Source of the DNA: Gammaproteobacteria bacterium | GTDB lineage: Bacteria > Pseudomonadota > Gammaproteobacteria > Steroidobacterales > Foliamicaceae | Length of the DNA stretch: 64,000 nucleotides | Direction of reading: 5' to 3' | Assembly: GCA_009844425.1 (NCBI GenBank) | Contig: VYBN01000033.1 | Span: 222,607 to 286,606, forward strand | Shown: positions 1 to 64,000 of the stretch, in pieces | Layout: the number at the start of each line of letters is the position of its first letter | Numbering within the stretch: the first letter of the stretch is position 1 | The notes under the pieces: generated by a model | Databases searched by the model: none | Seen by the model: only the letters and a program-made list of their open reading frames with translations | What the model was told of the DNA's origin: nothing | Translations under genes and position numbers: made by a program

Positions 1-55
1 GCAATTGTACTCCGGCGCTGCGGCGCAATTGTACTCCGGCGCTGCGGCGCAATTG
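1..55. repeat. 24-bp tandem direct repeat, 2.3 units
   Basis: A 24-base unit beginning GCAATTGTACTCC and ending GCTGCGGC occupies 1-24, recurs identically at 25-48, and its first seven bases recur at 49-55. It lies just upstream of the dipeptidase gene and is cut by the left window edge, so the array may be longer. There is no unique spacer between units, so it is a simple tandem repeat. Confidence 0.85.
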
Positions 56-98
56 CGGTATTCTTCTGCGGGTTTTCGGCGTATCTTGGGTAAAAGTC

Positions 99-1343
99 AT
101 GAAGCAGGCAGGCATGGGGGCAGTGGCGATTCTTATGACGGGATTCTTGGCGGATGCGGCAGGCGCGGATACCGAAGTGGAGCTTCTGGATCGCGCCCGG
201 GTCATCCACGAGCGGGTGATCGCCATCGACACGCACGTGGACATCCCGCCGGACTTCGGCACGGAGGCCTACGATCCGGCGCAGGCCAAACCTCCCGGCC
301 AGCAGGTGGACCTGCCGGGCATGGAGCAGGGCGGGCTGGATGCGGCGTTCTTCATCGTTTTCGTCATGCAGCGCGAGCGCAGCGAGGCCGGCTACGCCCG
401 CGCGATCGCCGACGCCTTCGTCAAGTACGCAGCCATCCGCAAGATGACGGACGTTGACTACTCCGACCGGATCGGGCTGGCGCTAACCGCTGCCGATGTC
501 CGCCGCATACACGCCGAAGGCCGCCGCGTTGCGCTGATCGGCATAGAGAACGGCTTTTCAATAGGCCGACACGTGGACCTGCTCGATGTCCACTACGCGC
601 AGGGCGCGCGCTACCTGGGCCTGGTGCATAACGGCCACAACGATATAGGCGATTCCGCCGTGCCCAACCTGGGGCTGGGCGATACCGGAACCGAGCATGG
701 CGGACTGAGCGGGTTCGGCCGCGCGGTGATCCGGCGCGCCAACGAATTGGGGATCATGGTGGACATCTCCCATGCCTCGGAAGCCACGGCCATGGACGCG
801 ATCGAGGCGTCCGCGGCGCCGGTGATCGCCTCGCACTCGGCCGTCAAGGGCGCTTATTCACATGCCCGCAACCTGAGCGATGAGGGGCTGCTGGCGTTGC
901 GCGACAGCGGCGGCGTGGCGCAGATCGTGGCCTTTGATGCCTATCTGCGTCCGACGCCGCCGGAGAAGGCCGCGGCCATGGGCGCGCTGTATCGGGACAT
1001 GAGTCTCAGGAATGCCGGCGATTTCGCCCGCATGTCCCCCGAACAGCGCGAGAGTTATTACTCGCGCCTGAGTGAAATTACCCGCATGCCGCCCCGGGCG
1101 TCGGTGAAGCACCTCGCCGATCACATCGACTACGCAGTCGGGCTGATCGGGATCGACCACGTGGGGATTTCGTCCGATTTCAACGGCGGCGGAGGCATCG
1201 AGGGTTGGGACAACGCCGGCGAAACCCTCAACGTGACGGTGGAACTGGTGCGGCGCGGCTACTCAGAGGAGCAGATCGCGAAACTCTGGGGCGGCAACCT
1301 GCTGCGAGTGATGGAAGCGGTTGAGTCGGTAGCGGCGGATTAG
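99..1343 (+). CDS. Membrane dipeptidase (renal dipeptidase, peptidase M19)
   Basis: Zinc-dependent dipeptidase of the M19 family (amidohydrolase-like TIM barrel), 414 residues, a normal length. The N-terminus (about residues 1-23) is hydrophobic and ends in ADAAGA, so a signal peptide and periplasmic location are likely. Family landmarks are visible in order: the metal-binding DTHVDIP near residue 48, GIENG, the LVHNGHNDIGDS block, VDISHAS, a SHSAVKGAYSHARNLSD block and the C-terminal GIDHVGISSDFNG. Substrate is probably a dipeptide, but the family also has D-amino-acid and antibiotic-hydrolysing members, so specificity is open. It converges on xseB with 12 bases between the stops. Confidence 0.92.
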   Translation: MKQAGMGAVAILMTGFLADAAGADTEVELLDRARVIHERVIAIDTHVDIPPDFGTEAYDPAQAKPPGQQVDLPGMEQGGLDAAFFIVFVMQRERSEAGYARAIADAFVKYAAIRKMTDVDYSDRIGLALTAADVRRIHAEGRRVALIGIENGFSIGRHVDLLDVHYAQGARYLGLVHNGHNDIGDSAVPNLGLGDTGTEHGGLSGFGRAVIRRANELGIMVDISHASEATAMDAIEASAAPVIASHSAVKGAYSHARNLSDEGLLALRDSGGVAQIVAFDAYLRPTPPEKAAAMGALYRDMSLRNAGDFARMSPEQRESYYSRLSEITRMPPRASVKHLADHIDYAVGLIGIDHVGISSDFNGGGGIEGWDNAGETLNVTVELVRRGYSEEQIAKLWGGNLLRVMEAVESVAAD

Positions 1344-1355
1344 GGCTGACAGGCC

Positions 1356-1649
1356 CTAAAGGGGGAGTGACCCGCTTCCACCGTTGTTTCCACCGTTTTC
1401 GCCGTCCGGTTTCCTGAGCGTCAGCGGGTCGACGTCCTCCAGTATTCCGTCGCTTAGCACCTGAACCTTTTGCTCTGCTTCCTTGAGCACTGTCTGGCAG
1501 CGCCGCGTCAGCGCCACGCCCCGCTCGAACTGCCTGATCGCCTCGGCTAGGGGCAGGTCGCCCTTTTCCAGGTTGACGACGATCTGCTCAAGGTCCTTCA
1601 GCGCCTGCTCCAGTCCCTGAACGCCTGCGGTCGCTTTCTCGTCACTCAT
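1356..1649 (-). CDS. xseB: Exodeoxyribonuclease VII small subunit
   Basis: 97 residues. Small subunit of ExoVII, which binds the XseA catalytic subunit; the complex degrades single-stranded DNA to oligonucleotides in the cytoplasm. The core GLEQALKDLEQIVVNLEKGD, then LAEAIRQFERGVALTRRCQ and LKEAEQKVQVL, is the two-helix hairpin typical of XseB. The C-terminus is extended by a Gly/Asn-rich tail (GENGGNNGGSGSLPL). In many gammaproteobacteria xseB precedes ispA and dxs; here no isoprenoid gene is adjacent, so the usual operon has been broken. Confidence 0.93.
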   Translation of the reverse strand: MSDEKATAGVQGLEQALKDLEQIVVNLEKGDLPLAEAIRQFERGVALTRRCQTVLKEAEQKVQVLSDGILEDVDPLTLRKPDGENGGNNGGSGSLPL

Positions 1650-1730
1650 TCCGCCAAGTACTCCTTCTCCATGGCAGCATTGTATCCTTCGGCGGCATTG
1701 CTATAAGTCCACATTGCCTGTCTGTCTTGT

Positions 1731-1750
1731 TGATACTGCATGTAGTATCA
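1731..1750. promoter_or_regulatory. Inverted repeat, putative HicAB operator
   Basis: Perfect 7-base arms TGATACT (1731-1737) and AGTATCA (1744-1750) with a six-base spacer lie nine bases before the hicA start codon. HicB antitoxins with a C-terminal ribbon-helix-helix bind palindromic operators over their own promoter, so this is the natural candidate operator. Binding itself is inferred. Confidence 0.55.
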
Positions 1751-1758
1751 TTTCTCAT

Positions 1759-1992
1759 ATGGCCAAGGTGGATGGCTTATTGGGCTTAATGAAAGCCAAC
1801 CCGAAAGCTGATTGGCGCCCGAAAGATGTCAGAAAGGTAGCGAGAAAACACAATCTGACCATTCGTCAGCGCGGAACCAGCCACGCCGTGTTGACCAACG
1901 GTGTGGGCGGGCATTTGACCATTTCCATGCACAAGCCCATCAAGCCTTTTTACATCAGGCAACTGGTCAAGCTCATTGAGGGGGCAAGATGA
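1759..1992 (+). CDS. hicA: HicA-type mRNA interferase toxin
   Basis: 77 residues from the ATG at 1759. An upstream in-frame start at 1714 would add 15 residues that run through the operator and do not look like protein. HicA toxins have a double-stranded-RNA-binding-like fold and cleave mRNA. The conserved pattern is present: a basic N-terminal half (RPKDVRKVARKHNLTIRQRG), then TSHAVLTN with the catalytic His, then HLTISMHKPIKPFYIRQLVKLIEGA. The gene overlaps hicB by four bases (ATGA), so the pair is translationally coupled. Confidence 0.88.
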   Translation: MAKVDGLLGLMKANPKADWRPKDVRKVARKHNLTIRQRGTSHAVLTNGVGGHLTISMHKPIKPFYIRQLVKLIEGAR

Positions 1993-2345
1993 AATTTGAA
2001 GACTATCCGATCAATCTGACGCCGATTCCAGGCGAGGAAGGAGGCGGTTACATGGTGACCGTGCCGGACCTTCCGGGGTGCCTGGCGGATGGAGACACGA
2101 TTGAGCACGCGATCGAGGAGGCGCAAGACGCCTTCCGCGCGTGGATCATGGCGGAGCAGGAGGACAAGGGCTCGGTACCGGCGCCGAGAACCTACAGCGG
2201 TCAATTCGTGCAGCGCATTCCCAAAACCCTGCATGCGCGTCTGGCCATGCGCGCAGCAAGCGAAGGCATCAGTTTGAATCAACTTGCCGCCACTTTCCTC
2301 ACCGAGGGACTGGCAAGGCATCCAGAGCAAAAGTTCGACGATTGA
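1989..2345 (+). CDS. hicB: HicB-type antitoxin
   Basis: 118 residues. The N-terminal part (about 1-60) is the HicB partial RNase-H-like fold, with YMVTVPDLPGCLADGDTIEHAIEEAQDAF split over the characteristic PDLPGC and AIEEA motifs. The C-terminal part (about 75-112) is a ribbon-helix-helix DNA-binding segment (FVQRIPKTLHARLAMRAA, then EGISLNQLAATFL). It should neutralise HicA by direct contact and repress the operon through the palindrome at 1731-1750. Confidence 0.9.
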   Translation: MKFEDYPINLTPIPGEEGGGYMVTVPDLPGCLADGDTIEHAIEEAQDAFRAWIMAEQEDKGSVPAPRTYSGQFVQRIPKTLHARLAMRAASEGISLNQLAATFLTEGLARHPEQKFDD

Positions 2346-2351
2346 GGCTAG

Positions 2352-4553
<2,202 letters not shown>

Positions 4554-4628
4554 TCCGGGCGGCGTCGGGACAGCACACCGGAGACGATAGGGCCTGAATT
4601 AGCGGACAGTTCCAGGGATACGGCACGA

Positions 4629-4893
4629 GGGCCTGTTAACGCTATGCGACGCCGCTCTGTTGAGTCTGTCACGCCGCCAATCAAGGCGCGAGGAGCGTAG
4701 TTTGGTCATTCCAAATGAGGGACGAGCAACGCCGAGTGGGGGCGTGACAGACTCAACCCTTCGGGCCGGGCCTGTTTTGCCGCCGGGCGGCGTTGCCGCT
4801 CGCTTGCGTGGGCTGGCCACGCGGCGCTCGCGGCGCCTTGCCGGGCAACAAAACAGGCCCGGCAGAGCGGCGTCGCATAGCGTTAGCAGGCCC
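4629..4893. repeat. Nested palindromic element upstream of parE
   Basis: This fills most of the 344-base gap between katG and parE. The outer arms are 31 bases each (4629-4659 and 4863-4893) and pair with a single mismatch. Inside them lies a perfect 16-base pair of arms (4660-4675 with 4741-4756) and then a 14-base pair (4765-4778 with 4850-4863). The right outer arm ends five bases before the parE ATG and contains AGCAGG, the only plausible ribosome-binding sequence of parE. A 24-base arm-like copy recurs alone at 29651. No transposase is present, so a non-autonomous (MITE-like) element or a structured leader are the options. The short flank 4554-4628 shows nothing recognisable. Confidence 0.75.
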
Positions 4894-4897
4894 TGAT

Positions 4898-6780
4898 ATG
4901 AAGGCCGCCTATCGCGCTGACGACATTGAAGTCCTCAGCGGCCTTGACCCCGTCCGCCGCCGGCCGGGGATGTTCACCGATACGGCGCGCCCCAACTACC
5001 TGGCCCACGAGGTGATCGACAACAGCGTCGACGAGGCGCTGGCCGACCGCAGGAAGTGCGATCGCATCGACGTGACGCTGCACGGCGACGGTTCGCTGGC
5101 CGTGGAGGACAACGGCCGCGGAATGCCAGTGGACGTCCACGAGGAAACCGGCCTGACGGGCGTGGAGCTGATCCTGACGCGCCTGCACGCCGGGGCCAAG
5201 TTCTCGCGCCGTCAGTACCGCTACTCCGGCGGCCTGCATGGAGTGGGCGTGTCGGTGGTCAACGCCCTATCGACCCGCCTCAAGGTGTGGGTGCGGCGCG
5301 ACGGAAGCGAGTGGCACATGGAATTCGCCGGCGGCGAGCCCCAGCGCGCGCTGGAGGCCGTGGGCACCGTCGCGAAAGCGAACACCGGCACCTGGATCCG
5401 GTTCTGGCCGGACCCCCAGTACTTTTCGAAAGCCGGTTTTCACCTGCCGTCGCTCAAACGGGTATTGCGCGCCAAGGCGCTGCTGTGTCCGGGGCTGACC
5501 GTATCGCTGACCACGGAGTCCGATGGCGCGGAGGAGAAGTGGCGCTACGAGGACGGTCTGGCCCAGTATCTCCAGGAAGAACATGGCGAAGGCGAACGGC
5601 TGCCGGACGAGCCGTTGCGGTTTTCCCAGCTCGATGACGAGGAGCGAACGCTCGATTGCGTCGTGCAGTGGGCCGAAGACGGCTCCAAGCGGGTCGAGGA
5701 GAGCTACGTCAACCTGGTGCCTACGCCGCGCCACGGCACGCATGTCAACGGGCTTCGCACCGGTCTGACCGAGGGCCTGCGGGAATTCTGCGAATTTCAC
5801 AAGCTGTTGCCGCGCGACGTGAAGATTTCGCCGCCGGACGTTTGGGACGGGGTGAACTTCGTGCTCTCGGTGAAGCTCGCGGAGCCGCAGTTCTCCGGGC
5901 AGATGAAGGAGTCGCTGGCGTCGCGGGACTGCGCCGGATTCGTGGCCGAGGCGGTGCGCGGCGGCATGGCGCTGTGGCTCAACCAGCACTCCGAGCTGGG
6001 CGAACGGATCGCCAAGCAGGCGATCGCGGCGGCCCAGCGGCGGCTCAGGGCCGCCCGCAAGACCCCGCGGCGCACGCCGGTGTCGGGACCGGCGCTGCCG
6101 GGCAAGCTGGCCGACTGCACCAGCACGGCGCCGGACGAGTGCGAGATTTTCCTGGTCGAGGGCGATTCGGCCGGGGGCTCGGCCCGCCAGGCGCGGCGCC
6201 GTGAATACCAGGCCATCCTGCCTTTGCGCGGCAAGATTCTGAACACCTGGGAAGTGGATTCGGCGGACCTCGACTCGTCCCAGGAGGTGCATGACATCGC
6301 GCTGGCGCTTGGGATCCGGGCGGGCGATCCGGACCTGGACAATCTGCGTTACCACCGGGTATGCATACTGGCGGACGCCGATTCGGACGGGCGGCACATC
6401 GCCACGCTGATCTGCGCCCTTTTCGCCCGGCATTTTCCGGCGCTGGTGCGCGGAGGTCACGTGCACGTGGTCATGCCGCCGCTTTACCGGCTCGACGTGG
6501 GCAAGGAAACGCACTATGCGCTCACCGAAGAGGAGCGAGAATCGCTGGCGCGCCGCTTTGCCAAGCGCAAGGTTTCCGTGACCCGCTTCAAGGGCCTGGG
6601 CGAGATGAGCGCAAAGCAGTTGCGCGAGACCGCCATGGAGCCGGACACACGGCGGCTTATCCGGCTCGAAATGGACGAAACCGGCGATGCGTTCAGGGTG
6701 CTCGACATGCTGCTCGCGAAGAAGCGCGCCGCCGACCGCCGCGCCTGGCTGGAAGACAAGGGCGACCTCGCGGCTAGCTG

Positions 6781-6781
<1 letters not shown>
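4898..6781 (+). CDS. parE: DNA topoisomerase IV subunit B
   Basis: 627 residues from ATG 4898; the frame runs open upstream to 4793 only because it reads through the palindromic element. GHKL ATPase plus TOPRIM subunit of the decatenating type IIA topoisomerase. Seen in order: [12 protein letters not shown], the ATP-binding [38 protein letters not shown], the TOPRIM block [23 protein letters not shown], and the DADSDGRHI metal site followed by FKGLGEM. The second TOPRIM motif and ParC adjacency favour ParE over GyrB, since no GyrB-type insertion is seen. Its stop overlaps the parC start by one base. Confidence 0.96.
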
Positions 6782-9036
<2,255 letters not shown>

Positions 9037-9070
9037 TATCCGGCCCACGGCTGAACAGGGAAAGTGGCAA

Positions 9071-10594
9071 GTGCCTCCGACACTGGAAGAAAACCTGAGA
9101 CGCGTCCGCCCGTACATGGAGCGATTCGCCGCCGGCGTACAGGGCCATTTCGTCGGCGGCCGGGTTTGCGCCGGCGAATCCGGTGAGACGTTCTCCAATC
9201 ATTGCCCTGTCGACGGCGCGCTGATCAATCGCGTCGCCGCCGGCAGCGCGGCGGACATCGACGCGGCCTGCGCCGCCGCCCGCGACGCCTTTCCCGGCTG
9301 GGCCGCCGTATCCGGCGAACGCCGCGCCGGCCTGCTGCACGGAATTGCCGATGCGATCGAAGCGCGCGCCGAAGAGATCGCGCTGGTCGAGTCCCTGGAC
9401 ACCGGCCAGGCGCTGCGCTTCACCTCCAGGGCCGCGGCGCGCGCAGCCGTCAATTTCCGGTTTTTCGCCGACCGGGCCCCGGACGCCCGCCGCGGCGTGT
9501 CGCTGCCGGCGGCCGAACACGACAATTACACGATGCGCCAGCCGATCGGCCCTGTGGGCGTAATCACGCCGTGGAACACGCCTTTCATGCTGTCCACCTG
9601 GAAGATCGCGCCGGCCCTGGCGGCCGGCTGCACGGTGGTGCACAAGCCGGCCGAATGGAGCCCGCTCACCGCACAACTGCTCGCGGAACTATGCAACGAG
9701 GCGGGATTGCCGCCCGGCGTCCTGAATACGGTGCAGGGTATCGGAGAGGAAGCGGGCCGGGCGCTGACCGAGCACGACGCCGTCAGGGCCATCGCCTTTG
9801 TCGGCGAGTCCGCCACCGGCGCGCGCATCATGGCCCAGGGCGCGCCGACCCTGAAGCGGGTGCATTTCGAGCTGGGCGGCAAGAACCCGGTCATCGTCTT
9901 CGATGACGCCAACCTGGAACGGGCGCTGGATGCCGTGGTGTTCATGATCTACAGCCTCAACGGCGAGCGTTGCACGTCCTCCAGCCGCCTCCTTGTGCAG
10001 CAGTCGATTCACGACGAGTTCGTCGAGCGCGTCGCCGAGCGGGCGCGGGCCATCCGGGTCGGCCACCCGCTGGACCCGGATACCGAGGTCGGCCCTCTGA
10101 TACACCCGGATCACCTCGAGAAGGTCAGTTCGTACTTCGAGATCGCCAGGGACGAGGGCGCAGCCATTTCCGCCGGAGGCGCGCGTGCGGATCTGCCCTG
10201 GCCGGGTCACTATGTGCAGCCCACACTTTTTACCGGCGCGCGCAATGACATGCGGATCGCGCAGGAAGAGATTTTCGGCCCCGTACTGACCGCCATCCCG
10301 TTTTCCGACGAAGCCGACGCCCTGTCCCAGGCCAACGATACGCGCTACGGGTTGGCCGCGTACATCTGGACCGGCGATGCGGATCGCGCGGGGCGCCTGT
10401 CCGAGGCGCTGGAAGTCGGTATGATTTGGGTGAATTCCCAGAACGTGCGCCATCTGCCTTCTCCGTTCGGAGGCATGAAGGCCAGCGGGATCGGCCGCGA
10501 CGGCGGCGACTACAGCTTCGACTTCTACATGGAAACCAAGAACGTCAGTATCGCCACCGGCGAGCACCGGATTCCCGGATTGGGGACCGGCTGA
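9071..10594 (+). CDS. Aldehyde dehydrogenase, HpaE-like (5-carboxymethyl-2-hydroxymuconate semialdehyde DH family)
   Basis: 507 residues, GTG start at 9071 with GGGAAAG upstream. NAD(P)-dependent oxidation of an aldehyde to an acid in the cytoplasm. Family signatures: PWNTPFMLSTWKIAPALAAG (cofactor site), Glu267 in FELGGKNP and the nucleophile Cys301 in NGERCTSSSRLL. The stretch around Cys301 and the following RVGHPLDPDTEVGPLIHPDH closely resembles HpaE of homoprotocatechuate degradation. No other hpa gene is adjacent, although a fumarylacetoacetase-family gene sits at the far right edge. It is followed at 27 bases by a nitrilase-type gene, so an aldehyde/amide degradation role is equally possible. 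Confidence 0.88.
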   Translation: MPPTLEENLRRVRPYMERFAAGVQGHFVGGRVCAGESGETFSNHCPVDGALINRVAAGSAADIDAACAAARDAFPGWAAVSGERRAGLLHGIADAIEARAEEIALVESLDTGQALRFTSRAAARAAVNFRFFADRAPDARRGVSLPAAEHDNYTMRQPIGPVGVITPWNTPFMLSTWKIAPALAAGCTVVHKPAEWSPLTAQLLAELCNEAGLPPGVLNTVQGIGEEAGRALTEHDAVRAIAFVGESATGARIMAQGAPTLKRVHFELGGKNPVIVFDDANLERALDAVVFMIYSLNGERCTSSSRLLVQQSIHDEFVERVAERARAIRVGHPLDPDTEVGPLIHPDHLEKVSSYFEIARDEGAAISAGGARADLPWPGHYVQPTLFTGARNDMRIAQEEIFGPVLTAIPFSDEADALSQANDTRYGLAAYIWTGDADRAGRLSEALEVGMIWVNSQNVRHLPSPFGGMKASGIGRDGGDYSFDFYMETKNVSIATGEHRIPGLGTG

Positions 10595-10621
10595 CGCACC
10601 AACATTCGGGGGGCATAGCAA

Positions 10622-12634
10622 ATGTTGATCATTACCCAGGAGCCGTGGCATGCGGATGCCACCGGCGCACGGCTGCTCAGCCTGGCCGAGGCCGCCGCCC
10701 TGCAATTCGGCGAAATCGGCGGCTCGTTGCTGCTGCTGCCGCTGGGGGAGGCCGACTGGGAGCAGCCGCGCCCCGAACGGGAGTTGCTCGCCGAGGCAGG
10801 CGCGGCGTCGAACTTTCATGGAATCTACATCGCCGGCGCCGTGCCGGTGCTGGCGGCCCATTCGGACGAGCCGCAAACGGTGGGTTTCGTCGTGGGCCCC
10901 GACGGCAACACGGCCCTGCGCGTTCCGAAGATCACACCCGACTTCATCGAAGGATTCACCGACAGCGCCTGCGAACTGGGCAGGCCCGCCGATCTGCCTG
11001 TGCTGGACACGCCGCTGGGCCGGCTGGGCATTCTCACCGGCGAGGACATCCTGTATTCGCACTACGCCCGGGTGCTGACCTACAACGGCGCCGAAGTGAT
11101 CCTGAACCCCTGCCGAGAGCGTCGCGACGCCGGCTTCGAAAGCCGCCTGCGCGCGCGCCGCACCCGCGCCTACGAGAGTTCCGCTTACGTGGCGGTCGCC
11201 ACCCCCCACGCGCAGCTGTCCGGCGACGTGAACGTGCGCCTGCCCTGCGCCTCCGCTCTCTACCTTCACGACCAGCAGACGGTAGAGGAGGCCGGCCAGG
11301 GCGAGAGTTTCCTCAAGCCCGACTACAGCATCGAGTTCCTGCGCCGCAAGCGCTCCACGCTTTTCATGAACCAGCCGGTGTACATGCGCAGCATGCTCTA
11401 CGCGCCGGGCTACCTTCAGGCCGCCGCCGCCGACCAGGCCGCCGCCCGCGAGATGCCGGCGACTCGCGACGGATGGCGCGAGGAAGCCGGCCGGCGGATC
11501 GCGGCGCAGGCGCAAGCCAACCGCATCGAAGGGCCGGCCGAGGACCAGTACTCGGCGCTGCTGGTTCAGAACGAGTTTCGCGTGATCCACATGGACACGC
11601 CCAATCCCGGGGAAATTCTCCGGCAGAACCTCGACGAAGCCATCGGCCTGGCCGCCCGCAGCGCATTTGTTCCGAACGTCCGGCTGGTGTGCTTCCCGGA
11701 ATTCTTCATGACCGGCTCCGGCGGCTTCGGCAAGCGCACGCCCAAGACCCTGGAGCGCATCGCGATCACCTATCCGGGGCCGGAGACGGACGTGTTGAGC
11801 GAATTCGCGCAGAAGAACCACGTGTACGTGGCCGGCTCGACGTTCGAGAAGGACCCGCGCTTTCCCGAGCGGGTGTTCAACTCCGCTTTCATCCTCAACG
11901 ATTCCGGCGACCTGATCCTGCATTACCGCAAGCTGCATTGCGCCGACATCTGGGGGCAGTTGCCCGACACGACACCCGGCAGCATCTACTCGCGGCTGGT
12001 CGAGGAACTCGGCTACGACGCGCTGTTCCCGGTGGTGGACACCCCGCTGGGCAAGCTCGCCGCCATGGTGTGTTTCGACCATACCGTGCCGGAAACGGCG
12101 CACATGCTCGCGAAACGGGGCGCGGAAGTGATCATTCACTGCACTTCCGATCCGCATGGCGCCGGCCGCCGGCCGTGGGAGGAGTGCCGCATGACCCGGG
12201 CCCACGACAACGGCGCCTATATCCTGGCGCCGCGCCCGGGCGGCGAGTACTTCGACCCGCATGCCGTGCATCCGGGCACGTTCCTGCGCGGTTATACGCG
12301 CATCATCGGCTACGATGGCCGCCTGCTGGGCGAGGCCGACACCTCGGGCAAGGTGAGCTTCCAGGCCAACCTGGACCTGGCCGAGCTGCGCCGCTATCGC
12401 GCCAAGGCGTCCGCCAACATGCTGATCTGGGACGAGCCGCGCAGCTACGTGGACTGGTACGAACAGGGCCACGGCCTGCCGGGCGACTTGTGGGCCGGCG
12501 ATCCCCAGGAAAACCCCTACGCGAACTTTGCGGCGATGAAGGACTCGCTGGATCGCTTCTACAGGGAAGGAATCTACCTGCGCCCCGGGTCAACGCGAAC
12601 CGGCGCCGAAACCGACGCCCGCAGCCTGATATAG
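10622..12634 (+). CDS. Double-domain nitrilase-superfamily amidohydrolase with degenerate first domain
   Basis: 670 residues holding two consecutive carbon-nitrogen hydrolase domains. The second (about 310-640) has the whole triad: Glu360 in CFPEFFMTG, Lys437 in YRKLHCAD and Cys484 in MVCFDHTVPE, so it should hydrolyse an amide or nitrile. In the first domain (about 1-240) the equivalent positions read Leu41, Lys103 and Gly140 (GILTGEDILYSH), so the nucleophile and the general base are lost while the fold-defining pattern remains. The first domain is therefore probably structural or regulatory. It likely shares a transcript with the aldehyde dehydrogenase. The substrate cannot be read from sequence. 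Confidence 0.85.
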   Translation: MLIITQEPWHADATGARLLSLAEAAALQFGEIGGSLLLLPLGEADWEQPRPERELLAEAGAASNFHGIYIAGAVPVLAAHSDEPQTVGFVVGPDGNTALRVPKITPDFIEGFTDSACELGRPADLPVLDTPLGRLGILTGEDILYSHYARVLTYNGAEVILNPCRERRDAGFESRLRARRTRAYESSAYVAVATPHAQLSGDVNVRLPCASALYLHDQQTVEEAGQGESFLKPDYSIEFLRRKRSTLFMNQPVYMRSMLYAPGYLQAAAADQAAAREMPATRDGWREEAGRRIAAQAQANRIEGPAEDQYSALLVQNEFRVIHMDTPNPGEILRQNLDEAIGLAARSAFVPNVRLVCFPEFFMTGSGGFGKRTPKTLERIAITYPGPETDVLSEFAQKNHVYVAGSTFEKDPRFPERVFNSAFILNDSGDLILHYRKLHCADIWGQLPDTTPGSIYSRLVEELGYDALFPVVDTPLGKLAAMVCFDHTVPETAHMLAKRGAEVIIHCTSDPHGAGRRPWEECRMTRAHDNGAYILAPRPGGEYFDPHAVHPGTFLRGYTRIIGYDGRLLGEADTSGKVSFQANLDLAELRRYRAKASANMLIWDEPRSYVDWYEQGHGLPGDLWAGDPQENPYANFAAMKDSLDRFYREGIYLRPGSTRTGAETDARSLI

Positions 12635-12678
12635 CCTTGGGTGGGAGGGCGTCCCGCACCCTATGCACGCGCGCCTAA

Positions 12679-12684
12679 TATAAT
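12679..12684 (+). promoter_or_regulatory. -10 element of the tRNA-Arg gene
   Basis: A perfect TATAAT ends 10 bases before the tRNA 5' end, the expected geometry for a tRNA promoter. No convincing -35 hexamer is seen about 17 bases upstream. Confidence 0.6.
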
Positions 12685-12694
12685 CCGCGGCTGC

Positions 12695-12772
12695 GCGCCC
12701 GTAGCTTAGCCTGGATAGAGCATCTGGCTACGAACCAGAAGGTCGGGAGTTCGAATCTCTCCGGGCGCGCCA
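12695..12772 (+). tRNA. tRNA-Arg (anticodon ACG)
   Basis: Full cloverleaf: acceptor stem GCGCCCG pairing with CGGGCGC, the D-loop region AGCCTGGATA, anticodon stem TCTGG/CCAGA with loop CTACGAA, T arm GGGAG-TTCGAAT-CTCTC, discriminator G and an encoded CCA end. The anticodon ACG reads CGN arginine codons after adenosine-to-inosine editing. No integrase or attachment-site duplication is seen at its 3' end. Confidence 0.96.
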
Positions 12773-12859
12773 AATCCCCAGGGTCGGCTCCGATCGACGA
12801 GGCTCGGGTGAAGGGCCCGGCAGGCAGCTTGCGACCTCAGTCCACTTAGGAGGAAAGTC

Positions 12860-13156
12860 TTGACCATCGCAGGAAGAATCAGACACCTGACGCGGATCGG
12901 CCTTTCGCACATGAACGAAGCGGTCCTGGACGTGTTGTTTCATTCCTACGGGAAGCCGGCCGGGCTTACGGCCGCGCAAATACACGACCGGATGGGATTG
13001 GGCGAAGACTTCGGAAACCCGCCCCACGGCGTCGTCGAGGGCTTGCTTTCCCACCTGGAGGGCGCAGGCAGCGTCACGTCCGATTCAACCCCGGGCCCGG
13101 ACGGCGAAATCACCTGGCGACTAACGGAACAGGAGTACGCCCAGCGTTGCGACTAG
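12860..13156 (+). CDS. Small hypothetical protein, winged-helix-like
   Basis: 98 residues. The start is the TTG at 12860 because a perfect AGGAGG (12848-12853) sits six bases before it; an internal ATG at 12911 has no such site. The sequence is helical with a short motif GLTAAQIHDRMGLGEDF and then VVEGLLSHLEGAGSVTSD, followed by a strand ITWRLTEQEYAQR, a pattern like a winged-helix domain. I do not recognise a family. It follows the tRNA directly. Confidence 0.6.
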   Translation: MTIAGRIRHLTRIGLSHMNEAVLDVLFHSYGKPAGLTAAQIHDRMGLGEDFGNPPHGVVEGLLSHLEGAGSVTSDSTPGPDGEITWRLTEQEYAQRCD

Positions 13157-13170
13157 CACCAACGGTAGCG

Positions 13171-13274
13171 TTCTGCTGTCGCCCTTCCTTCCGGGAGTAT
13201 GTGAGCCATGGATGGCGGAACCAAGCCCCATGGATGGGTTCATGCGTCTCCCGGAAGGAAGGGCGACAGCAGAA
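13171..13274. repeat. Palindromic element, copy 1 (long stem with two GGA mini-hairpins)
   Basis: Perfect 27-base arms (13171-13197 and 13248-13274) enclose a 50-base loop. The loop contains two tiny hairpins, each with a GGA tetraloop: GCCA-TGGA-TGGC (13205-13216) and CCCA-TGGA-TGGG (13227-13238). A second copy with a near-identical loop but different outer stem sequence is at 55138-55245. Stem pairing is kept in both, so the structure rather than the sequence appears conserved. There is no T-run, so it is not a standard intrinsic terminator. Confidence 0.85.
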
Positions 13275-13298
13275 TGCGGGGGCGCAATAGACTGGGCC

Positions 13299-13304
13299 TA
13301 TAAT
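13299..13304 (+). promoter_or_regulatory. -10 element before the 13331 gene
   Basis: TATAAT in the gap between palindromic element copy 1 and the next gene, 26 bases before its ATG. No clear -35 hexamer is visible, so it is a candidate only. Confidence 0.4.
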
Positions 13305-13330
13305 CGGATGGCGGAGTGGGAGGGGTTCAT

Positions 13331-13717
13331 ATGACCGACAATCCCGGCTACACGGTCGATTTCATCAAGTCCGACACGGACCGGGCGACGTTCATGAAGG
13401 ATCCGGCGATGGATCATCTGATGGCGGCGCTGGTGTCGGTGAGCACGGAGATCTGGGCGCAGGCCCGGCGCGTGAAGATCATGGAGCGATTGCTGGAGGA
13501 CCACGGGAAGGTCACGCGCGAGATGATCGAGGGTTACATGCCGAGCGCGGAGGAGGAGGCGTCCTGGCGGGCCGAGCGCGACCGCTTCATCGAGCGGACT
13601 TTCGGCTCGCTCACGGCGGGGCATTCGTTCGAAGGCCAACCGACGAGGGGGTTCCATGACCGGCCGGGCGCCGAGGGTCCGACGAATCGCTCCGGCATGG
13701 GAGGTGACCAGTCATGA
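13331..13717 (+). CDS. Hypothetical protein coupled to a methyltransferase
   Basis: 128 residues from ATG 13331, with GGAGGGG at 13318-13324; five further in-frame codons upstream lack a better site. Sequence is soluble and helical (MAALVSVSTEIWAQARRVKIM, then LLEDHGKVTREMIEGYMPSAEEEASW), ending in a low-complexity Gly/Pro/Arg tail. I do not recognise a family. It overlaps the next gene by four bases (ATGA), so the two products are probably made together and may interact. Confidence 0.6.
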   Translation: MTDNPGYTVDFIKSDTDRATFMKDPAMDHLMAALVSVSTEIWAQARRVKIMERLLEDHGKVTREMIEGYMPSAEEEASWRAERDRFIERTFGSLTAGHSFEGQPTRGFHDRPGAEGPTNRSGMGGDQS

Positions 13718-14889
13718 TGAATCGACGCACGATATTGGGGTCCCTGGCCGCGGCCTTTTCGGCCACGGTAGCCACGCGCAAGGCGCGCGCATCCACGGCC
13801 ACCCCGTCTTCCTTGCCGTTCGACGTCGAGCCGCGCGGCACCGTGGGCATACAGGAGCGCATGCCGAGTCTCGACCTGGAGAGCCGGCACGAGTTCCTGA
13901 CCGGTTTCAGGGCCTGGGCGCAGGGACCGCTGGGCAGGGCCGCCGAGGAACGGGCCAATGCCATTTTCAAGGCGAAGGGCATTGATCCCGAGGGCGACGT
14001 TCCGCTGGAGCAGGTCCAGGCGGCCCTTGAGGGCGACCCGATCGTTGGCGCCAGCGTTCGCTACTGGATCACCGGTCAGCAGCATTGCTGGAAGCTGGTT
14101 GCCGACGAATTCCACGCCAACGCCGACGCCTACATGGCCGAGCTGGACGCCGCCGAAAAGGCGGGTCCGGGCTCGGTGACGCTGGATCCCGAATTCAAGG
14201 TCCCGGAATACGCTTCGCACGAGATCCACATTCAGCCGGGAGGCTACGTGGGCGATCCCTTCGCCGGCTACATTTATCACTACGGCACCAATCACTTCCG
14301 GATGGGCAACGAACAGGACCAGCGGCAGAAGCTGGTCGCCTCCACGGCGGAGCCGCCGGAAGATGGCCGGTTCAAGCGCATTCTCGACCTGGGCTGCGGT
14401 CCGGGCCGGCTGACCGTTGCGCTCAAGGACCGGTTCCCGGACGCGGAAGTCTGGGGCATTGACGTTTCCGGACCGATGGTCCGCTACGCGCACATGCGCG
14501 CGGCCGACCTCGGCAAGGAAGTGCACTTCGTTCAGGGCCTGGCGGAAGACACCGGTTTTCCGGACGGCCATTTCGACCTGGTGTATTCCTACATCCTGTT
14601 TCACGAAGTGCCTGCTTCCGTCACACGGGCGATCGTGAAGGAGGTGCACCGGATTACCCGCCCGGGCGGTGTGTTTCAGTCCGGCGATTTTCGGGCCGAT
14701 CAGCGTCCGCCCACCCCCTATCGCAGTTTCCGCCGCTGGTGGGACTACCGCTGGAACAACGAGGTCTGGCGCAACGAATTCCAGGACATGCATTTCGGCA
14801 ACGAAATCGCAAAAGCCGGGTTTACCGTGCGCAATTCCAAGCAGGACCTTGGGTTCCTAGGGGCCATACACGCCACGCGCAACGCCTGA
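13714..14889 (+). CDS. Tat-exported SAM-dependent methyltransferase, class I
   Basis: 391 residues. The N-terminus MNRRTILGSLAAAFSATVATRKARA is a twin-arginine signal with a hydrophobic core, which is unusual for a SAM-dependent enzyme because SAM is cytoplasmic. Residues 30-215 are unassigned. The Rossmann methyltransferase core follows: motif I ILDLGCGPGRLTVAL, acidic loop IDVSGPMVRYA, AEDTGFPDGHFDLVYSYILFHEV, and RITRPGGVF. The substrate is unknown. It overlaps the small gene before it and is followed by a TonB receptor after 53 bases. Confidence 0.75.
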   Translation: MMNRRTILGSLAAAFSATVATRKARASTATPSSLPFDVEPRGTVGIQERMPSLDLESRHEFLTGFRAWAQGPLGRAAEERANAIFKAKGIDPEGDVPLEQVQAALEGDPIVGASVRYWITGQQHCWKLVADEFHANADAYMAELDAAEKAGPGSVTLDPEFKVPEYASHEIHIQPGGYVGDPFAGYIYHYGTNHFRMGNEQDQRQKLVASTAEPPEDGRFKRILDLGCGPGRLTVALKDRFPDAEVWGIDVSGPMVRYAHMRAADLGKEVHFVQGLAEDTGFPDGHFDLVYSYILFHEVPASVTRAIVKEVHRITRPGGVFQSGDFRADQRPPTPYRSFRRWWDYRWNNEVWRNEFQDMHFGNEIAKAGFTVRNSKQDLGFLGAIHATRNA

Positions 14890-14942
14890 GCTCCAGCTCA
14901 CCCACCAACTTTTTCAATCCCATGAGAACGGGAGGACATCTC

Positions 14943-17339
14943 ATGACCAACCGCTGTAAAGCACTACCGATCTGCCTGGCCGTAGCCGCGGCAATCCTGT
15001 TCGGACCTGCACAGGTCAATATCGCGTTCGGGCAGGAGGTCCAGCTCGAGGAAATCGTCGTGACCGCGCGCAAGCGGGAGGAAGCGATTCAGGATATTCC
15101 GCTCGCCATTACCGCATTCACTTCAGACGAAATGCAGAAACGCAATATCCAGGAAATGCGCGACATCGCGCTGTTCACGCCCGGATTCAACTTCGAGGAT
15201 TTCGGCGGTACCGGCGGCACCATGCCGGTAATTCGCGGAACGACCCAGGTTGCCAGTTTCCGCAATACCGAGCAGAACGTGTCGTTCTTCTTCGACGGCG
15301 TCTACCTGCCGCGCAGCTACGTCACCGACCTTGGTTTCGTCAACATGGAGCGGATCGAAGTCGTGAAAGGCCCGCAGAGCGCGCGTTATGGCCGCAATGC
15401 GTTCATGGGAGCGGTCAACTACATTCCTCGCAAGCCGAGCGATGAGTGGCAGATTCAGGCCACCGGCCTTGGCGGCAATCATTCGCGCTACGACCTGGCG
15501 GGTACCGTTTCCGGGCCGATTGTTCCCGGCGTCATTTCGGTACTGCTGGGATTCGACAATTCGGAGTTCGACGGCTCGTGGGAAAACCCGCATCCGTATG
15601 CTGATATCGACTTCGATCAGGGAACCGACGACCGTCAGGGCGGGTATGACCGTGCGGTGACCACTGCGGCAGTGCGCTTTACGCCGAATGACGCCTTGAG
15701 TATCGACGTTGCCTATTACGACTATGACTATGACCGCGAGCACCGAGCCCAGAACTGGTTTGCCGAGCTGGAAGCAGAGAGCCACTATCTCAATTGCGGC
15801 CAGTGGAATCCGGATGTCAGGCCAGCCGGAACTCCGGGGTTTGGCGGCGGCGGACGGTGGTACCGGTTGTATTGCGGCGAACTCTTTGTTCGCAATGTTC
15901 CCACCGACCCGCGGGGATATGCCAGGCAACTCAACGCATCGTTCCTTCGGGCTTCGGTCAACTGGCGTATTAATGATGCAATTGAGGTGGAGTATGTGTT
16001 CGGTCAGATGGAAGCCGACAGCAAGACCTTTGGCTATAAGGACACCCTGCCGGGTTGCACTTTCGCGTCGCCGCTGCCCGGATGTGTCTTCGAGAGTGGG
16101 CCGATAGGCAACTTTGAAGTAGACTCGCATGAAATCCGTGTTTCCTGGGACGGTGGCGAACGCTTGCGCGTAGCTGGAGGGCTCTATTACACGGAGAACG
16201 AGGATTTCCGCACCTCGAATTTCTCCACGCTTCCGCCCCTGTCCGGCGTGCCGGCAGGCCCGGTGGATATCCTGGATCGCTCGGCGTTCATCATTTACGC
16301 CGTTCTTGCACGCACCCTGCGCACGGAAGAGTCAATTTCACCGTTCGTAGAGCTCAGTTATGCCTTCATGGATGGCCGCTCGCGTGTCGGGCTTGAGGCG
16401 CGCTACTCCGCAAGCGACAAGTTCGAGGGCGCCCTTGCGTCCGGCGGGACGGGCGGACTCGCCGAATTCTCGGGTTTGACGTTCGAGAACGAGTTCAAGT
16501 CGTTTACGCCGCGCGTAACCTGGGAGTACGACTTGAACCCCGACCGGCTGTTATTCGTATCGGCTGCTAGGGGTGTCAGGGCCGGCGGATTCAATCCCAG
16601 CGCTTTCCTGGAGGAGAACCGCACCTTCGATGAAGACCAGAACTGGACCTACGAAATAGGAAGCAAGAACACCTTCATGGACGGCCGGCTGCGACTGAAC
16701 GGATCGTTGTTCTGGATCGAATGGTCCGACGTGCAGATCACGGCGCAAGATCCCGGGAACCCCGCGATCCTTCCGCTAAACATCACCCGCAATCTAGGAG
16801 ACGTTCGGTCTACGGGTTTCGAACTGGAGGTCGCATACGCACTCACGGCCAATCTGACCATCAGCGGTTCCGCCTACTACGGCGATGCGAAGTACAAGGA
16901 CGGCACGCGTGACTTGAGGTGGGGCCGCACGCCCCTGGTGTGCGATGATGTCGTATGCGCGACCAACGGCGACATCGGCGGTAACCAGATGGAGCGTCAG
17001 TCAAAAGTCCAGACCACGATAGCGGCCGAGTGGCGCGATGAACTGGCGCTGGACTTCGCGCAGGAGTACTACCTGCGCTGGGACCTGGGCTACCAGTCCA
17101 AGCAATACGCCGAAGCCGTGAACCTGTCGTGGGCACCGGAGCGCACCATCGTCAACGCAAGCATCGGAATTGTCGGTGAATTGTATGAGGCGCAACTGTG
17201 GGCGCGCAATCTGTTCGACGAGCAGTACGTCTCCGGCATCCTGGTCGGCCAGCCCAATATCCAGTACAACGCCTACCTCGGCGAGCGCCGGACCTACGGC
17301 CTCAGGGTGATCGTAGACTTCGACGCCTTCGCGAACTGA
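14943..17339 (+). CDS. TonB-dependent outer-membrane receptor
   Basis: 798 residues from ATG 14943, preceded by GGGAGG (14930-14935). Signal peptide about 1-30 ending NIAFG. The TonB box and plug begin QLEEIVVTARKREEAIQDIP; plug motifs VIRGTTQ and FDGVYLPRS follow, then RIEVVKGPQSARYGRNAFMGAVNY. The 22-strand barrel ends with the typical LWARNLFDEQYVSG and YLGERRTYGLRVIVDF. The ligand is unknown; receptors with this plug opening include many in carbohydrate, siderophore and sterol/terpenoid uptake. Its C-terminal 65 residues are duplicated at 20012-20230. Confidence 0.93.
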   Translation: MTNRCKALPICLAVAAAILFGPAQVNIAFGQEVQLEEIVVTARKREEAIQDIPLAITAFTSDEMQKRNIQEMRDIALFTPGFNFEDFGGTGGTMPVIRGTTQVASFRNTEQNVSFFFDGVYLPRSYVTDLGFVNMERIEVVKGPQSARYGRNAFMGAVNYIPRKPSDEWQIQATGLGGNHSRYDLAGTVSGPIVPGVISVLLGFDNSEFDGSWENPHPYADIDFDQGTDDRQGGYDRAVTTAAVRFTPNDALSIDVAYYDYDYDREHRAQNWFAELEAESHYLNCGQWNPDVRPAGTPGFGGGGRWYRLYCGELFVRNVPTDPRGYARQLNASFLRASVNWRINDAIEVEYVFGQMEADSKTFGYKDTLPGCTFASPLPGCVFESGPIGNFEVDSHEIRVSWDGGERLRVAGGLYYTENEDFRTSNFSTLPPLSGVPAGPVDILDRSAFIIYAVLARTLRTEESISPFVELSYAFMDGRSRVGLEARYSASDKFEGALASGGTGGLAEFSGLTFENEFKSFTPRVTWEYDLNPDRLLFVSAARGVRAGGFNPSAFLEENRTFDEDQNWTYEIGSKNTFMDGRLRLNGSLFWIEWSDVQITAQDPGNPAILPLNITRNLGDVRSTGFELEVAYALTANLTISGSAYYGDAKYKDGTRDLRWGRTPLVCDDVVCATNGDIGGNQMERQSKVQTTIAAEWRDELALDFAQEYYLRWDLGYQSKQYAEAVNLSWAPERTIVNASIGIVGELYEAQLWARNLFDEQYVSGILVGQPNIQYNAYLGERRTYGLRVIVDFDAFAN

Positions 17340-17473
17340 TCACAGAGATAAGCCCTGGCTCGCTGGGGCCAGAGCGCTTTCCGGCCCGGAGCGGATCGAA
17401 CGTGAGGGCAGGGAGTTGGAGAAAAGCCCCCGGGTGTACGGCCTCGTTTTGTGCTCGGCAACACGGATTGGTC

Positions 17474-17746
17474 ATGCAAATGGTCGCATTTGACATTGAC
17501 GACACGCTTGCCAATTCGACCGAGTTCGATTCGCGGCTCTTAGTGGGTGCCGTGCGAAGCGTTTATGGAATCGAGGTGAATGACGACTGGTTCTCCTACC
17601 GCTCCGTGACCGACAGCGGCATCCTCGAAGAGATCATGTACAAGGCCGGCGTAAGGCCCGAACGCGTGCTGGTCCACGCGAGGGTCAGAAGAATATCTGC
17701 AGGCTTGGCCGCAGGCTACATCGGCGATCGGGGGGTGCCTTCCTGA
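17474..17746 (+). pseudogene. Truncated HAD hydrolase (copy 1)
   Basis: From ATG 17474 the product matches the intact HAD protein at 20290 for about 60 residues (FDIDDTLANSTEFDS against FDIDGTLVDSDEFDS; DDWFSYRSVTDSGILEEI against DDWSAYRNVTDGGILDEI), then similarity ends and a stop follows at 17746. The catalytic DxD (FDIDDT) survives, but the cap and motifs II to IV are missing. It sits behind an intact TonB receptor exactly as copy 2 sits behind a receptor remnant, so this is one side of a broken duplication. The following 267 bases (17747-18013) show no gene. Confidence 0.8.
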
Positions 17747-18013
17747 AGTCCTGGGCACCAGGGCCTTTCCCTGGGCGCAGCGAAGGCGAGTAATCGTCAA
17801 GGTCAAGCATACCGCCCGCGACCCCAACCCGTGCTATGGCGCAACCGAATGATTGCAAAGCGCAAGCTTGCGGCGCGGATCATGCGTCAACCCGCCCGCG
17901 CGCCAGGGGTACCGGCAGCGACGGGGTAGCAGCGCCTGCGCGGCCAATCACGCGTCAGTAGTAACGGAGGCCATGGTGGCGGCTGCGGAAACCGCCCGTA
18001 CGGTGGCCCATAT

Positions 18014-18952
18014 TCAATCGCCTATAGGCGGCCGCGGCTGCGGCAACGGATTCGGATGCGGGTTCTGAGGATAATCCGGACTATCAAACTCGTCTGGAAT
18101 CGCGCGCAAGGCTGCAATGAGGAATACGATCTTCTCCTCGAATATCTCGAAAATACGCTGGTCAGTAGTGTTTCCCTCCTTCTTGGCAGCTGCCTTCGCA
18201 TCCGTCCAAACCGACTCTATTCCACTCTCGGAAAGACCCACCTCCATTGCTTCCTTCTCCAATAAGACCGCCGTGACTTTGTTTTCTATGTTCATGGCTT
18301 TAGCCACCGTTTTCATTGCTTCTTCGAGGCTGTCCACGTCCGTGGGCCTTTCCAGATCGACCTTCAAAGCAAACTTAAACGCCTCGTTTCTTGTAACCTT
18401 CTCGAAGACACGGTATATCAAATTGGTGGTGATGCGTCCGATGACGTCGTCAAATGTGGAATCGTTGTCTGTAACGGATACGCCTTCGTACTTCCAGTAG
18501 CTGTCATCGCCTCCCATGTATATCGCTGTCATGGCATACACCAAACCATGCTCTACATCGTGTCTCTCCGGGCTTTGTGACAATGCGTGGAAGATTTCGT
18601 GTGCAGCAACGCGCTTGTAGTCATCTTGACCGGGGAGTGAATCATGCACTTTTATTCGCCTTTCTTCCTCAATCCAGTATCCATTAGCACCGGAAACAGG
18701 TCCCACAACAATGTCGATCCTAGTATTGCCCAAGCCTGTGACGTGTTGCGAGCTGATTCCCTGAACTTGGCTTATGACATCTTTAACGGTTTCATATGGG
18801 ACCTTGTATCGCTGTTCTTCGCACAAGGTTGCGTCCGTGCACACTCCCCTGTTAATCACAAGCGTGGCATATTTCTTGTCGCAAGCCTGCCGCCCACGTA
18901 CTCGCCTGTCGCCTTTGCACACCTTAGAACGTAGGCCCATTGCTCGAAGCAT
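18014..18952 (-). CDS. Putative zinc metalloprotease-like protein (HExxH)
   Basis: 312 residues if started at 18952. A zinc-protease-type motif AAHEIFHALSQ places HEIFH at residues 118-122; a third ligand is not obvious (Glu134 in DVEHG is one candidate). The rest is mainly helical and charged, ending in a Pro-rich tail (HPNPLPQPRPPIGD). It overlaps the end of the upstream propeptide-like gene by 29 bases in another frame and has no good ribosome-binding site. The two may therefore be a frameshifted single precursor (propeptide plus peptidase) or a coupled pair. Base composition is visibly less GC-rich than the neighbours, suggesting transfer. Confidence 0.55.
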   Translation of the reverse strand: MLRAMGLRSKVCKGDRRVRGRQACDKKYATLVINRGVCTDATLCEEQRYKVPYETVKDVISQVQGISSQHVTGLGNTRIDIVVGPVSGANGYWIEEERRIKVHDSLPGQDDYKRVAAHEIFHALSQSPERHDVEHGLVYAMTAIYMGGDDSYWKYEGVSVTDNDSTFDDVIGRITTNLIYRVFEKVTRNEAFKFALKVDLERPTDVDSLEEAMKTVAKAMNIENKVTAVLLEKEAMEVGLSESGIESVWTDAKAAAKKEGNTTDQRIFEIFEEKIVFLIAALRAIPDEFDSPDYPQNPHPNPLPQPRPPIGD

Positions 18953-19805
18953 AAGAAACTCCGCTTGTCACATCTGACACCTCACCCGTTTCCGGTGATA
19001 TCCATATCCGTGCGGCGGCACCTTCCACGGGGCCGTATATGGACACTCCGACACGCCAAAATCTGACCAGCTTATTTTCGGCGTCCAATTCATAGACCAG
19101 TACAGCCGGATAGACTTCGTAATCCCAAGGAATCTTCCCGCGCCACTCGGGGAGCACCGGAAGGGTTTTGGCGAAGTCGACCGCTGCCTCGCGCGCTATC
19201 GCTTCCGCTTCCGCGGACAGGACCACCATATTCGTCGGACTCAGTGCCTGGGTGTCGAGAATCTGCCCGCGCATCCACGTTACAGCACCGCTTGAGGAAA
19301 AGAATACCTTGCCTCGTTTTCCCGCAGGCTGTCCATCTATGAGTTGTACAAAGGTAACCTCGTGCCCCCAGTTTTCATTCTCGCCAGCCGAAACAATCTC
19401 TATTTCTAGCGATTCATCCGCGCCGGTCAGTTCCTTATGCTCTTTCAGCAGGGCAATGACGCTGTAAGGGTTGCGGTCCTGTAAGACCGAATCTACATCC
19501 ACATAGCCAATCTCTCCGTGGGTCATAGAGAACATCGTTAGATCGCCTTTTATTTCGCTCTCCCTTTCCAGCTGCCGCCGATTCGCTGTCGGGGTTGCGC
19601 TGGCACTGCGTTCCGGCGCTGCCATCACGACGGAGGTGGGCCCATCGCCGCCCGGCGGCTCCGCCAAAGGCAAGCTGCTGGAATCCTCCCACTCTGGCGC
19701 TTGCGCGGTTTCGGATGGAGCATCAGGCCCGTCTGCTAGGAACACGTATGCCATCACAGCCAGCGCCGCTGTCAGCGGAATCAAAAGTAAAGCAAACTTC
19801 TTCAT
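18924..19805 (-). CDS. Secreted propeptide-like protein (FTP/PepSY-like)
   Basis: 293 residues from the ATG at 19805, chosen because GAGGAG lies eight bases upstream; an ATG at 19829 adds eight residues. An N-terminal membrane segment (KKFALLLIPLTAALAVMAYVFLA) acts as a signal or anchor, followed by a disordered Pro/Ser/Glu region. Residues about 90-290 have the pattern of a thermolysin-type propeptide: GHEVTFVQLIDGQPAGKRGKVFF, AEAIAREAAVDFAK, and VYELDAENKLVRFWRVGVSI followed by ARIWISPETGEVSDV. Such propeptides chaperone and inhibit a metalloprotease; the next gene carries an HExxH motif. The assignment is from pattern only. Confidence 0.55.
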   Translation of the reverse strand: MKKFALLLIPLTAALAVMAYVFLADGPDAPSETAQAPEWEDSSSLPLAEPPGGDGPTSVVMAAPERSASATPTANRRQLERESEIKGDLTMFSMTHGEIGYVDVDSVLQDRNPYSVIALLKEHKELTGADESLEIEIVSAGENENWGHEVTFVQLIDGQPAGKRGKVFFSSSGAVTWMRGQILDTQALSPTNMVVLSAEAEAIAREAAVDFAKTLPVLPEWRGKIPWDYEVYPAVLVYELDAENKLVRFWRVGVSIYGPVEGAAARIWISPETGEVSDVTSGVSYASSNGPTF

Positions 19806-20011
19806 AGTCTTCTCCTCGTAACTACTCACCCCCGTATCCGTGATTCAGCGGGGTGGTTTGTGTCGGTTGATCGATTATTATGGCGGCCTTGCCGTTGAGT
19901 GCGATCTGGATGGTGGTGAGGAGATTATAGGCCTGTTGTGCTATGGAACTGCAGGTAGCTGGCGACGCGTTCGCGCTATCCGTCGGGGCGCACGGAGCTT
20001 GAGGACGATCT

Positions 20012-20230
20012 TTCCTGGCCTGGGTGCCGGAGCGCAACATTGCGAAGGCCAGCATCGGCGTTATCGGGCGCTGGTACGAGGCGCGGCTCTGGGCCCGCAA
20101 CCTGTTCGACGAACTCTACGTGTCCGGAGCGCCCGTGGGCGTGCCGAACAGGCAGTACAACGCCTACCTGGGCGAGCGCCGCACGTTCGGCCTGACGTTT
20201 GTCGTGAACTTCGACAACTTCACGGACTGA
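20012..20230 (+). pseudogene. C-terminal remnant of a TonB-dependent receptor (copy 2)
   Basis: A stretch of about 70 codons reads VPERNIAKASIGVIG, then YEARLWARNLFDELYVSG and RQYNAYLGERRTFGLTF to a stop at 20230, colinear with the last strands of the intact receptor at 14943-17339. Nothing upstream of about 20012 resembles a receptor, and a segment like this cannot form a barrel. The intact HAD gene follows after 59 bases, the same order as in copy 1. Confidence 0.85.
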
Positions 20231-20289
20231 ACGGAGCGCCTTTTTCCGTCGGCCCGCCGTTCCCCGCGAGTTCGGGTGCGGCGGGCTGA

Positions 20290-20964
20290 ATGAGAACTGC
20301 GACCGGCATACATCTGATCCTGTTTGACATTGACGGGACGCTGGTTGATTCAGATGAGTTCGACTCGGAGCTCTATGTCGCGGCCGTCAGAAAGGTTCTG
20401 GGGATAGAGATCGGCGACGACTGGTCCGCGTACCGCAACGTGACCGACGGCGGGATCCTGGATGAAATCATCGACAACGCGGGGCTGACGGACGGTCGGC
20501 CTGGCGTTCATTCAGAAGTCAAGGCTGTTTTTGCCGGCATGGTTTCGGAATACCTGGAAGAACGGGGAGGCCGCTTGCCCGAAATCGAAGGCGCCGGGAC
20601 TTTCCTGGCCGAACTCGAGTCACTTCCGGAAGTCTCGGTGGCGCTGGCCACCGGCGGCTGGGAGGAGACGGCGCGGATGAAGCTTCGCGCCGCCGGTCTG
20701 GATCGCTACTCCCTCCCCCTCGCCTCGGGTTCGGACGCCCTCACCCGCGTCGAAATCATGCAGATCGCCGAGAACCGCGCGCTTGGCGGCCAAACGGCGA
20801 GACGCAGAACCTACTTCGGCGACGGAATCTGGGACAAACAGGCCAGCGAGCAACTGGGCTACGATTTCATCGCCATCGGCGACAAGGTCCAGCACCACGC
20901 CCGATATCCCAACTTCCGGTACAAGCGGACGATCCTCGCTCACCTGCTACCGGGTGCGGACTGA
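20290..20964 (+). CDS. HAD-superfamily hydrolase (intact copy)
   Basis: 224 residues. Phosphatase-type HAD fold: motif I FDIDGTLVDS with nucleophile and acid/base Asp, a helical cap, motif II near ALATGGWEETARMKL, and the terminal acidic motif YFGDGIWDKQASEQLGYDFIAIG. It should hydrolyse a phosphate ester or a phosphonate; the substrate is unknown. Located behind a receptor remnant, so it was probably co-inherited with that receptor; a truncated twin lies at 17474. Confidence 0.88.
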   Translation: MRTATGIHLILFDIDGTLVDSDEFDSELYVAAVRKVLGIEIGDDWSAYRNVTDGGILDEIIDNAGLTDGRPGVHSEVKAVFAGMVSEYLEERGGRLPEIEGAGTFLAELESLPEVSVALATGGWEETARMKLRAAGLDRYSLPLASGSDALTRVEIMQIAENRALGGQTARRRTYFGDGIWDKQASEQLGYDFIAIGDKVQHHARYPNFRYKRTILAHLLPGAD

Positions 20965-20987
20965 GCGGCATGTACGAAGCAATCAGC

Positions 20988-21188
20988 TCAGGCGCTCGAT
21001 TCCGGGGCAGGAATCGAAGCCACGATCCAGTGCTTCAGATAGTCTTGCTCGATCTCATCCAGCATGGCCTCAATATCCGCGGTAGGAAACTGGTGAATGC
21101 AGGCTCGGGCTAACGCCCGAAGCTTGGTGTCCACGGGGCGGTTGGATTTCGATTTCTCCGCGTACACGTATAGATTCCGAGTTGTCAT
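20988..21188 (-). CDS. Small hypothetical protein beside RES-Xre
   Basis: 66 residues from the ATG at 21188; an alternative TTG start at 21251 would overlap the putative operator. The sequence MTTRNLYVYAEKSKSNRPVD leads to a helical part with DIEAMLDEIEQDYLKHWI. I do not recognise a family. It is transcribed away from the Xre antitoxin gene, so both could be controlled by the repeats at 21244-21280. It may not be a real gene. Confidence 0.35.
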   Translation of the reverse strand: MTTRNLYVYAEKSKSNRPVDTKLRALARACIHQFPTADIEAMLDEIEQDYLKHWIVASIPAPESSA

Positions 21189-21243
21189 CACGCGCAATTC
21201 TGCCAGACTTGGTGGAGTGCACGCAGGGCGGCTGGCGAACTGA

Positions 21244-21280
21244 ATCGTCAATTGATCGTGATATGATCGTCATTTGATCG
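21244..21280. promoter_or_regulatory. Paired 15-bp operator-like repeats before the antitoxin gene
   Basis: ATCGTCAATTGATCG at 21244-21258 and ATCGTCATTTGATCG at 21266-21280 differ at one base and start 22 bases apart, two helical turns. The first encloses the palindrome TCAATTGA. They lie 23 bases before the antitoxin ATG, the right place for autoregulation by an Xre-type antitoxin. Function is inferred. Confidence 0.55.
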
Positions 21281-21302
21281 GAAGCGTCAGAGGAAGAGTT
21301 GG

Positions 21303-21767
21303 ATGGATTTTCAAGCCTATGCTGATCGCTCCAATCTGCCCGCGAGCGAGGCCATGCGGGTAGCGGCGCTGCTTGAGATGGACGGACCCGAAGGCTTTAG
21401 CGACGTTCAACTGGCGCTGACAGTCTCCAGGGGATTGCGTGCTCGTTCGGCACACGCATTGGCCAGGCTGCTGGGCACAAATCGCATAGTAGGGCCCGTA
21501 ATCCCCGAAGCGACCCTTCGGCGTGCCCGCAGGGCCGGAAAATCACTCTCGCGCGAGCATAGCGAGCGGCTCTACGAAGTCGGACGTGTTGTAGATGCGG
21601 TGAGCTGCGCCTTTCATGGGGACCGTAACGCCATCGAGGACTTCCTGAACCGTCCGCATCCACTGCTCGAAGGCAGCACGCCTCTTGATCTTGCGCGTTC
21701 CAGTTCAGCGGGCGCGGATGCCGTGGTGAGTCTCATCCGCCGTGCAGAGGCCGGCATGGCCGTGTGA
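21303..21767 (+). CDS. Xre/ParS-type antitoxin of a RES toxin-antitoxin pair (DUF2384-like)
   Basis: 154 residues, ATG 21303 preceded by GAGGAAG. The N-terminal half is helical with LTVSRGLRARSAHALARLLG; the C-terminal half has the toxin-binding pattern RLYEVGRVVDAVSCAFHGD, then AIEDFLNRPHPLLEGSTPLDLARSS, which is the hallmark NxPxPxLxGxxPLDL-like end of this antitoxin family. It neutralises the RES toxin next door and probably represses the operon. The stop overlaps the toxin start (GTGA). Confidence 0.88.
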   Translation: MDFQAYADRSNLPASEAMRVAALLEMDGPEGFSDVQLALTVSRGLRARSAHALARLLGTNRIVGPVIPEATLRRARRAGKSLSREHSERLYEVGRVVDAVSCAFHGDRNAIEDFLNRPHPLLEGSTPLDLARSSSAGADAVVSLIRRAEAGMAV

Positions 21768-22246
21768 CAATGCCGCGACGCCTAGCCGGCGACATGCGTG
21801 CGTACCGGATCGGCGACCCGCAGGGACGATTTCCCATCTGGAGCCCCGACGGCGCCAGGCAGGTCGCGGGACGCTGGCATGAAGCGGGCGCGCAGGTCAT
21901 CTACGCGTCCGAGAACTATTCGACCGCGCTGCTGGAGATCCTGGCGCACTGGAACGGGCTCCTGCCGAGCGGTCAGCAGTACATTGAGATCACGATTCCC
22001 CGCGGCACCAGCTATGAATTCGTCACGGAGGATGCCATCCCGAACTGGTTCGAACGGAGCGCGGAGGCGGCCCGGCGCTTCGGCCGTGACTGGTATGCCG
22101 AGAATCGAAGTGCGATACTGATCGTTCCTTTGGTGATTGCGCGCATGGAGCAAAATGTCGTTATCAACAGCCGGCATGCGGAGTTCTCGAACCTCTTGGT
22201 GGGCTCCGAGAAGCCCGTGTTCTGGGACGACCGCCTGTTGCCTTAG
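21764..22246 (+). CDS. RES-domain toxin
   Basis: 160 residues from GTG 21764, overlapping the antitoxin; an ATG at 21770 is an alternative. RES toxins use an ADP-ribosyl-transferase-like fold to degrade NAD+. The three name residues are present in context: Arg in MRAYRIGD, Glu in ALLEILAHW, and Ser in NSRHAEF. VAGRWHEAG and IYASENYSTA are also typical. The pair forms a type II toxin-antitoxin module and is complete. Confidence 0.9.
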   Translation: MTMPRRLAGDMRAYRIGDPQGRFPIWSPDGARQVAGRWHEAGAQVIYASENYSTALLEILAHWNGLLPSGQQYIEITIPRGTSYEFVTEDAIPNWFERSAEAARRFGRDWYAENRSAILIVPLVIARMEQNVVINSRHAEFSNLLVGSEKPVFWDDRLLP

Positions 22247-22273
22247 CGCCGCAGGGGAGGAGGAGCTGGAGAG

Positions 22274-23551
22274 GTGCGAGGAAGGCTGAGCCTGCATTCG
22301 TTCATGCTCTGCGCGGTTGCGTTCGCCGGGCTGGCGCAGGCGCAGACGCCGGAGGAGTTCTTTCCCGGACGGCTGATGTTCTCGGCGGAAGAGGAGGCGC
22401 TGTACATGCAGCGCTACGAGAAGTCGCAGGTTCGCAGGACCGCGGACGAAATTTACGTCGATCAGGAAGCGATGGCCGGCGCCGATGACTGGGCGCCGCT
22501 GCCGGCTGCCGCTGCCGCGGAGCGAACGATTTCGGAGCAGGCTCTGGACGGCGCGGAACGCTATGCGGAGATCAACAACTCCAACGCGTTCATCGTCTGG
22601 CGAAACGGGAAGATCGAGCGGGAAACCTATTTCGGCGGTCACACGCGCACTTCGCCGATCAACTCCTTCTCCCTGGCCAAGCAGGTCACGGCGTTCGCCA
22701 TCGGCCGGGCGCTCATGCTCAACAACATTGCGTCGCTCGATCAGCCGGTGGCCGATTTCGTGACCGAATGGAAAGGCGATCCCTGGCGGGAGAAAATCCT
22801 GGTCCGCCATCTGCTGGACATGCGCGCGGGCTTTTTCCCGCAGGTTCCACCCCAGGGCCCGACCGACCTGATCTCCCGCACCTTCCTGCACCCGCGCCAC
22901 GACGAGATCATCGTGGCGGAATACCCGGTCATCGATGAGCCGGGCACGCGATACGAGTACAACAACGCCGCCGGCGACATGGTCGCGGTGCTGATCGAGC
23001 GCGCCACCTCACGCCGGTACGCGGAGTTCGTGAGCACGGAAATCTGGCGGAAGATCGGCGCCATGGGCGGTGCGGTCTGGGTGAATCGCCCCGGAGGAAC
23101 GGCGCACTCCGGATGCTGCATGCTGGCGCCCGCCGAGAACTTCCTGAGGCTGGCGATCGCGATGCTCCGGGACGGCGTATGGGGGGGCGAGCGGTTGTTG
23201 CCGGAGGGTTACGTGAAGGAGATGATCACGCCCACTCCCCAGAACCCGTACTTCGGCTTGAGCATCTGGGTGGCCGGGCGCTATACCGAGCGGCGCGGCT
23301 TCGCCAATCCGGACCGCGGCATGGCGGAAATCCTGCACGGCGAACCTTATCTCTCCGCCGACCTCTACTTGTTCGACGGCAACGCCAACCAGGTGGTTTA
23401 CGTGGTTCCCTCCCAGGACCTGGTCATCCTGCGCACCGGCCGGGCGCCGCCGCGCGACGAGACCACCGAGTGGGACAACAGCGTTCTGCCCAACATCATC
23501 ATGCGCGGCATCGTGAAGGACCGGCGCGCCTCGGCGCCGCAACCCCGCTAG
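22274..23551 (+). CDS. Serine hydrolase, beta-lactamase (class C-like) fold
   Basis: 425 residues, GTG start with GGAGGAGGAG just before. Signal peptide about 1-23 (AGLAQAQ), so periplasmic. The catalytic Ser133-x-x-Lys136 lies in NSFSLAKQVTAF, the second motif is Tyr229-Asn230-Asn231 in RYEYNNAAGD, and HSGCC replaces the KTG box. Class C-like enzymes outside antibiotic resistance include esterases and 6-aminohexanoate-dimer hydrolases; the latter group is the better guess. Its last four bases overlap the convergent DUF3604 gene. Confidence 0.85.
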   Translation: MRGRLSLHSFMLCAVAFAGLAQAQTPEEFFPGRLMFSAEEEALYMQRYEKSQVRRTADEIYVDQEAMAGADDWAPLPAAAAAERTISEQALDGAERYAEINNSNAFIVWRNGKIERETYFGGHTRTSPINSFSLAKQVTAFAIGRALMLNNIASLDQPVADFVTEWKGDPWREKILVRHLLDMRAGFFPQVPPQGPTDLISRTFLHPRHDEIIVAEYPVIDEPGTRYEYNNAAGDMVAVLIERATSRRYAEFVSTEIWRKIGAMGGAVWVNRPGGTAHSGCCMLAPAENFLRLAIAMLRDGVWGGERLLPEGYVKEMITPTPQNPYFGLSIWVAGRYTERRGFANPDRGMAEILHGEPYLSADLYLFDGNANQVVYVVPSQDLVILRTGRAPPRDETTEWDNSVLPNIIMRGIVKDRRASAPQPR

Positions 23552-25524
23552 CCCGGCGGCAGGTACCAGATGGGCGAGGTCCAGGCCATTTCCTGGATGG
23601 TCTTGGGCGCATCGTTATCGCAGGCTTCCGGGCGCTCATCGGCCGGCAGGGCGACGCATTGCGCCCAGCTCCAGCGCAGTGTGGGCACTTCCGCCGCGCG
23701 CAGGTAGTAGTACGAAGCCTCGGTGGGGTCGAACTCCGGGTCCTCGAACACCGCGCACAGGTCCGCCGACCCCGTGCCGCTCCACGCTCCGGTTTGCAGG
23801 TCCACCTCGCCTTCCTGGTTCTCCCGGCCGGCCACGTCGAAGACCTTGTAGTGGGCCTGGCCGCCATCGTCGATCCACCCCTTGATCACCTGGAGCTTTT
23901 GCAGTTGCGCCGCCTGCGGATCCTGCAGCGCGCTAACGAATAGTTGCGGCGCGGCTCCGGCAGGCCCGCCGCTCAGGTCGCCGCCCATCGGGATGCCCCG
24001 GGCATAGCCGTGGGCCGCCCTGTCGTCCAGTTCGCAGGCGCTCTCCTCGAAGTCCCAGCCCGCGAACAGCCGGGGTTCGATTCGCGTTCCGGTGGTGCCG
24101 AACACCTCCTTGCGACGCAGTGACTCGAAGATCGCGTCGCGTGAATTCTCCACGGCCCATACGCCGGCCAGACCGCCCGGATTGGAAATCAGCCCGAAAG
24201 GCGAGCTTCCGCGGTCGGACAGCCGGGTCTCGAAATCGGTCTCCGGCGCCAGGTGCCCCGGCCAGCCGTGCTCGTGCGTGTCGCCGGCCGTAGTTATGTG
24301 TCCGTCGGTGGAGGCGATCACACCCATCTTGTAGGAATTGACGCCGATCACGGCCTGGTCCTGCAAGCCGGTCAGGAGAACGCTTCGGAAGAAGTCGTTC
24401 TTCGAAATGCAGCCGAAGCGCGCAAAGCCCCGGATGCCGATTTCCCCTTCTTCGCAAAACCGCACCACGGTCGGCTCGCCGAAAAACGACACCGCGTCCC
24501 GGCCGACGCTGCGCACCTGCTCCTGCTCGCAAAGCTCGTCCTCGGCGCCGAGAATGTTCGGCAGCCCGTTGAAGCACTCGGAATTGCCCTTGTGCTGGAA
24601 TACCTCCATGACGGGTTCCATCGCGTTGCGCAGTTCGGCGATCCCGCGCGCCGTGTCGCTCGACTCGAACCTGGAGATATAGGACGGAAACATCGCGCCG
24701 GAACTCAGGTTCGAGTTATGCGGGATCGACAGCACGTCGCATCCCTCCACGCCTTCCAGGCACTGCGCGGTCAACTGGTCCCACAGTTCGACGTCGGTGG
24801 GCGATTCGATATAGGAAATCGCGTATTCCGGCACCCGGTCGTTGCGGAAGATCACGTTGCGGTGGTAGTTGTTGCTCTTGGGCGTGCCCGTGTATTCGTA
24901 ACCCACGAACGTGGTGAAGCGGCAGGCCGAGGTCCGGTCGTAGGCCTCTTCGGCCATGTCCCGGGTGCTCCGCCACAGGGAAAGAGATGCCTCGACACAG
25001 TCCGAACCGTCTTCACCGCAAACGTCCGTCACCCGCTCGGGGTCTTCGCTGATGACAATGCGAATGAAGGGCGACAGCCCTTCTCCGCTTTCGCCCCGCA
25101 GGAACCTGCAGGAGTTGACGTCGTACACCTCGCTCTCCTCGTCAAAGCAGAGCTTCATTTCACCGAAGAACTCGGAATGATCGGTGACCGCCGCGAAATC
25201 CAGCGGCCGCTCGAGCTGCTGGGTCATCAGCACCCTGCCGTCCTCGGCGTAGGGCGGGATCGGGATGGCTTCGCCTCTGGCGAAACGGTACGCGTCGGCC
25301 GGTGTGGTCCTCGTGCCCAGCGGGCGGGCGTCGTAGGAGTAGGCCGTATGGATGTGCAGATCGCCGAAGTACGCGTTGCGATTGGCGTTTCGGTCGATGC
25401 AGACCTCCCTGTCCTCGGTATACGTCACCAGATCGGCTTGCGGCGACTCCAGCCCCGCTTGCTCAGCACACCCGGAAACAACGAATGCGGCTATCAGCAA
25501 GGCAATGTGAACTTGATGCGGCAT
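23548..25524 (-). CDS. DUF3604 lipoprotein (PHP-like metal-dependent hydrolase)
   Basis: 658 residues. Lipobox VSGC (Cys19) indicates a lipoprotein. The DUF3604 signature is clear: NAYFGDLHIHTAYSYDA (metal-binding DLHIHT) and LDFAAVTDHSEFFGEM, with later SIPHNSN and ASTDGHITTAGD blocks. The family resembles PHP phosphoesterases, but no substrate is established that I can name. It shares a strand with the CPA2 antiporter upstream (11-base gap), and probably shares a transcript. Confidence 0.85.
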   Translation of the reverse strand: MPHQVHIALLIAAFVVSGCAEQAGLESPQADLVTYTEDREVCIDRNANRNAYFGDLHIHTAYSYDARPLGTRTTPADAYRFARGEAIPIPPYAEDGRVLMTQQLERPLDFAAVTDHSEFFGEMKLCFDEESEVYDVNSCRFLRGESGEGLSPFIRIVISEDPERVTDVCGEDGSDCVEASLSLWRSTRDMAEEAYDRTSACRFTTFVGYEYTGTPKSNNYHRNVIFRNDRVPEYAISYIESPTDVELWDQLTAQCLEGVEGCDVLSIPHNSNLSSGAMFPSYISRFESSDTARGIAELRNAMEPVMEVFQHKGNSECFNGLPNILGAEDELCEQEQVRSVGRDAVSFFGEPTVVRFCEEGEIGIRGFARFGCISKNDFFRSVLLTGLQDQAVIGVNSYKMGVIASTDGHITTAGDTHEHGWPGHLAPETDFETRLSDRGSSPFGLISNPGGLAGVWAVENSRDAIFESLRRKEVFGTTGTRIEPRLFAGWDFEESACELDDRAAHGYARGIPMGGDLSGGPAGAAPQLFVSALQDPQAAQLQKLQVIKGWIDDGGQAHYKVFDVAGRENQEGEVDLQTGAWSGTGSADLCAVFEDPEFDPTEASYYYLRAAEVPTLRWSWAQCVALPADERPEACDNDAPKTIQEMAWTSPIWYLPPG

Positions 25525-25535
25525 AGGCTAAGTCC

Positions 25536-27518
25536 TTATGACGTTTCCTCCCGGAAAAGCTCGATGGCCCGGTCGAGGCTCTCGCGGTCGCCCACCAGCA
25601 CCACCGTATCGCCGGACTCGTAGCGGAAGTCCGGGTCGCGGCGGTAGTGGGGATGGCCGTCCCTGACCACGGCGAGTTGCACGGCGCCGGTTTGCCGCTG
25701 CAATTGCAGGGATTGGACGGTCATGCCGATGGTCCTTGTTCCGTCGGCGATTTCGACCAGCTCCAGGGCGTCGTGTATGCCCAGGTGCTTCAGCGCATCG
25801 AGCCGCAGGTCCGGCTGCGCCGTGCCGCGCAACAGGCCGTAGTGTTCCATGCGTACGGACTCGGCTTCCTGCCAGATTCGATTGATGGGGATTCGGTAGC
25901 TTTCCAGCGCGCGGGCGAATAACTCGATCGAGGCTTCGAACTCGTCCACCACGACTTCATTGGCCCCGACCGACATCAGCTCGTCGATTGAATCGGTGTA
26001 ACGCGTGCGGACCACGATCTCCGCGGCAGGGTTGAGGTCCCGGGCAACCACTACACCCCGGCTTTCGTCCGCCGGCGACGAAATCGTGAAGACGATGACC
26101 CGGGCACGCCGGGCGCCAACGTGCTCAAGCACGGCGGGCCGCGTGCCGTCGCCGAACGCGACGGGTATCCCGTCCTTTCGTGCGCGGCGGACGAGTTCGG
26201 CGTCGTATTCGACGACAATGCAGGGAATTCCCGCCGCATCCAGGACCCGCGCCAGGTAGCGCCCACCGACGCCGTAGCCGACGATCACCGTATGGTCGGA
26301 CAGGCCCGCGGGGGCATCGGGATCCACGGCGCCGCTCAGCCTCACGCGTTTGCCGGACGGCACGATGCGTTCGGCGATCGGCCGCGCGGCGCGAATCATG
26401 AACGGCGTGGCCATCATGGAAATCACGGCAACGCTGAGAAACAACTGGTAGTCGCCTTCCCGGAACAGGCCCAGCGGCAGACCCACCGCCGCCAGCAGAA
26501 TCGAGAATTCGCCGATCTGCGCCAGGCTGAGTCCGCTGATCAGGGCTGTGGAGGACGACGCGCCCGTTGCCCGTACCGACACCGTTACCAGCAGCAGCTT
26601 GAGCGCAACGAGCCCGAACAGAATCGACAGCAGCAGGCCGGGCTGCGTCATCAGCACCGAAAGATCGAGCAGCATGCCGATGGAGATGAAGAAGATTCCG
26701 CTGAAAACGGCCCGGAAGGGCAGGACGTCCGACAAGGCCTGATGACCGTATTCGGACTCGGAAATGAGCAGGCCGGCGATGAAGGCGCCGATCGCGATGG
26801 AAAACCCGACCGACGCGGTCACCACGGCCGTGCCGATCCCGAAGAACGCGACGCACAGGGTGAACAGGTCGCGGTCGCGGAAGACCACGATCCGGTCCAG
26901 TGTCCGCCGAACGACGAAACGCCCGCCGATAACCAGCGCCGTCATGATCAGCAGTCCGCGCAGAAACTCCATGCTCACCGCGCCCATGTCGGCGCCTCCG
27001 AGGCCCGCAAGAACCGGCAGCAGGAGAATGAGCGGCAGTACGCACAGGTCCTGAAACAGCAGCACGGAGATGACCGCCCGCCCCCGGGCCGTATCGAGTT
27101 CGGCCCGATCCGCATAATTCTTGGTAACGATGGCCGTGGACGACATGGCGGCGATGGCGCCGTAGAAGACGGCCTGGCCGGTCGGTATGCCGAGCGCGAT
27201 GGCCAGCCCGGCGACGCAAAGCAGCGTCAGGCCCACCTGCAGCGATCCGCCGATAAACACGGACCTCGCCCACTGGCGCACATGGGACAGCGACAGTTCC
27301 AGTCCTACGGCGAACAGCAGGAGGGCGACGCCAAGCTCGGACAGTATCTCGACTTCGTGGGTATTGCCGATCAGCCCGAATCCGTTGGGTCCCACCAGGA
27401 TGCCCGCGACCAGAAACCCCACCAGGGGCGGTATCGACGCGCGGTGCGCCAGCGCGACGATCGGGATCGCCATCCCCACTAGCAGCATCAGGTCGATCAG
27501 CAGCTTGAATTCGGTCAC
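25536..27518 (-). CDS. CPA2-family cation:proton antiporter with TrkA domains (KefB/YbaL-like)
   Basis: 660 residues. About twelve membrane segments (roughly residues 5-380) with family motifs VGFLVAGILVGPNGFGL, ELGVALLLFAVGLELS, and LAQIGEFSILLA. A cytosolic TrkA-N Rossmann domain follows (VIVGYGVGGRYLARVLDAAG, then AFGDGTRPAVLEHVGARRA), then a TrkA-C domain near 570-655. It should exchange K+ or Na+ for protons under nucleotide or redox control. No ancillary KefF/KefG gene is visible. Confidence 0.9.
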   Translation of the reverse strand: MTEFKLLIDLMLLVGMAIPIVALAHRASIPPLVGFLVAGILVGPNGFGLIGNTHEVEILSELGVALLLFAVGLELSLSHVRQWARSVFIGGSLQVGLTLLCVAGLAIALGIPTGQAVFYGAIAAMSSTAIVTKNYADRAELDTARGRAVISVLLFQDLCVLPLILLLPVLAGLGGADMGAVSMEFLRGLLIMTALVIGGRFVVRRTLDRIVVFRDRDLFTLCVAFFGIGTAVVTASVGFSIAIGAFIAGLLISESEYGHQALSDVLPFRAVFSGIFFISIGMLLDLSVLMTQPGLLLSILFGLVALKLLLVTVSVRATGASSSTALISGLSLAQIGEFSILLAAVGLPLGLFREGDYQLFLSVAVISMMATPFMIRAARPIAERIVPSGKRVRLSGAVDPDAPAGLSDHTVIVGYGVGGRYLARVLDAAGIPCIVVEYDAELVRRARKDGIPVAFGDGTRPAVLEHVGARRARVIVFTISSPADESRGVVVARDLNPAAEIVVRTRYTDSIDELMSVGANEVVVDEFEASIELFARALESYRIPINRIWQEAESVRMEHYGLLRGTAQPDLRLDALKHLGIHDALELVEIADGTRTIGMTVQSLQLQRQTGAVQLAVVRDGHPHYRRDPDFRYESGDTVVLVGDRESLDRAIELFREETS

Positions 27519-27578
27519 GGGTCGGGTGCGTTTCTCCGGCTTCCGGCGCCTATATTCTGCCCCGGAGGAGGGGCCCGG

Positions 27579-27809
27579 CTAACCGGCGCCGGATTGACGC
27601 TCGGTTTGCGGGAAAGGGGTCCGCCAGCCGTCCAGCCAGCCCTCGATACGGGCGATCCTTTGTTCCACCGAAGAGATCCGCGTGTTCAGCGAAGAGATCC
27701 GCGTGTCCAGGCCGGAAATGTCCTGACGCAGATTCCTCCACACGAGCAGGATCGCGCCCAGAATCGGGACCACGATCGAGAAAACCGTTGCTACTACTTC
27801 TCCGTCCAT
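27579..27809 (-). CDS. Small single-span membrane protein with coiled coil
   Basis: 76 residues from the ATG at 27809, chosen because AAGGAGG precedes it; an in-frame start at 27857 lacks this. One membrane helix (VFSIVVPILGAILLVW) is followed by a short heptad coiled coil (ISGLDTRISSLNTRISSVEQRIARIEG). A similarly built 63-residue protein lies at 29692-29883. No family recognised; topology suggests an inner-membrane protein with a cytosolic coil. Confidence 0.65.
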   Translation of the reverse strand: MDGEVVATVFSIVVPILGAILLVWRNLRQDISGLDTRISSLNTRISSVEQRIARIEGWLDGWRTPFPQTERQSGAG

Positions 27810-27933
27810 GAGTGCCTCCTTGGCATCGAATTGCAGAAAAAGTATAGCAAGAAGCACCCCGGGAAACAGGGCGTGATCATGCGTTCTCGCCCGCTTTTCG
27901 GATACCGATCTGCTCGCGTAGACTTGCCGCGTT

Positions 27934-28536
27934 ATGAAATTTCACTCCCAGCACTACTTTGTCGGCGAGCAGGCCGACCGGACCCCGGTTCCCGAGCAGT
28001 TCGAGGCCGGGCCCTTCAGGAAATCCCGCCCGCCGGAACCGCTGCGGTTCGAGGTCAACATGGTGGCCGAGGCGCACGGCAAGCAGCAGAAGACCGGCAC
28101 CGTGCAGGTCAACATCCCCGGCTTCAGTCCGGTCACGCTCTATTGCGACGAGCAGCCCCCTGTGGGCGACGACCAGGCCCCGCCGCCGCTGGCGTTCTTC
28201 ACTGCCGGCATCGGCTTTTGCCTGATGACCCACATGACCGACATCCTCAACACCCGCAAGATCGAGGTGACCTCAATGCGCCTGGAGCAGCGGGTCCGGT
28301 TCATGACCACGCTCGGGACCATGCGCGAACTCGGCCATCGCACCACCGGCGAGACCGAAAAGGTGGAGACGCACGTCATCATCGACAGCCCCGAACCGCC
28401 GGAAAGGATCCAGGCCCTGCTGGAGGAAGCCGAAAGTTCCTGCATGGCCCACCATGCGCTGCGCAATCCCATCCCCTGGTCGACGCGACTGGTGTATAAC
28501 GGCGTTGAAATCGACGCCCGGGACAGCGCCGAGTAG
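27934..28536 (+). CDS. OsmC/Ohr-family protein
   Basis: 200 residues. OsmC-type thiol peroxidases reduce organic hydroperoxides with two cysteines. Here the motif PPPLAFFTAGIGFCLMTH carries the first Cys and AESSCMAHHALRNP the second, in the family's positions. The N-terminal 35 residues are an extension. It is followed after two bases by an alpha/beta hydrolase, so the two are probably cotranscribed. A role as a hydrolase-like OsmC relative is possible. Confidence 0.85.
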   Translation: MKFHSQHYFVGEQADRTPVPEQFEAGPFRKSRPPEPLRFEVNMVAEAHGKQQKTGTVQVNIPGFSPVTLYCDEQPPVGDDQAPPPLAFFTAGIGFCLMTHMTDILNTRKIEVTSMRLEQRVRFMTTLGTMRELGHRTTGETEKVETHVIIDSPEPPERIQALLEEAESSCMAHHALRNPIPWSTRLVYNGVEIDARDSAE

Positions 28537-28538
28537 AT

Positions 28539-29351
28539 ATGCATGGCTTTGCAGGAATTTCCGACGAACTGACGATTCACTATGTGGCCCTGGGGGAGGG
28601 CCGTCCCCTGGTGTTTATTCCGGGCTGGACCATGGATACGGGGGCTTTTCGGGAGAACCTGGGGCCGCTGTCGGCGGATTTCCGGGCGATTGCCTACGAC
28701 CCGCGCAGCCACGGAAAGTCGTCCCGCACCGAATCCGGACACGATTACAGGCAGCACGGGGCGGACCTGGCGGCGTTTCTGGATGAGCTGGAACTCAAGG
28801 ATGTCGTGCTGCTCGGCTGGTCGGCGGGCGCCTGTGCCGCCTATTCCTACTTCGAGCAGTTCGGATACGGAAACGTCCGGGCCTTCGTCAATATCGACCA
28901 GCCACCCAAAGCGGTCAGGGAAACGCCCGCCGACTGGGGAATCAACTCGCGGGAACAACTGGCGCAGTTCGAGCAGTTCATGGCGTCGCCGCAACGGGAG
29001 GAGTTCGCAAGAATGGCCGCCCCCACCATGTTTCTCAACCCGCCTGTCGACGCGGCGTTTATCGAGGAATTCGTTGCCAGCTCGATGAGCACGCCGCAAC
29101 CCGCCGCCTCGCTGTTGCTGCGGGAAGTGAATCGCAGCGACTACGCGGAGGTGGCCGCGGAGGTGGCCGCGCGATTGCCGGTGCTGCATATAGTGAAGGA
29201 AGAACACGGGGAGGCCGCCCGGCGATGGATCGAAGTAAACGCGCGGCAGATCGAATTGTGCGTGCTGGGCGCCCACATGATGTTCCTGGAGTTCCCGGCT
29301 CAGTTCAACGCCGCCGTCACCCGCTTCCTCGACTCACGCCTGCCCGCCTGA
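28539..29351 (+). CDS. Alpha/beta-fold hydrolase
   Basis: 270 residues, no signal peptide. Oxyanion segment PLVFIPGWTMDTGAF, nucleophile elbow LLGWSAGACAAYSYF (Ser96), acid and His GAHMMFLEFPAQF near the C-terminus. The family covers esterases, haloperoxidases and C-C hydrolases, and substrate is open. Pairs with the OsmC-like gene. The 3' end overlaps a HigB remnant on the other strand. Confidence 0.85.
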   Translation: MHGFAGISDELTIHYVALGEGRPLVFIPGWTMDTGAFRENLGPLSADFRAIAYDPRSHGKSSRTESGHDYRQHGADLAAFLDELELKDVVLLGWSAGACAAYSYFEQFGYGNVRAFVNIDQPPKAVRETPADWGINSREQLAQFEQFMASPQREEFARMAAPTMFLNPPVDAAFIEEFVASSMSTPQPAASLLLREVNRSDYAEVAAEVAARLPVLHIVKEEHGEAARRWIEVNARQIELCVLGAHMMFLEFPAQFNAAVTRFLDSRLPA

Positions 29352-29475
29352 ACTGCTCAATTTCCATTGCGCCTTGCTCCGTCCATCGGAAACACACGCG
29401 CCACTGGTCGTTGATACGAATGCTGTGCTGCCCACTTCTGTCGCCCTTCAATGCCTCGAGGTGATGTGACGGCGA
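29350..29475 (-). pseudogene. HigB toxin remnant
   Basis: On the minus strand the frame reads HHLEALKGDRSGQHSIRIND then QWRVCFRWTEQGAMEIEQF. That is the C-terminal half of a HigB/RelE-type plasmid-maintenance toxin, which normally ends close to EIVDYH. The frame here has no start codon, no upstream half and no HigA partner, and it runs on into the antisense of the hydrolase gene instead of stopping. It is a dead fragment. Too short to be called from length alone; identified by reading the frame. Confidence 0.75.
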
Positions 29476-29626
29476 GGAAACTACGGTCAAGTTCCGGTTG
29501 CCAGTCCGGGAGCTGGCCTTTCACGACCGCTCGCTTAACCGGGTGGTCGAGGCCGGTGCGTACGAGATTCAGGTCGGCGCGTCGAGCGAAGACATTCGCC
29601 TCAAGGAAAGGTTCAGCGTCGTCTGA
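29465..29626 (+). pseudogene. GH3 beta-glucosidase C-terminal (fibronectin III-like) remnant
   Basis: After an in-frame stop at 29462-29464 the frame reads EETTVKFRLPVRELAFHDRS, then VVEAGAYEIQVGASSEDIRL and a stop at 29626. This is the terminal Fn3-like domain of glycoside hydrolase family 3 enzymes, where VGASSEDIRL is characteristic. The catalytic barrel is absent. It lies next to fucose-catabolism genes, so it is probably the last trace of a sugar-utilisation locus. It overlaps the HigB remnant on the other strand. Confidence 0.75.
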
Positions 29627-29650
29627 GAGGGTATCGGCGCGCGCTACCTG

Positions 29651-29676
29651 CGCCGCATAGCGTTAACACGCCCTGG
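29651..29676. repeat. Solo arm of the parE-upstream palindromic element
   Basis: The 24 bases from 29651 match one outer arm of the element at 4629-4893 (core CGCATAGCGTTAACA) with about two mismatches. No partner arm is near, so it is a decayed or single-arm copy within the pseudogene-rich gap 29352-29690. Confidence 0.6.
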
Positions 29677-29691
29677 TCTTGGTTGGATTTG

Positions 29692-29883
29692 TTATCCTGC
29701 GTTTTCAGACACAGGCGGCGGCATTTCGCCGCGAGCAATCAGGAGACCCTCAACTCTCGCTAATCGGGTCTCAACAGATACCAGTCTTTGGTTGGTATCT
29801 GCCCAAGTCATCCAGATTGCAATAAGAAGCGTCACAGTTACCCCGAGCCCGGTGCTGATAATTGTGATCATTTCTTTGTTCAT
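29692..29883 (-). CDS. Small single-span membrane protein with coiled coil (second copy type)
   Basis: 63 residues. One membrane helix (IISTGLGVTVTLLIAIWMTW) is followed by a short coil NQRLVSVETRLARVEGLL and a Pro tail. The coil segment SVETRLARVEG resembles SVEQRIARIEG of the protein at 27579-27809, as does the layout. The AT-rich upstream sequence (TAATAT within 29884-29900) may be its promoter. Function unknown. Confidence 0.6.
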   Translation of the reverse strand: MNKEMITIISTGLGVTVTLLIAIWMTWADTNQRLVSVETRLARVEGLLIARGEMPPPVSENAG

Positions 29884-29939
29884 ATTGGAACTATATTACA
29901 AGGAGCCATTCAGGTATTTGTTCGGATTTGGGGAGTTTT

Positions 29940-30261
29940 TTGGGATTTAGAGAATTCTTCGCAAACCTCGTATTCATTTACGCCCAGGCCGATTGCCGAG
30001 ACGGCGCCGGCGCCGCGCAACTCGTCCATGGCTCGGTACCCGCCGTCCATTGCGATCGGAAACAGCTCGTCGTTTCTCGCGCCGTGGGTTGTGGCGTTCC
30101 TCGGCGTAACCCGACGGTTTCAGAAGCCGCCCCACCTTGGTGGAAAGCACATACTCCCGGCCCCGGAACCTGCGCAGGGCGTCACCCACCCTGCGCTCGC
30201 TCAGCCCCTGCCCGTAGTGCGGGGCCGTATCGTAGTAGCGAAACCCACGCGTGCACGCCAC
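29940..30261 (-). pseudogene. Aldo/keto reductase remnant (L-fucose dehydrogenase-like)
   Basis: First part (30261 to about 30090): GFRYYDTAPHYGQGLSERRV, then REYVLSTKVGRLLKP, the N-terminal NADPH-site region of an aldo/keto reductase including the catalytic Asp-Tyr area. Then the frame shifts and a later part reads AMDGGYRAMDELRGAGAVSA followed by IGLGVNEYEVCEEF. The middle (with the catalytic His) and the true C-terminus are gone. It was very likely an L-fucose/D-threo-aldose dehydrogenase working before the fuconate dehydratase upstream on this strand. Confidence 0.8.
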
Positions 30262-31544
30262 TGGGAGCCGCCGGGATACTCGAAGTCCGCGATGGATTGC
30301 CCGTGCATTCGCACGCTGAATCCGGGGGCGGTCGGCGCCAGGTAGGCGCCGTTGCGCACTACGCAGGGGTCCACGAAGTGCTCGTGGAGATGGTCCACAT
30401 ACTCGATCACGCGATCCCCGATTTCACCGGAAATCATGACGTAGTCGATCATCGAGAGATGCTGCACGTACTCGCAAAGGCCCACGCCTCCCGCGTGCGG
30501 GCATACGGGCTTGCCGAACTTCGCGGCCAGCAGGTACACGGTCAGGATTTCGTTCAGCCCGGCGAGCCGGCAGGCGTCGATCTGGACCACGTCGATCGCG
30601 TCGCCGGCGATGAACTGCTTGAACAGGATGCGATTGGCGCACTGCTCGCCGGTGGCGACCTGAATTTCCCCGATCGCTTCCCTGATCTTCTTGTGGCCCG
30701 CGATGTCGTCGGGACTGGTGGGTTCCTCGATGAACCAGGGCCGGAAAGGCGCCAGGCGCCGCATCCACTCAATGGCTTCATTGACTTCCCAGGCCTGGTT
30801 GGCGTCCACCATCAGGACGATGTCTTCGCCGACGGTTTCCCGGATGCTCCGCAAGCGGCGAATGTCGTCGTCGATATTGGCGCCGACTTTCAGCTTGATA
30901 TGGCGGAATCCCTGCTGCACGGCCTCCCGGCATAGCCTCCGGATTTTCTCGTCGTCGTAGCCCAGCCAGCCGGCCGACATCGTATAGGCGGGGTAGCCGT
31001 GTTCCTCGAGGTGGCGGATCCGCCGGTCCCGGGTTGCGATGTTCCTTTCGACGATTGCAAGAGCCTCATCGCGGGTCAGCACGTCCTCGACGTAGCGCAG
31101 GTCCGCGCATGCTACGAACTCTTCCGGATCCATTTCGGCCAGCAGGCGCCACACCGGCTTGCCCTCGGCGCGGGCCCACATGTCCCAGATGGCGTTGGCG
31201 ATCGCGCCGGCGGCCATGTGAACAATGCCTTTATCGGGTCCCAGCCAGCGTATCTGGCTGTCGGATCGAATTTCCTCGTAGTACCCGCCGATATCGGCCC
31301 GGATTTCGTCGAAGTCCTTTCCGACCACCAGGTGCCGCATGGCCTCGACGGCCTTGCAGCAGATATCGTTGCCCCGCCCGATCGTAAAGATCAGGCTGAA
31401 GCCCTGATTACCGGTTTCAGTTTCGATTACGACATAAGTCGCCGAGTAGTCCGGGTCCTTGTTGGTTGCATCGGATCCGTCCAGCTGATCGGACGTAGGG
31501 AAACGCACGTCGCGCGCCGATAAACCAACGATTCTGTCAGGCAT
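30201..31544 (-). CDS. L-fuconate dehydratase (enolase superfamily)
   Basis: 447 residues from the ATG at 31544 (AAAGGA upstream); an ATG at 31571 adds nine residues. Dehydrates L-fuconate to 2-keto-3-deoxy-L-fuconate in non-phosphorylating fucose catabolism. Family marks: ATNKDPDYSATYVVIET, FTIGRGNDICCKAVEA, catalytic Lys in FRHIKLKVGA, metal Asp in MVDANQAWE, IEEPTSPDD, and the catalytic His in CPHAGGVGLCEYVQHL. The last 14 residues (VGFATTIRPRTTGRG) come from reading an aldo/keto-reductase fragment in the wrong frame, so the native C-terminus was lost by a deletion. It may still be active. Confidence 0.9.
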   Translation of the reverse strand: MPDRIVGLSARDVRFPTSDQLDGSDATNKDPDYSATYVVIETETGNQGFSLIFTIGRGNDICCKAVEAMRHLVVGKDFDEIRADIGGYYEEIRSDSQIRWLGPDKGIVHMAAGAIANAIWDMWARAEGKPVWRLLAEMDPEEFVACADLRYVEDVLTRDEALAIVERNIATRDRRIRHLEEHGYPAYTMSAGWLGYDDEKIRRLCREAVQQGFRHIKLKVGANIDDDIRRLRSIRETVGEDIVLMVDANQAWEVNEAIEWMRRLAPFRPWFIEEPTSPDDIAGHKKIREAIGEIQVATGEQCANRILFKQFIAGDAIDVVQIDACRLAGLNEILTVYLLAAKFGKPVCPHAGGVGLCEYVQHLSMIDYVMISGEIGDRVIEYVDHLHEHFVDPCVVRNGAYLAPTAPGFSVRMHGQSIADFEYPGGSQWRARVGFATTIRPRTTGRG

Positions 31545-31642
31545 GCTCGGTCCTTTGCTCAATCCCCGCATGGGAAGCTATTCGAGAAAGGCGACAAATC
31601 AACGGTGAGGCCGCACAAAGTCCCGCTGTACGCTGGTGGGGC

Positions 31643-31648
31643 TATACT
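31643..31648 (+). promoter_or_regulatory. -10 element of the lipoprotein gene
   Basis: TATACT, eight bases before the lipoprotein ATG at 31656. If used, the transcript would start almost at the ATG and be near leaderless; no good -35 is visible. Confidence 0.3.
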
Positions 31649-31655
31649 CAGGTTC

Positions 31656-32708
31656 ATGAGTGCCTTGAACCGATACGCGGCCTTTGTGCTTGCTGCATTG
31701 GTGTTGGTCGCTGCGGGGTGCGGTGGGGCGGATGATGCCGAAAGGGCCGAAGCGCGCACCGCCGCGGATAATCAGCGCACTGCTGTGGTTTCCGAGTTCG
31801 AGCGCGCTCTTGACGAGGCCCGGTATCTCCGCGACGACATTGCCGCCTTGCGCGAGGACATGCGGGCCGTGCGCGACGCCGCCAATGAGGAAGTCAGGCG
31901 TGCTTCCCGGGACGCGTCCGTTCTGCGCGACGAAATCGCCGCCATTCGGCTTGAAATGCAGCAGTTGAGCGAGGCCGCCGCTTCCGAGGCGGAGCGCAGC
32001 GCCGAGGAAGTCAGGACGCTACGCGACGAGATCGCTGCGCTTCGCGACGAACTGACTTCCGCACGCGAGGCTGCCGAAGCGGCCGAAGGCGATTCAGGAG
32101 ACTTCTCCGTTGCGCTGAGCGAAGCGGATGAATATCCGGACCCTGTCGTGTACGACGACGAAATCGGGACCGGGACTTATTCGCCGCAAAGGCAGACTGC
32201 GCGCCCGACCACGGTGATCTATGCGCCGACGTACCGCCGGCGGCCTCTCGCGTCGCCGCCCCGCGGCTACGCTCGCGATGCTCGGCGCTTGAGTCGTTCA
32301 CGCGATGCGCGACGAAAAGCTTCCTCCGCGACCGACACGAAGCCGGTAGTGCGAACGAAGCCGGCCGAGCGAACCAGGTCGGTTGTATCGAGAACGCGCG
32401 ACGTGTCCCGGACCCGGACGGTTGCGCCGAAAACGCGGAGGGTCGCGGATACGAGGCGACAGACGCCCAGCACGCGGCCCGCCGCACCGGCGGCACGACC
32501 CGCTGCACCAACTTCTCGCCCCGCTCGGGTGGTTTCGCGACCGGCCACGCCCACTTCGCGACCGGCTATGCCCACTTCACGTCCGGCTATGCCCACTTCA
32601 CGGCCTGCTGCCCCTGCGCCGCGACCGGCCGCGCCGGCGCCACGCCCGGCGCCGCGGCCCGCGCCGGTTCCGCAAAAGAAGACTCACGTCCCGAAACCGG
32701 AAAGATAA
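31656..32708 (+). CDS. Envelope lipoprotein with long coiled coil and basic Pro/Arg repeat tail
   Basis: 350 residues from ATG 31656. Lipobox LVAAGC indicates lipidation at a Cys about 21 residues in. Residues about 30-150 are a regular heptad coiled coil (RYLRDDIAALREDMRAVRD; LRDEIAALRDEL). The remainder is low-complexity and strongly basic, rich in Pro, Arg, Thr, Ser, with seven-residue repeats such as PAMPTSR and PAAPAPR encoded by 21-base tandem repeats near 32540-32640. Arrangement suggests a tether reaching from the outer membrane through the periplasm toward an acidic surface. No family recognised. It precedes the sterol operon by 128 bases. Confidence 0.7.
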   Translation: MSALNRYAAFVLAALVLVAAGCGGADDAERAEARTAADNQRTAVVSEFERALDEARYLRDDIAALREDMRAVRDAANEEVRRASRDASVLRDEIAAIRLEMQQLSEAAASEAERSAEEVRTLRDEIAALRDELTSAREAAEAAEGDSGDFSVALSEADEYPDPVVYDDEIGTGTYSPQRQTARPTTVIYAPTYRRRPLASPPRGYARDARRLSRSRDARRKASSATDTKPVVRTKPAERTRSVVSRTRDVSRTRTVAPKTRRVADTRRQTPSTRPAAPAARPAAPTSRPARVVSRPATPTSRPAMPTSRPAMPTSRPAAPAPRPAAPAPRPAPRPAPVPQKKTHVPKPER

Positions 32709-32783
32709 GGCGACGCCTTCGCCCGTTCGACTTACCGCACGGTCGCGGGACGTAGTGTTAGAGTACGCGCGTCCGAATTTTTG

Positions 32784-32804
32784 CCCGGAAACCGGGGGTT
32801 GTTT
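32784..32804 (+). terminator. Weak hairpin before the sterol operon
   Basis: CCCGG-AAA-CCGGG (32784-32796) followed by GGTTGTTT. A short GC stem with a partial T-run, consistent with a weak terminator after the lipoprotein gene or a leader hairpin of the sterol operon. The 128-base gap around it shows no other clear signal. Confidence 0.35.
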
Positions 32805-32836
32805 CCTATCCATCGCAAGAAATTCGCGGATCTTCC

Positions 32837-33949
32837 ATGAATCCCGTATTCGTAACCGGCGCGGCCGGACACGTGGGCGCCAATCTCGTGCGCCGCCTGC
32901 TCGACGACGGCGTTCGCATCCGGGTGCTGCTGAGGCACGAGGACAACAACGAGGGCCTGGAAGGCCTCGATGTTGAACGCGCTTACGGCGATATCCGGGA
33001 CCTGAACGCCACCCGGCGCGCGATCGAGGGTTGCCAGGGCGTCTATCACGTCGCCGCGAAAGTCTCCACCATCGACGGCACTCGCGCGCATCGCCGCGAG
33101 TTGTATGAGTGCAACGTGCTGGGCACCCGCAACGTGCTGCAGGCGGCGCGGGAGTACGAAGCCGGGCGGGTAGTGGTCACGGGCTCGTTCAGCGCGGTTG
33201 GCTACGCTCTCGACGATCCGTCCGCTCCAAGCGACGAGACCATGCAGTTCTACCCCATGGAGCGCACGATGCCGTACGAGCGCAGCAAGATGCTCGTCGA
33301 GCACGAGTGCTGGCGCGCGGCGTCGGCAGGGCAGGACGTCGTTGTCGCAACCTGCTGTGCGGTCGTGGGCGGCGCGGACTTTTTCCCGTCGCGCCTGGGC
33401 CGGACCCTGTGCGACTTCACCGACGGCAAGCTCCATGCCTACGTGGACGGGGGGTTCGAGTTCGTGGCGGCGCGCGACATCGTCGAAGGGCACCTGCTGT
33501 GCATGCGCAACGGACGCCCGGGCGAGAAGTACATCTTCAGCAGCGAATACAAGACCATCTCCGGCATGCTTGATCTCTACGAGGAGGTTACGGGCATCCC
33601 GCGTCCGCGCCGGCGGATTCCGGCCAACCTGATGTATGTCTTCTCGGAGGCGGCGAGCTTCTACCTGAGCCGCGTGCACCCCGACTTTCCCCAGCGTTTC
33701 ACGCCCGGCGCCATCCGCCTTCTGAAAAAGCGCCGCCACGCCAATCTCGACAAAGCGAAAAGCGAACTCGGCTACCGGCCGACCCGCATCCGCGACGCCG
33801 TGCATGAGGCGTACGCGTTTCACTTTCACGAGCGCAAGGCGATCACCAATCCGCAGGCAAAACGCCCGCGCGCGAACGGCGCTGCATACGAGCAAGACGC
33901 CGCGCCGAACCGCAGTGCGCAGATGACCGCCGATGGAGGCGCGTCATGA
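32837..33949 (+). CDS. sdmB: SdmB-like 4-methylsterol dehydrogenase/reductase (extended SDR)
   Basis: 370 residues. Extended short-chain dehydrogenase: NAD(P)-binding TGAAGHVGANLVRRL (residues 7-21), active Tyr147-x3-Lys151 in PYERSK. It has the 3-beta-hydroxysteroid dehydrogenase-like layout with a helical C-terminal part (LMYVFSEAASFYLSR). In bacteria with C-4 demethylated sterols such an SDR (SdmB) works with a Rieske oxygenase (SdmA); the SdmA-like gene follows with a four-base overlap. Role in 4-decarboxylation/3-keto formation is inferred from context. A hopanoid-type sugar epimerase is the alternative reading. Confidence 0.75.
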   Translation: MNPVFVTGAAGHVGANLVRRLLDDGVRIRVLLRHEDNNEGLEGLDVERAYGDIRDLNATRRAIEGCQGVYHVAAKVSTIDGTRAHRRELYECNVLGTRNVLQAAREYEAGRVVVTGSFSAVGYALDDPSAPSDETMQFYPMERTMPYERSKMLVEHECWRAASAGQDVVVATCCAVVGGADFFPSRLGRTLCDFTDGKLHAYVDGGFEFVAARDIVEGHLLCMRNGRPGEKYIFSSEYKTISGMLDLYEEVTGIPRPRRRIPANLMYVFSEAASFYLSRVHPDFPQRFTPGAIRLLKKRRHANLDKAKSELGYRPTRIRDAVHEAYAFHFHERKAITNPQAKRPRANGAAYEQDAAPNRSAQMTADGGAS

Positions 33950-35076
33950 GCACGGCGGCGGCCGGACCGCCCGGCTTCGAGGAGGCCGTCAACCTGCGCC
34001 AGAAGGTGCGCGCCGCGGGCATGGACCCGGACTATTGGTACGCGGTCGAGGAGGTGCGCAATATCAAGCCGGGATCCGTGGTCGAGGTGGTTTTCTGGAA
34101 ACGTTCGATTGCGCTGTTCCGGGCCGGGGACGGTTCGTTTCACGCCATGGACAACCGCTGCGCGCATCGCCAGCTCAAGCTGTCGCTGGGCCAGGTGGAA
34201 GGTTGCCGGCTGGTGTGCGCCTACCACGGCTGGAAATACGACCCGGATGGGCAGCTCGCCGAGACCGCGCACGAGATGCTTGGGGGAAGCATGCCCAGCG
34301 TCGCGCTCAGGACCTATCCGGTAAAGGTCCGATACGGCCTGATCTGGCTGTTCCCCGGGAACCCGGAACTGGCTCAAACGCGCCGGATTCCCGATATTCC
34401 CGAGCTGGAGGGCAAGGGTCGCTGGGCCTGCGTGCCGCTGAGCTTCACCTGGTCGGCGCACCACTCGATGGTGATCGACAACGTCAGCGATTTCACCCAC
34501 GCCTGGCTGCACCGCCGCTACCGTCCCTTCGACGGCGCCGTGCTCACGCGCTGCGAGACGGTCGGCGACGACGTGCACGTGGCCTACGACACGAGCGTCG
34601 GACGCGGGCGTTTTTCCGGAATGTTCGTCGATCGCGAGCGGATCGATACCAATTCCATGAAGCTCTGCTATCAGTATCCCTACCAGTGGTCGAACACCGA
34701 CGAGGCAATAAAGCACTGGTGTTTCGTGCTGCCCGTCGACGAACGCACCACCCGGGCCTTCTTCCTGTTCTACTTCAAGTCCCTGAAGGTTCCGATGCTG
34801 CCGATACGCTTCCCCCGGCTCGCGATGACCACGGTATTGAAGATATCCAACCGTATGCTCATCGGGCCGCTGCTTTCCCAGGACGGATTTGCGCTCGAAG
34901 CCGAGCAGGAGGGTTACGAGCGGCACTTCAACGCCCGTCCTCTCGAATTCAATCCGGCGGTACGGGCTTTTCAGAACGTGACGGTGCGCAAGTGGCAGGA
35001 GTACCTGGCCAGGGAGAACGGAGCGGAGACGCCCGCGCCCGGGTTGACGACCGCGGACGGCGGCGCCGATGCCTGA
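33946..35076 (+). CDS. sdmA: SdmA-like Rieske non-haem iron oxygenase (sterol C-4 demethylation)
   Basis: 376 residues. Rieske cluster ligands Cys72-x-His74 (RCAHRQLK) and Cys91-x2-His94 (VCAYHGWKYD). Mononuclear iron ligands are His185 and His189 in NVSDFTHAWLHRR. The architecture matches single-component steroid/sterol Rieske oxygenases. Placed between an SDR and a C-14 reductase in a sterol operon, it is the expected SdmA, oxidising a C-4 methyl group. It overlaps the SDR by four bases and the reductase by eight. Reductase partners for electron transfer are not in the window. Confidence 0.8.
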   Translation: MSTAAAGPPGFEEAVNLRQKVRAAGMDPDYWYAVEEVRNIKPGSVVEVVFWKRSIALFRAGDGSFHAMDNRCAHRQLKLSLGQVEGCRLVCAYHGWKYDPDGQLAETAHEMLGGSMPSVALRTYPVKVRYGLIWLFPGNPELAQTRRIPDIPELEGKGRWACVPLSFTWSAHHSMVIDNVSDFTHAWLHRRYRPFDGAVLTRCETVGDDVHVAYDTSVGRGRFSGMFVDRERIDTNSMKLCYQYPYQWSNTDEAIKHWCFVLPVDERTTRAFFLFYFKSLKVPMLPIRFPRLAMTTVLKISNRMLIGPLLSQDGFALEAEQEGYERHFNARPLEFNPAVRAFQNVTVRKWQEYLARENGAETPAPGLTTADGGADA

Positions 35077-36166
35077 GTTGCCGGCGCCGGTGTCAGCGCT
35101 TTCGGGCGCGCTGCTGTTCCAGGCGGCGGTAATGATCGCCGTCTTTATCGGCGCACTGTTTCTGGGATCGATGTTCCTGCCGGGACGCCGGATCAAAGGG
35201 CCGGATCTCGGCGGCAAATCGATTACTTACAAGTTCAACGGTCTGACGTTATTGCTGCTCACCGTGCTTGCGGCCGGCATCGCCCAGGTCTCCGGTGCGT
35301 TCTCACTGTCGTTGCTGTATACGCACTTTTTCGCGCTCTTCGTGGCGGCGAACGTGTTCGCATTCGCGTTTTCCGGCTGGCTGTACTGGCGAAGCGCGCG
35401 GAAGCCTGCCGAATCGCCGGGGTTCTGGCGGGCCTACTTCTTCGGTGCGGAACTCAATCCCGCCCTGCTCGGGGTGGACCTCAAGATGTTCAGCTACCGC
35501 CCGTCGCTCATCGGGCTGGCGCTGTTCAACACTTCGTTCGCGGTGGTGCAGTACGAAACCTACGGCCATCTGACCCTGGCGATGGCCCTCTACCAGGTCC
35601 TGACATGGGTCTATGTGCTCAATTACTTCCAGTTCGAAAGGGGCATGGTCCACACCTGGGACATCATCAGCGAGCGCTTCGGATGGATGCTGGTGTGGGG
35701 CGACTACGTGTTTGTGCCCTTCTTCTACTGCATTGTCGGCTGGTGGCTGGTCGATGCGTCGGGTCCGCCGCTGAATCCCCTCGCCGCCGCCGGCATCGTG
35801 CTGCTGTACGCCTTCGGCTTCTGGATATTCCGGGGCGCCAACGCGCAGAAGCACCGTTTCAAGCGCGATCCGTCCACGACGATCTGGGGCCGGCCCGCCG
35901 AGTCTCTCGACGGGCGCCTGCTGGTGTCCGGGTTCTGGGGGATCGGGCGGCACCTCAACTACAGCGGCGAGATCTGCATCTACCTCGCGTTTGCGCTCAC
36001 CACCGGTTTTGCATCCTGGGCGCCGTTTCTTTTGCCGGCCTGGCTTGCTGGGCTGCTGTGGCATCGCTCGCGCCGCGATGACCGGCGCTGCCGCGCCAAG
36101 TACGGCGAATTGTGGGGGCGCTACCGGGAGCGCGTGCCGTATTCGATGGTCCCGCTCGTGTATTGA
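35069..36166 (+). CDS. Sterol C-14 reductase (ERG24/ERG4 family)
   Basis: 365 residues, about eight to ten membrane helices. The ERG4/ERG24 signatures are all present: NPALLGVDLKMFSYRPSLIG, GWMLVWGDYVFVPFFY, WIFRGANAQKHRFKRDP (NADPH pocket), LLVSGFWGIGRHLNYSGEI and the terminal RRCRAKYGELWGRYRERVPY. It should reduce the delta-14 double bond left after CYP51 removes the 14-alpha methyl group. CYP51 begins 11 bases downstream, which fits. A delta-7 or delta-24(28) reductase activity cannot be excluded by sequence alone. Confidence 0.9.
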   Translation: MPELPAPVSALSGALLFQAAVMIAVFIGALFLGSMFLPGRRIKGPDLGGKSITYKFNGLTLLLLTVLAAGIAQVSGAFSLSLLYTHFFALFVAANVFAFAFSGWLYWRSARKPAESPGFWRAYFFGAELNPALLGVDLKMFSYRPSLIGLALFNTSFAVVQYETYGHLTLAMALYQVLTWVYVLNYFQFERGMVHTWDIISERFGWMLVWGDYVFVPFFYCIVGWWLVDASGPPLNPLAAAGIVLLYAFGFWIFRGANAQKHRFKRDPSTTIWGRPAESLDGRLLVSGFWGIGRHLNYSGEICIYLAFALTTGFASWAPFLLPAWLAGLLWHRSRRDDRRCRAKYGELWGRYRERVPYSMVPLVY

Positions 36167-36176
36167 GAGAGTAAAG

Positions 36177-37586
36177 GTGGCGAACCATACCGACAGTGCA
36201 GCCACCCTGCGTTCGGCGCGGCCCGCGGCGCCGCCGGGCAAGCCGATTCCCGAACTCTCCGGCGGTTGGCCGTTGCTCGGTCATCTGCCCGAGTTCCAGA
36301 GGGACCCGGTGGCGATGCTCGATCGCTGCCGGCGGGAGCACGGCGAACTGGTTCGTTTCCGGCTGGGGACCCGCGAATTCGTGCTGTTTACCGGACCGGA
36401 AGCCCACGACTGCTACTTCCGGGCGCCCGAGGACCAGCTTGACGCTCGTGCCGTGTACCAGTTCACGGTGCCCATCTTCGGGCGCGGCGTGGCCTACGAC
36501 GTGGCTCCCGAGATCATGGCGGAGCAGTTGGGGTTCCTGTATCCGGCGCTGCGCGATGCGTCCATGCGCCGGTATGCCGAAATCATGTACGACGAAGCCG
36601 GCCGGTTTGCCGACGCGCTCGGAGAGGAAGGCGTGCTCGACCTGCCGGCGGCGATGAACCGACTTACCGTGAACATCGCCAGCCGCTGCCTGCTGGGTCA
36701 GGAGGTACGGGATCAGGTGGATTCGGGGTTCGCCCAGGCGTACCACGACCTCGAGGAGGGAATAAACCTGATCGGCTTCTTCCTGCCCAGGCTACCGATC
36801 CCGGCGCATCGGCGTCGCGACCGCGCGCGCCGCAGGATAGCCGGAATTCTTGTCCGAATCATGGAGGGCCGGCGGGGCTCGGGCGCCGCGCCGCAGGATT
36901 TCATGCAGGCGCTGATGCAGGCCCGCTACAAGGACGGCCGGGCCCTGAGCGATGGCGAGGTGACCGGGATATTGCTGACGGTCCTGTTCGCCGGCCAGCA
37001 CACCAGCGCGGTGCTTGCAAGCTGGATGGGTCTTGAGATGTTCCGCGATCCCGCCTGCATGGCGCGGATTCGCGCCGAGATGCGCGCGATTTACGGTCAG
37101 ACGGGCTCCATGAGCCTCGCCGGCCTCAAGCGCCAGATGGCGCTGGAATGGACGGTGCGTGAGTGCGAGCGGCTGCATCCGCCGCTCATACTGCTCATTC
37201 GCAAGGTGCTGAAACCGCTTCAATATGCGGGGTACACCGTGCCTGCCGGGGCTCTGGCCGTCGTCTCTCCGGCGGTTTCCCACCGTTTGCCGGGCCTTTT
37301 TGCCGATCCCCAGCGGTTCGATCCCGAACGGTTCGCTCCGCCGCGCAGCGAGAACAAGCAACACCTCTATACGCTGATCGGTTTCGGCGGAGGCAAGCAC
37401 CGGTGCATGGGGGAAAAATTCGCCATGCTGCAATTGAAGGCGATTTGGACGGTGCTGCTGGACCGCTTCGATTTTGATCCCGTCGCCGAGTTTCCCGCAC
37501 CGAACTACGGCAGCTGGGTGACGGGCCCCACCGTGCCCTGCCGGGTCCGTTACCGCCGCCGCTCGCAAGCGAGCGTATTCAGTTGA
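36177..37586 (+). CDS. cyp51: Sterol 14-alpha-demethylase cytochrome P450 (CYP51)
   Basis: 469 residues, GTG start at 36177 preceded by GAGAGTAAAG. CYP51-specific features are seen: the B' region FTVPIFGRGVAYDVAPEIM (compare the YxxF/L..FGxGVxYD consensus), the I-helix FAGQHTSAVLASW (272-276 AGQHT), Glu329-x2-Arg332 and the haem Cys410 in GFGGGKHRCMGEKFA. No N-terminal membrane anchor, so soluble, as in other bacterial CYP51. It removes the 14-alpha methyl of lanosterol-type sterols using external electron donors that are not encoded nearby. Its stop overlaps the fusion gene start (TTGA). Confidence 0.92.
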   Translation: MANHTDSAATLRSARPAAPPGKPIPELSGGWPLLGHLPEFQRDPVAMLDRCRREHGELVRFRLGTREFVLFTGPEAHDCYFRAPEDQLDARAVYQFTVPIFGRGVAYDVAPEIMAEQLGFLYPALRDASMRRYAEIMYDEAGRFADALGEEGVLDLPAAMNRLTVNIASRCLLGQEVRDQVDSGFAQAYHDLEEGINLIGFFLPRLPIPAHRRRDRARRRIAGILVRIMEGRRGSGAAPQDFMQALMQARYKDGRALSDGEVTGILLTVLFAGQHTSAVLASWMGLEMFRDPACMARIRAEMRAIYGQTGSMSLAGLKRQMALEWTVRECERLHPPLILLIRKVLKPLQYAGYTVPAGALAVVSPAVSHRLPGLFADPQRFDPERFAPPRSENKQHLYTLIGFGGGKHRCMGEKFAMLQLKAIWTVLLDRFDFDPVAEFPAPNYGSWVTGPTVPCRVRYRRRSQASVFS

Positions 37587-40500
37587 GCGCCGCCTCTCCG
37601 CGTTACGACGTAATCATCGTGGGCGCGGGGCCTGTCGGCAGCTACTGCGCCATCGCCCACGCGCGCAAGGGCGCGCGCGTGGCGCTGCTCGAGGCGAACC
37701 CCAGGGCGTCTACGCGGCTGGCCGGCGAGTGGCTGCATCCGCTGGCCGTGCGCATGTTGCGCGATGCCGGCATCCGCCTCGATCCGCCGCTGCGCAGCAG
37801 CGAGGGTCAGGGCTTCGTCGTGTTCCCGGAGGACGGCTCGGAGCCGATCGTGCTCCCGTACCCCGGCGGGGCGCTGGGGATAGCCTGCGACCATGAGATT
37901 CTCGTGGCGCGTCTTCATGAAGCCGTCCGCAAGGAGCCGGGCATCGACTTTCTTGTCAATGCGCGGGTGCGGCAGGTCGAAGACGACGGCGTGGTCTTCA
38001 CCCGCGGCGGCTCCACCGAACGCCTCGCCGCCGACAGGATTGTCGGCGCCGATGGCCGGTCTTCCGCCGTGCGGCGGTCCCTGGGCCTGCCGATGCGCCG
38101 CAGGGCCTGCTCGCGGATGGTGGGCGTGACCCTCGAGGGCGTGAGTCTCCAGCCGGCCGGCTACGGCAACGTGATACTCGGCGGCCCGGGTCCGATTCTC
38201 GGATATCCGCTGGGCGAGCATTGCGCCAGGATCGTTGTCGACGTGCCGCTTGAGCAGTGGACGTCGCGCGACAGGACCGGCCTGCTGGCCGAGTCCTACG
38301 CCAGTGTCCTGCCGGAAGCGTTGAGGCCCGCGTTTCTCTCGGCGCTGAGGTCGGGAAATTTCCACGCGGCGGCCAATGAACTGAGGCCGCGCATCTCCTA
38401 CGGCACGTCGAGGCGGGTGCTGATCGGCGATGCGGCGGGTCATTACCATCCGATGACGGCGGTGGGCATGACGCTCGGTTTCGGCGACGCCGCCGCGCTG
38501 GCGGAAGGCGGGAGCTTCAGGAGTTTCGCCGCCGGGCGATTCAGGGCGACCCGCGCCCCGGAACTGCTTGCCATGGGGCTGTACGAGGTCTTTGCCGATC
38601 ATCGACTCGAAGCGGCGGCGCTCCGGCGCGCGATCTACCGCAACTGGCGGGCGCATGGCGTCGTTCGCGACCGGACCATGCGGCTGCTCGCCTGTGAAGA
38701 AACCTCGATGACCCACCTAGTGCTCGCAACCCTCGCTACGGTGATCCGGGCGATTGCGGGAGTGGTTCGTTCGTCGTTCAGACAGTTGGCCTGGCGGCGC
38801 GCCCGCTACATCGTTATACCGATCGTTACCCGCGCCCGCTGGTTCATGCGTGGCATTCGCAAGCTGAAGGAGGCCAGGAACGGAGGCGGCGGTCAGGACC
38901 GGCAGGCCCGCAGGGCGTTGTCGCGCGCGCTTCTCGCTTCCATGTCCCCGGGCGACGGCGGAGCCGGCGCCGCGCGGACGGGCGAATCCACTTCGCCCGA
39001 CGCGGAGCCCGCAGTGCGCAGGGTCGCGTTGCGCCTGCTGGACCTTCAGGGCGAGGACGGCGCCTGGGAAGGCGAGATGGTCTGGTGCCCCATGCTTACC
39101 GCGCAATACGTGCTGCTTCGGCACATCCTCGGTGAACCGATCGACTCCGGCCGGCGGCGGCGCATCCTGCGCTCGTTCGAATGCACCCGCCTGGCGGACG
39201 GCGCGTGGGGATTGCATGAGCACTCGCCGCCCCACCTCTTCGTGACCGTTCTGGTATATGTCGCGTCGCGACTGCTCGGCGTCGAGCGCGACGATCCGCT
39301 TATCGAACCGGCCCGCCGTTTCCTCGCCGAAGAGGATGTGCTCGCGGTCCCGAGCTGGGGGAAATTCTGGCTGGCGCTGCTCAATCTGTACGACTGGCGA
39401 GGGGTGAACGCAATTCTTCCGGAACTGTGGACGCTGCCACGCGGTTTGCCGTTGCACCCGTCGAACTGGTACTGCCATACGCGGCTCATCTACATGGCGA
39501 TGGCGTCCATCTACGCGCGACGGTTCCAGGCGCCGGTCACGCCCGTGATCGAATCCCTGCGCGAGGAGCTGTTCGGAGACGAGTTTGCCCGGGTCGATTT
39601 TTCTTCCGTCCGCAACCGCCTGCGCGATGCCGACCTTTTTGCACGGCCGAGCTTGTGGCTGCGCGCCGGTTACACGCTGGCGCGCCTGTATGACCGCTTC
39701 CACAGCAAGCGCCTGCGCCGGCGCTGCCTCGAGAAGCTGGTCCGGCAGATCCAATGGGAGTTGCGGACCACGAGTCACAGCAGCATCTCGCCGGTCAGCG
39801 GTTTTCTGAACATTCTGGCCCTGTGGCTGCGCGATCCGGACGACGCCGACTGCCGCGCCGCGCTCGACAAGCTCGATGGGTGGTTCTGGGAGGACGAGGA
39901 GCGCGGCGCGCGGGTCACCGGAGCGAGAAGCAGCACCTGGGACACGGCCTTTTCCGTGCAGGCGCTGGCGGCCGCGCCCGGGTCCGATGAAATTGCAGAC
40001 GCCGTCAGCAAGGGCGCCGTCTTCCTGCGCTCACAACAGATCCGCAACAGATTCGACGGGTTTCGCGAGGCCTTTCGCGCCGACCCGAAGGGAGGCTGGT
40101 GTTTTCCCGGCGGCTGGCATGGCTGGCCGGTCAGCGACTGCACCGCCGAAGCCGTGCTCGGGATTCTCGCGGCAGGAGGTGAAGACGCGGACAAGTCGGC
40201 GCTGGACGAGGCGGTCCGGTTCATGTTGCGGAGCCAGAACCGGGACGGCGGCTTCGGCAGCTATGAGGCGCGGCGCTCGCGGATCGGTCTCGAGTGGCTG
40301 AACCCCGCCGAGATGTTCGGGGAATCGATGACCGAAAATTCCTATGTCGAGTGCACGGCGTCCTGTCTTGAGGCGCTGGCCGCCTGCGGGCGCCGGTTTC
40401 CGCAATTCCCGGATCCGCGGGTGGCCCGGGCCATTTCCAGGGGCGCCGTCTGGCTGCGCAAGACCCAGGGACGCGATGGCTCCTGGCGCGGCGTGTGGGG

Positions 40501-40990
40501 CGTTCAGTTCATCTACGGGACCTTCTTCGGCATCAGAGGACTGGTGGCCGCCGGGGCAGGACCCGGCGATCCGGCGTTGCGCCTGGCCTGCCGCTGGCTG
40601 CTCGACCGGCAGCGCGATGACGGCGGATGGGGCGAACACCACAGCGGCTGCCTGACGGGCCGCTACGTCCCGCATGAGGAAAGCCAGGTCATCCAGACCG
40701 CCTGGGCCCTGCTCGCGCTGCTGGAGGCGGAGGAGTCCAACTGGACCGCCATTGCGCGCGGCGCGCGGTTCCTGCTCGACGCCCAGGAAGCGGACGGCGG
40801 CTGGCCGAAACAGGACATGGCCGGCGTCTTCTTCCGCACGGCGCTGCTGGACTACGTCCTGTACCGGCAGTATTTCCCGCTGCGCGCGCTCGGCCTCTAC
40901 GAGCAACGCCGCCGGAAGCGGCTCGAACTGACTGCCGCTTCGAAGGAGAAGGAGCCGGACGCGATCCGGATCAGGCCGCGAGCCGCTTGA
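37583..40990 (+). CDS. Squalene monooxygenase-oxidosqualene cyclase fusion
   Basis: 1135 residues in one uninterrupted frame, TTG start. Part 1 (about 1-430) is an FAD monooxygenase of the squalene-epoxidase type: GAGPVG (14-19), AGEWLHPLAVRML, DRIVGADGRSS (151-161), and LIGDAAGHYHPMTAVGMTL (280-298) that parallels the eukaryotic GDAFNMRHPLTGGGMT motif, then hydrophobic segments 379-399 and about 408-415. A Gly/Ala/Ser-rich linker spans about 431-475. Part 2 (about 476-1110) is a triterpene cyclase: QW repeats (RDGGFGSYE, GRDGSWRGVWG, DDGGWGEHH), HPSNWYCHTRLIYMAM and HGWPVSDCTAE with catalytic Asp852. The DCTAE form marks oxidosqualene cyclases, not squalene-hopene cyclases. It would turn squalene into a cyclised sterol in one polypeptide. 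Confidence 0.92.
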   Translation: MSAASPRYDVIIVGAGPVGSYCAIAHARKGARVALLEANPRASTRLAGEWLHPLAVRMLRDAGIRLDPPLRSSEGQGFVVFPEDGSEPIVLPYPGGALGIACDHEILVARLHEAVRKEPGIDFLVNARVRQVEDDGVVFTRGGSTERLAADRIVGADGRSSAVRRSLGLPMRRRACSRMVGVTLEGVSLQPAGYGNVILGGPGPILGYPLGEHCARIVVDVPLEQWTSRDRTGLLAESYASVLPEALRPAFLSALRSGNFHAAANELRPRISYGTSRRVLIGDAAGHYHPMTAVGMTLGFGDAAALAEGGSFRSFAAGRFRATRAPELLAMGLYEVFADHRLEAAALRRAIYRNWRAHGVVRDRTMRLLACEETSMTHLVLATLATVIRAIAGVVRSSFRQLAWRRARYIVIPIVTRARWFMRGIRKLKEARNGGGGQDRQARRALSRALLASMSPGDGGAGAARTGESTSPDAEPAVRRVALRLLDLQGEDGAWEGEMVWCPMLTAQYVLLRHILGEPIDSGRRRRILRSFECTRLADGAWGLHEHSPPHLFVTVLVYVASRLLGVERDDPLIEPARRFLAEEDVLAVPSWGKFWLALLNLYDWRGVNAILPELWTLPRGLPLHPSNWYCHTRLIYMAMASIYARRFQAPVTPVIESLREELFGDEFARVDFSSVRNRLRDADLFARPSLWLRAGYTLARLYDRFHSKRLRRRCLEKLVRQIQWELRTTSHSSISPVSGFLNILALWLRDPDDADCRAALDKLDGWFWEDEERGARVTGARSSTWDTAFSVQALAAAPGSDEIADAVSKGAVFLRSQQIRNRFDGFREAFRADPKGGWCFPGGWHGWPVSDCTAEAVLGILAAGGEDADKSALDEAVRFMLRSQNRDGGFGSYEARRSRIGLEWLNPAEMFGESMTENSYVECTASCLEALAACGRRFPQFPDPRVARAISRGAVWLRKTQGRDGSWRGVWGVQFIYGTFFGIRGLVAAGAGPGDPALRLACRWLLDRQRDDGGWGEHHSGCLTGRYVPHEESQVIQTAWALLALLEAEESNWTAIARGARFLLDAQEADGGWPKQDMAGVFFRTALLDYVLYRQYFPLRALGLYEQRRRKRLELTAASKEKEPDAIRIRPRAA

Positions 40991-40992
40991 CG

Positions 40993-42012
40993 TCAGTCTC
41001 CCCGGGGCAGGGGTTTGCGGGCCAGGAAGTAGAACATCGGCGTAAAGATCCCGGTCCGGCCGCCTTCTACGAGCGTATCCGCCCCCCAGTTCAGGAACGT
41101 GCTGACCTCCCGCACGCCTTGCGGAGCGAGCCGCAACGGCTCCGCAACCCGCAGGATCAGATTGGTCAGGACGCGCCCCAACGGCGTGCGCGGGATGCTC
41201 GCAAGGCTGAAGTCCCGGCCCTGAAGGGCCCGGTACCAGGGCGTTTCCGGATCCGATTCGCCGGCGAGGTCGAGGGATTCGATCAGCTCGAATCCGGCCG
41301 CGCGCACGGCATCGCAAACTTCTGTCGTGCCGGCGATATCCGGTAGCGCCGATCCGGTCATGATTCCTTCCTTGATTTGCCGGTGTTCCGCGTTCGAAGG
41401 ATCGAAGGCGTCGGTGAGACACCACTCGTAGCACGCGAAACCGGCCCCCGGACGTAAAACACGGAAGATCTCGGCGTACGCGGCGGTCTTGTCCGGCGCG
41501 TGGGGCATCGCTTCGATGCTGATGGCGCCATCGTAGTGGTCGTCGCTCCGGGGAATCTGCATGTAGTCGCTTTTGATGAAACGGCACAGCGCCTCGACGT
41601 CACGTGTGTGCACTTTCGCGCGCTCGATCTGGTAGGCGTTGTTATTGATGCCGACAAAGCTTGCGCCGCAATGGCGGGCCAGGTTGCCCATGGGGCCGCC
41701 CACGCCGCATCCCACGTCGAGAACCTGCATTCCCGGCTTCAGGGAGAGCTTGTCGGCCAGAAAATGCTGGTGCCGGATCTGCGACACCTTGAAACTCTCG
41801 CTCCGCCGGCGGGGGGCGAAGTGGAAGCTCTTGCCCCAACCCCACTCGTAGAAATCGGTCACGAGGTCGTAGTACTGGTTGACGAGCTGCCGGTAGCGCT
41901 CCTTCTTGCGCTCGACGCCGGCATCGTGAAGCCCGACGTAGTCATCGACCACCGACTTCACTTCCTCCTGGGTCAGATTCCCAAGGGAACGTTTGGCTAC
42001 TTTCGCATCCAC
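40993..42012 (-). CDS. Sterol C-24 methyltransferase (ERG6/SMT type)
   Basis: 339 residues from GTG 42012; an ATG at 42231 would run the gene through the divergent promoter and next gene. SMT signatures: the sterol-binding YYDLVTDFYEWGWGKSFHF (motif YEWGWG 55-60), SAM site VLDVGCGVGGPMGN (97-110), GINNNAYQIERA, SIEAMPHAPDKTAAYAEIFRVLRPG, CYEWCLTDAFDPSN, and WYRALQG. These match eukaryotic ERG6/SMT more closely than tocopherol or generic methyltransferases. It should add a methyl at C-24 of the sterol side chain. It is convergent with the fusion gene, two bases apart. Confidence 0.93.
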   Translation of the reverse strand: MDAKVAKRSLGNLTQEEVKSVVDDYVGLHDAGVERKKERYRQLVNQYYDLVTDFYEWGWGKSFHFAPRRRSESFKVSQIRHQHFLADKLSLKPGMQVLDVGCGVGGPMGNLARHCGASFVGINNNAYQIERAKVHTRDVEALCRFIKSDYMQIPRSDDHYDGAISIEAMPHAPDKTAAYAEIFRVLRPGAGFACYEWCLTDAFDPSNAEHRQIKEGIMTGSALPDIAGTTEVCDAVRAAGFELIESLDLAGESDPETPWYRALQGRDFSLASIPRTPLGRVLTNLILRVAEPLRLAPQGVREVSTFLNWGADTLVEGGRTGIFTPMFYFLARKPLPRGD

Positions 42013-42050
42013 CCCCGCGCCTCCGGATATGCCGGCAGGAAACCAGCGGG

Positions 42051-42076
42051 ATTCTATCCCGCGGGCGCGATAGAAT
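42051..42076. promoter_or_regulatory. Inverted repeat with divergent -10-like boxes between SMT and membrane-protein genes
   Basis: ATTCTATC (42051-42058) and GATAGAAT (42069-42076) are inverted with a 10-base spacer. Each arm contains TAGAAT reading outward, so the two arms can serve as divergent -10 elements for the methyltransferase (minus) and the membrane protein (plus); the latter ATG is 37 bases downstream. A shared operator for a dimeric regulator is also possible. Confidence 0.45.
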
Positions 42077-42112
42077 GCGCCCGCCGCCACAGTGGATAGT
42101 GTGAGGGGGCAC

Positions 42113-42847
42113 ATGTCCGACAGCCGCGCCAGCCTGCCGCCATCCGAACAGGGCCGGAGAAGCAAGGGCCCGACGGTGCCGGTGGCGTGGGTCGTCGCAC
42201 TGACAGTCGCAGGCGGCACGCTTTTCGGCATCCTGGTGCGCCTGCGGACCCACGGGGAGCTGAATTTCCTTCACTCCCTGTTCTGCCTGTTCTTTTCGGT
42301 CAATCTCCTGATCTGTTACTGGGAGATCTGCCTGTTTTTCCTGCGCGACAGGATCGGGTCTCGCGCCGAGTACTGGCGAGAAATGCAGCGCAGAACGGGG
42401 CGCTCGCCAGCGCACGGGTTCTTCGCCACAAGGATCGGACTGACTCAGGTCCTGTCGCCGGCCGTCTGGGCCGATGCCTGGGCGGCCTACTGCTATTACG
42501 ACGACTCGTATGCGGACCGCCGCACCTTCGGCTTCAATGTGGATATCGCCAATGGTTTCGTGACGCCCGTTCCGACACTGGTGCTGTATGCCGCATACAC
42601 GGTCGGTTACCCGTCCGCTGTGGTTGCCGGGATCATCGGGCTGATGCTGTCCTGGCAATGGGTCTATATGACCTCGACCTACCTGGTCAGCTTTTTCGTG
42701 GCGAGGCGGCACAAGCTGCTGAGCCGGCGCGACATGTGCATCTACATCGTGGCGATCAATTCCTTCTGGATCCTGTGCGCGCTGCTGGGCGTATACGTTT
42801 CCGCTGCCCTCATCGTCAACGGCGACTACCGCGTGCTGGGTTTGTAA
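42113..42847 (+). CDS. Polytopic membrane protein, possible sterol C-8 isomerase (EXPERA/emopamil-binding-like)
   Basis: 244 residues from ATG 42113 with GAGGGGG eight bases before. Five to six membrane helices. Faint pattern agreement with emopamil-binding proteins (delta-8/delta-7 sterol isomerase) is visible: an acidic aromatic stretch WAAYCYYDDSYADRRTFG, then WVYMTSTYLVSF, then IYIVAINSFWILCALLG, which parallels the conserved FYFVFMNxLWxxxPG helix. Key residues of the family cannot be matched with certainty. Position within a sterol locus, head to head with the methyltransferase, supports a sterol role; the exact reaction is inference. Confidence 0.5.
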   Translation: MSDSRASLPPSEQGRRSKGPTVPVAWVVALTVAGGTLFGILVRLRTHGELNFLHSLFCLFFSVNLLICYWEICLFFLRDRIGSRAEYWREMQRRTGRSPAHGFFATRIGLTQVLSPAVWADAWAAYCYYDDSYADRRTFGFNVDIANGFVTPVPTLVLYAAYTVGYPSAVVAGIIGLMLSWQWVYMTSTYLVSFFVARRHKLLSRRDMCIYIVAINSFWILCALLGVYVSAALIVNGDYRVLGL

Positions 42848-42909
42848 GCGGACTCATACATTGCCGCGTATATTTCATCTTGAACAAGGGCAAAATACGC
42901 GCCAGCAGG

Positions 42910-43875
42910 ATGAAGTGGACCTACGGTTATGTTTTTCTGGCCTTGTCGTGGTCGATGAACGGCTCCGCCGCGACCGGTATATGCGATTCGCAGGACGAAT
43001 ACATCCTTCTTCTCCACGGCGGTTTCGCTTCCGCGCCGGAAAGGGTTGAACGACAGCACCTCGATGTATTGAAGCGGGCCGTAACCGTGGGCCTGAAGGC
43101 TTTGGCCAACGGCGCAACGGCGCTGGACGTGGTCGAGGACTCGATCGTCCTGCTAGAGGACGCGGGAATCTACGACGCCGGCAAGGGTTCCTACTTCAAT
43201 TCCGAGGGCTTTGTCGAGAACGACGCTTCCCTGATGGAAGGACACACCGGCCGGGCCGGCGCCGTGGCGGCCGCGCAGTCGCTCGGGAACCCGATTCGCG
43301 CCGCACGCATTGCGATGGACAGGACGCCCCACGTGTTGTTCGTGGGCGCCACCGGCGAAGCGACCCTGATCGAGTTGGGCGCGGAGGCGGTGGAGGACCC
43401 GAAGAGCTATTTCAAGGAATACCGGCCACCCCCGCCGCAAGAGCCCGCGGAGGAACACGGCACCGTGGGTGCGGTGGCGCTCGACCGCTGCGGCAACCTG
43501 GCGGCCGGCACCTCCACCGGCGGTACCCCGGGCAAGATGCCGGGGCGGGTCGGTGACAGTCCCATCATCGGCGCCGGCAGCTTCGCCAACGCGAAGTACG
43601 CGCTGTCGGCAACCGGAAAGGGCGAGCACTTCATCCGGCGGGCGGCGACCCACGACATCGCCGCGCGCGCGGAATACCTCGGCGTGCCGCTCCAGGACGC
43701 TGCCGATTACGTCGTCAGGGAGCTGATCGGCGACATGGACCAGGCGCAGGGCGCGGTAATCGCCATCAGCGCCGCGGGCGACATCGTGCTTTCGTCGAAC
43801 GGTTACGGAGTCATGTACGGCGTCGGCAGCAATATTCTGGCCGCAACCGTCGGGGCGGAAGTGAAATACCAATGA
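42910..43875 (+). CDS. Isoaspartyl peptidase/L-asparaginase (Ntn-hydrolase)
   Basis: 321 residues from ATG 42910. N-terminal hydrophobic segment YGYVFLALSWSMNGSAA is a signal peptide. The precursor is cleaved to free a catalytic Thr in EEHGTVGAVALDRCGNLAAG (HGTVG). GKGSYFNSEGFVENDASLMEG and GDSPIIGAGSFA are typical. It degrades beta-aspartyl dipeptides or asparagine in the periplasm. It follows the sterol locus but has no visible tie to it. The ribosome-binding site (AGCAGG) is very close to the ATG, so a start slightly upstream is possible. Confidence 0.9.
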   Translation: MKWTYGYVFLALSWSMNGSAATGICDSQDEYILLLHGGFASAPERVERQHLDVLKRAVTVGLKALANGATALDVVEDSIVLLEDAGIYDAGKGSYFNSEGFVENDASLMEGHTGRAGAVAAAQSLGNPIRAARIAMDRTPHVLFVGATGEATLIELGAEAVEDPKSYFKEYRPPPPQEPAEEHGTVGAVALDRCGNLAAGTSTGGTPGKMPGRVGDSPIIGAGSFANAKYALSATGKGEHFIRRAATHDIAARAEYLGVPLQDAADYVVRELIGDMDQAQGAVIAISAAGDIVLSSNGYGVMYGVGSNILAATVGAEVKYQ

Positions 43876-43906
43876 CGCGCCACCAGCAGATGTTGAAGGA
43901 ACCCAT

Positions 43907-44509
43907 ATGACCGAACAGCGAATCGCCCAAATCCAGCAGCAGATATTCGAGTTGACCGGAGAACTGGGGACGCTCCTGAAGCAGAGCCGCGGCATGGAGG
44001 TCCCCGACTACCGCTTTGCGAGCGGGTCGGGCGAAGTGAGCCTGCTGGCACTGTTTGCCGACAGGGACACGCTGCTCGCGATCCACAACATGGGCCAGGG
44101 GTGTCGCTACTGCACCGTCTGGGCCGACGGCTTCAACGGCTTTCTCCCGCACCTGGAAAACGCAATGTCCGTTGTTCTGCTGTCGAAGGACCCGCCGGAA
44201 CTGCAAAGGCGGTTCGCCAACGAGCGCGGCTGGCGCTTCCGGCTCGCTTCGCACGGCGGCGGCGCCTACATTCGCGAGCAGACGGTCGCGGGCGGCCAGG
44301 ACAACTACCCGGGCGCGGTCGTCTACAAGCGGGAAGGAGACCGGATTCTCCGCTTCAATGCCTGCGTCTTCGGACCCGGCGACCTCTACTGCTCGTTGTG
44401 GAGCCTTCTCGCCCTGGCCGGCATGGACGCGCAGGACTGGACCCCGCAGTACTCCTACTGGCGCCGCCCGGAAGTCCTCGACGACGGCGGAGATAACGTC
44501 GTCGATTGA
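43907..44509 (+). CDS. DUF899 thioredoxin-like protein
   Basis: 200 residues. The DUF899 pattern is present: a helical N-terminus, LALFADRDTLLAIHNMGQG, CRYCTVWADGFNGFLPHL (CxxC-like pair), and later FGPGDLYCSLWSLLALAG. The fold is thioredoxin-like; function is not established. Follows the asparaginase by 31 bases. The gap 44510-44651 after it holds only an unrecognised short reading frame remnant. Confidence 0.8.
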   Translation: MTEQRIAQIQQQIFELTGELGTLLKQSRGMEVPDYRFASGSGEVSLLALFADRDTLLAIHNMGQGCRYCTVWADGFNGFLPHLENAMSVVLLSKDPPELQRRFANERGWRFRLASHGGGAYIREQTVAGGQDNYPGAVVYKREGDRILRFNACVFGPGDLYCSLWSLLALAGMDAQDWTPQYSYWRRPEVLDDGGDNVVD

Positions 44510-44534
44510 GCCACATTTGCATGCGATCGCCTGA

Positions 44535-44648
44535 AAAGAGGCATTAGCGGATGAAAGTAAATTGGGCCTTGAGGTTCGCAACATCGGCACCCCGTCCACG
44601 GTGCGCTGGATCAAGGATACGCCTGCAGAAACCGGCCACCGGGTGTAG
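44535..44648 (+). pseudogene. Unrecognised C-terminal reading-frame remnant
   Basis: Between the DUF899 gene and the fuconolactonase, the plus strand carries a 37-codon frame without a start (LGLEVRNIGTPSTVRWIKDT, then PAETGHRV and stop) that has coding-like composition. It opens directly after a stop. It looks like the tail of a lost gene, but I cannot name the family and it may be chance. Confidence 0.25.
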
Positions 44649-44651
44649 GTG

Positions 44652-45482
44652 CTACACGCCGTAGAAGCAGGCGGCGGTGGCGCCCAGCACAAGGGCTTGA
44701 TCTGCTTCGTCCAGACTGCTCAGGAAGCGGTCGGCGATCGCGTGCCAGCCGGGGTAGGTGCCGGCCAGCAGGAGTACCGGCCAGTCGCTGCCCCACATGA
44801 GGCGCTCCGGCCCGAAGGTGGCGAACAGGTGCTCCATGTAGGGGAGCAGGTCGTCGTAGCCCTGGTCCGGGCTTGCCTCGGTCAAGAGGCCCGACAGCTT
44901 GCAGTACGCGCCGGTGCGCTCGGCCAGTTCGGACATGCGGTCCGCCCACGGCTGCCACAGCCCCTCGGCAATGACCGGCTTGGCGCCGTGGTCGATCACG
45001 GTCTTGAGGTCCGGATGGCGCTGCAGGAACTCGAGCAGATAGGGCAGGTGCTGGGGGCGGACCAGCGCGTCGAAGCACAGGCCGGCGTCGATCACCGCTT
45101 CGGTCGCCGCCGCCAGCCCCGGGCGCGTGATCCAGGCCTCGTCCTCGATGTTGTGGATCATCGGCCGGATGCCTACCAGCTTAGGGTGCTGCGCGAGATC
45201 GCCAAGCACCGTCGCCGCATCGGCGCTTTCCATGTCGATCCAGCCCACCACGCCGGCCACCAGGTCGGTCTGGCCGGCCAGTTCCAGCATGAAGCGAGTT
45301 TCCGCGACGGTCGGCGCGGCCTGGACCAGGATGGTCCTGTCGACGCCCGCTTCCAGCAGCAGCGGTGCGAGGTCGTCGGGGCCGAAATCACGGTACAGCG
45401 GCTCGAGCGCCGGCGTCAGCCAGCCGTAGTCGTTGCGCTCGACCTTCCAGAAGTGCTGGTGGGCGTCGATTCGAGGCGGCAT
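44652..45482 (-). CDS. L-fuconolactonase-type amidohydrolase
   Basis: 276 residues from the ATG at 45482; the frame extends to 45611 but only through the Rieske gene's 3' end. COG3618 TIM-barrel lactonase: metal-binding RIDAHQHFWKVERNDYGWL, then GIRPMIHNIEDEAWI, TVIDHGAKP, YCKLSGLLTEAS, and LMWGSDWPVLLL. It hydrolyses L-fucono-1,5-lactone or a related sugar lactone. Its ATG shares one base with the stop of the Rieske oxygenase gene upstream on the same strand (TAATG), so the two are coupled. It is 13 kb from the other fucose genes. Confidence 0.85.
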   Translation of the reverse strand: MPPRIDAHQHFWKVERNDYGWLTPALEPLYRDFGPDDLAPLLLEAGVDRTILVQAAPTVAETRFMLELAGQTDLVAGVVGWIDMESADAATVLGDLAQHPKLVGIRPMIHNIEDEAWITRPGLAAATEAVIDAGLCFDALVRPQHLPYLLEFLQRHPDLKTVIDHGAKPVIAEGLWQPWADRMSELAERTGAYCKLSGLLTEASPDQGYDDLLPYMEHLFATFGPERLMWGSDWPVLLLAGTYPGWHAIADRFLSSLDEADQALVLGATAACFYGV

Positions 45483-46612
45483 TAGCGTGGAAAAGTCGTC
45501 GGCACCACCGGGTGGACCCAGTTCTTCGGGTCTTTCCGGCGGGCGGGCGAGGGGATGGAGTAGTGCCGGAAGCGCCCTTCGTCCCGCAACCTGTCGAAAT
45601 CGATTTCCCATCCCTGTTTTACTTTCTCGATCAGCACCTTGCGGAACGCCGTCTCCATCTGGTCGGCCTCCACCAGGAGCTGGTGCGCCATGGAGCGCGG
45701 CACGAACTTCGGCTCGACCGTGGCCACCACGTCAAGATCTTCCTTGTAGGCCCGCCGTATGCCTTCGCGGCGCGCCTCGTCGTGCTCTTCGCCCAGCAGG
45801 TAATTGCGGGCCTGGTGCGCGAAAACCCGCGTGTTGTACGGATCGACGGGCGTGCGGGCGGAAACGGTCACTTGTCTGATATTGCCTTCCCTTGTGATGT
45901 CGATACGGTGGGAAATGCCCGCCAGGTAGGAATCGGTCGAGGCCGTGGTCTTGCCCCTCTTCTCGGAAACGAGTTTGGCGATATCGGCGCTGATCTGACT
46001 GCGCTTGGGCGGCACGCGCTGGCGGGTGGCGTTGTGTCCCATGAACGCATTGGGAACCAGCGGAACGATCTGCACTTCCGGCGCGCTGCGGCGGCCGAAG
46101 CTGGCATGCACGAATGCCGGGTGGGCGCTGTCCAGGGAATTCTCGTGGCCACGGGCCCAGTTCACGTCCGCGTCGAATTCCATCGAAACCACGCGCCAGT
46201 TTTCCTTGTCGTGGTATTCCGGGAACTCGGTGGCCGGAATCCGGGGACGCTCGTCCTCCTCCAGGTCGCCCAGGAACACCCATATCCAGTCAAAGTGCTC
46301 TTCGACGGGATACGAGTCCACCCGCGCGCGCTTCGGAATCTTCGCGTCCTTTCCCAGGGCCGGGATCTCCACGCACCGGCCCTGCGGATTGAACTTCCAG
46401 CCGTGGTAGCCGCAACCGATGCAGCCGGTACCGTCGAGCTCGCCACGGCCGATCGAACCTCCGCGATGGCAGCAGGTGTTGGCCAGGCAAACCGCCTCGC
46501 CTTCGGGCGTGCGGTACAGGACGAAGTTCTGGCCTAACATACGCACGATCAGGGGCTTCGCCCCATTCACTTGTTGACTCTTGGCAGCCACGTACCAGTT
46601 ATTGATCAGCAT
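45482..46612 (-). CDS. Rieske aromatic-ring/side-chain oxygenase, alpha-subunit type
   Basis: 376 residues. Rieske ligands Cys47-x-His49 (NTCCHRGGSIG) and Cys67-x2-His70 (GCGYHGWKFN). Mononuclear iron motif NSLDSAHPAFVH with two His. It resembles single-component demethylases and ring hydroxylases such as vanillate O-demethylase-type or dicamba-type enzymes; substrate unknown. Coupled to the lactonase downstream. Different from the SdmA-like Rieske protein at 33946 in length and motif context. Confidence 0.88.
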   Translation of the reverse strand: MLINNWYVAAKSQQVNGAKPLIVRMLGQNFVLYRTPEGEAVCLANTCCHRGGSIGRGELDGTGCIGCGYHGWKFNPQGRCVEIPALGKDAKIPKRARVDSYPVEEHFDWIWVFLGDLEEDERPRIPATEFPEYHDKENWRVVSMEFDADVNWARGHENSLDSAHPAFVHASFGRRSAPEVQIVPLVPNAFMGHNATRQRVPPKRSQISADIAKLVSEKRGKTTASTDSYLAGISHRIDITREGNIRQVTVSARTPVDPYNTRVFAHQARNYLLGEEHDEARREGIRRAYKEDLDVVATVEPKFVPRSMAHQLLVEADQMETAFRKVLIEKVKQGWEIDFDRLRDEGRFRHYSIPSPARRKDPKNWVHPVVPTTFPR

Positions 46613-46678
46613 GCCTTTCCTCCGATTCGATGTTCACGGGCGTATGCACAGGTCAATTTTAAGCGCGCTGTCGAATAG

Positions 46679-47080
46679 CAGGCATGCTGCGTAGCGGCCG
46701 GGCACGAAATCTGCCTGGTTTCTCCGTACTCGGACTGGCTGACCAAGAAGGCCGTTGCCTACTGGCAGGCGGCCGGTTATCGCCTGGCGAGAGTGGCCCG
46801 GGTGTTCGGCCCGGAGGAAAGCCTCCATGCTTACGACACCCGCACCCCGCGGGTTATCGAGACGCTGCGCTCGCTTGCGCCGCCGAAGGGCGCGGCCATC
46901 GTCATGACCGGCACCGGAATGGTCACGCTCGAGGCGATCAGGATCATGGCGGACGAACTGGCCAATCCGGTCCTTTCGTCGAATCTCTGCGGGGCGCGAT
47001 GGCTGTTGCGCGAAGCGGGGCTGAAGTCCGGATCGGCGCTCTTCGCCAGGGTCGCAAAGGTGCTGCTGCCCACTCTCTGA
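46679..47080 (+). pseudogene. 5'-truncated Asp/Glu racemase-family protein (maleate isomerase/arylmalonate decarboxylase-like)
   Basis: From 46679 the open frame has no start codon but reads GHEICLVSPYSDWLTKKAVA, then YWQAAGYRLARVARVFG, and later GAAIVMTGTGMVTLEAI with PVLSSNLCGARWLLREAG. This is the C-terminal half of the maleate-isomerase/arylmalonate-decarboxylase group, retaining the second catalytic Cys region (SSNLCGARW), while the first half is missing. It begins right behind the Rieske gene's start region, so a deletion probably removed the 5' part. An internal GTG at 46793 is unlikely to give a functional product. Confidence 0.7.
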
Positions 47081-47095
47081 GCGGGTTCCGGACGC

Positions 47096-48901
47096 TCAGG
47101 CGTGGTGGCAGGCCACCCTCGCGCCGTTGTCCAGCGTCCTGAATTCCGGCTCCTGCTCTCCGCAGAGGTCGGTCGCTATGGGGCAACGGGTCCGGAACAC
47201 GCAGCCGGAAGGCGGAGCGGTGGGAGAGGGCAGTTCGCCGCTGAGGATGATTCGCTCCGCTTGCCGCTGCGCCGCGAGGTCCGGCACCGGAATTGCGCTG
47301 ATGAGCGCCTGCGTGTAGGGGTGGGAGGGGGACTCGAACAGGGCGTTTCGGTCGGCGATTTCCACGAAATGGCCCAGGTACATCACCAGGACCCGGTCGC
47401 ACACGATCCGCACCACCGACAGGTCGTGGCTGATGAAGATGATCGAGACCCCGTGCTTCTCCTGAAGGTCCTTGAGCAGTTCGATGGTCTGCCTGCGGGT
47501 GGACACGTCGAGCGAACTGACCGGTTCGTCGCAGATGAGCAGCCTGGGCTTGAGTATCATCGCCCTGGCGATGCTCACCCTCTGGCACTGGCCGCCACTG
47601 AACTCATGCGGGTAGCGATCGCGGTGTTCCCGGTCCAGACCCACGTCCCGCAAAGCATTCAGCACCGCGGCATCGCGGTCCTTGCGGCTCATCTCCCGGT
47701 GAAAGCGCCGCAAAGGCTCGGCGATGATGCTGCCTATGGTCATTCGGGGGTTGAGGCTGGACAGCGGGTCCTGGAACACAACGCTCAGGTCCCTGCGCCG
47801 CTCGTTCATCGCCTTGCGGCTCAGGCCGGACAAGTCTTCTCCCTGCCAGACGATGCGCCCGCCGGTTGAACCGATGAGTTGCAGGACAGCGCGCGACAGC
47901 GTCGATTTGCCGCAGCCCGATTCGCCGACTATGCCGACGGTTTCGCCCTCGGCGACCCTGAACGAAACGCCGTCAACGGCCCTCAGCGGCACGGTTCGGG
48001 AGCGAAGCCCGTCCTGCACGCGGGTGGGGAAGTGCACCTTGAGGTCGTCAACGCGCAGCAGTGCGTCGCTCCCGGCGCCGGTTTCGGATGACAGCCCCTG
48101 AGGCGGCTCTTGCGGGCGCGTGTCCTGGCGGGGCAGGGCGGCAAGCAGCGTCCGCGTGTACGGGTGTTTCGATGCGTTGAATATCGCTTCGATCGTTCCC
48201 CTCTCCACGATGCAGCCTGCCTGCATCACCAGGACCCTGTCGCATAGTCCGGCCACCACACCCAGGTCGTGCGTGATGATCACGATGGTGGTGCGCTTTT
48301 TCAGCGACCTGAAGAAATCCAGGATCTGCGCCTGAATGGTGAGGTCCAGCGCCGTGGTCGGTTCGTCGGCAATCAAAAGGTCGGGTTCGCACAGCAGCGC
48401 CTGGGCGATCATGACCCGTTGCCGCTGCCCGCCGGACAACTCGGGCGGATACATGCCGAACCGGCGGCGGGGCTCGGGAATCTGGACGATGTCGAGGACC
48501 TCGAGCGCCCGCGCCTTCGCTTCTTCCCTGGTCATGCCGGAGTGCTGGCGCAGCACTTCGCACAGTTGCGCGCCGATGCGCATGAACGGGGTCAGCGAGG
48601 CCATCGGGTCCTGGAAGACCATAGAAACCCTGCGGCCCCGGATCCGGTTGAGCCGCTCGGCGGGTGCGTTGAGAATCTCCTCCTGCCGGAACCTGACGCT
48701 GCCGCTTGCGACGGCGTTGTCGGCGAGCAGGCCCACCAGGGCCATGGCGGTCTGCGTTTTTCCGGAGCCGGATTCGCCCACGATGCCGACGCAGTCTCCG
48801 GCATGAATCTCGAAACCCACGCCGTTCACCGCGTCTACCGTTCCGGCGTGCGTCTGAAAGCGCACGCGCAGGTCCTCGCAGGCCAGAAGCGGCGTGCTCA
48901 T
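47096..48901 (-). CDS. Oligopeptide ABC transporter, fused double ATPase (OppD-OppF)
   Basis: 601 residues from the ATG at 48901; the frame stays open to 49738 only as antisense-like noise over the permease genes. Two complete ABC ATPases in one chain: first Walker A GESGSGKT (42-49), signature LSGGQRQRV, Walker B LLIADEPTT; second Walker A GESGCGKST, signature FSGGQCQRV, LLICDEPVSSLD. Each ends in a typical OppD/OppF C-terminal part with CVFRTRCPIA. It energises peptide import through the two permeases upstream. ATGA overlap with the upstream permease. Confidence 0.93.
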   Translation of the reverse strand: MSTPLLACEDLRVRFQTHAGTVDAVNGVGFEIHAGDCVGIVGESGSGKTQTAMALVGLLADNAVASGSVRFRQEEILNAPAERLNRIRGRRVSMVFQDPMASLTPFMRIGAQLCEVLRQHSGMTREEAKARALEVLDIVQIPEPRRRFGMYPPELSGGQRQRVMIAQALLCEPDLLIADEPTTALDLTIQAQILDFFRSLKKRTTIVIITHDLGVVAGLCDRVLVMQAGCIVERGTIEAIFNASKHPYTRTLLAALPRQDTRPQEPPQGLSSETGAGSDALLRVDDLKVHFPTRVQDGLRSRTVPLRAVDGVSFRVAEGETVGIVGESGCGKSTLSRAVLQLIGSTGGRIVWQGEDLSGLSRKAMNERRRDLSVVFQDPLSSLNPRMTIGSIIAEPLRRFHREMSRKDRDAAVLNALRDVGLDREHRDRYPHEFSGGQCQRVSIARAMILKPRLLICDEPVSSLDVSTRRQTIELLKDLQEKHGVSIIFISHDLSVVRIVCDRVLVMYLGHFVEIADRNALFESPSHPYTQALISAIPVPDLAAQRQAERIILSGELPSPTAPPSGCVFRTRCPIATDLCGEQEPEFRTLDNGARVACHHA

Positions 48902-49806
48902 CGCGTGCGGTCTTTCGGGTCGAGCGCGTCGCGCAGGCCGTCGCCGATGAAATTGAAGCAGAACAGGGTGATGACGAGAAACGAGGCGGGAATGAACAGC
49001 AGCCAGGGCGCCGTGCCGATCTCGTCGGCGCCCTGCGAGATCAGGCGCCCCCAGCTGGTGTACGGCTCCTGTACGCCCAGCCCGAGAAAGCTCAGGTAGC
49101 TTTCCACGATGATATTGATGGGAATCAGCAGCGTCACATAGACGATGACCGGTCCAATCACGTTGGGAATGATGTATTTCAGCAGGATGGTCGGCGTTGA
49201 AAGGCCCAGCGAGCGGGCCGATTCCACGTACTCCTTTTCCCTGATGGAGAGTGTTTGCCCCCGGACGATCCGGGCCAGCGTGAGCCACTCCACGGCCCCG
49301 ATGCACAGGAATATCAACAGGAAACTGTTGCCGAACACGGTCACCAGGATGATTACGAAGAACAGCGCGGGCAGGGAATACAGCACGTCCACTACCCGCA
49401 TCATGAGTTCGCCGAGGCGCCCGCCCTGGTAGCCGGCGATGGCCCCGTACGCGACGCCGATGACCAGTGCAACGAGGGTGGTCAGCACACCGATGGTCAG
49501 GGAAATCCTGGCGCCGTAGAAGGTCCGCGAGAACATGTCGCGGCCGTTGACGTCGGTCCCGAACCACAGGAAGTTTTCCGTTGTCGGCGGGGACCCGAGG
49601 TAGTCCCAGTTCACCTCGTCCAGGTCGTTCGGCCAGAATTCGGGGACCAGGATCGCCAGTATCGTGATCGCGCCCAGGATCCACGCGCTCAGCATGGCCG
49701 CGCGATGGCGCCGGAACCCGGCCGTTGCGTCCTGCCACGGCGAGCGGCCCTGCAGGCGCCCGGCGTCGCTCCGGACCGCAGCCGCGTTCGTCTCCCGCGC
49801 GTTCAC
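48898..49806 (-). CDS. Oligopeptide/dipeptide ABC permease (OppC/DppC)
   Basis: 302 residues. BPD_transp_1 permease with an N-terminal soluble segment, six helices and the EAA-type loop ESARSLGLSTPTILLKYIIPN before the ATPase contact. NWDYLGSPPTTENFLWFGTDVNGRDMFSRTFYG, seen as LGSPPTTENF and GTDVNGRDMFSRT, is the OppC family entry motif. Between the OppB gene and the ATPase gene, overlapping both by four bases. Confidence 0.92.
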   Translation of the reverse strand: MNARETNAAAVRSDAGRLQGRSPWQDATAGFRRHRAAMLSAWILGAITILAILVPEFWPNDLDEVNWDYLGSPPTTENFLWFGTDVNGRDMFSRTFYGARISLTIGVLTTLVALVIGVAYGAIAGYQGGRLGELMMRVVDVLYSLPALFFVIILVTVFGNSFLLIFLCIGAVEWLTLARIVRGQTLSIREKEYVESARSLGLSTPTILLKYIIPNVIGPVIVYVTLLIPINIIVESYLSFLGLGVQEPYTSWGRLISQGADEIGTAPWLLFIPASFLVITLFCFNFIGDGLRDALDPKDRTR

Positions 49807-50726
49807 TTCCGGCGCACTCTGGGGTCGAGGTACCCGTAGATGACGTCCGCCAACAGGTTGAGCAGGATGATCAGCGTGGCGTAAATGATCACGATTCCCA
49901 GAATCAGGGAGTAGTCGCGGTTCAATGCCCCCTCAACGAAGGCGCGTCCGATTCCGGGCAGCCCGAAAATCGTCTCGATCACCACCGAACCGGTCATGGC
50001 GCCGGCAATGGCCGGCCCCAGATAACTGACCACCGGCATGCAGGCCGGCCGCAGTACGTGCCGGGCAATCACCTTCCATTCGGGCAGGCCCTTGGCGCGC
50101 GCCGTGCGAACGTAGTCGGCGTTCAGCGATTCCAGCATCGAGCCGCGCGTGATCCGCGCAATTCCCGCGATCGTGGGCAGCGCCAGCGCAACGACCGGCA
50201 GGACGATGTGCGCGAACTGGCCGTTGTTCCAGCCGGACAGCGGCAGCCAGCCCAGGTACAGCCCGAAAAACAGCGTAAGCAGCGGAGCGGTAACGAAAGT
50301 GGGTATTGCCACTCCGGTCATGGCGATCGCCATGATGGTGAAATCCACGGCCGTGTTCTTGCGCAACGCGGCGACGATGCCGCACAGCATCCCGAAAAAC
50401 AGGCCCACGGCGATCGCCGTGAGCCCCAGCTGCGCACTCACCGGCAGCCCTTCGGAAATCAGTTCGGCGACATTCCTGTCCCGGTAGGCCAGCGATGGGC
50501 CCAGGTCGCCGTTCGCAAGCCGCAGGAGGTAGTTGCCGTACTGCTGAACGAGCGGCTTGTCGAGGTCGTAGGCCTTGCGCAGGTTCTCTGCCGCCGCGGG
50601 ATCCAGGTCCGGGATCAGATCGAACGGGCCTCCGGGAGCGACGCGTATCAGGAAGAAGGACACCGTAACAATGACAAAAAGAGTTGGTACGGCCACGAGA
50701 AGCCTTCTCAGCGCATAGCTCAGCAC
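49803..50726 (-). CDS. Oligopeptide/dipeptide ABC permease (OppB/DppB)
   Basis: 307 residues, six membrane helices. Opening MLSYALRRLLVAVPTLFVIV and the loop DYVRTARAKGLPEWKVIARH are diagnostic for OppB/DppB. Overlaps the OppC gene by four bases; four bases downstream of the beta-propeller gene's stop. Confidence 0.92.
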   Translation of the reverse strand: MLSYALRRLLVAVPTLFVIVTVSFFLIRVAPGGPFDLIPDLDPAAAENLRKAYDLDKPLVQQYGNYLLRLANGDLGPSLAYRDRNVAELISEGLPVSAQLGLTAIAVGLFFGMLCGIVAALRKNTAVDFTIMAIAMTGVAIPTFVTAPLLTLFFGLYLGWLPLSGWNNGQFAHIVLPVVALALPTIAGIARITRGSMLESLNADYVRTARAKGLPEWKVIARHVLRPACMPVVSYLGPAIAGAMTGSVVIETIFGLPGIGRAFVEGALNRDYSLILGIVIIYATLIILLNLLADVIYGYLDPRVRRK

Positions 50727-50730
50727 GCTC

Positions 50731-51693
50731 CTATCCGCCCCGTACCGGCATAGATTCCGAGGTATTCCCTGCCCGGTACTCCGAAAGGCTCAGCAGCGAG
50801 CATTTCAGCCCCGTGTTCAATTCGCTCACCACTTCTCCGGTCGCGATGTCCCTGCGCTGCAGGAGTCCGTGCAGGAAGTTGCTGAGGTAGAAGTGCTCGC
50901 CGTCCAGGGCCGGTTTGGCGCGCGTCCATCCGTTCTCCAGAGGTACTTCGTAGCTCTTGAGCAGTTCTCCGCGGGGGCCGAAGAGAACGGCCCCCGAGCC
51001 GCTTGCCATCAGCACTTCTCCGCCCGGAAGCATGCCCAGGCCATAGGTCCGCATGGCGGCGTCCTCGCCGAAGGTGACGAAGTCGGAAAGCTGCCGCCGG
51101 GATTCGGTGTCGTAGCGGCAAAGCCGCCGGCCCGCTTCCGAGACGTAGTAAACGGTCCTGTCGTCGGCGCCAAGGGCCAGGTTGCTGACGCAATGGCGGC
51201 CACCCCGCCCACCGTCGATTTCGACGTCGTGGAAGCTGACAGTTCTGGTTTGCGGATTGAACCGGATCAGTTTTCCGTCACCGTGTTCGTCTTCGATCGA
51301 TTCCCCGTAGAGCGAATGGACTCCGACGAGGATGTCGCCGTTGCGCGCCAGCGCCATGTTCCCGTATCGGCGCTCTGGCAGGAATGCGTCCAGACGGTGC
51401 TGCCCGCCGGAGGCGTCGTAGGCCAGGATGCTGTTCAGTTGCGGATTGGTCGCGTAGAGGCGCCGATCGTTGGGGTTGTACAGCAGGCCCACGAGCATCC
51501 CCGCCTCGCCGGTCCAAAGTTCGCCCCTGGCGTTGAAGTCCCGGTCGTAGTGGACAATCCGGCATTGCCCCGAGATGCCTTTCCGGTAGTCGATGTGGTC
51601 CTGGTCGATTTCGTTCAGGACCAGAAACAGATCGCCTTCCCGAACGTTGTCCAGGTCGGCGCTATCGCGGCGCCTTGCTGCGTCGGTGCCCAT
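50731..51693 (-). CDS. Beta-propeller protein within the peptide-transport operon
   Basis: 320 residues, no signal peptide, no clear membrane helix. Repeating strands of the SMP-30/gluconolactonase or NHL type are visible: GLLYNPNDRRLYATNP, YGNMALARNGDILVGV, NLALGADDRTVYYVSE, GLGMLPGGEVLMASG, each with a terminal aromatic/Gly turn, then FYLSNFLHGLLQRRDIA. It is placed between the binding protein and the permeases, so it may process or sense the imported compound. I do not recognise a specific family. Confidence 0.65.
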   Translation of the reverse strand: MGTDAARRRDSADLDNVREGDLFLVLNEIDQDHIDYRKGISGQCRIVHYDRDFNARGELWTGEAGMLVGLLYNPNDRRLYATNPQLNSILAYDASGGQHRLDAFLPERRYGNMALARNGDILVGVHSLYGESIEDEHGDGKLIRFNPQTRTVSFHDVEIDGGRGGRHCVSNLALGADDRTVYYVSEAGRRLCRYDTESRRQLSDFVTFGEDAAMRTYGLGMLPGGEVLMASGSGAVLFGPRGELLKSYEVPLENGWTRAKPALDGEHFYLSNFLHGLLQRRDIATGEVVSELNTGLKCSLLSLSEYRAGNTSESMPVRGG

Positions 51694-51712
51694 GCCGAAC
51701 GTTCTATTCGCT

Positions 51713-53350
51713 CTAAGGCCCTTCGCGGATGCTGAGGTCCCTGGCCATCTTCGGCGCGGTGGAATCCGTCCAGCCTTCGACGCGTTTGCTCACCAGGAAG
51801 GCCCTGGACTGGAAATGCGAGGGTATGACGGGAAAATCGTCCATCACGAGCTGCTCGATCTCGCGCAGGTAGGCGGTTCGCTCCTCGTTCGAGCGGATCG
51901 TGTCGGCAATGGCCAGACGCCGGTCGATGTCCGCATTGGAGTAACCGGAATAGTTCCTGAAGCTGTCGCCCCGGATGAGCGCGAAGAACGACACCGGGTC
52001 GTAGAAGATCGCGTAGTAGGTCAACCGCATGACCTGGTATTCCCGGTCCGCCGCCTTCTTCATCAGCGCCCGCATGCCGACGGTTTCCAGTTCGGCCTCA
52101 ACTCCGGCCTGTTTCCACATAGAGCGATACGCCACCGCGAGGCGGCGGTCCCTTTCCACCGGGGAGAACATAAAAGTGAATCGGAGCGGATTGCTCCTTT
52201 CGAAGCCGGCTTCGCTCAGCAAGCGCCGGGCTTCGGCCAACCGCTCGCCCGGGGACATCCGGCTGAATGCCGGAGGTTCGGCGGGGCCTTTCCAGATGGC
52301 CGTGGGGACGACCGACCAGGCGGGCTCGTCACCGGTTTTGAGCAACTTCTCCACGATGACGTCCCGGTCGATGGCCAGGGAAAGCGCCTTGCGCACCCTG
52401 ATGTCATCAAACGGCGGCACGGTGTTGTTGATCGACAGGTAGCCCAGGCCGATTCCGCGCGCAATCCGGAATTCCCCGGGCCGGGTCTCCCTGAGGTTGT
52501 CGTATTGATTGAACGGGATATTGAGAATCACGTCCAGTTCCCCGGCAAGGTATCTCTTCAGCGAGGTGGTGGGCGAGGGGACCGGGTAATAGAACACTTC
52601 TTCGATGGAAACCGTGTCCGCGGAGTGGTAGTGAGGATTCCTGACCAGCTGGTAGTAGGTATTGGTGACGACCTTGCCGAGCGTGTAAGCGCCGCTGGTG
52701 ACCATGGTTCCGGACTGTGTCCACTTCCTGCCGTGAACCTCGATAACGTGCGCGGGAACGGGGGCGTTGCTGTAGGAAGCCAGCAGGCTGATGAAGTAGG
52801 GCGCCGGGCCCTCGAGCGTGATTTCCAGGGTGGCTGGATCGACCGCCTTCACGCCCAGGGAATCGACGGGTTTCTCGCCCACCGAGATGGCCGTCGCGTT
52901 GAGGACCGGGAAAAGGGCGCTGGCGCCGCGGGTTCCGGACTGGGGATCGAGCATGCGCTTGAAGGAATAAACGAAGTCCCCGGCGGTAATCTCCGTTCCG
53001 TCCGACCACCTTGCGTTCCTCTTCAGGCGGAAGGTGTACACCGTCCCGTCCTCCGAAATAGTCCAGCTTTCGGCGATGGCCGGCTCCAGCGCTCCATCCG
53101 GCGCCCGTGTTACCAGGCCCTCGAAAAGGTCGTACATAATCGCTCCGGCGGAGTTTCCGACCACGTACTGCGGGTCGAATGTGGGCAGCTCGTCGTTGGT
53201 CCCGCGCCGCAGCACGCTTGCCTCCAGCTCCGGCATTGCGTGCAGGAACAGCATCGCGGCCACGAGGAATAATCGCAGAATCACACCCGGGCTGCGGACC
53301 TGGAGCGGCCGCGAGAGCATGACGATTGCGTTGATAAGTTCCTTGCTCAT
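51713..53350 (-). CDS. Peptide ABC transporter substrate-binding protein (SBP family 5)
   Basis: 545 residues. An N-terminal signal segment (VILRLFLVAAMLFLHAMPELEAS) directs export. SBP_bac_5 landmarks: DELPTFDPQYVVGNSAGAIM, VYTFRLKRNARWSDGTEITAGDFVYSFKR, and RKALSLAIDRDVIVEKLLKTG. It captures a peptide or similar solute for the permeases and double ATPase downstream. First gene of a five-gene operon read leftward from about 53350. Confidence 0.92.
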   Translation of the reverse strand: MSKELINAIVMLSRPLQVRSPGVILRLFLVAAMLFLHAMPELEASVLRRGTNDELPTFDPQYVVGNSAGAIMYDLFEGLVTRAPDGALEPAIAESWTISEDGTVYTFRLKRNARWSDGTEITAGDFVYSFKRMLDPQSGTRGASALFPVLNATAISVGEKPVDSLGVKAVDPATLEITLEGPAPYFISLLASYSNAPVPAHVIEVHGRKWTQSGTMVTSGAYTLGKVVTNTYYQLVRNPHYHSADTVSIEEVFYYPVPSPTTSLKRYLAGELDVILNIPFNQYDNLRETRPGEFRIARGIGLGYLSINNTVPPFDDIRVRKALSLAIDRDVIVEKLLKTGDEPAWSVVPTAIWKGPAEPPAFSRMSPGERLAEARRLLSEAGFERSNPLRFTFMFSPVERDRRLAVAYRSMWKQAGVEAELETVGMRALMKKAADREYQVMRLTYYAIFYDPVSFFALIRGDSFRNYSGYSNADIDRRLAIADTIRSNEERTAYLREIEQLVMDDFPVIPSHFQSRAFLVSKRVEGWTDSTAPKMARDLSIREGP

Positions 53351-53538
53351 TGCTCAGAGAGGTTATTTCGCGAGCCTTGATTCTCCGGATTCTCGAAGAA
53401 TAGCAGTTTGCCCATTCCATTGCCCGCATGCATTTTGGGGCGCGCTAATGGAAGCCTTGCTGCTTTTCGTTATAGTTTCGTCGCACGCGAGCCGCCTTCG
53501 GGCGCTGCGCTCCAAGCATAAGCAACCTGGAGAAGAAT

Positions 53539-55122
53539 ATGCCGAATCGCCTTGCCTTGCCGATGGTCTGTTGTTTTGCTCTGCTGAACGCTTGTGGACC
53601 GGCGCCCGATACCGGTCCCGCAGCGGTTGAGCCCCGGTCGTTTTTGCAGGTTGCGACCGTTGATGGCGACGTCCGCGGAACCGCCGAAGACGGGCTGGTG
53701 GAATACAAGGGCATTCCTTACGCCGCGCCGCCCACCGGCAATCTGCGCTGGCGCGCGCCTCAGCCGGCGCATGTGCGGGACACGGTCCTGGTCGCCGAAG
53801 ATTACGGCAACCGGTGCATACAGCGGCCGGCGACCGAAGGCTTTGCGATGAACGACGCCTTCACCCAGCCGCAGAGCGAGGACTGCCTGAATCTGAACAT
53901 CTACCGCCCGGACACCGGCGATACGCAGCTGCCGGTGATGGTATGGATACCGGGCGGCGGGCTGGTGGCCGGTTCCGGTTCGCGGCCGGTCAACCACGGC
54001 GGCAACCTGGCCAGACTCGGGGTGGTGCTCGTGGCGATCAACTACCGCCTCGGCAGTTTCGGCTTCTTCGCGCACCCGGAGCTGTCCGCGCAGGACCCCG
54101 ACGGCGGGCGCCTGTTCAACTACGGACTCATGGACCAGATCGCCGCCCTGGAATGGGTGCGGGACAACATCGGGGCGTTCGGGGGCGATCCCGGGAACGT
54201 GACCATATTCGGTGAATCGGCCGGCGGCTACTCGGTCTATGCGCTGGCCGCGTCGCCCGCGGCCCGGGGACTGTTTGCGAAAGGCATTTCACAGTCCGGT
54301 TACGGCCGCAGGGGGCAGCCGCGGGTCGCTTCCCTGACTGGCGAGGGCGAGGCGTCCATTGAAGAGATGGGCGTGAAGCTGGCCGAACGGCTGGGGATGC
54401 CCGATGCCGGCCTCGCCGAACTCAGGGCGCATCCCGCGGAGAAGATCGTAGAGGCGACCGACTTCGGCAACTTCATCGCCCTGGCCACCGACGGCGTGGT
54501 GCTTGTGGACGACCTGTGGCCCGTCTACGACCGCGGCGATGCGGCGAAAGTGCCGCTGATGATCGGGGCCACCGACTCCGAGTTCACGACGGGTCCCACG
54601 GAGGCGCAGCGTGCCCAACTGCTCCGCTTCATGAGCGAGGACGTTCTCGATGCAATGACGCCTTACTACGGCAACGAAACGCAGCGCGACACCTACATGT
54701 ACAGCGATTACGTGTTTCATGCGCAAAACCGCGGCGTCGCGGTTGCGCACGAGAAGGCCGGCAATGCGGTCTACGCCTACCGCTTCGCGATGCCGGGCGT
54801 GGACGTGGCACGGCGCGAACTGAACGGCGAGACGATTTACGGCGCCTATCACGCGGGCGACCTGCCGTACATGTTCGGCAATTTCACCGGCGATCATTTC
54901 GACCCGACCGAGCCGGACGAAACGCAGCGCCGGGTGTCTGACCAGATGATGCGCTACTGGACCAATTTCGCGCGCACCGGGAACCCCAACGGCGAGGGTT
55001 TGCCGGAATGGCCGCTGGCGGAGTACGAAAACACGATGTACTTCACGCCCGACGGCGTTCAGTCGCGGACGGACAGCTGGCTCGAGCGGCTCGACGCGCT
55101 GAACGAACTCGTGGGCATGTAA
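53539..55122 (+). CDS. Type B carboxylesterase, lipoprotein
   Basis: 527 residues. Lipobox LLNAC with Cys19, so membrane-anchored. Carboxylesterase features: GIPYAAPPTGNLRWRAP, the disulfide-like EDCLNLNIYRP block, oxyanion-hole WIPGGGLVAGSG, and nucleophile Ser227 in FGESAGGYSVYALA. The terminal His lies in GAYHAGDLPYMFG. It hydrolyses esters, possibly bulky lipophilic ones; no direct link to the sterol genes. It ends 15 bases before palindromic element copy 2. Confidence 0.92.
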   Translation: MPNRLALPMVCCFALLNACGPAPDTGPAAVEPRSFLQVATVDGDVRGTAEDGLVEYKGIPYAAPPTGNLRWRAPQPAHVRDTVLVAEDYGNRCIQRPATEGFAMNDAFTQPQSEDCLNLNIYRPDTGDTQLPVMVWIPGGGLVAGSGSRPVNHGGNLARLGVVLVAINYRLGSFGFFAHPELSAQDPDGGRLFNYGLMDQIAALEWVRDNIGAFGGDPGNVTIFGESAGGYSVYALAASPAARGLFAKGISQSGYGRRGQPRVASLTGEGEASIEEMGVKLAERLGMPDAGLAELRAHPAEKIVEATDFGNFIALATDGVVLVDDLWPVYDRGDAAKVPLMIGATDSEFTTGPTEAQRAQLLRFMSEDVLDAMTPYYGNETQRDTYMYSDYVFHAQNRGVAVAHEKAGNAVYAYRFAMPGVDVARRELNGETIYGAYHAGDLPYMFGNFTGDHFDPTEPDETQRRVSDQMMRYWTNFARTGNPNGEGLPEWPLAEYENTMYFTPDGVQSRTDSWLERLDALNELVGM

Positions 55123-55137
55123 CTCACACCGGCCTGA

Positions 55138-55245
55138 GCCGTCTCATCGCTCCCTTCTTCCGGGAGTGTGTGAGCCAGGGATGGCGGAACCAAGCTCCAT
55201 GGATGGATTCATGCGTCTCCGGGAAGAAGGGAGCGATGAGACGGC
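55138..55245. repeat. Palindromic element, copy 2, overlapping the Bcr/CflA gene end
   Basis: Arms 55138-55166 and 55217-55245 pair over 29 positions with one mismatch around a 50-base loop about 92 percent identical by eye to copy 1. Mini-hairpins: GCCA-GGGA-TGGC (55174-55185) and TCCA-TGGA-TGGA (55196-55207). Against copy 1 the second mini-stem changed from CCCA/TGGG to TCCA/TGGA, a compensated pair. The outer stem sequence also differs from copy 1 yet stays paired. The stop codon of the transporter gene lies within the left arm. Confidence 0.85.
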
Positions 55246-56472
55246 GGGATCGAAGCGCCGTCGAGGTTTCCAGCCTCCGTCGGCCCATTTCATCGCGGCA
55301 AGCGCACCCACGCCGAACACCACATAGGACGCGACCAGCGCGTACAGCGTGCCATCAAAGATGTAGCCCACAAACGCCCCCAGCGGCACCGAAACCAGCG
55401 TGGACAGCGAGGCGACCACCGCCGCGCCCACGCCGGCGATGTGCCCCAGGGGCTGCATCGCCAGCGCCCCCAGATTGCCGAACAGCAGGCCAACGCACAC
55501 GAATACGAACAGCAAATAGGCCATGAACAGCCAGAACGGAAGCACTCCGTCGAAGACGAAGGTCAGCCCCAGGCCCACGACCGATGCGATCGTGGCCAGG
55601 GACATCGCCCCCCGGGAAAGCTTTCGCATCCCGTACTGCATCACCAGGCGGCCGTTGACGAAGGTTGCGACCCCCACCGCCAGCGCCAGCACCCCGAAGT
55701 AGAAGGGAAACAGCGCGCCGGTGCCGTATACGTCCTGAAAGACCTGCTGCGATATGCTCAGGTAGGCCAGAAACGGCGCGAACACGCAGCCGCTGGCCAG
55801 CGTGTATCCCAGCGCGATCCGGATCTTCACGACTTCCACCGCCGTCCTGCCGATCGCGCGCGGGGACAGCGATCGCCGGCGTTCCGAGGGCAGCGTTTCG
55901 GGCTGGCGAATCGCGAACCAGAGAAAGCCGACCGCGGCCACGGCAAAGAACACGGCGAATATTGCGCGCCAGCCGCTGAGATACTGGATCCACTGGCCCA
56001 GCGCCGGGGCGATTGTGGGAACGATGATGAATACGCCCATCGTGAATGACATCAGGCGCGCCATCTGACGGCCCGCGTACTGGTCGCGCACCAGCGCCAT
56101 GACCACCACCCGCGGCGCCGAAACGCCGATGCCCTGCAGCACCCGCCCCGCGATCATCACCTCGAAGCTGCGCGCGTAAATACTCATCAGGCACCCGGCC
56201 ATGAACAGCACGAGGCCGGCATGGATGGCAGGCTTGCGGCCGATCCGGTCGGACAGCGGGCCGAAAACGATCTGGCCCATGCTCATTCCCAGGAACACCG
56301 CCGTAATGACGAACTGCACGTCGTTGCGTTGCGCCACCCCGAGGTCCTCGCCGATCGCCGGCAGCGCCGGCAGCATCGCATCGATCGCCAGCGCAACCAG
56401 CGAGATCAGCAGCGCGATAAGCGGCACGAACTCGCCCGTACGCAGGGCAGGGGTGGCGGCAGGCTGGCTCAT
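55144..56472 (-). CDS. Bcr/CflA-family multidrug efflux transporter
   Basis: 442 residues, twelve membrane helices of the MFS fold. Family marks: LAIDAMLPALPAIGEDLGV near the N-terminus, motif A FGPLSDRIGRKPAIHAGL, and RVLQGIGVSAPRVV. The native protein should end near residue 405-410; the last ~34 residues (from about PAVSSLPSSRRRMNPS to the stop) are encoded by the palindromic element copy 2, so the original stop was replaced. It may still work because the core helices are intact. It overlaps the sulfatase gene upstream by four bases. Confidence 0.9.
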   Translation of the reverse strand: MSQPAATPALRTGEFVPLIALLISLVALAIDAMLPALPAIGEDLGVAQRNDVQFVITAVFLGMSMGQIVFGPLSDRIGRKPAIHAGLVLFMAGCLMSIYARSFEVMIAGRVLQGIGVSAPRVVVMALVRDQYAGRQMARLMSFTMGVFIIVPTIAPALGQWIQYLSGWRAIFAVFFAVAAVGFLWFAIRQPETLPSERRRSLSPRAIGRTAVEVVKIRIALGYTLASGCVFAPFLAYLSISQQVFQDVYGTGALFPFYFGVLALAVGVATFVNGRLVMQYGMRKLSRGAMSLATIASVVGLGLTFVFDGVLPFWLFMAYLLFVFVCVGLLFGNLGALAMQPLGHIAGVGAAVVASLSTLVSVPLGAFVGYIFDGTLYALVASYVVFGVGALAAMKWADGGWKPRRRFDPAVSSLPSSRRRMNPSMELGSAIPGSHTPGRRER

Positions 56473-57899
56473 CGGTGGGGCGGATTATCTCTTTTCGGGA
56501 GCCACTCGGCCAGCGCGTCGCGTACGCTCGCGGAGCCGGCCTCGTCAATCAGGTTGTTCCATTCATGGGGATCCGCTTCAAGGTCATAGAGCTCTTCGGA
56601 CCTGTCGGAGTAACGCGTGTAGCGATAGCGCTCGCTCCTGACACTGTGGTTTCGAAAGCCGCTGGTCGTGATCGCCGCCGAATCCCAGGCCGTGGCGGGG
56701 TCCCGGAGCAGCGGCAGAAGGCTGTTTCCTTCCACATGCCCAGGAATCGGAAGACCGGCAAGTTCCGCGAGGGTCGGATAGATATCCATCAGCGAAACGG
56801 GCCGGGAACTCCGTGACCCCGGCGCCGTGACTCCGGGGGCTACGATGATCAGGGGCACTCGCGTCGACTCCTCCCAAAGGGTGTACTTGCGCCAACGCTG
56901 CTTCTCACCAAGGTGAAAGCCGTGATCCGAGAACAGAACGATGATCGTCTCATCGCTGCGGCCGCTGGCGTCCAGTGCGTCCAGGATTCGGCCCGCCTGC
57001 GCGTCCGCGTAACTCACGCTGGCAAGGTAGGCCTGAACGCCCTCGCGCCACTTGTCCTCTGAAACAATCCAGCGGTGCAGCGCCATGGGTGGTCTGTCGG
57101 TTATCTCCAGATACGGCATCGTGGCGACCTCGGGTACATCGTCGAGATCGCCCGCCAGCGTGTCGGGCAGTTCTATTGCCTCCAACGGATAGGAATCGAA
57201 GTGTTCGCTCGGGGTGTACCAGGGCAAGTGTGGCCGATAAATTCCCGCAGCCACGAACCGCGGCCGCCCGGTTGTACTGGCGAGTTGGTCTGATATCCAC
57301 GCCGCTACCTGGGTATCGCCCATCCGGTCCGCGGTCTCGGTCAGCGCGTGCCAGTCCAGGTCCTTCGTGAAGGGGTTCCCGTTGACGGGACGGTCCGGGG
57401 GAACGACTTCGTCGGGAAGTTGCCGGTCAACGGAAGGGAAGAAACGGCTCCACGCGTTCGGATCGTTGTAGCCGCTGAATCCCTCGGTGTCGAAGGTATG
57501 TGCGTGAAATATCTTTCCGGCCCCGATGGTTTCGTAGCCCTGATCGCGAAAAAACCTGGGCAAGGTCGAAATATTCCGGAACACTTCAAGCTGCCGCCAG
57601 TCGGCTTCATTCTCGTAAACGCCGCTCGACGACGGGAGCAGCCCGGTCAGGAGCGCCGTACGCGAAGGGTTGCAAAGCGGAGCGGAGGCATGCGCATTGG
57701 TGAACAGCATCCCCCGTTCGGCCAACCCGTCGATGCGGGGCGTCCGGGCCTGGGGATGCCCGCCGAGCACGCCGACCCAGTCGTTCAAGTCGTCTATTGC
57801 GATAAAGAGAATGTCCGGAGGATCGTCACCACGAACAACCGGAGAAACGGTGGCCAGCACGAACAGGGTGAGCGTCAACACACACAGCCTGCGCAATAG
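56469..57899 (-). CDS. Sulfatase (arylsulfatase/choline-sulfatase type)
   Basis: 476 residues from the ATG at 57899; the alternative start at 57923 would place the Fur-like box inside the gene. Signal peptide about 1-25. The sulfatase signature for formylglycine is Cys77 in LCNPSRTALLTG (CxPSR), so the precursor needs a maturase, not seen here. Other marks: DILFIAIDDLNDW, GAGKIFH, VLFSDHGFHLGEKQRW, and TRVPLIIVAPG. It hydrolyses a sulfate ester in the periplasm. Divergent from a TonB receptor that may import the desulfated or sulfated substrate. Confidence 0.93.
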   Translation of the reverse strand, partial: LLRRLCVLTLTLFVLATVSPVVRGDDPPDILFIAIDDLNDWVGVLGGHPQARTPRIDGLAERGMLFTNAHASAPLCNPSRTALLTGLLPSSSGVYENEADWRQLEVFRNISTLPRFFRDQGYETIGAGKIFHAHTFDTEGFSGYNDPNAWSRFFPSVDRQLPDEVVPPDRPVNGNPFTKDLDWHALTETADRMGDTQVAAWISDQLASTTGRPRFVAAGIYRPHLPWYTPSEHFDSYPLEAIELPDTLAGDLDDVPEVATMPYLEITDRPPMALHRWIVSEDKWREGVQAYLASVSYADAQAGRILDALDASGRSDETIIVLFSDHGFHLGEKQRWRKYTLWEESTRVPLIIVAPGVTAPGSRSSRPVSLMDIYPTLAELAGLPIPGHVEGNSLLPLLRDPATAWDSAAITTSGFRNHSVRSERYRYTRYSDRSEELYDLEADPHEWNNLIDEAGSASVRDALAEWLPKRDNPPHR

Positions 57900-57908
57900 C
57901 ATTATTTT

Positions 57909-57928
57909 ACAAATAATTATCATTAAAA
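57909..57928. promoter_or_regulatory. Fur-box-like sequence between sulfatase and TonB receptor
   Basis: ACAAATAATTATCATTAAAA agrees with about 13 of 19 positions of the palindromic Fur consensus, with the half ATTATCATTA perfect. It sits in an AT-rich island in a GC-rich region, upstream of a TATTAT (57953-57958) that could be the receptor's -10. Iron control is inferred. Confidence 0.35.
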
Positions 57929-58043
57929 TAATTTGCTTTTCTAACTATTGTGTATTATCTTTTTGGGCGCGCCGGAAAGGACCGTTGCGGTCCCGCCCGG
58001 TAGCCGTAAAGGTCAGTGAACTCCGAACGGGGAGACAAGCACA

Positions 58044-60485
58044 ATGGGCAAGAGACTGCAAGGATTTTCAACTGCCGCATTATCCTTCATCGTGGCGGCG
58101 ATTGCGTTTGATGGAGTGGTTCCGGCCGCAGGAGCGCAGGAACAGGCAAGTGCCTCTTCGACGGCGCTGGAAGAGATCGTGGTGACCGCCCGGCGGCGCG
58201 AAGAGAGCCTGCAGGACGTGCCGATCTCGATCTCCGCTTTTTCGGCCGAACAGGTCGAACAGCAGGGAATCACGAACCTCATCGACCTGAATGCGGCGGT
58301 GCCCAATCTCTCTCTTGGCGGCAGCGACAACACCAACGGTTCCAATTCCATCGGGGTGACGATTCGCGGGGTCGGCGATGGCTCCAGAATCAATCTCGAC
58401 GGGGCAGTCGGTTTCTATATCGACGATGTTTTCATTCCGAGGCTCACGGGAACGATGGTGGATTTGCTCGATGTGGAGAGTATCGAAGTTCTTCGCGGTC
58501 CGCAGGGGACCCTGTTCGGGCGCAACACGACGGGCGGCGCCGTCCGATACAGCTCCAAAAAGCCCGTTCTCGGCGAATACGACGCCAATCTGAAAGCAAC
58601 GGCCGGCAATCTGAATCATTACGGACTGACAGGCGTGCTGAATGTCCCCCTGGGTGAACAGGCGGCTTTGCGGGTAAGTGGCTATTTCCGCAACCGCGAT
58701 GGCTATGTGGACAACAGGATCGCCAGCCTGGACCCGGCGACCGTGTCGATTGTCGATACGGGAACGCAGGACCTGGGCAACAATGAAAACTGGGGCGTTC
58801 GGGTCGGGTTGCGGTTCCGGCCGGCCGACAACCTGACGGTTGACCTGACCGGAGCCTACATCGAGGACAAGGGTCATGGTCCTCCCATAAAGGTCACGTC
58901 CTGGAATTTTGACGCCAGACGCGGCGAAGGAGAGCCCTGCCTGATCCTGGCGCGGGGGATCGTCGGGGGCCGGGAGACGCGTCGGCCTGCGGGAGGGACC
59001 TGCACGATCAGCCGCGCCTCCGATCGCGCGTTCGACGGAGTTGCCGCAACGAATCCGGCGCTGGCACAGGTGCTGGGCGACACGTTCGCGGTATTTCCGG
59101 GCAACGAAACGCGCGGCGGAGTACCCAATCTGGAGGACTTCACAACCGAGTTCCTCTCGGCCGTGATTTCCTGGCAGATCAGTGAATCGCTGAGCCTCAC
59201 GAGCCGGACGGCCTCCCTCGTTATCGATCAGCTGATCATGAACGACAATGACTACACGCCCATCATCTGGCGGGAGCGCGTGCGGATGGGCACCAGCGAC
59301 AGTTTTTCACAGGAACTTCTGCTGAACGGCGAGTCCGGGAACATCGATTGGACCGCAGGGCTCTACTATTTCACCGAAGAACCGGAAGAGATCACCCGGG
59401 GCTCCGACACCGGCACGCCCGACGTCTTCATACGCCACGAAATCCTGGATGCGGACGCACTTGCGCTATTCGGCGAAGCAACACTGCAGGTGAATGACGC
59501 GCTTGACATCACGGCGGGCTATCGCTGGACGCAGGACGACAAGACGCTGACCGCTATCGGAGACGGGCCGATCCGCAGCCGGGACAGGAACTTCCGCCCG
59601 GCGCCGGACGATCCTCCCGCACCCACCGAGGCTTCGGGCAGCAGCGACTGGACATCCAATACCTGGCGCGTGAGCGTTCAGTACGACTGGTCGGACAATG
59701 TAATGACATACATATCGGCGAGCACCGGGTTCCGAAGCGGCGGATTCAACAACGAGATGGACCTGAAGCACGGTCCGGAGGCCAATTATGGAATCCTGCC
59801 GTTCGATCCGGAGGAGATCGATGCCTACGAGTTGGGTCTGCGCAGCGATCTGGCCGGCGGCCTGATGCGATTGAACGTTACGGCCTATTGGCAGGAATGG
59901 ACCAACCGCCAGCTCCGCACGGTGCGCCCTGACGGTCTCAGGTTCGTGGCCAACGCGGGCGATGCGGAAACTCAGGGAGTCGAGGTGGATCTGTCATGGC
60001 AGGCAAGCGAGGATTTGCTGCTCTCGGCATCGGTCGGGACCATCGACGGCGAATGGACGGCAATCGACCCGCTGATGGCCGGCAATATCCTGATCGATTC
60101 GCAACCGCACCGCATGCCCGATCTTTCCTACGCGCTGGGCCTTCTTCACACCTATGAATTGACCAACGGTTTTGGGCTGACCAGCAGCCTGAACTATGGC
60201 TGGACCGATGATCAGTACGCCTCTTCGCTGGAGACCCGCACGATTCCCATCGAAGCCCACGGCCTGATGAACGCCCGGTTCAAGCTGACTTCCGCGCAGC
60301 AGACATGGTGGGTTGCTCTTTACTGCACCAATTGCCTGGATGAGGATTACATCGTGACCGGTGGCGATTTCACCGGCCGCACGCCCAACCAGGCGCGCGT
60401 ACGTGACCTTGGCAGGGAAGGATACCGCTGGGAGGAAATCGGACGGCCGCAGGAATGGGGGATCGAATTCGGCCTGGACTTCTAG
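58044..60485 (+). CDS. TonB-dependent outer-membrane receptor
   Basis: 813 residues, ATG 58044 behind GGGGAG. Signal peptide about 1-32. TonB box/plug start LEEIVVTARRREESLQDVP; plug motifs VTIRGVGDGSRINLDGAVGF and IEVLRGPQGTLFGRNTTGGAV; barrel closes with EWGIEFGLDF, ending in the aromatic residue needed for barrel assembly. Ligand unknown. A possible Fur box lies upstream; the divergent sulfatase suggests a sulfated organic substrate. Confidence 0.94.
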   Translation: MGKRLQGFSTAALSFIVAAIAFDGVVPAAGAQEQASASSTALEEIVVTARRREESLQDVPISISAFSAEQVEQQGITNLIDLNAAVPNLSLGGSDNTNGSNSIGVTIRGVGDGSRINLDGAVGFYIDDVFIPRLTGTMVDLLDVESIEVLRGPQGTLFGRNTTGGAVRYSSKKPVLGEYDANLKATAGNLNHYGLTGVLNVPLGEQAALRVSGYFRNRDGYVDNRIASLDPATVSIVDTGTQDLGNNENWGVRVGLRFRPADNLTVDLTGAYIEDKGHGPPIKVTSWNFDARRGEGEPCLILARGIVGGRETRRPAGGTCTISRASDRAFDGVAATNPALAQVLGDTFAVFPGNETRGGVPNLEDFTTEFLSAVISWQISESLSLTSRTASLVIDQLIMNDNDYTPIIWRERVRMGTSDSFSQELLLNGESGNIDWTAGLYYFTEEPEEITRGSDTGTPDVFIRHEILDADALALFGEATLQVNDALDITAGYRWTQDDKTLTAIGDGPIRSRDRNFRPAPDDPPAPTEASGSSDWTSNTWRVSVQYDWSDNVMTYISASTGFRSGGFNNEMDLKHGPEANYGILPFDPEEIDAYELGLRSDLAGGLMRLNVTAYWQEWTNRQLRTVRPDGLRFVANAGDAETQGVEVDLSWQASEDLLLSASVGTIDGEWTAIDPLMAGNILIDSQPHRMPDLSYALGLLHTYELTNGFGLTSSLNYGWTDDQYASSLETRTIPIEAHGLMNARFKLTSAQQTWWVALYCTNCLDEDYIVTGGDFTGRTPNQARVRDLGREGYRWEEIGRPQEWGIEFGLDF

Positions 60486-60548
60486 TTGCCTCGGCCCGGA
60501 AAAAGCTGTGTAATGGGCCTCCGGCACCAGTCGCTGCAGTTTTAGTCC

Positions 60549-61031
60549 ATGCCGTCGGCACTTCCCAGGAAAAGGAAAACTTACGGATCCGCAGTCACGT
60601 CCCAATCGCTCTCGCTCGGCGATCTGAACGATTTTCTGGGAATCAAGATCCGGAGGGTTCAGCGCTCCATCAACCGCCACCTTTCGGACGCGCTGGATGG
60701 AATGGACGTCGCGGTGGGGGAATTCGGCACGCTGGGCCTTATAGCCGCGAACCCGGGACTCGCCCAGATCGACATTGCCCGCGAATACGATATCGACAAG
60801 GCGACGATGGTCGGCCTGCTGGACACTCTGGAGGCGGCCGGATATGTGCGCCGCCGCAAGCATCCGAAGGACCGGAGACGCAATGCGCTTACGCTGACGA
60901 AGAAGGGCGTCGAACGGTTTGCAGAACTGAAAAGCGCCTTTGCCGCTCAGGAAGCGTCGTTTACCCAAACATTGACGAAGGCCGAGAAAAAGGTCCTGAT
61001 GGACCTGCTGGATCGCATTCCCCTGCAATAG
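60549..61031 (+). CDS. MarR-family transcriptional regulator
   Basis: 160 residues. Winged-helix MarR fold: LAQIDIAREYDIDKATMVGL (recognition helix), LLDTLEAAGYVRRRKHPKDRRRNALTLTKKG (the wing with DxR/RxxR motif). It probably senses a small phenolic or aromatic compound. Target is unknown; its closest neighbours are the TonB receptor upstream and the convergent arylsulfotransferase genes. Confidence 0.9.
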   Translation: MPSALPRKRKTYGSAVTSQSLSLGDLNDFLGIKIRRVQRSINRHLSDALDGMDVAVGEFGTLGLIAANPGLAQIDIAREYDIDKATMVGLLDTLEAAGYVRRRKHPKDRRRNALTLTKKGVERFAELKSAFAAQEASFTQTLTKAEKKVLMDLLDRIPLQ

Positions 61032-61046
61032 TTCCTGCAGAATCCG

Positions 61047-61574
61047 TCAGTAGCTGTAGATTTCCTCCCGTGAAAGCTGGATTTCCAGCCAGGTAGCGAG
61101 GCGCGCCAGCCACTGATTCCGGTAGTAAACCAGACCGTCAGCCGCAACGGCGGCCGAAGACCCTGCGATCAGCATGACTTTTTGCCCTTCGGCGAAGACG
61201 TCTTCCTGGTAATAAGTCGCGCCGTTGCCCGCTTCCGCAAGCCACGCCAGTTCCTCCTCGTCGCCCAACGCTTTCGCCGCCAGTGCGCGAATGGGGTCTC
61301 CTTCATTCAAACCGGCAACAATTGCAATGTGCGGGGCTTCGTGAAACGGTTCGAAATCCTCGGGTTCGACATGCCGGTAGCTCACGGACTTCCTTGCCAG
61401 GAAATCGGTGAGTTCGCCAATCAGCGCAAAGGATTTCGATGTCGCAACGATCAGCAAGTCCTCCTGGAGCTCCACCGGAGGTTGCGAAGAGACCGGGGAC
61501 GGAGAGGTCGCGATCGACTGGCAACCTGCAAGCAGCAACAGCGCTGCCGCAATGAGGCTCCGGTCAACGAGCAT
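61047..61574 (-). CDS. Lipoprotein of unknown function next to arylsulfotransferase
   Basis: 175 residues from the ATG at 61574; the frame extends upstream only as antisense of the sulfotransferase gene. Lipobox LLLLAGC (Cys18). An alpha/beta pattern follows: DLLIVATSKSFALIGELTDFL, HIAIVAGLNEGDPIRALAAKALGD, and QKVMLIAGSSAAVAADGLVYY, suggestive of a Rossmann-like fold. No family recognised. Five bases separate it from the upstream sulfotransferase gene, so the two are cotranscribed. Confidence 0.65.
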   Translation of the reverse strand: MLVDRSLIAAALLLLAGCQSIATSPSPVSSQPPVELQEDLLIVATSKSFALIGELTDFLARKSVSYRHVEPEDFEPFHEAPHIAIVAGLNEGDPIRALAAKALGDEEELAWLAEAGNGATYYQEDVFAEGQKVMLIAGSSAAVAADGLVYYRNQWLARLATWLEIQLSREEIYSY

Positions 61575-61579
61575 ACGGA

Positions 61580-62962
61580 TCAATCCGCCGCTGACCCGCC
61601 GCGCATGGCGTCGGGCTGAATCTGCCACTCGGCGCCCAGCGGAGGCGTGACACGCAATTCGCTGCGGGGCAGTTCCTCGAGCTTCCCGCAGAACTGGTAC
61701 GGATAGGCCTGGGCCCGCGCCAACGCCCACAGAGGGTTCTCGTGCGCATTGAACGCCACGTATTCCCAGACGACTTCTCCGCCGTCCGGGTGGTTCTCGT
61801 CCGGACGCACCTGGAAGATCCTTCCCGTGTTGTCCTCGGAAATCAACGTGTTGCCGTTCGGAAGGCGCTGCACGGAACCGCGCGAGCGGCTGAAAAACCG
61901 CCATGAACGGCCGGACGCTTCGTATTTCCAGACAATCCTGTTTTCCACCGGATCGATCTCGACGATCAGCGTCTTGCCGATGTGGTCCTCGTCCGGCGAA
62001 TAGGCCCCGTTGTCGAAGATCAGGAAGTTACCCTCGCCAGGCATTCCCTTGGAAATCATGTGAGCCTCGTGCTGGCCCGCCAGGCCGCCGAGATACCTGT
62101 GGCCCCCCTTGAAGGTGATCTCGCCCGTGTCCCGGCTGATGACCCAGAAATTCGGAAGATTGCGCGTGTTGTAAATGACATTGCCGGGCTTGAACCGCTC
62201 GTCGCCCGCGTCATACCACTTGTTTTCGGGCACCGCCCGAACGGAGTTGCCGTGCGACCAGTCGATGATCCGGCGCCAGGCCGGTGCAAAATCGTTGATG
62301 TCGATATGGTCGTGCGCGGCCCATTTCCATGTCACCTCGCCTTCACGGGTGACGTAAACCAGCTCATCGCCGATGAGTTGCACACCCTTCCGGCGAATCC
62401 GACCGAAATAGGGCCAGTCCACGTCCACCACCGTATCCAGAATTTCCTGCGGCACGGGAATGCTGTACATCGCAAGCAACTCGCCGTTGGGCATGAGTTC
62501 GAAATCATGGTGCAGGTAGTGGGACTGCTGATCGCTGAGCCGGCCTCCAACGCCCCGCTGGTCCGGCCGCCATCGCCAGATCTCCTCGCTGTCCCAGCCA
62601 TACTCGACGATGTGATTGATTCCCTCTTCCTCGCTCTCCTCGATCATCATCAGGCTGCAGTTCGGCTGCAGCCGATAACGTTGCCAGGTCCCCACCTTCC
62701 ACTCGTGGACGACGTTGCCGTTCATGTCCAGCAAACGCGCCCGGTCCGGTTCGCGCACGACTTCTTCCGAAGCACCGTAGTTGGTGACCAGCGGCAACAG
62801 CAAATAGCTGTTGTAGGCCTTGTCGGGGTCGTAACGGGTTACGCCGGTCGGATACACGGAAGGGAAAGCGTGCGCGATTCCCGCAATCAGGAGTAGCAAC
62901 AGCGCTGCAAGGCCGACGGAAATGCAAGGAAAAGCCGATTTCAGCGATTTGTTCGAGAACAT
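61580..62962 (-). CDS. Arylsulfotransferase family protein (ASST_2-like)
   Basis: 460 residues from the ATG at 62962, which has AGGAG upstream; an ATG at 62992 adds ten residues. Signal peptide (LAALLLLLIAGIAHA). Beta-propeller of the PAPS-independent arylsulfotransferase type: LLDMNGNVVHEWKVG, LHHDFELMPNGELLAMY, DWSHGNSVRAVPEN, and QHEAHMISKGMPGEGNFLIF with candidate His residues. These move sulfate between phenolic compounds in the periplasm. The nearby sulfatase at 56469 suggests sulfate-ester chemistry around the TonB receptor. Confidence 0.82.
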   Translation of the reverse strand: MFSNKSLKSAFPCISVGLAALLLLLIAGIAHAFPSVYPTGVTRYDPDKAYNSYLLLPLVTNYGASEEVVREPDRARLLDMNGNVVHEWKVGTWQRYRLQPNCSLMMIEESEEEGINHIVEYGWDSEEIWRWRPDQRGVGGRLSDQQSHYLHHDFELMPNGELLAMYSIPVPQEILDTVVDVDWPYFGRIRRKGVQLIGDELVYVTREGEVTWKWAAHDHIDINDFAPAWRRIIDWSHGNSVRAVPENKWYDAGDERFKPGNVIYNTRNLPNFWVISRDTGEITFKGGHRYLGGLAGQHEAHMISKGMPGEGNFLIFDNGAYSPDEDHIGKTLIVEIDPVENRIVWKYEASGRSWRFFSRSRGSVQRLPNGNTLISEDNTGRIFQVRPDENHPDGGEVVWEYVAFNAHENPLWALARAQAYPYQFCGKLEELPRSELRVTPPLGAEWQIQPDAMRGGSAAD

Positions 62963-63040
62963 CCCGAAAGCTCCTGGGTCATGCAAAGCCATGGCAAAGC
63001 CTAATCGCTCCTTCGCTCAGGCTGCGCCTCTGCCATATGC

Positions 63041-63059
63041 GATAATGATTTCTGAGCCA
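63041..63059. promoter_or_regulatory. Possible partial Fur box in the divergent 63-kb promoter region
   Basis: GATAATGATT at 63041-63050 equals the first ten bases of the Fur consensus, followed by weakly matching TCTGAGCCA. The region 63000-63135 is AT-rich and separates the arylsulfotransferase from the next gene. Weak candidate only. Confidence 0.25.
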
Positions 63060-63135
63060 ATAATTGTAATCAATAATGATTGAAAATACTAACCAATTGG
63101 CGTAGTCTCCCTGGCCGGCAATAGCAAACCAGATC

Positions 63136-64000
63136 ATGAACGCAATAAGCCAGCAGGCGGCACGTGATGTCCGGTCCGGGGCCGGCCTCACCATCGTTCG
63201 TTACGAAAAGGACGGCAGGACCGACTACGGCATCCTTGAGAAGGGCCGGGTAACTTCGATCAAGGGCGATATATTCGGCGATTTCACTGCGGGCGACCGG
63301 CACTTTCCGCTCGACGAGGTCGTCCTGCTTGCCCCCATCGAGCCGGGAAAGGTGTACGGCGTAGGCATGAACAGTCATGGCTACCGGCAATATCGAATGG
63401 GCGCCGAGTATCCGGAAGCCGATCCTGCCGAGCCCCCGGTATTCGAGAAGTCCGGTTCGGCCATAACCGGTCCGCATAGCCATTTGCTCGTGCAGGAAGG
63501 AATGACCGGCATTTCCGGAAGCCCGGAACTGGCCGTGATCATGAAACGCCGCGCGAGCGGAATTACCGAGGATGAAGTGAACGATTACATACTCGGGTAT
63601 TCGGCATCGTTCGACGCGATGTATCCGGAAGTCGCGATCAGGGACATGCTGGCGGCCAAGGACTTTCCCACTTCCTGCCCGCTTGGCCCCTGGATAAAGA
63701 CTTCGCTGGATACCAGCGATCTCGAGGTGTCCCTGAGCGTCAACGGAAAGGTGTATCACCAGGGATTTACCAGGGACTTCATCTACGATATTCCGCGCGT
63801 CGTCAGTTTCCTCTCCTCACGGCACGTCCTGGAGCCGGGCGACGTCGTTCTGATGGGCGCGATGGGCAAGGAGGCCCACGTGGACGGCAAGTCCGCGGAC
63901 TTCGTGGATCGATTCACCGGCCTTGGGGAACTCCGCCCGGTCGCCTACCCGAAATACCAGCCGGGCGACCGCCTTGTCGTGCGCGTTCAGGGCGTGGGAG
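63136..64000 (+). CDS. Fumarylacetoacetate hydrolase-family protein (HpaG/2-hydroxymuconate-type), 3'-truncated by window end
   Basis: At least 288 residues from ATG 63136, open to the right edge. FAH-family marks: PGKVYGVGMNSHGYRQYRMG, VFEKSGSAITGP (metal-binding Glu region), GSPELAVIMKRRASGIT, VNDYILGYSASFDAMYPEVAIRD, FPTSCPLGPWI, FIYDIPRVVSFLSS and LEPGDVVLMGAMGKEA. It isomerises, decarboxylates or hydrolyses 2-oxo-diacids from aromatic-ring cleavage. An HpaE-like aldehyde dehydrogenase is at 9071, but far away. The start is a guess because no clear ribosome-binding site is seen. Confidence 0.85.
   Translation, partial: MNAISQQAARDVRSGAGLTIVRYEKDGRTDYGILEKGRVTSIKGDIFGDFTAGDRHFPLDEVVLLAPIEPGKVYGVGMNSHGYRQYRMGAEYPEADPAEPPVFEKSGSAITGPHSHLLVQEGMTGISGSPELAVIMKRRASGITEDEVNDYILGYSASFDAMYPEVAIRDMLAAKDFPTSCPLGPWIKTSLDTSDLEVSLSVNGKVYHQGFTRDFIYDIPRVVSFLSSRHVLEPGDVVLMGAMGKEAHVDGKSADFVDRFTGLGELRPVAYPKYQPGDRLVVRVQGVG

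Follow-up and report, generated by a model that had tools for sequence, protein, structure and literature searches.

A bacterial gene cluster for side-chain-methylated sterols with what looks like an EBP-type isomerase gene in the place of ERG2

Seven adjacent genes at positions 32837-42847 of the window (the whole stretch of 64,000 nucleotides analysed), delimited by a survey of its open reading frames, form a bacterial cluster for complex sterols with methylated side chains; clusters of this kind have been described before from sponge bacteria. What looks new is the seventh gene (gene 7), which reads as a divergent EBP-fold C-8 sterol isomerase, a distant relative of human EBP by its predicted structure, seemingly in the place of the fungal-type ERG2. 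Overall, we consider it probable, from sequence comparisons and structure prediction, that the locus enables one bacterium to make alkylated sterols from squalene, gene 7 serving as an EBP-fold C-8 isomerase in ERG2's stead. The families of the genes and their linkage were observed directly. All seven open reading frames of a preliminary description of this DNA were present, at or near the coordinates that it gave, and six of the seven genes match named families (Pfam, NCBIfam, PDB) far above chance, in agreement with its assignments. The six correspond, by gene description, to msbA-F of a gammaproteobacterial symbiont of Melophlus sarasinorum (contig accession MT026193.1, as given in PMC9531527), published in 2020 as encoding an oxidoreductase, a Rieske oxygenase, a sterol reductase, a lanosterol demethylase, an epoxidase/cyclase and a sterol methyltransferase (SMT) (PMC7074536), and the features of the locus are as follows.

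32837..33949, + strand: SdmB-like short-chain dehydrogenase, msbA position, putatively of C-4 demethylation (NCBIfam, Pfam)
33946..35076, + strand: SdmA-like Rieske oxygenase, msbB position, putatively of C-4 methyl oxidation (NCBIfam, Pfam)
35069..36166, + strand: C-14 sterol reductase, ERG24-type, msbC position (Pfam, PDB)
36177..37586, + strand: CYP51 sterol 14-demethylase, msbD position (Pfam, PDB)
37583..40990, + strand: fused squalene epoxidase and oxidosqualene cyclase, 1135 aa, msbE position (Pfam, NCBIfam, PDB)
40993..42012, - strand: putative sterol C-24 methyltransferase, msbF position (Pfam Sterol_MT_C)
42013..42112, no strand: divergent intergenic stretch of 100 bases between the SMT gene and gene 7 (position)
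42113..42847, + strand: gene 7 (G7), membrane protein of 244 residues with a predicted EBP fold (AlphaFold2, Foldseek)

The claim that epoxidation and cyclisation are combined in one fused protein holds, both sets of domains lying in a single open frame with no internal stop: the epoxidase (SE) at residues 154-394 (Pfam, E-value 1.6e-22) and the cyclase at 480-1107 (SQHop_cyclase N, 5.1e-52; C, 1.5e-56). Its best NCBIfam model is 2,3-oxidosqualene cyclase (TIGR03463, 1.7e-230), although at 767 bits it stays below the cut-off of 851, whereas that of the wider cyclase subfamily TIGR01787 is exceeded (508 versus 322.7). The best solved relatives are human lanosterol synthase (1w6k, 1e-137) and squalene monooxygenase (6c6n, 1.4e-25). 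The VSDCTAE stretch of the fusion aligns with 1w6k, and both proteins have a valine two residues ahead of the DCTAE aspartate, presumably the key valine of msbE. From that valine msbE has been called a lanosterol cyclase (PMC7074536). A search of the genome with the fused protein gave one strong match, the gene itself, and no second.

The C-14 reductase (Pfam ERG4_ERG24, 3.7e-72; best solved relative the C-14 sterol reductase 4quv, 4e-67) is encoded by the only gene of the genome found to match PF01222. The CYP51 gene, which probably starts at the GTG at 36177, matches Pfam p450 (1.4e-61) and, at the top of a PDB search, 6mcw (1e-111), the best 18 of 60 PDB rows all being named CYP51 or sterol 14-demethylase. 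For both putative C-4 demethylation proteins the best NCBIfam models are those of the Methylococcus-type enzymes, namely SdmB (1.9e-88, 297 bits) and 4beta-methylsterol monooxygenase (8.5e-120, 400 bits), but the scores are under the curated cut-off of 600 in each case. They are called SdmB-like and SdmA-like since the equivalog cut-offs are missed, yet these models are the best. In Pfam, the SdmA-like protein matches Rieske (4.3e-20), while the SdmB-like one matches 3Beta_HSD (3.5e-18), its best model being instead Epimerase (2.5e-33). The SMT scores 76.6 bits with Sterol_MT_C (1.6e-21; gathering score 21.7).

The SMT frame stays open as far as 42231, yet in 37 of 41 related loci the match sets in no earlier than residue 67 of this longer version. 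To judge from the sequence, the start is probably the GTG at 42012, not the ATG at 42231, and the apparent overlap with gene 7, itself probably starting at the ATG at 42113, therefore disappears; the 100 bases left between the two genes presumably hold both promoters.

In the pathway that we propose (its reactions, their sequence, how many steps take place at C-4 and C-24, and the end product are all inferred), squalene would be supplied by HpnC, HpnD and HpnE; the fused protein would epoxidise and cyclise it, most likely to lanosterol; CYP51 would remove the 14-methyl group; and the ERG24-type reductase would saturate C-14, leading to a delta8 sterol. One or both C-4 methyls would then be lost through the SdmA/SdmB-like pair, gene 7 would carry out the shift from delta8 to delta7, filling the place held by ERG2 in some related clusters, and the SMT would alkylate C-24. 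A profile search of the genome, as proposed in the preliminary description, located HpnC, HpnD and HpnE, each above its curated cut-off, on contig C14, which is not that of the sterol locus; a search for a C-5 desaturase led to a single FA_hydroxylase gene of generic type, on contig C9. It has been suggested for a Chlamydiae MAG with an SMT but without other sterol genes that sterols are remodelled (PMC10070321). That the enzymes of the window likewise act chiefly on sponge-derived sterols, with de novo synthesis being minor, appears very improbable, as the genome encodes both squalene synthesis and the fused epoxidase-cyclase, neither of which a remodeller needs.

The host assembly is bacterial, 94.44% complete in 50 contigs and with an estimated contamination of 0.57%. 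The MAG of the msb host is, by the published account, 95% complete in 57 scaffolds, with the squalene synthase on another scaffold, as HpnCDE are on another contig here (PMC7074536). Because completeness is so similar, the window host may be the same organism or a sister of it, as compared by gene descriptions and MAG statistics. An origin of the locus from eukaryotic contamination or an assembly artefact has practically no probability: copies of the fusion are present in four other assemblies of the genus at 81-95% identity and in a fifth at 65%, the genes around the locus are bacterial, and contamination, for which no point in favour was found, was rejected on the same-genus copies and the estimate given above.

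Among 80 related loci, the order SdmB, SdmA, ERG24, CYP51, fusion is retained in 53, an SdmB-like gene is found in 56, an SdmA-like gene in 57 and an SMT gene in 41; sponge names occur in the titles of a few related records (e.g. Spongia_Bin9, lac_sponge TsSOB). Like the msb cluster and the clusters of steroid genes (CSGs) published from sponges, the locus has ERG24, CYP51 and cyclase adjacent in that order, the dehydrogenase and Rieske genes upstream of the fusion and the SMT beside it. CSGs, mostly flanked by SMT or FDFT1, were reported in 2022 from Ircinia, where 115 of the 537 MAGs, spread over 10 phyla, have them; they share with the window the core of ERG24, CYP51 and LSS with one of these genes beside it; several contain ERG2, and, unlike here, SdmA and SdmB are not annotated in the published account (PMC9531527). 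Clusters from sponge metagenomes, described in 2023, resemble the window by gene content in that the SMT is accompanied by sdmA, sdmB and other sterol genes, a fused SMO/OSC being mentioned in the methods; most of the symbiont SMTs assayed, some of them from such clusters, proved able to alkylate C-24 in vitro, and two carried the alkylation as far as 24-isopropyl (PMC10070321). The linkage of C-24 methylation to the other steps, which the preliminary description held to be exceptional, has thus been published before (PMC7074536, PMC9531527, PMC10070321). The terminal genes are described as unlike sterol genes in the msb paper (PMC7074536), whereas gene 7, adjoining the SMT here, reads as an EBP-fold isomerase; 'EBP' and 'isomerase' are absent from the main text on the Ircinia CSGs (PMC9531527), and 'EBP' and 'erg2' from that on the sponge-metagenome SMT clusters (PMC10070321).

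The msb cluster has been linked to sarasinosides, and its MAG also carries glycosyltransferase genes (PMC7074536). As proposed for msb, the product here could be the aglycone of a steroid saponin of the sarasinoside type, or another exported metabolite, instead of a membrane sterol; we regard this as unlikely, related clusters being found in records of many phyla and in 10 phyla of Ircinia symbionts (PMC9531527). Transfer between phyla was approached by building a quick tree from 81 fusion proteins (the window protein and the best 80 of 194 relatives), with phylum labels following record titles and 4 rows unlabelled. Each of five of the seven listed phyla is set off by a single branch; 2 changes are needed for Acidobacteriota and 4 for Pseudomonadota. 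The total over all groups is 9 changes, with 8 as the possible minimum, so that rampant transfer between phyla is not shown in this sample.

Gene 7 itself matched nothing in Pfam or NCBIfam at E 0.01. Two AlphaFold2 models (mean pLDDT 86.4 and 90.5) both retrieved human EBP (3-beta-hydroxysteroid-delta8,delta7-isomerase; 8w0r and 6oht) with Foldseek, at probability 1.00 for 8w0r and at E-values that are weak (0.024 and 0.023 for 8w0r; 0.57 and 1.2 for 6oht). In the 50 rows listed per model no PDB fold other than that of EBP matches credibly, its chains giving, for these predicted models, TM values of 0.51-0.66 and probabilities of 0.96-1.00 versus at most 0.18 in the other rows. The models thus place gene 7 in the EBP fold and lend support to the earlier suspicion that a C-8 isomerase is among the seven genes. 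The identification of gene 7 as EBP by sequence alone was dropped: profile and single-member searches of the PDB returned no EBP, hhalign gave a probability of 1.6%, Pfam EBP was matched weakly by 13 of 24 family members (best E 0.0032; no match for the window member), and 6 of 10 members searched singly scored 8.3-15.5 bits, under the gathering score of 25.7. Identity to human EBP in the Foldseek rows is 13-15%, and gene 7 appears to us to have a longer stretch ahead of the short W/Y helix.

In one weak alignment, 8 of 11 determinants of EBP activity are identical in gene 7, compared with 30 of 189 columns overall, and gene 7 is in register with EBP W101, Y104, D108, Y111, T125, N193 and W196. 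The catalytic His76 and Glu122 of EBP have no counterpart, being aligned with Leu77 and Gly148, and the residue opposite Glu80 is Glu in just 26 of 45 members; E71, D144 and N147 of gene 7 are invariant in all 45. The two unmatched catalytic residues and the very weak sequence likeness would also suit a protein with the EBP fold and no isomerase role, binding or trafficking sterols like the other EXPERA members TMEM97 and TM6SF. This is a possibility to which we give a minor share of belief, since the counterparts of the seven EBP residues from W101 to W196 are kept in 40-45 of 45 members, the 50 Foldseek rows listed per model name neither TMEM97 nor sigma-2, and ERG2, which belongs to a different family of C-8 isomerases, lies next to the SMT or the fusion in four loci that lack gene 7.

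Of 81 genomes that carry the fusion, gene 7 was found in 56; among 366 sampled genomes that belong to the class and have no full-length fusion, it was found in none. Over 24 proteins, gene 7 distances correlate with fusion distances (r 0.84), a value that 0 of 2000 permutations reached. None of the 5 ERG2-bearing genomes has an intact gene 7, ERG2 adjoining the SMT or the fusion in 4 of them, and 20 of the 81 genomes have neither gene. The mutual exclusion gives p 0.002 in a plain Fisher test, which ignores kinship, and is not significant in a tree-aware test, with 5 pairs of which at most 2 are informative. A PF01222 search of 26 genomes revealed no clean rule linking gene 7 to the ERG24-type reductase: seven Acidimicrobiia without gene 7 have a distant ERG4/ERG24 relative, and 5 genomes have gene 7 yet no ERG24-type match, so gene 7 is not strictly tied to the C-14 reductase. 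We lean, if only just, towards gene 7 founding a new bacterial family of EBP-fold C-8 isomerases without the catalytic histidine, a family that is swapped for the unrelated ERG2 from one cluster to another, the clusters being otherwise alike, in several phyla and that completes the ring chemistry. The 5 genomes without an ERG24-type match and the poor conservation of the Glu80 counterpart slightly lowered our confidence in this reading, as in that of the pathway as a whole.

The locus is a further case for the published view that sponge bacteria can make side-chain-alkylated sterols. Bacterial side-chain alkylation bears on whether 24-alkyl steranes can be taken to indicate eukaryotes or sponges, a consequence already argued in print, given the in vitro C-24 alkylation published for symbiont SMTs (PMC10070321). 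If gene 7 is an isomerase, it would account for the delta8 to delta7 step, left empty in the description of msb, and gene 7 and ERG2 would exemplify how isomerases from unrelated families can take each other's place. The bacterial route to 24-alkyl sterols would then have its ring chemistry complete, and the symbionts could make delta7 24-alkyl sterols unaided.

Reading of the open reading frames at 32837-42847 gives seven genes; the window corresponds to 222607-286606 of contig C19, in a bacterial assembly of 3.03 Mb and 50 contigs that is 94.44% complete with 0.57% contamination. The sterol locus proposed in the preliminary description is real, and the families of six of its genes are borne out by Pfam, NCBIfam and PDB matches. 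Five of the genes form a plus-strand run, in which their ends overlap or almost touch.

Genes of the sterol locus
Plus strand, first of the five: SdmB-like dehydrogenase; best NCBIfam model SdmB, below the curated cut-off
Plus strand, second: SdmA-like Rieske oxygenase; best NCBIfam model SdmA, below the curated cut-off
Plus strand, third: ERG24-type reductase; PDB relative the C-14 sterol reductase 4quv (4e-67)
Plus strand, fourth: P450, CYP51; PDB relative 6mcw (1e-111)
37583..40990, plus strand, fifth: fused protein of 1135 residues; N-terminal squalene epoxidase, C-terminal oxidosqualene cyclase
Minus strand: sterol methyltransferase (SMT), opposing the plus-strand five
42113..42847, plus strand: gene 7, a membrane protein, divergent from SMT

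The names ‘SdmA/B-like’ are used because the SdmA and SdmB models, although the best in NCBIfam, are matched below their curated cut-offs; the PDB matches of the Rieske protein are to other enzymes of that type, none of them stronger than 4e-18. Solved relatives of the fused protein are lanosterol synthase and squalene monooxygenase. A second Rieske-like open reading frame, named from sequence alone, lies close downstream of the sterol genes (45482-46612, minus strand), and a coiled-coil, Arg/Pro-rich protein with marginal Pfam matches lies directly upstream (31605-32708).

The locus is of a published kind. In the msb cluster, which PMC7074536 describes from a gammaproteobacterium living in a sponge, the oxidoreductase gene msbA overlaps the Rieske gene msbB, followed by a reductase (msbC), a demethylase (msbD), a bifunctional epoxidase/cyclase (msbE) and a sterol methyltransferase (msbF). 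PMC9531527 reports that 115 of 537 Ircinia MAGs, representing 11 classes from 10 phyla, carry steroid gene clusters; these show signs of having been transferred horizontally, and several include ERG2, a C-8 isomerase of fungal type. According to passages of PMC10070321, which mention fused SMO/OSC proteins, eight of 10 sponge-symbiont SMTs methylate desmosterol in vitro, and further alkylation yields 24-ethyl sterols with three enzymes and 24-isopropyl sterols with two. Given these clusters and this activity, the bearing of bacterial C-24 methylation on biomarkers, stressed earlier for this locus, is already a known point.

The genome-wide check for squalene synthesis genes was positive, with HpnC, HpnD and HpnE, each above its curated cut-off, on another contig (C14), HpnC being divergent from the other two. 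When the genome was searched with the fused protein, the one strong match was its own gene, and a single weak match covered the epoxidase part only; thus, no other cyclase is evident to take the squalene made here, an absence that, in an incomplete assembly, is not proof. The favoured order of steps, for which the gene content is observed and the reactions are inferred from known sterol chemistry, would begin with epoxidation and cyclisation, both by the fused protein, and would continue with 14-demethylation, reduction at C-14, demethylation at C-4, isomerisation from C-8 to C-7 and, last, alkylation of C-24. Since an 8(14) double bond is possible in bacterial sterols (passages of PMC13277303), the product cannot be assumed from the genes.

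A scan of the genome collection with the fused protein returned 194 relatives, the best 80 of which, at 57-93% identity, were analysed; their record titles include Gammaproteobacteria, Alphaproteobacteria, Nitrospira, Binatota, Acidimicrobiia, Gemmatimonadetes, Dehalococcoidia, Bryobacterales, Rhodothermales and others. With minimum identities of 50% (CYP51) and 45% (SdmA/B), and loci cut by contig ends counted as misses, the genes detected in the locus DNA of these 80 are CYP51 (61 loci), ERG24 and SdmA-like (57 each), SdmB-like (56), SMT (41), gene 7 (24) and ERG2 (four). The order SdmB, SdmA, ERG24, CYP51, fusion is conserved in 53 of the 80, among which SMT is on the minus strand in 27 and on the plus strand in nine. 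Within the genus of the window, six of nine genomes have a long fused-protein match (five at 81-100% identity, one at 65%); the other 10 genomes searched in the order have no full-length match, and one has a cyclase-only match at 29%. In seven Acidimicrobiia loci (L025, L049, L051, L056, L057, L063 and L069), the locus DNA examined holds the fusion and no other core gene; L049, L051, L056, L063 and L069 may have a simple cyclised product as output. In these five, a DUF2855-family protein lies near the lone fusion.

Other neighbours recur, one representative of each having been scanned for domains: a GPP34 (Golgi phosphoprotein 3) domain fused to a cytochrome P450 (L012:6668-8683 and 14 other loci, 15 of 81); an MMPL/RND transporter, below the HpnN cut-off and with very weak likeness to the sterol transporter BstA (L028:297-2594 and 12 others, 13 of 81); a LolA-like protein (five loci); and a flavin amine-oxidase-family protein (L045:14492-15868 and 16 others, 17 of 81), which could be an additional sterol redox enzyme.

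For gene 7 itself, neither Pfam nor NCBIfam gives a match at 0.01. Among its relatives, 13 of 24 alignment members have a weak Pfam EBP match, with E-values of 0.0032 at best, and six of ten members examined singly match it along roughly one diagonal. Five long membrane-type helices are read from the AlphaFold2 models (mean pLDDT 86.4 from 24 sequences and 90.5 from 45). For each model, human EBP (8w0r and 6oht) alone exceeded a probability of 0.2 among the 50 PDB matches listed, at 1.00 and 0.99 for one model and 1.00 and 0.96 for the other (TM 0.51-0.66), with weak E-values, 0.023 at best.

At the residue level, hhalign aligns the gene 7 profile to human EBP, but weakly by its own score (E 0.032, probability 1.6%). 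Of the 11 determinant positions from alanine scanning of EBP (passages of PMC4263179), eight are identical in this alignment, versus 30 of 189 columns overall; the hypergeometric value, 2e-5, is generous, because alignment favours conserved residues. For seven of these identities (W101, Y104, D108, Y111, T125, N193 and W196 of EBP), the gene 7 position is conserved in 40 to 45 of 45 members. The eighth, Glu80 against gene 7 Glu86, is distrusted, Glu being present in just 26 of 45; Glu71, which is invariant and lies in helix 2, is read as the likelier counterpart. Two residues that matter in the human enzyme, His76 and Glu122 (passages of PMC6549186), are unmatched in the alignment. The proton donor of gene 7, if an isomerase, must differ.

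By profile search, gene 7 is present in the window's genome, in 36 of the 50 genomes of L003-L052 and in 20 of the 30 of L053-L082, that is, in 56 of 81 fusion-bearing genomes, a count that omits G028 (L012), where just 25 positions with a stop remain, and takes in G026 (two pieces), G058 (split over two contigs) and G043 (one internal stop). Among 369 genomes drawn from the class, six have a fused-protein match at 1e-60, full-length in three (G000, G296 and G145); gene 7 occurs in two genomes, both among these three, versus none of the other 366. Scoring was limited to 7 candidates per genome in one of the two draws and to 2 in the other, so that weak copies may have escaped. Of 19 genomes screened for the fusion as well as for gene 7, all six fusion-bearers carry gene 7, and one further genome, 66% complete, has a partial copy. 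Its placement varies (adjoining the fusion, divergent from SMT or from SdmB; far away in G005), and its distances track those of the fused protein (24 proteins, Mantel r 0.84, a value reached by none of 2000 permutations).

Searches for ERG2 (PF04622) detected it in five of 51 genomes, those of L012, L014, L019, L039 and L040, two with one TGA inside the matched stretch, and in none of 30 further genomes, in a search whose controls likewise gave no match. It adjoins SMT or the fused gene in four and lies outside the locus DNA examined in L012. None of the five carries an intact gene 7; the plain count gives p 0.002, ignoring relatedness, and with only five ERG2 changes on the tree a pair test cannot reach significance. 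Neither gene is found in 20 of 81 genomes, in some perhaps through incompleteness. In ERG2-bearing G028, the gene 7 match (C2:15250-15324, internal stop, E 1.4e-4) is perhaps a trace of replacement, or chance.

No EBP-type gene appears in such clusters in the open-access literature searched or in main-text passages of the three cluster papers. A C-8 isomerase in Methylotuvimicrobium species (PMC13277303) and a C-8 isomerisation homologue in a Calothrix cluster (PMC10202945) are reported, with the family unnamed in the text available. What is added to the published clusters is the reading of gene 7, to which fold (in predicted models), residues and company each lend support along with their weaknesses, as a putative C-8 sterol isomerase.
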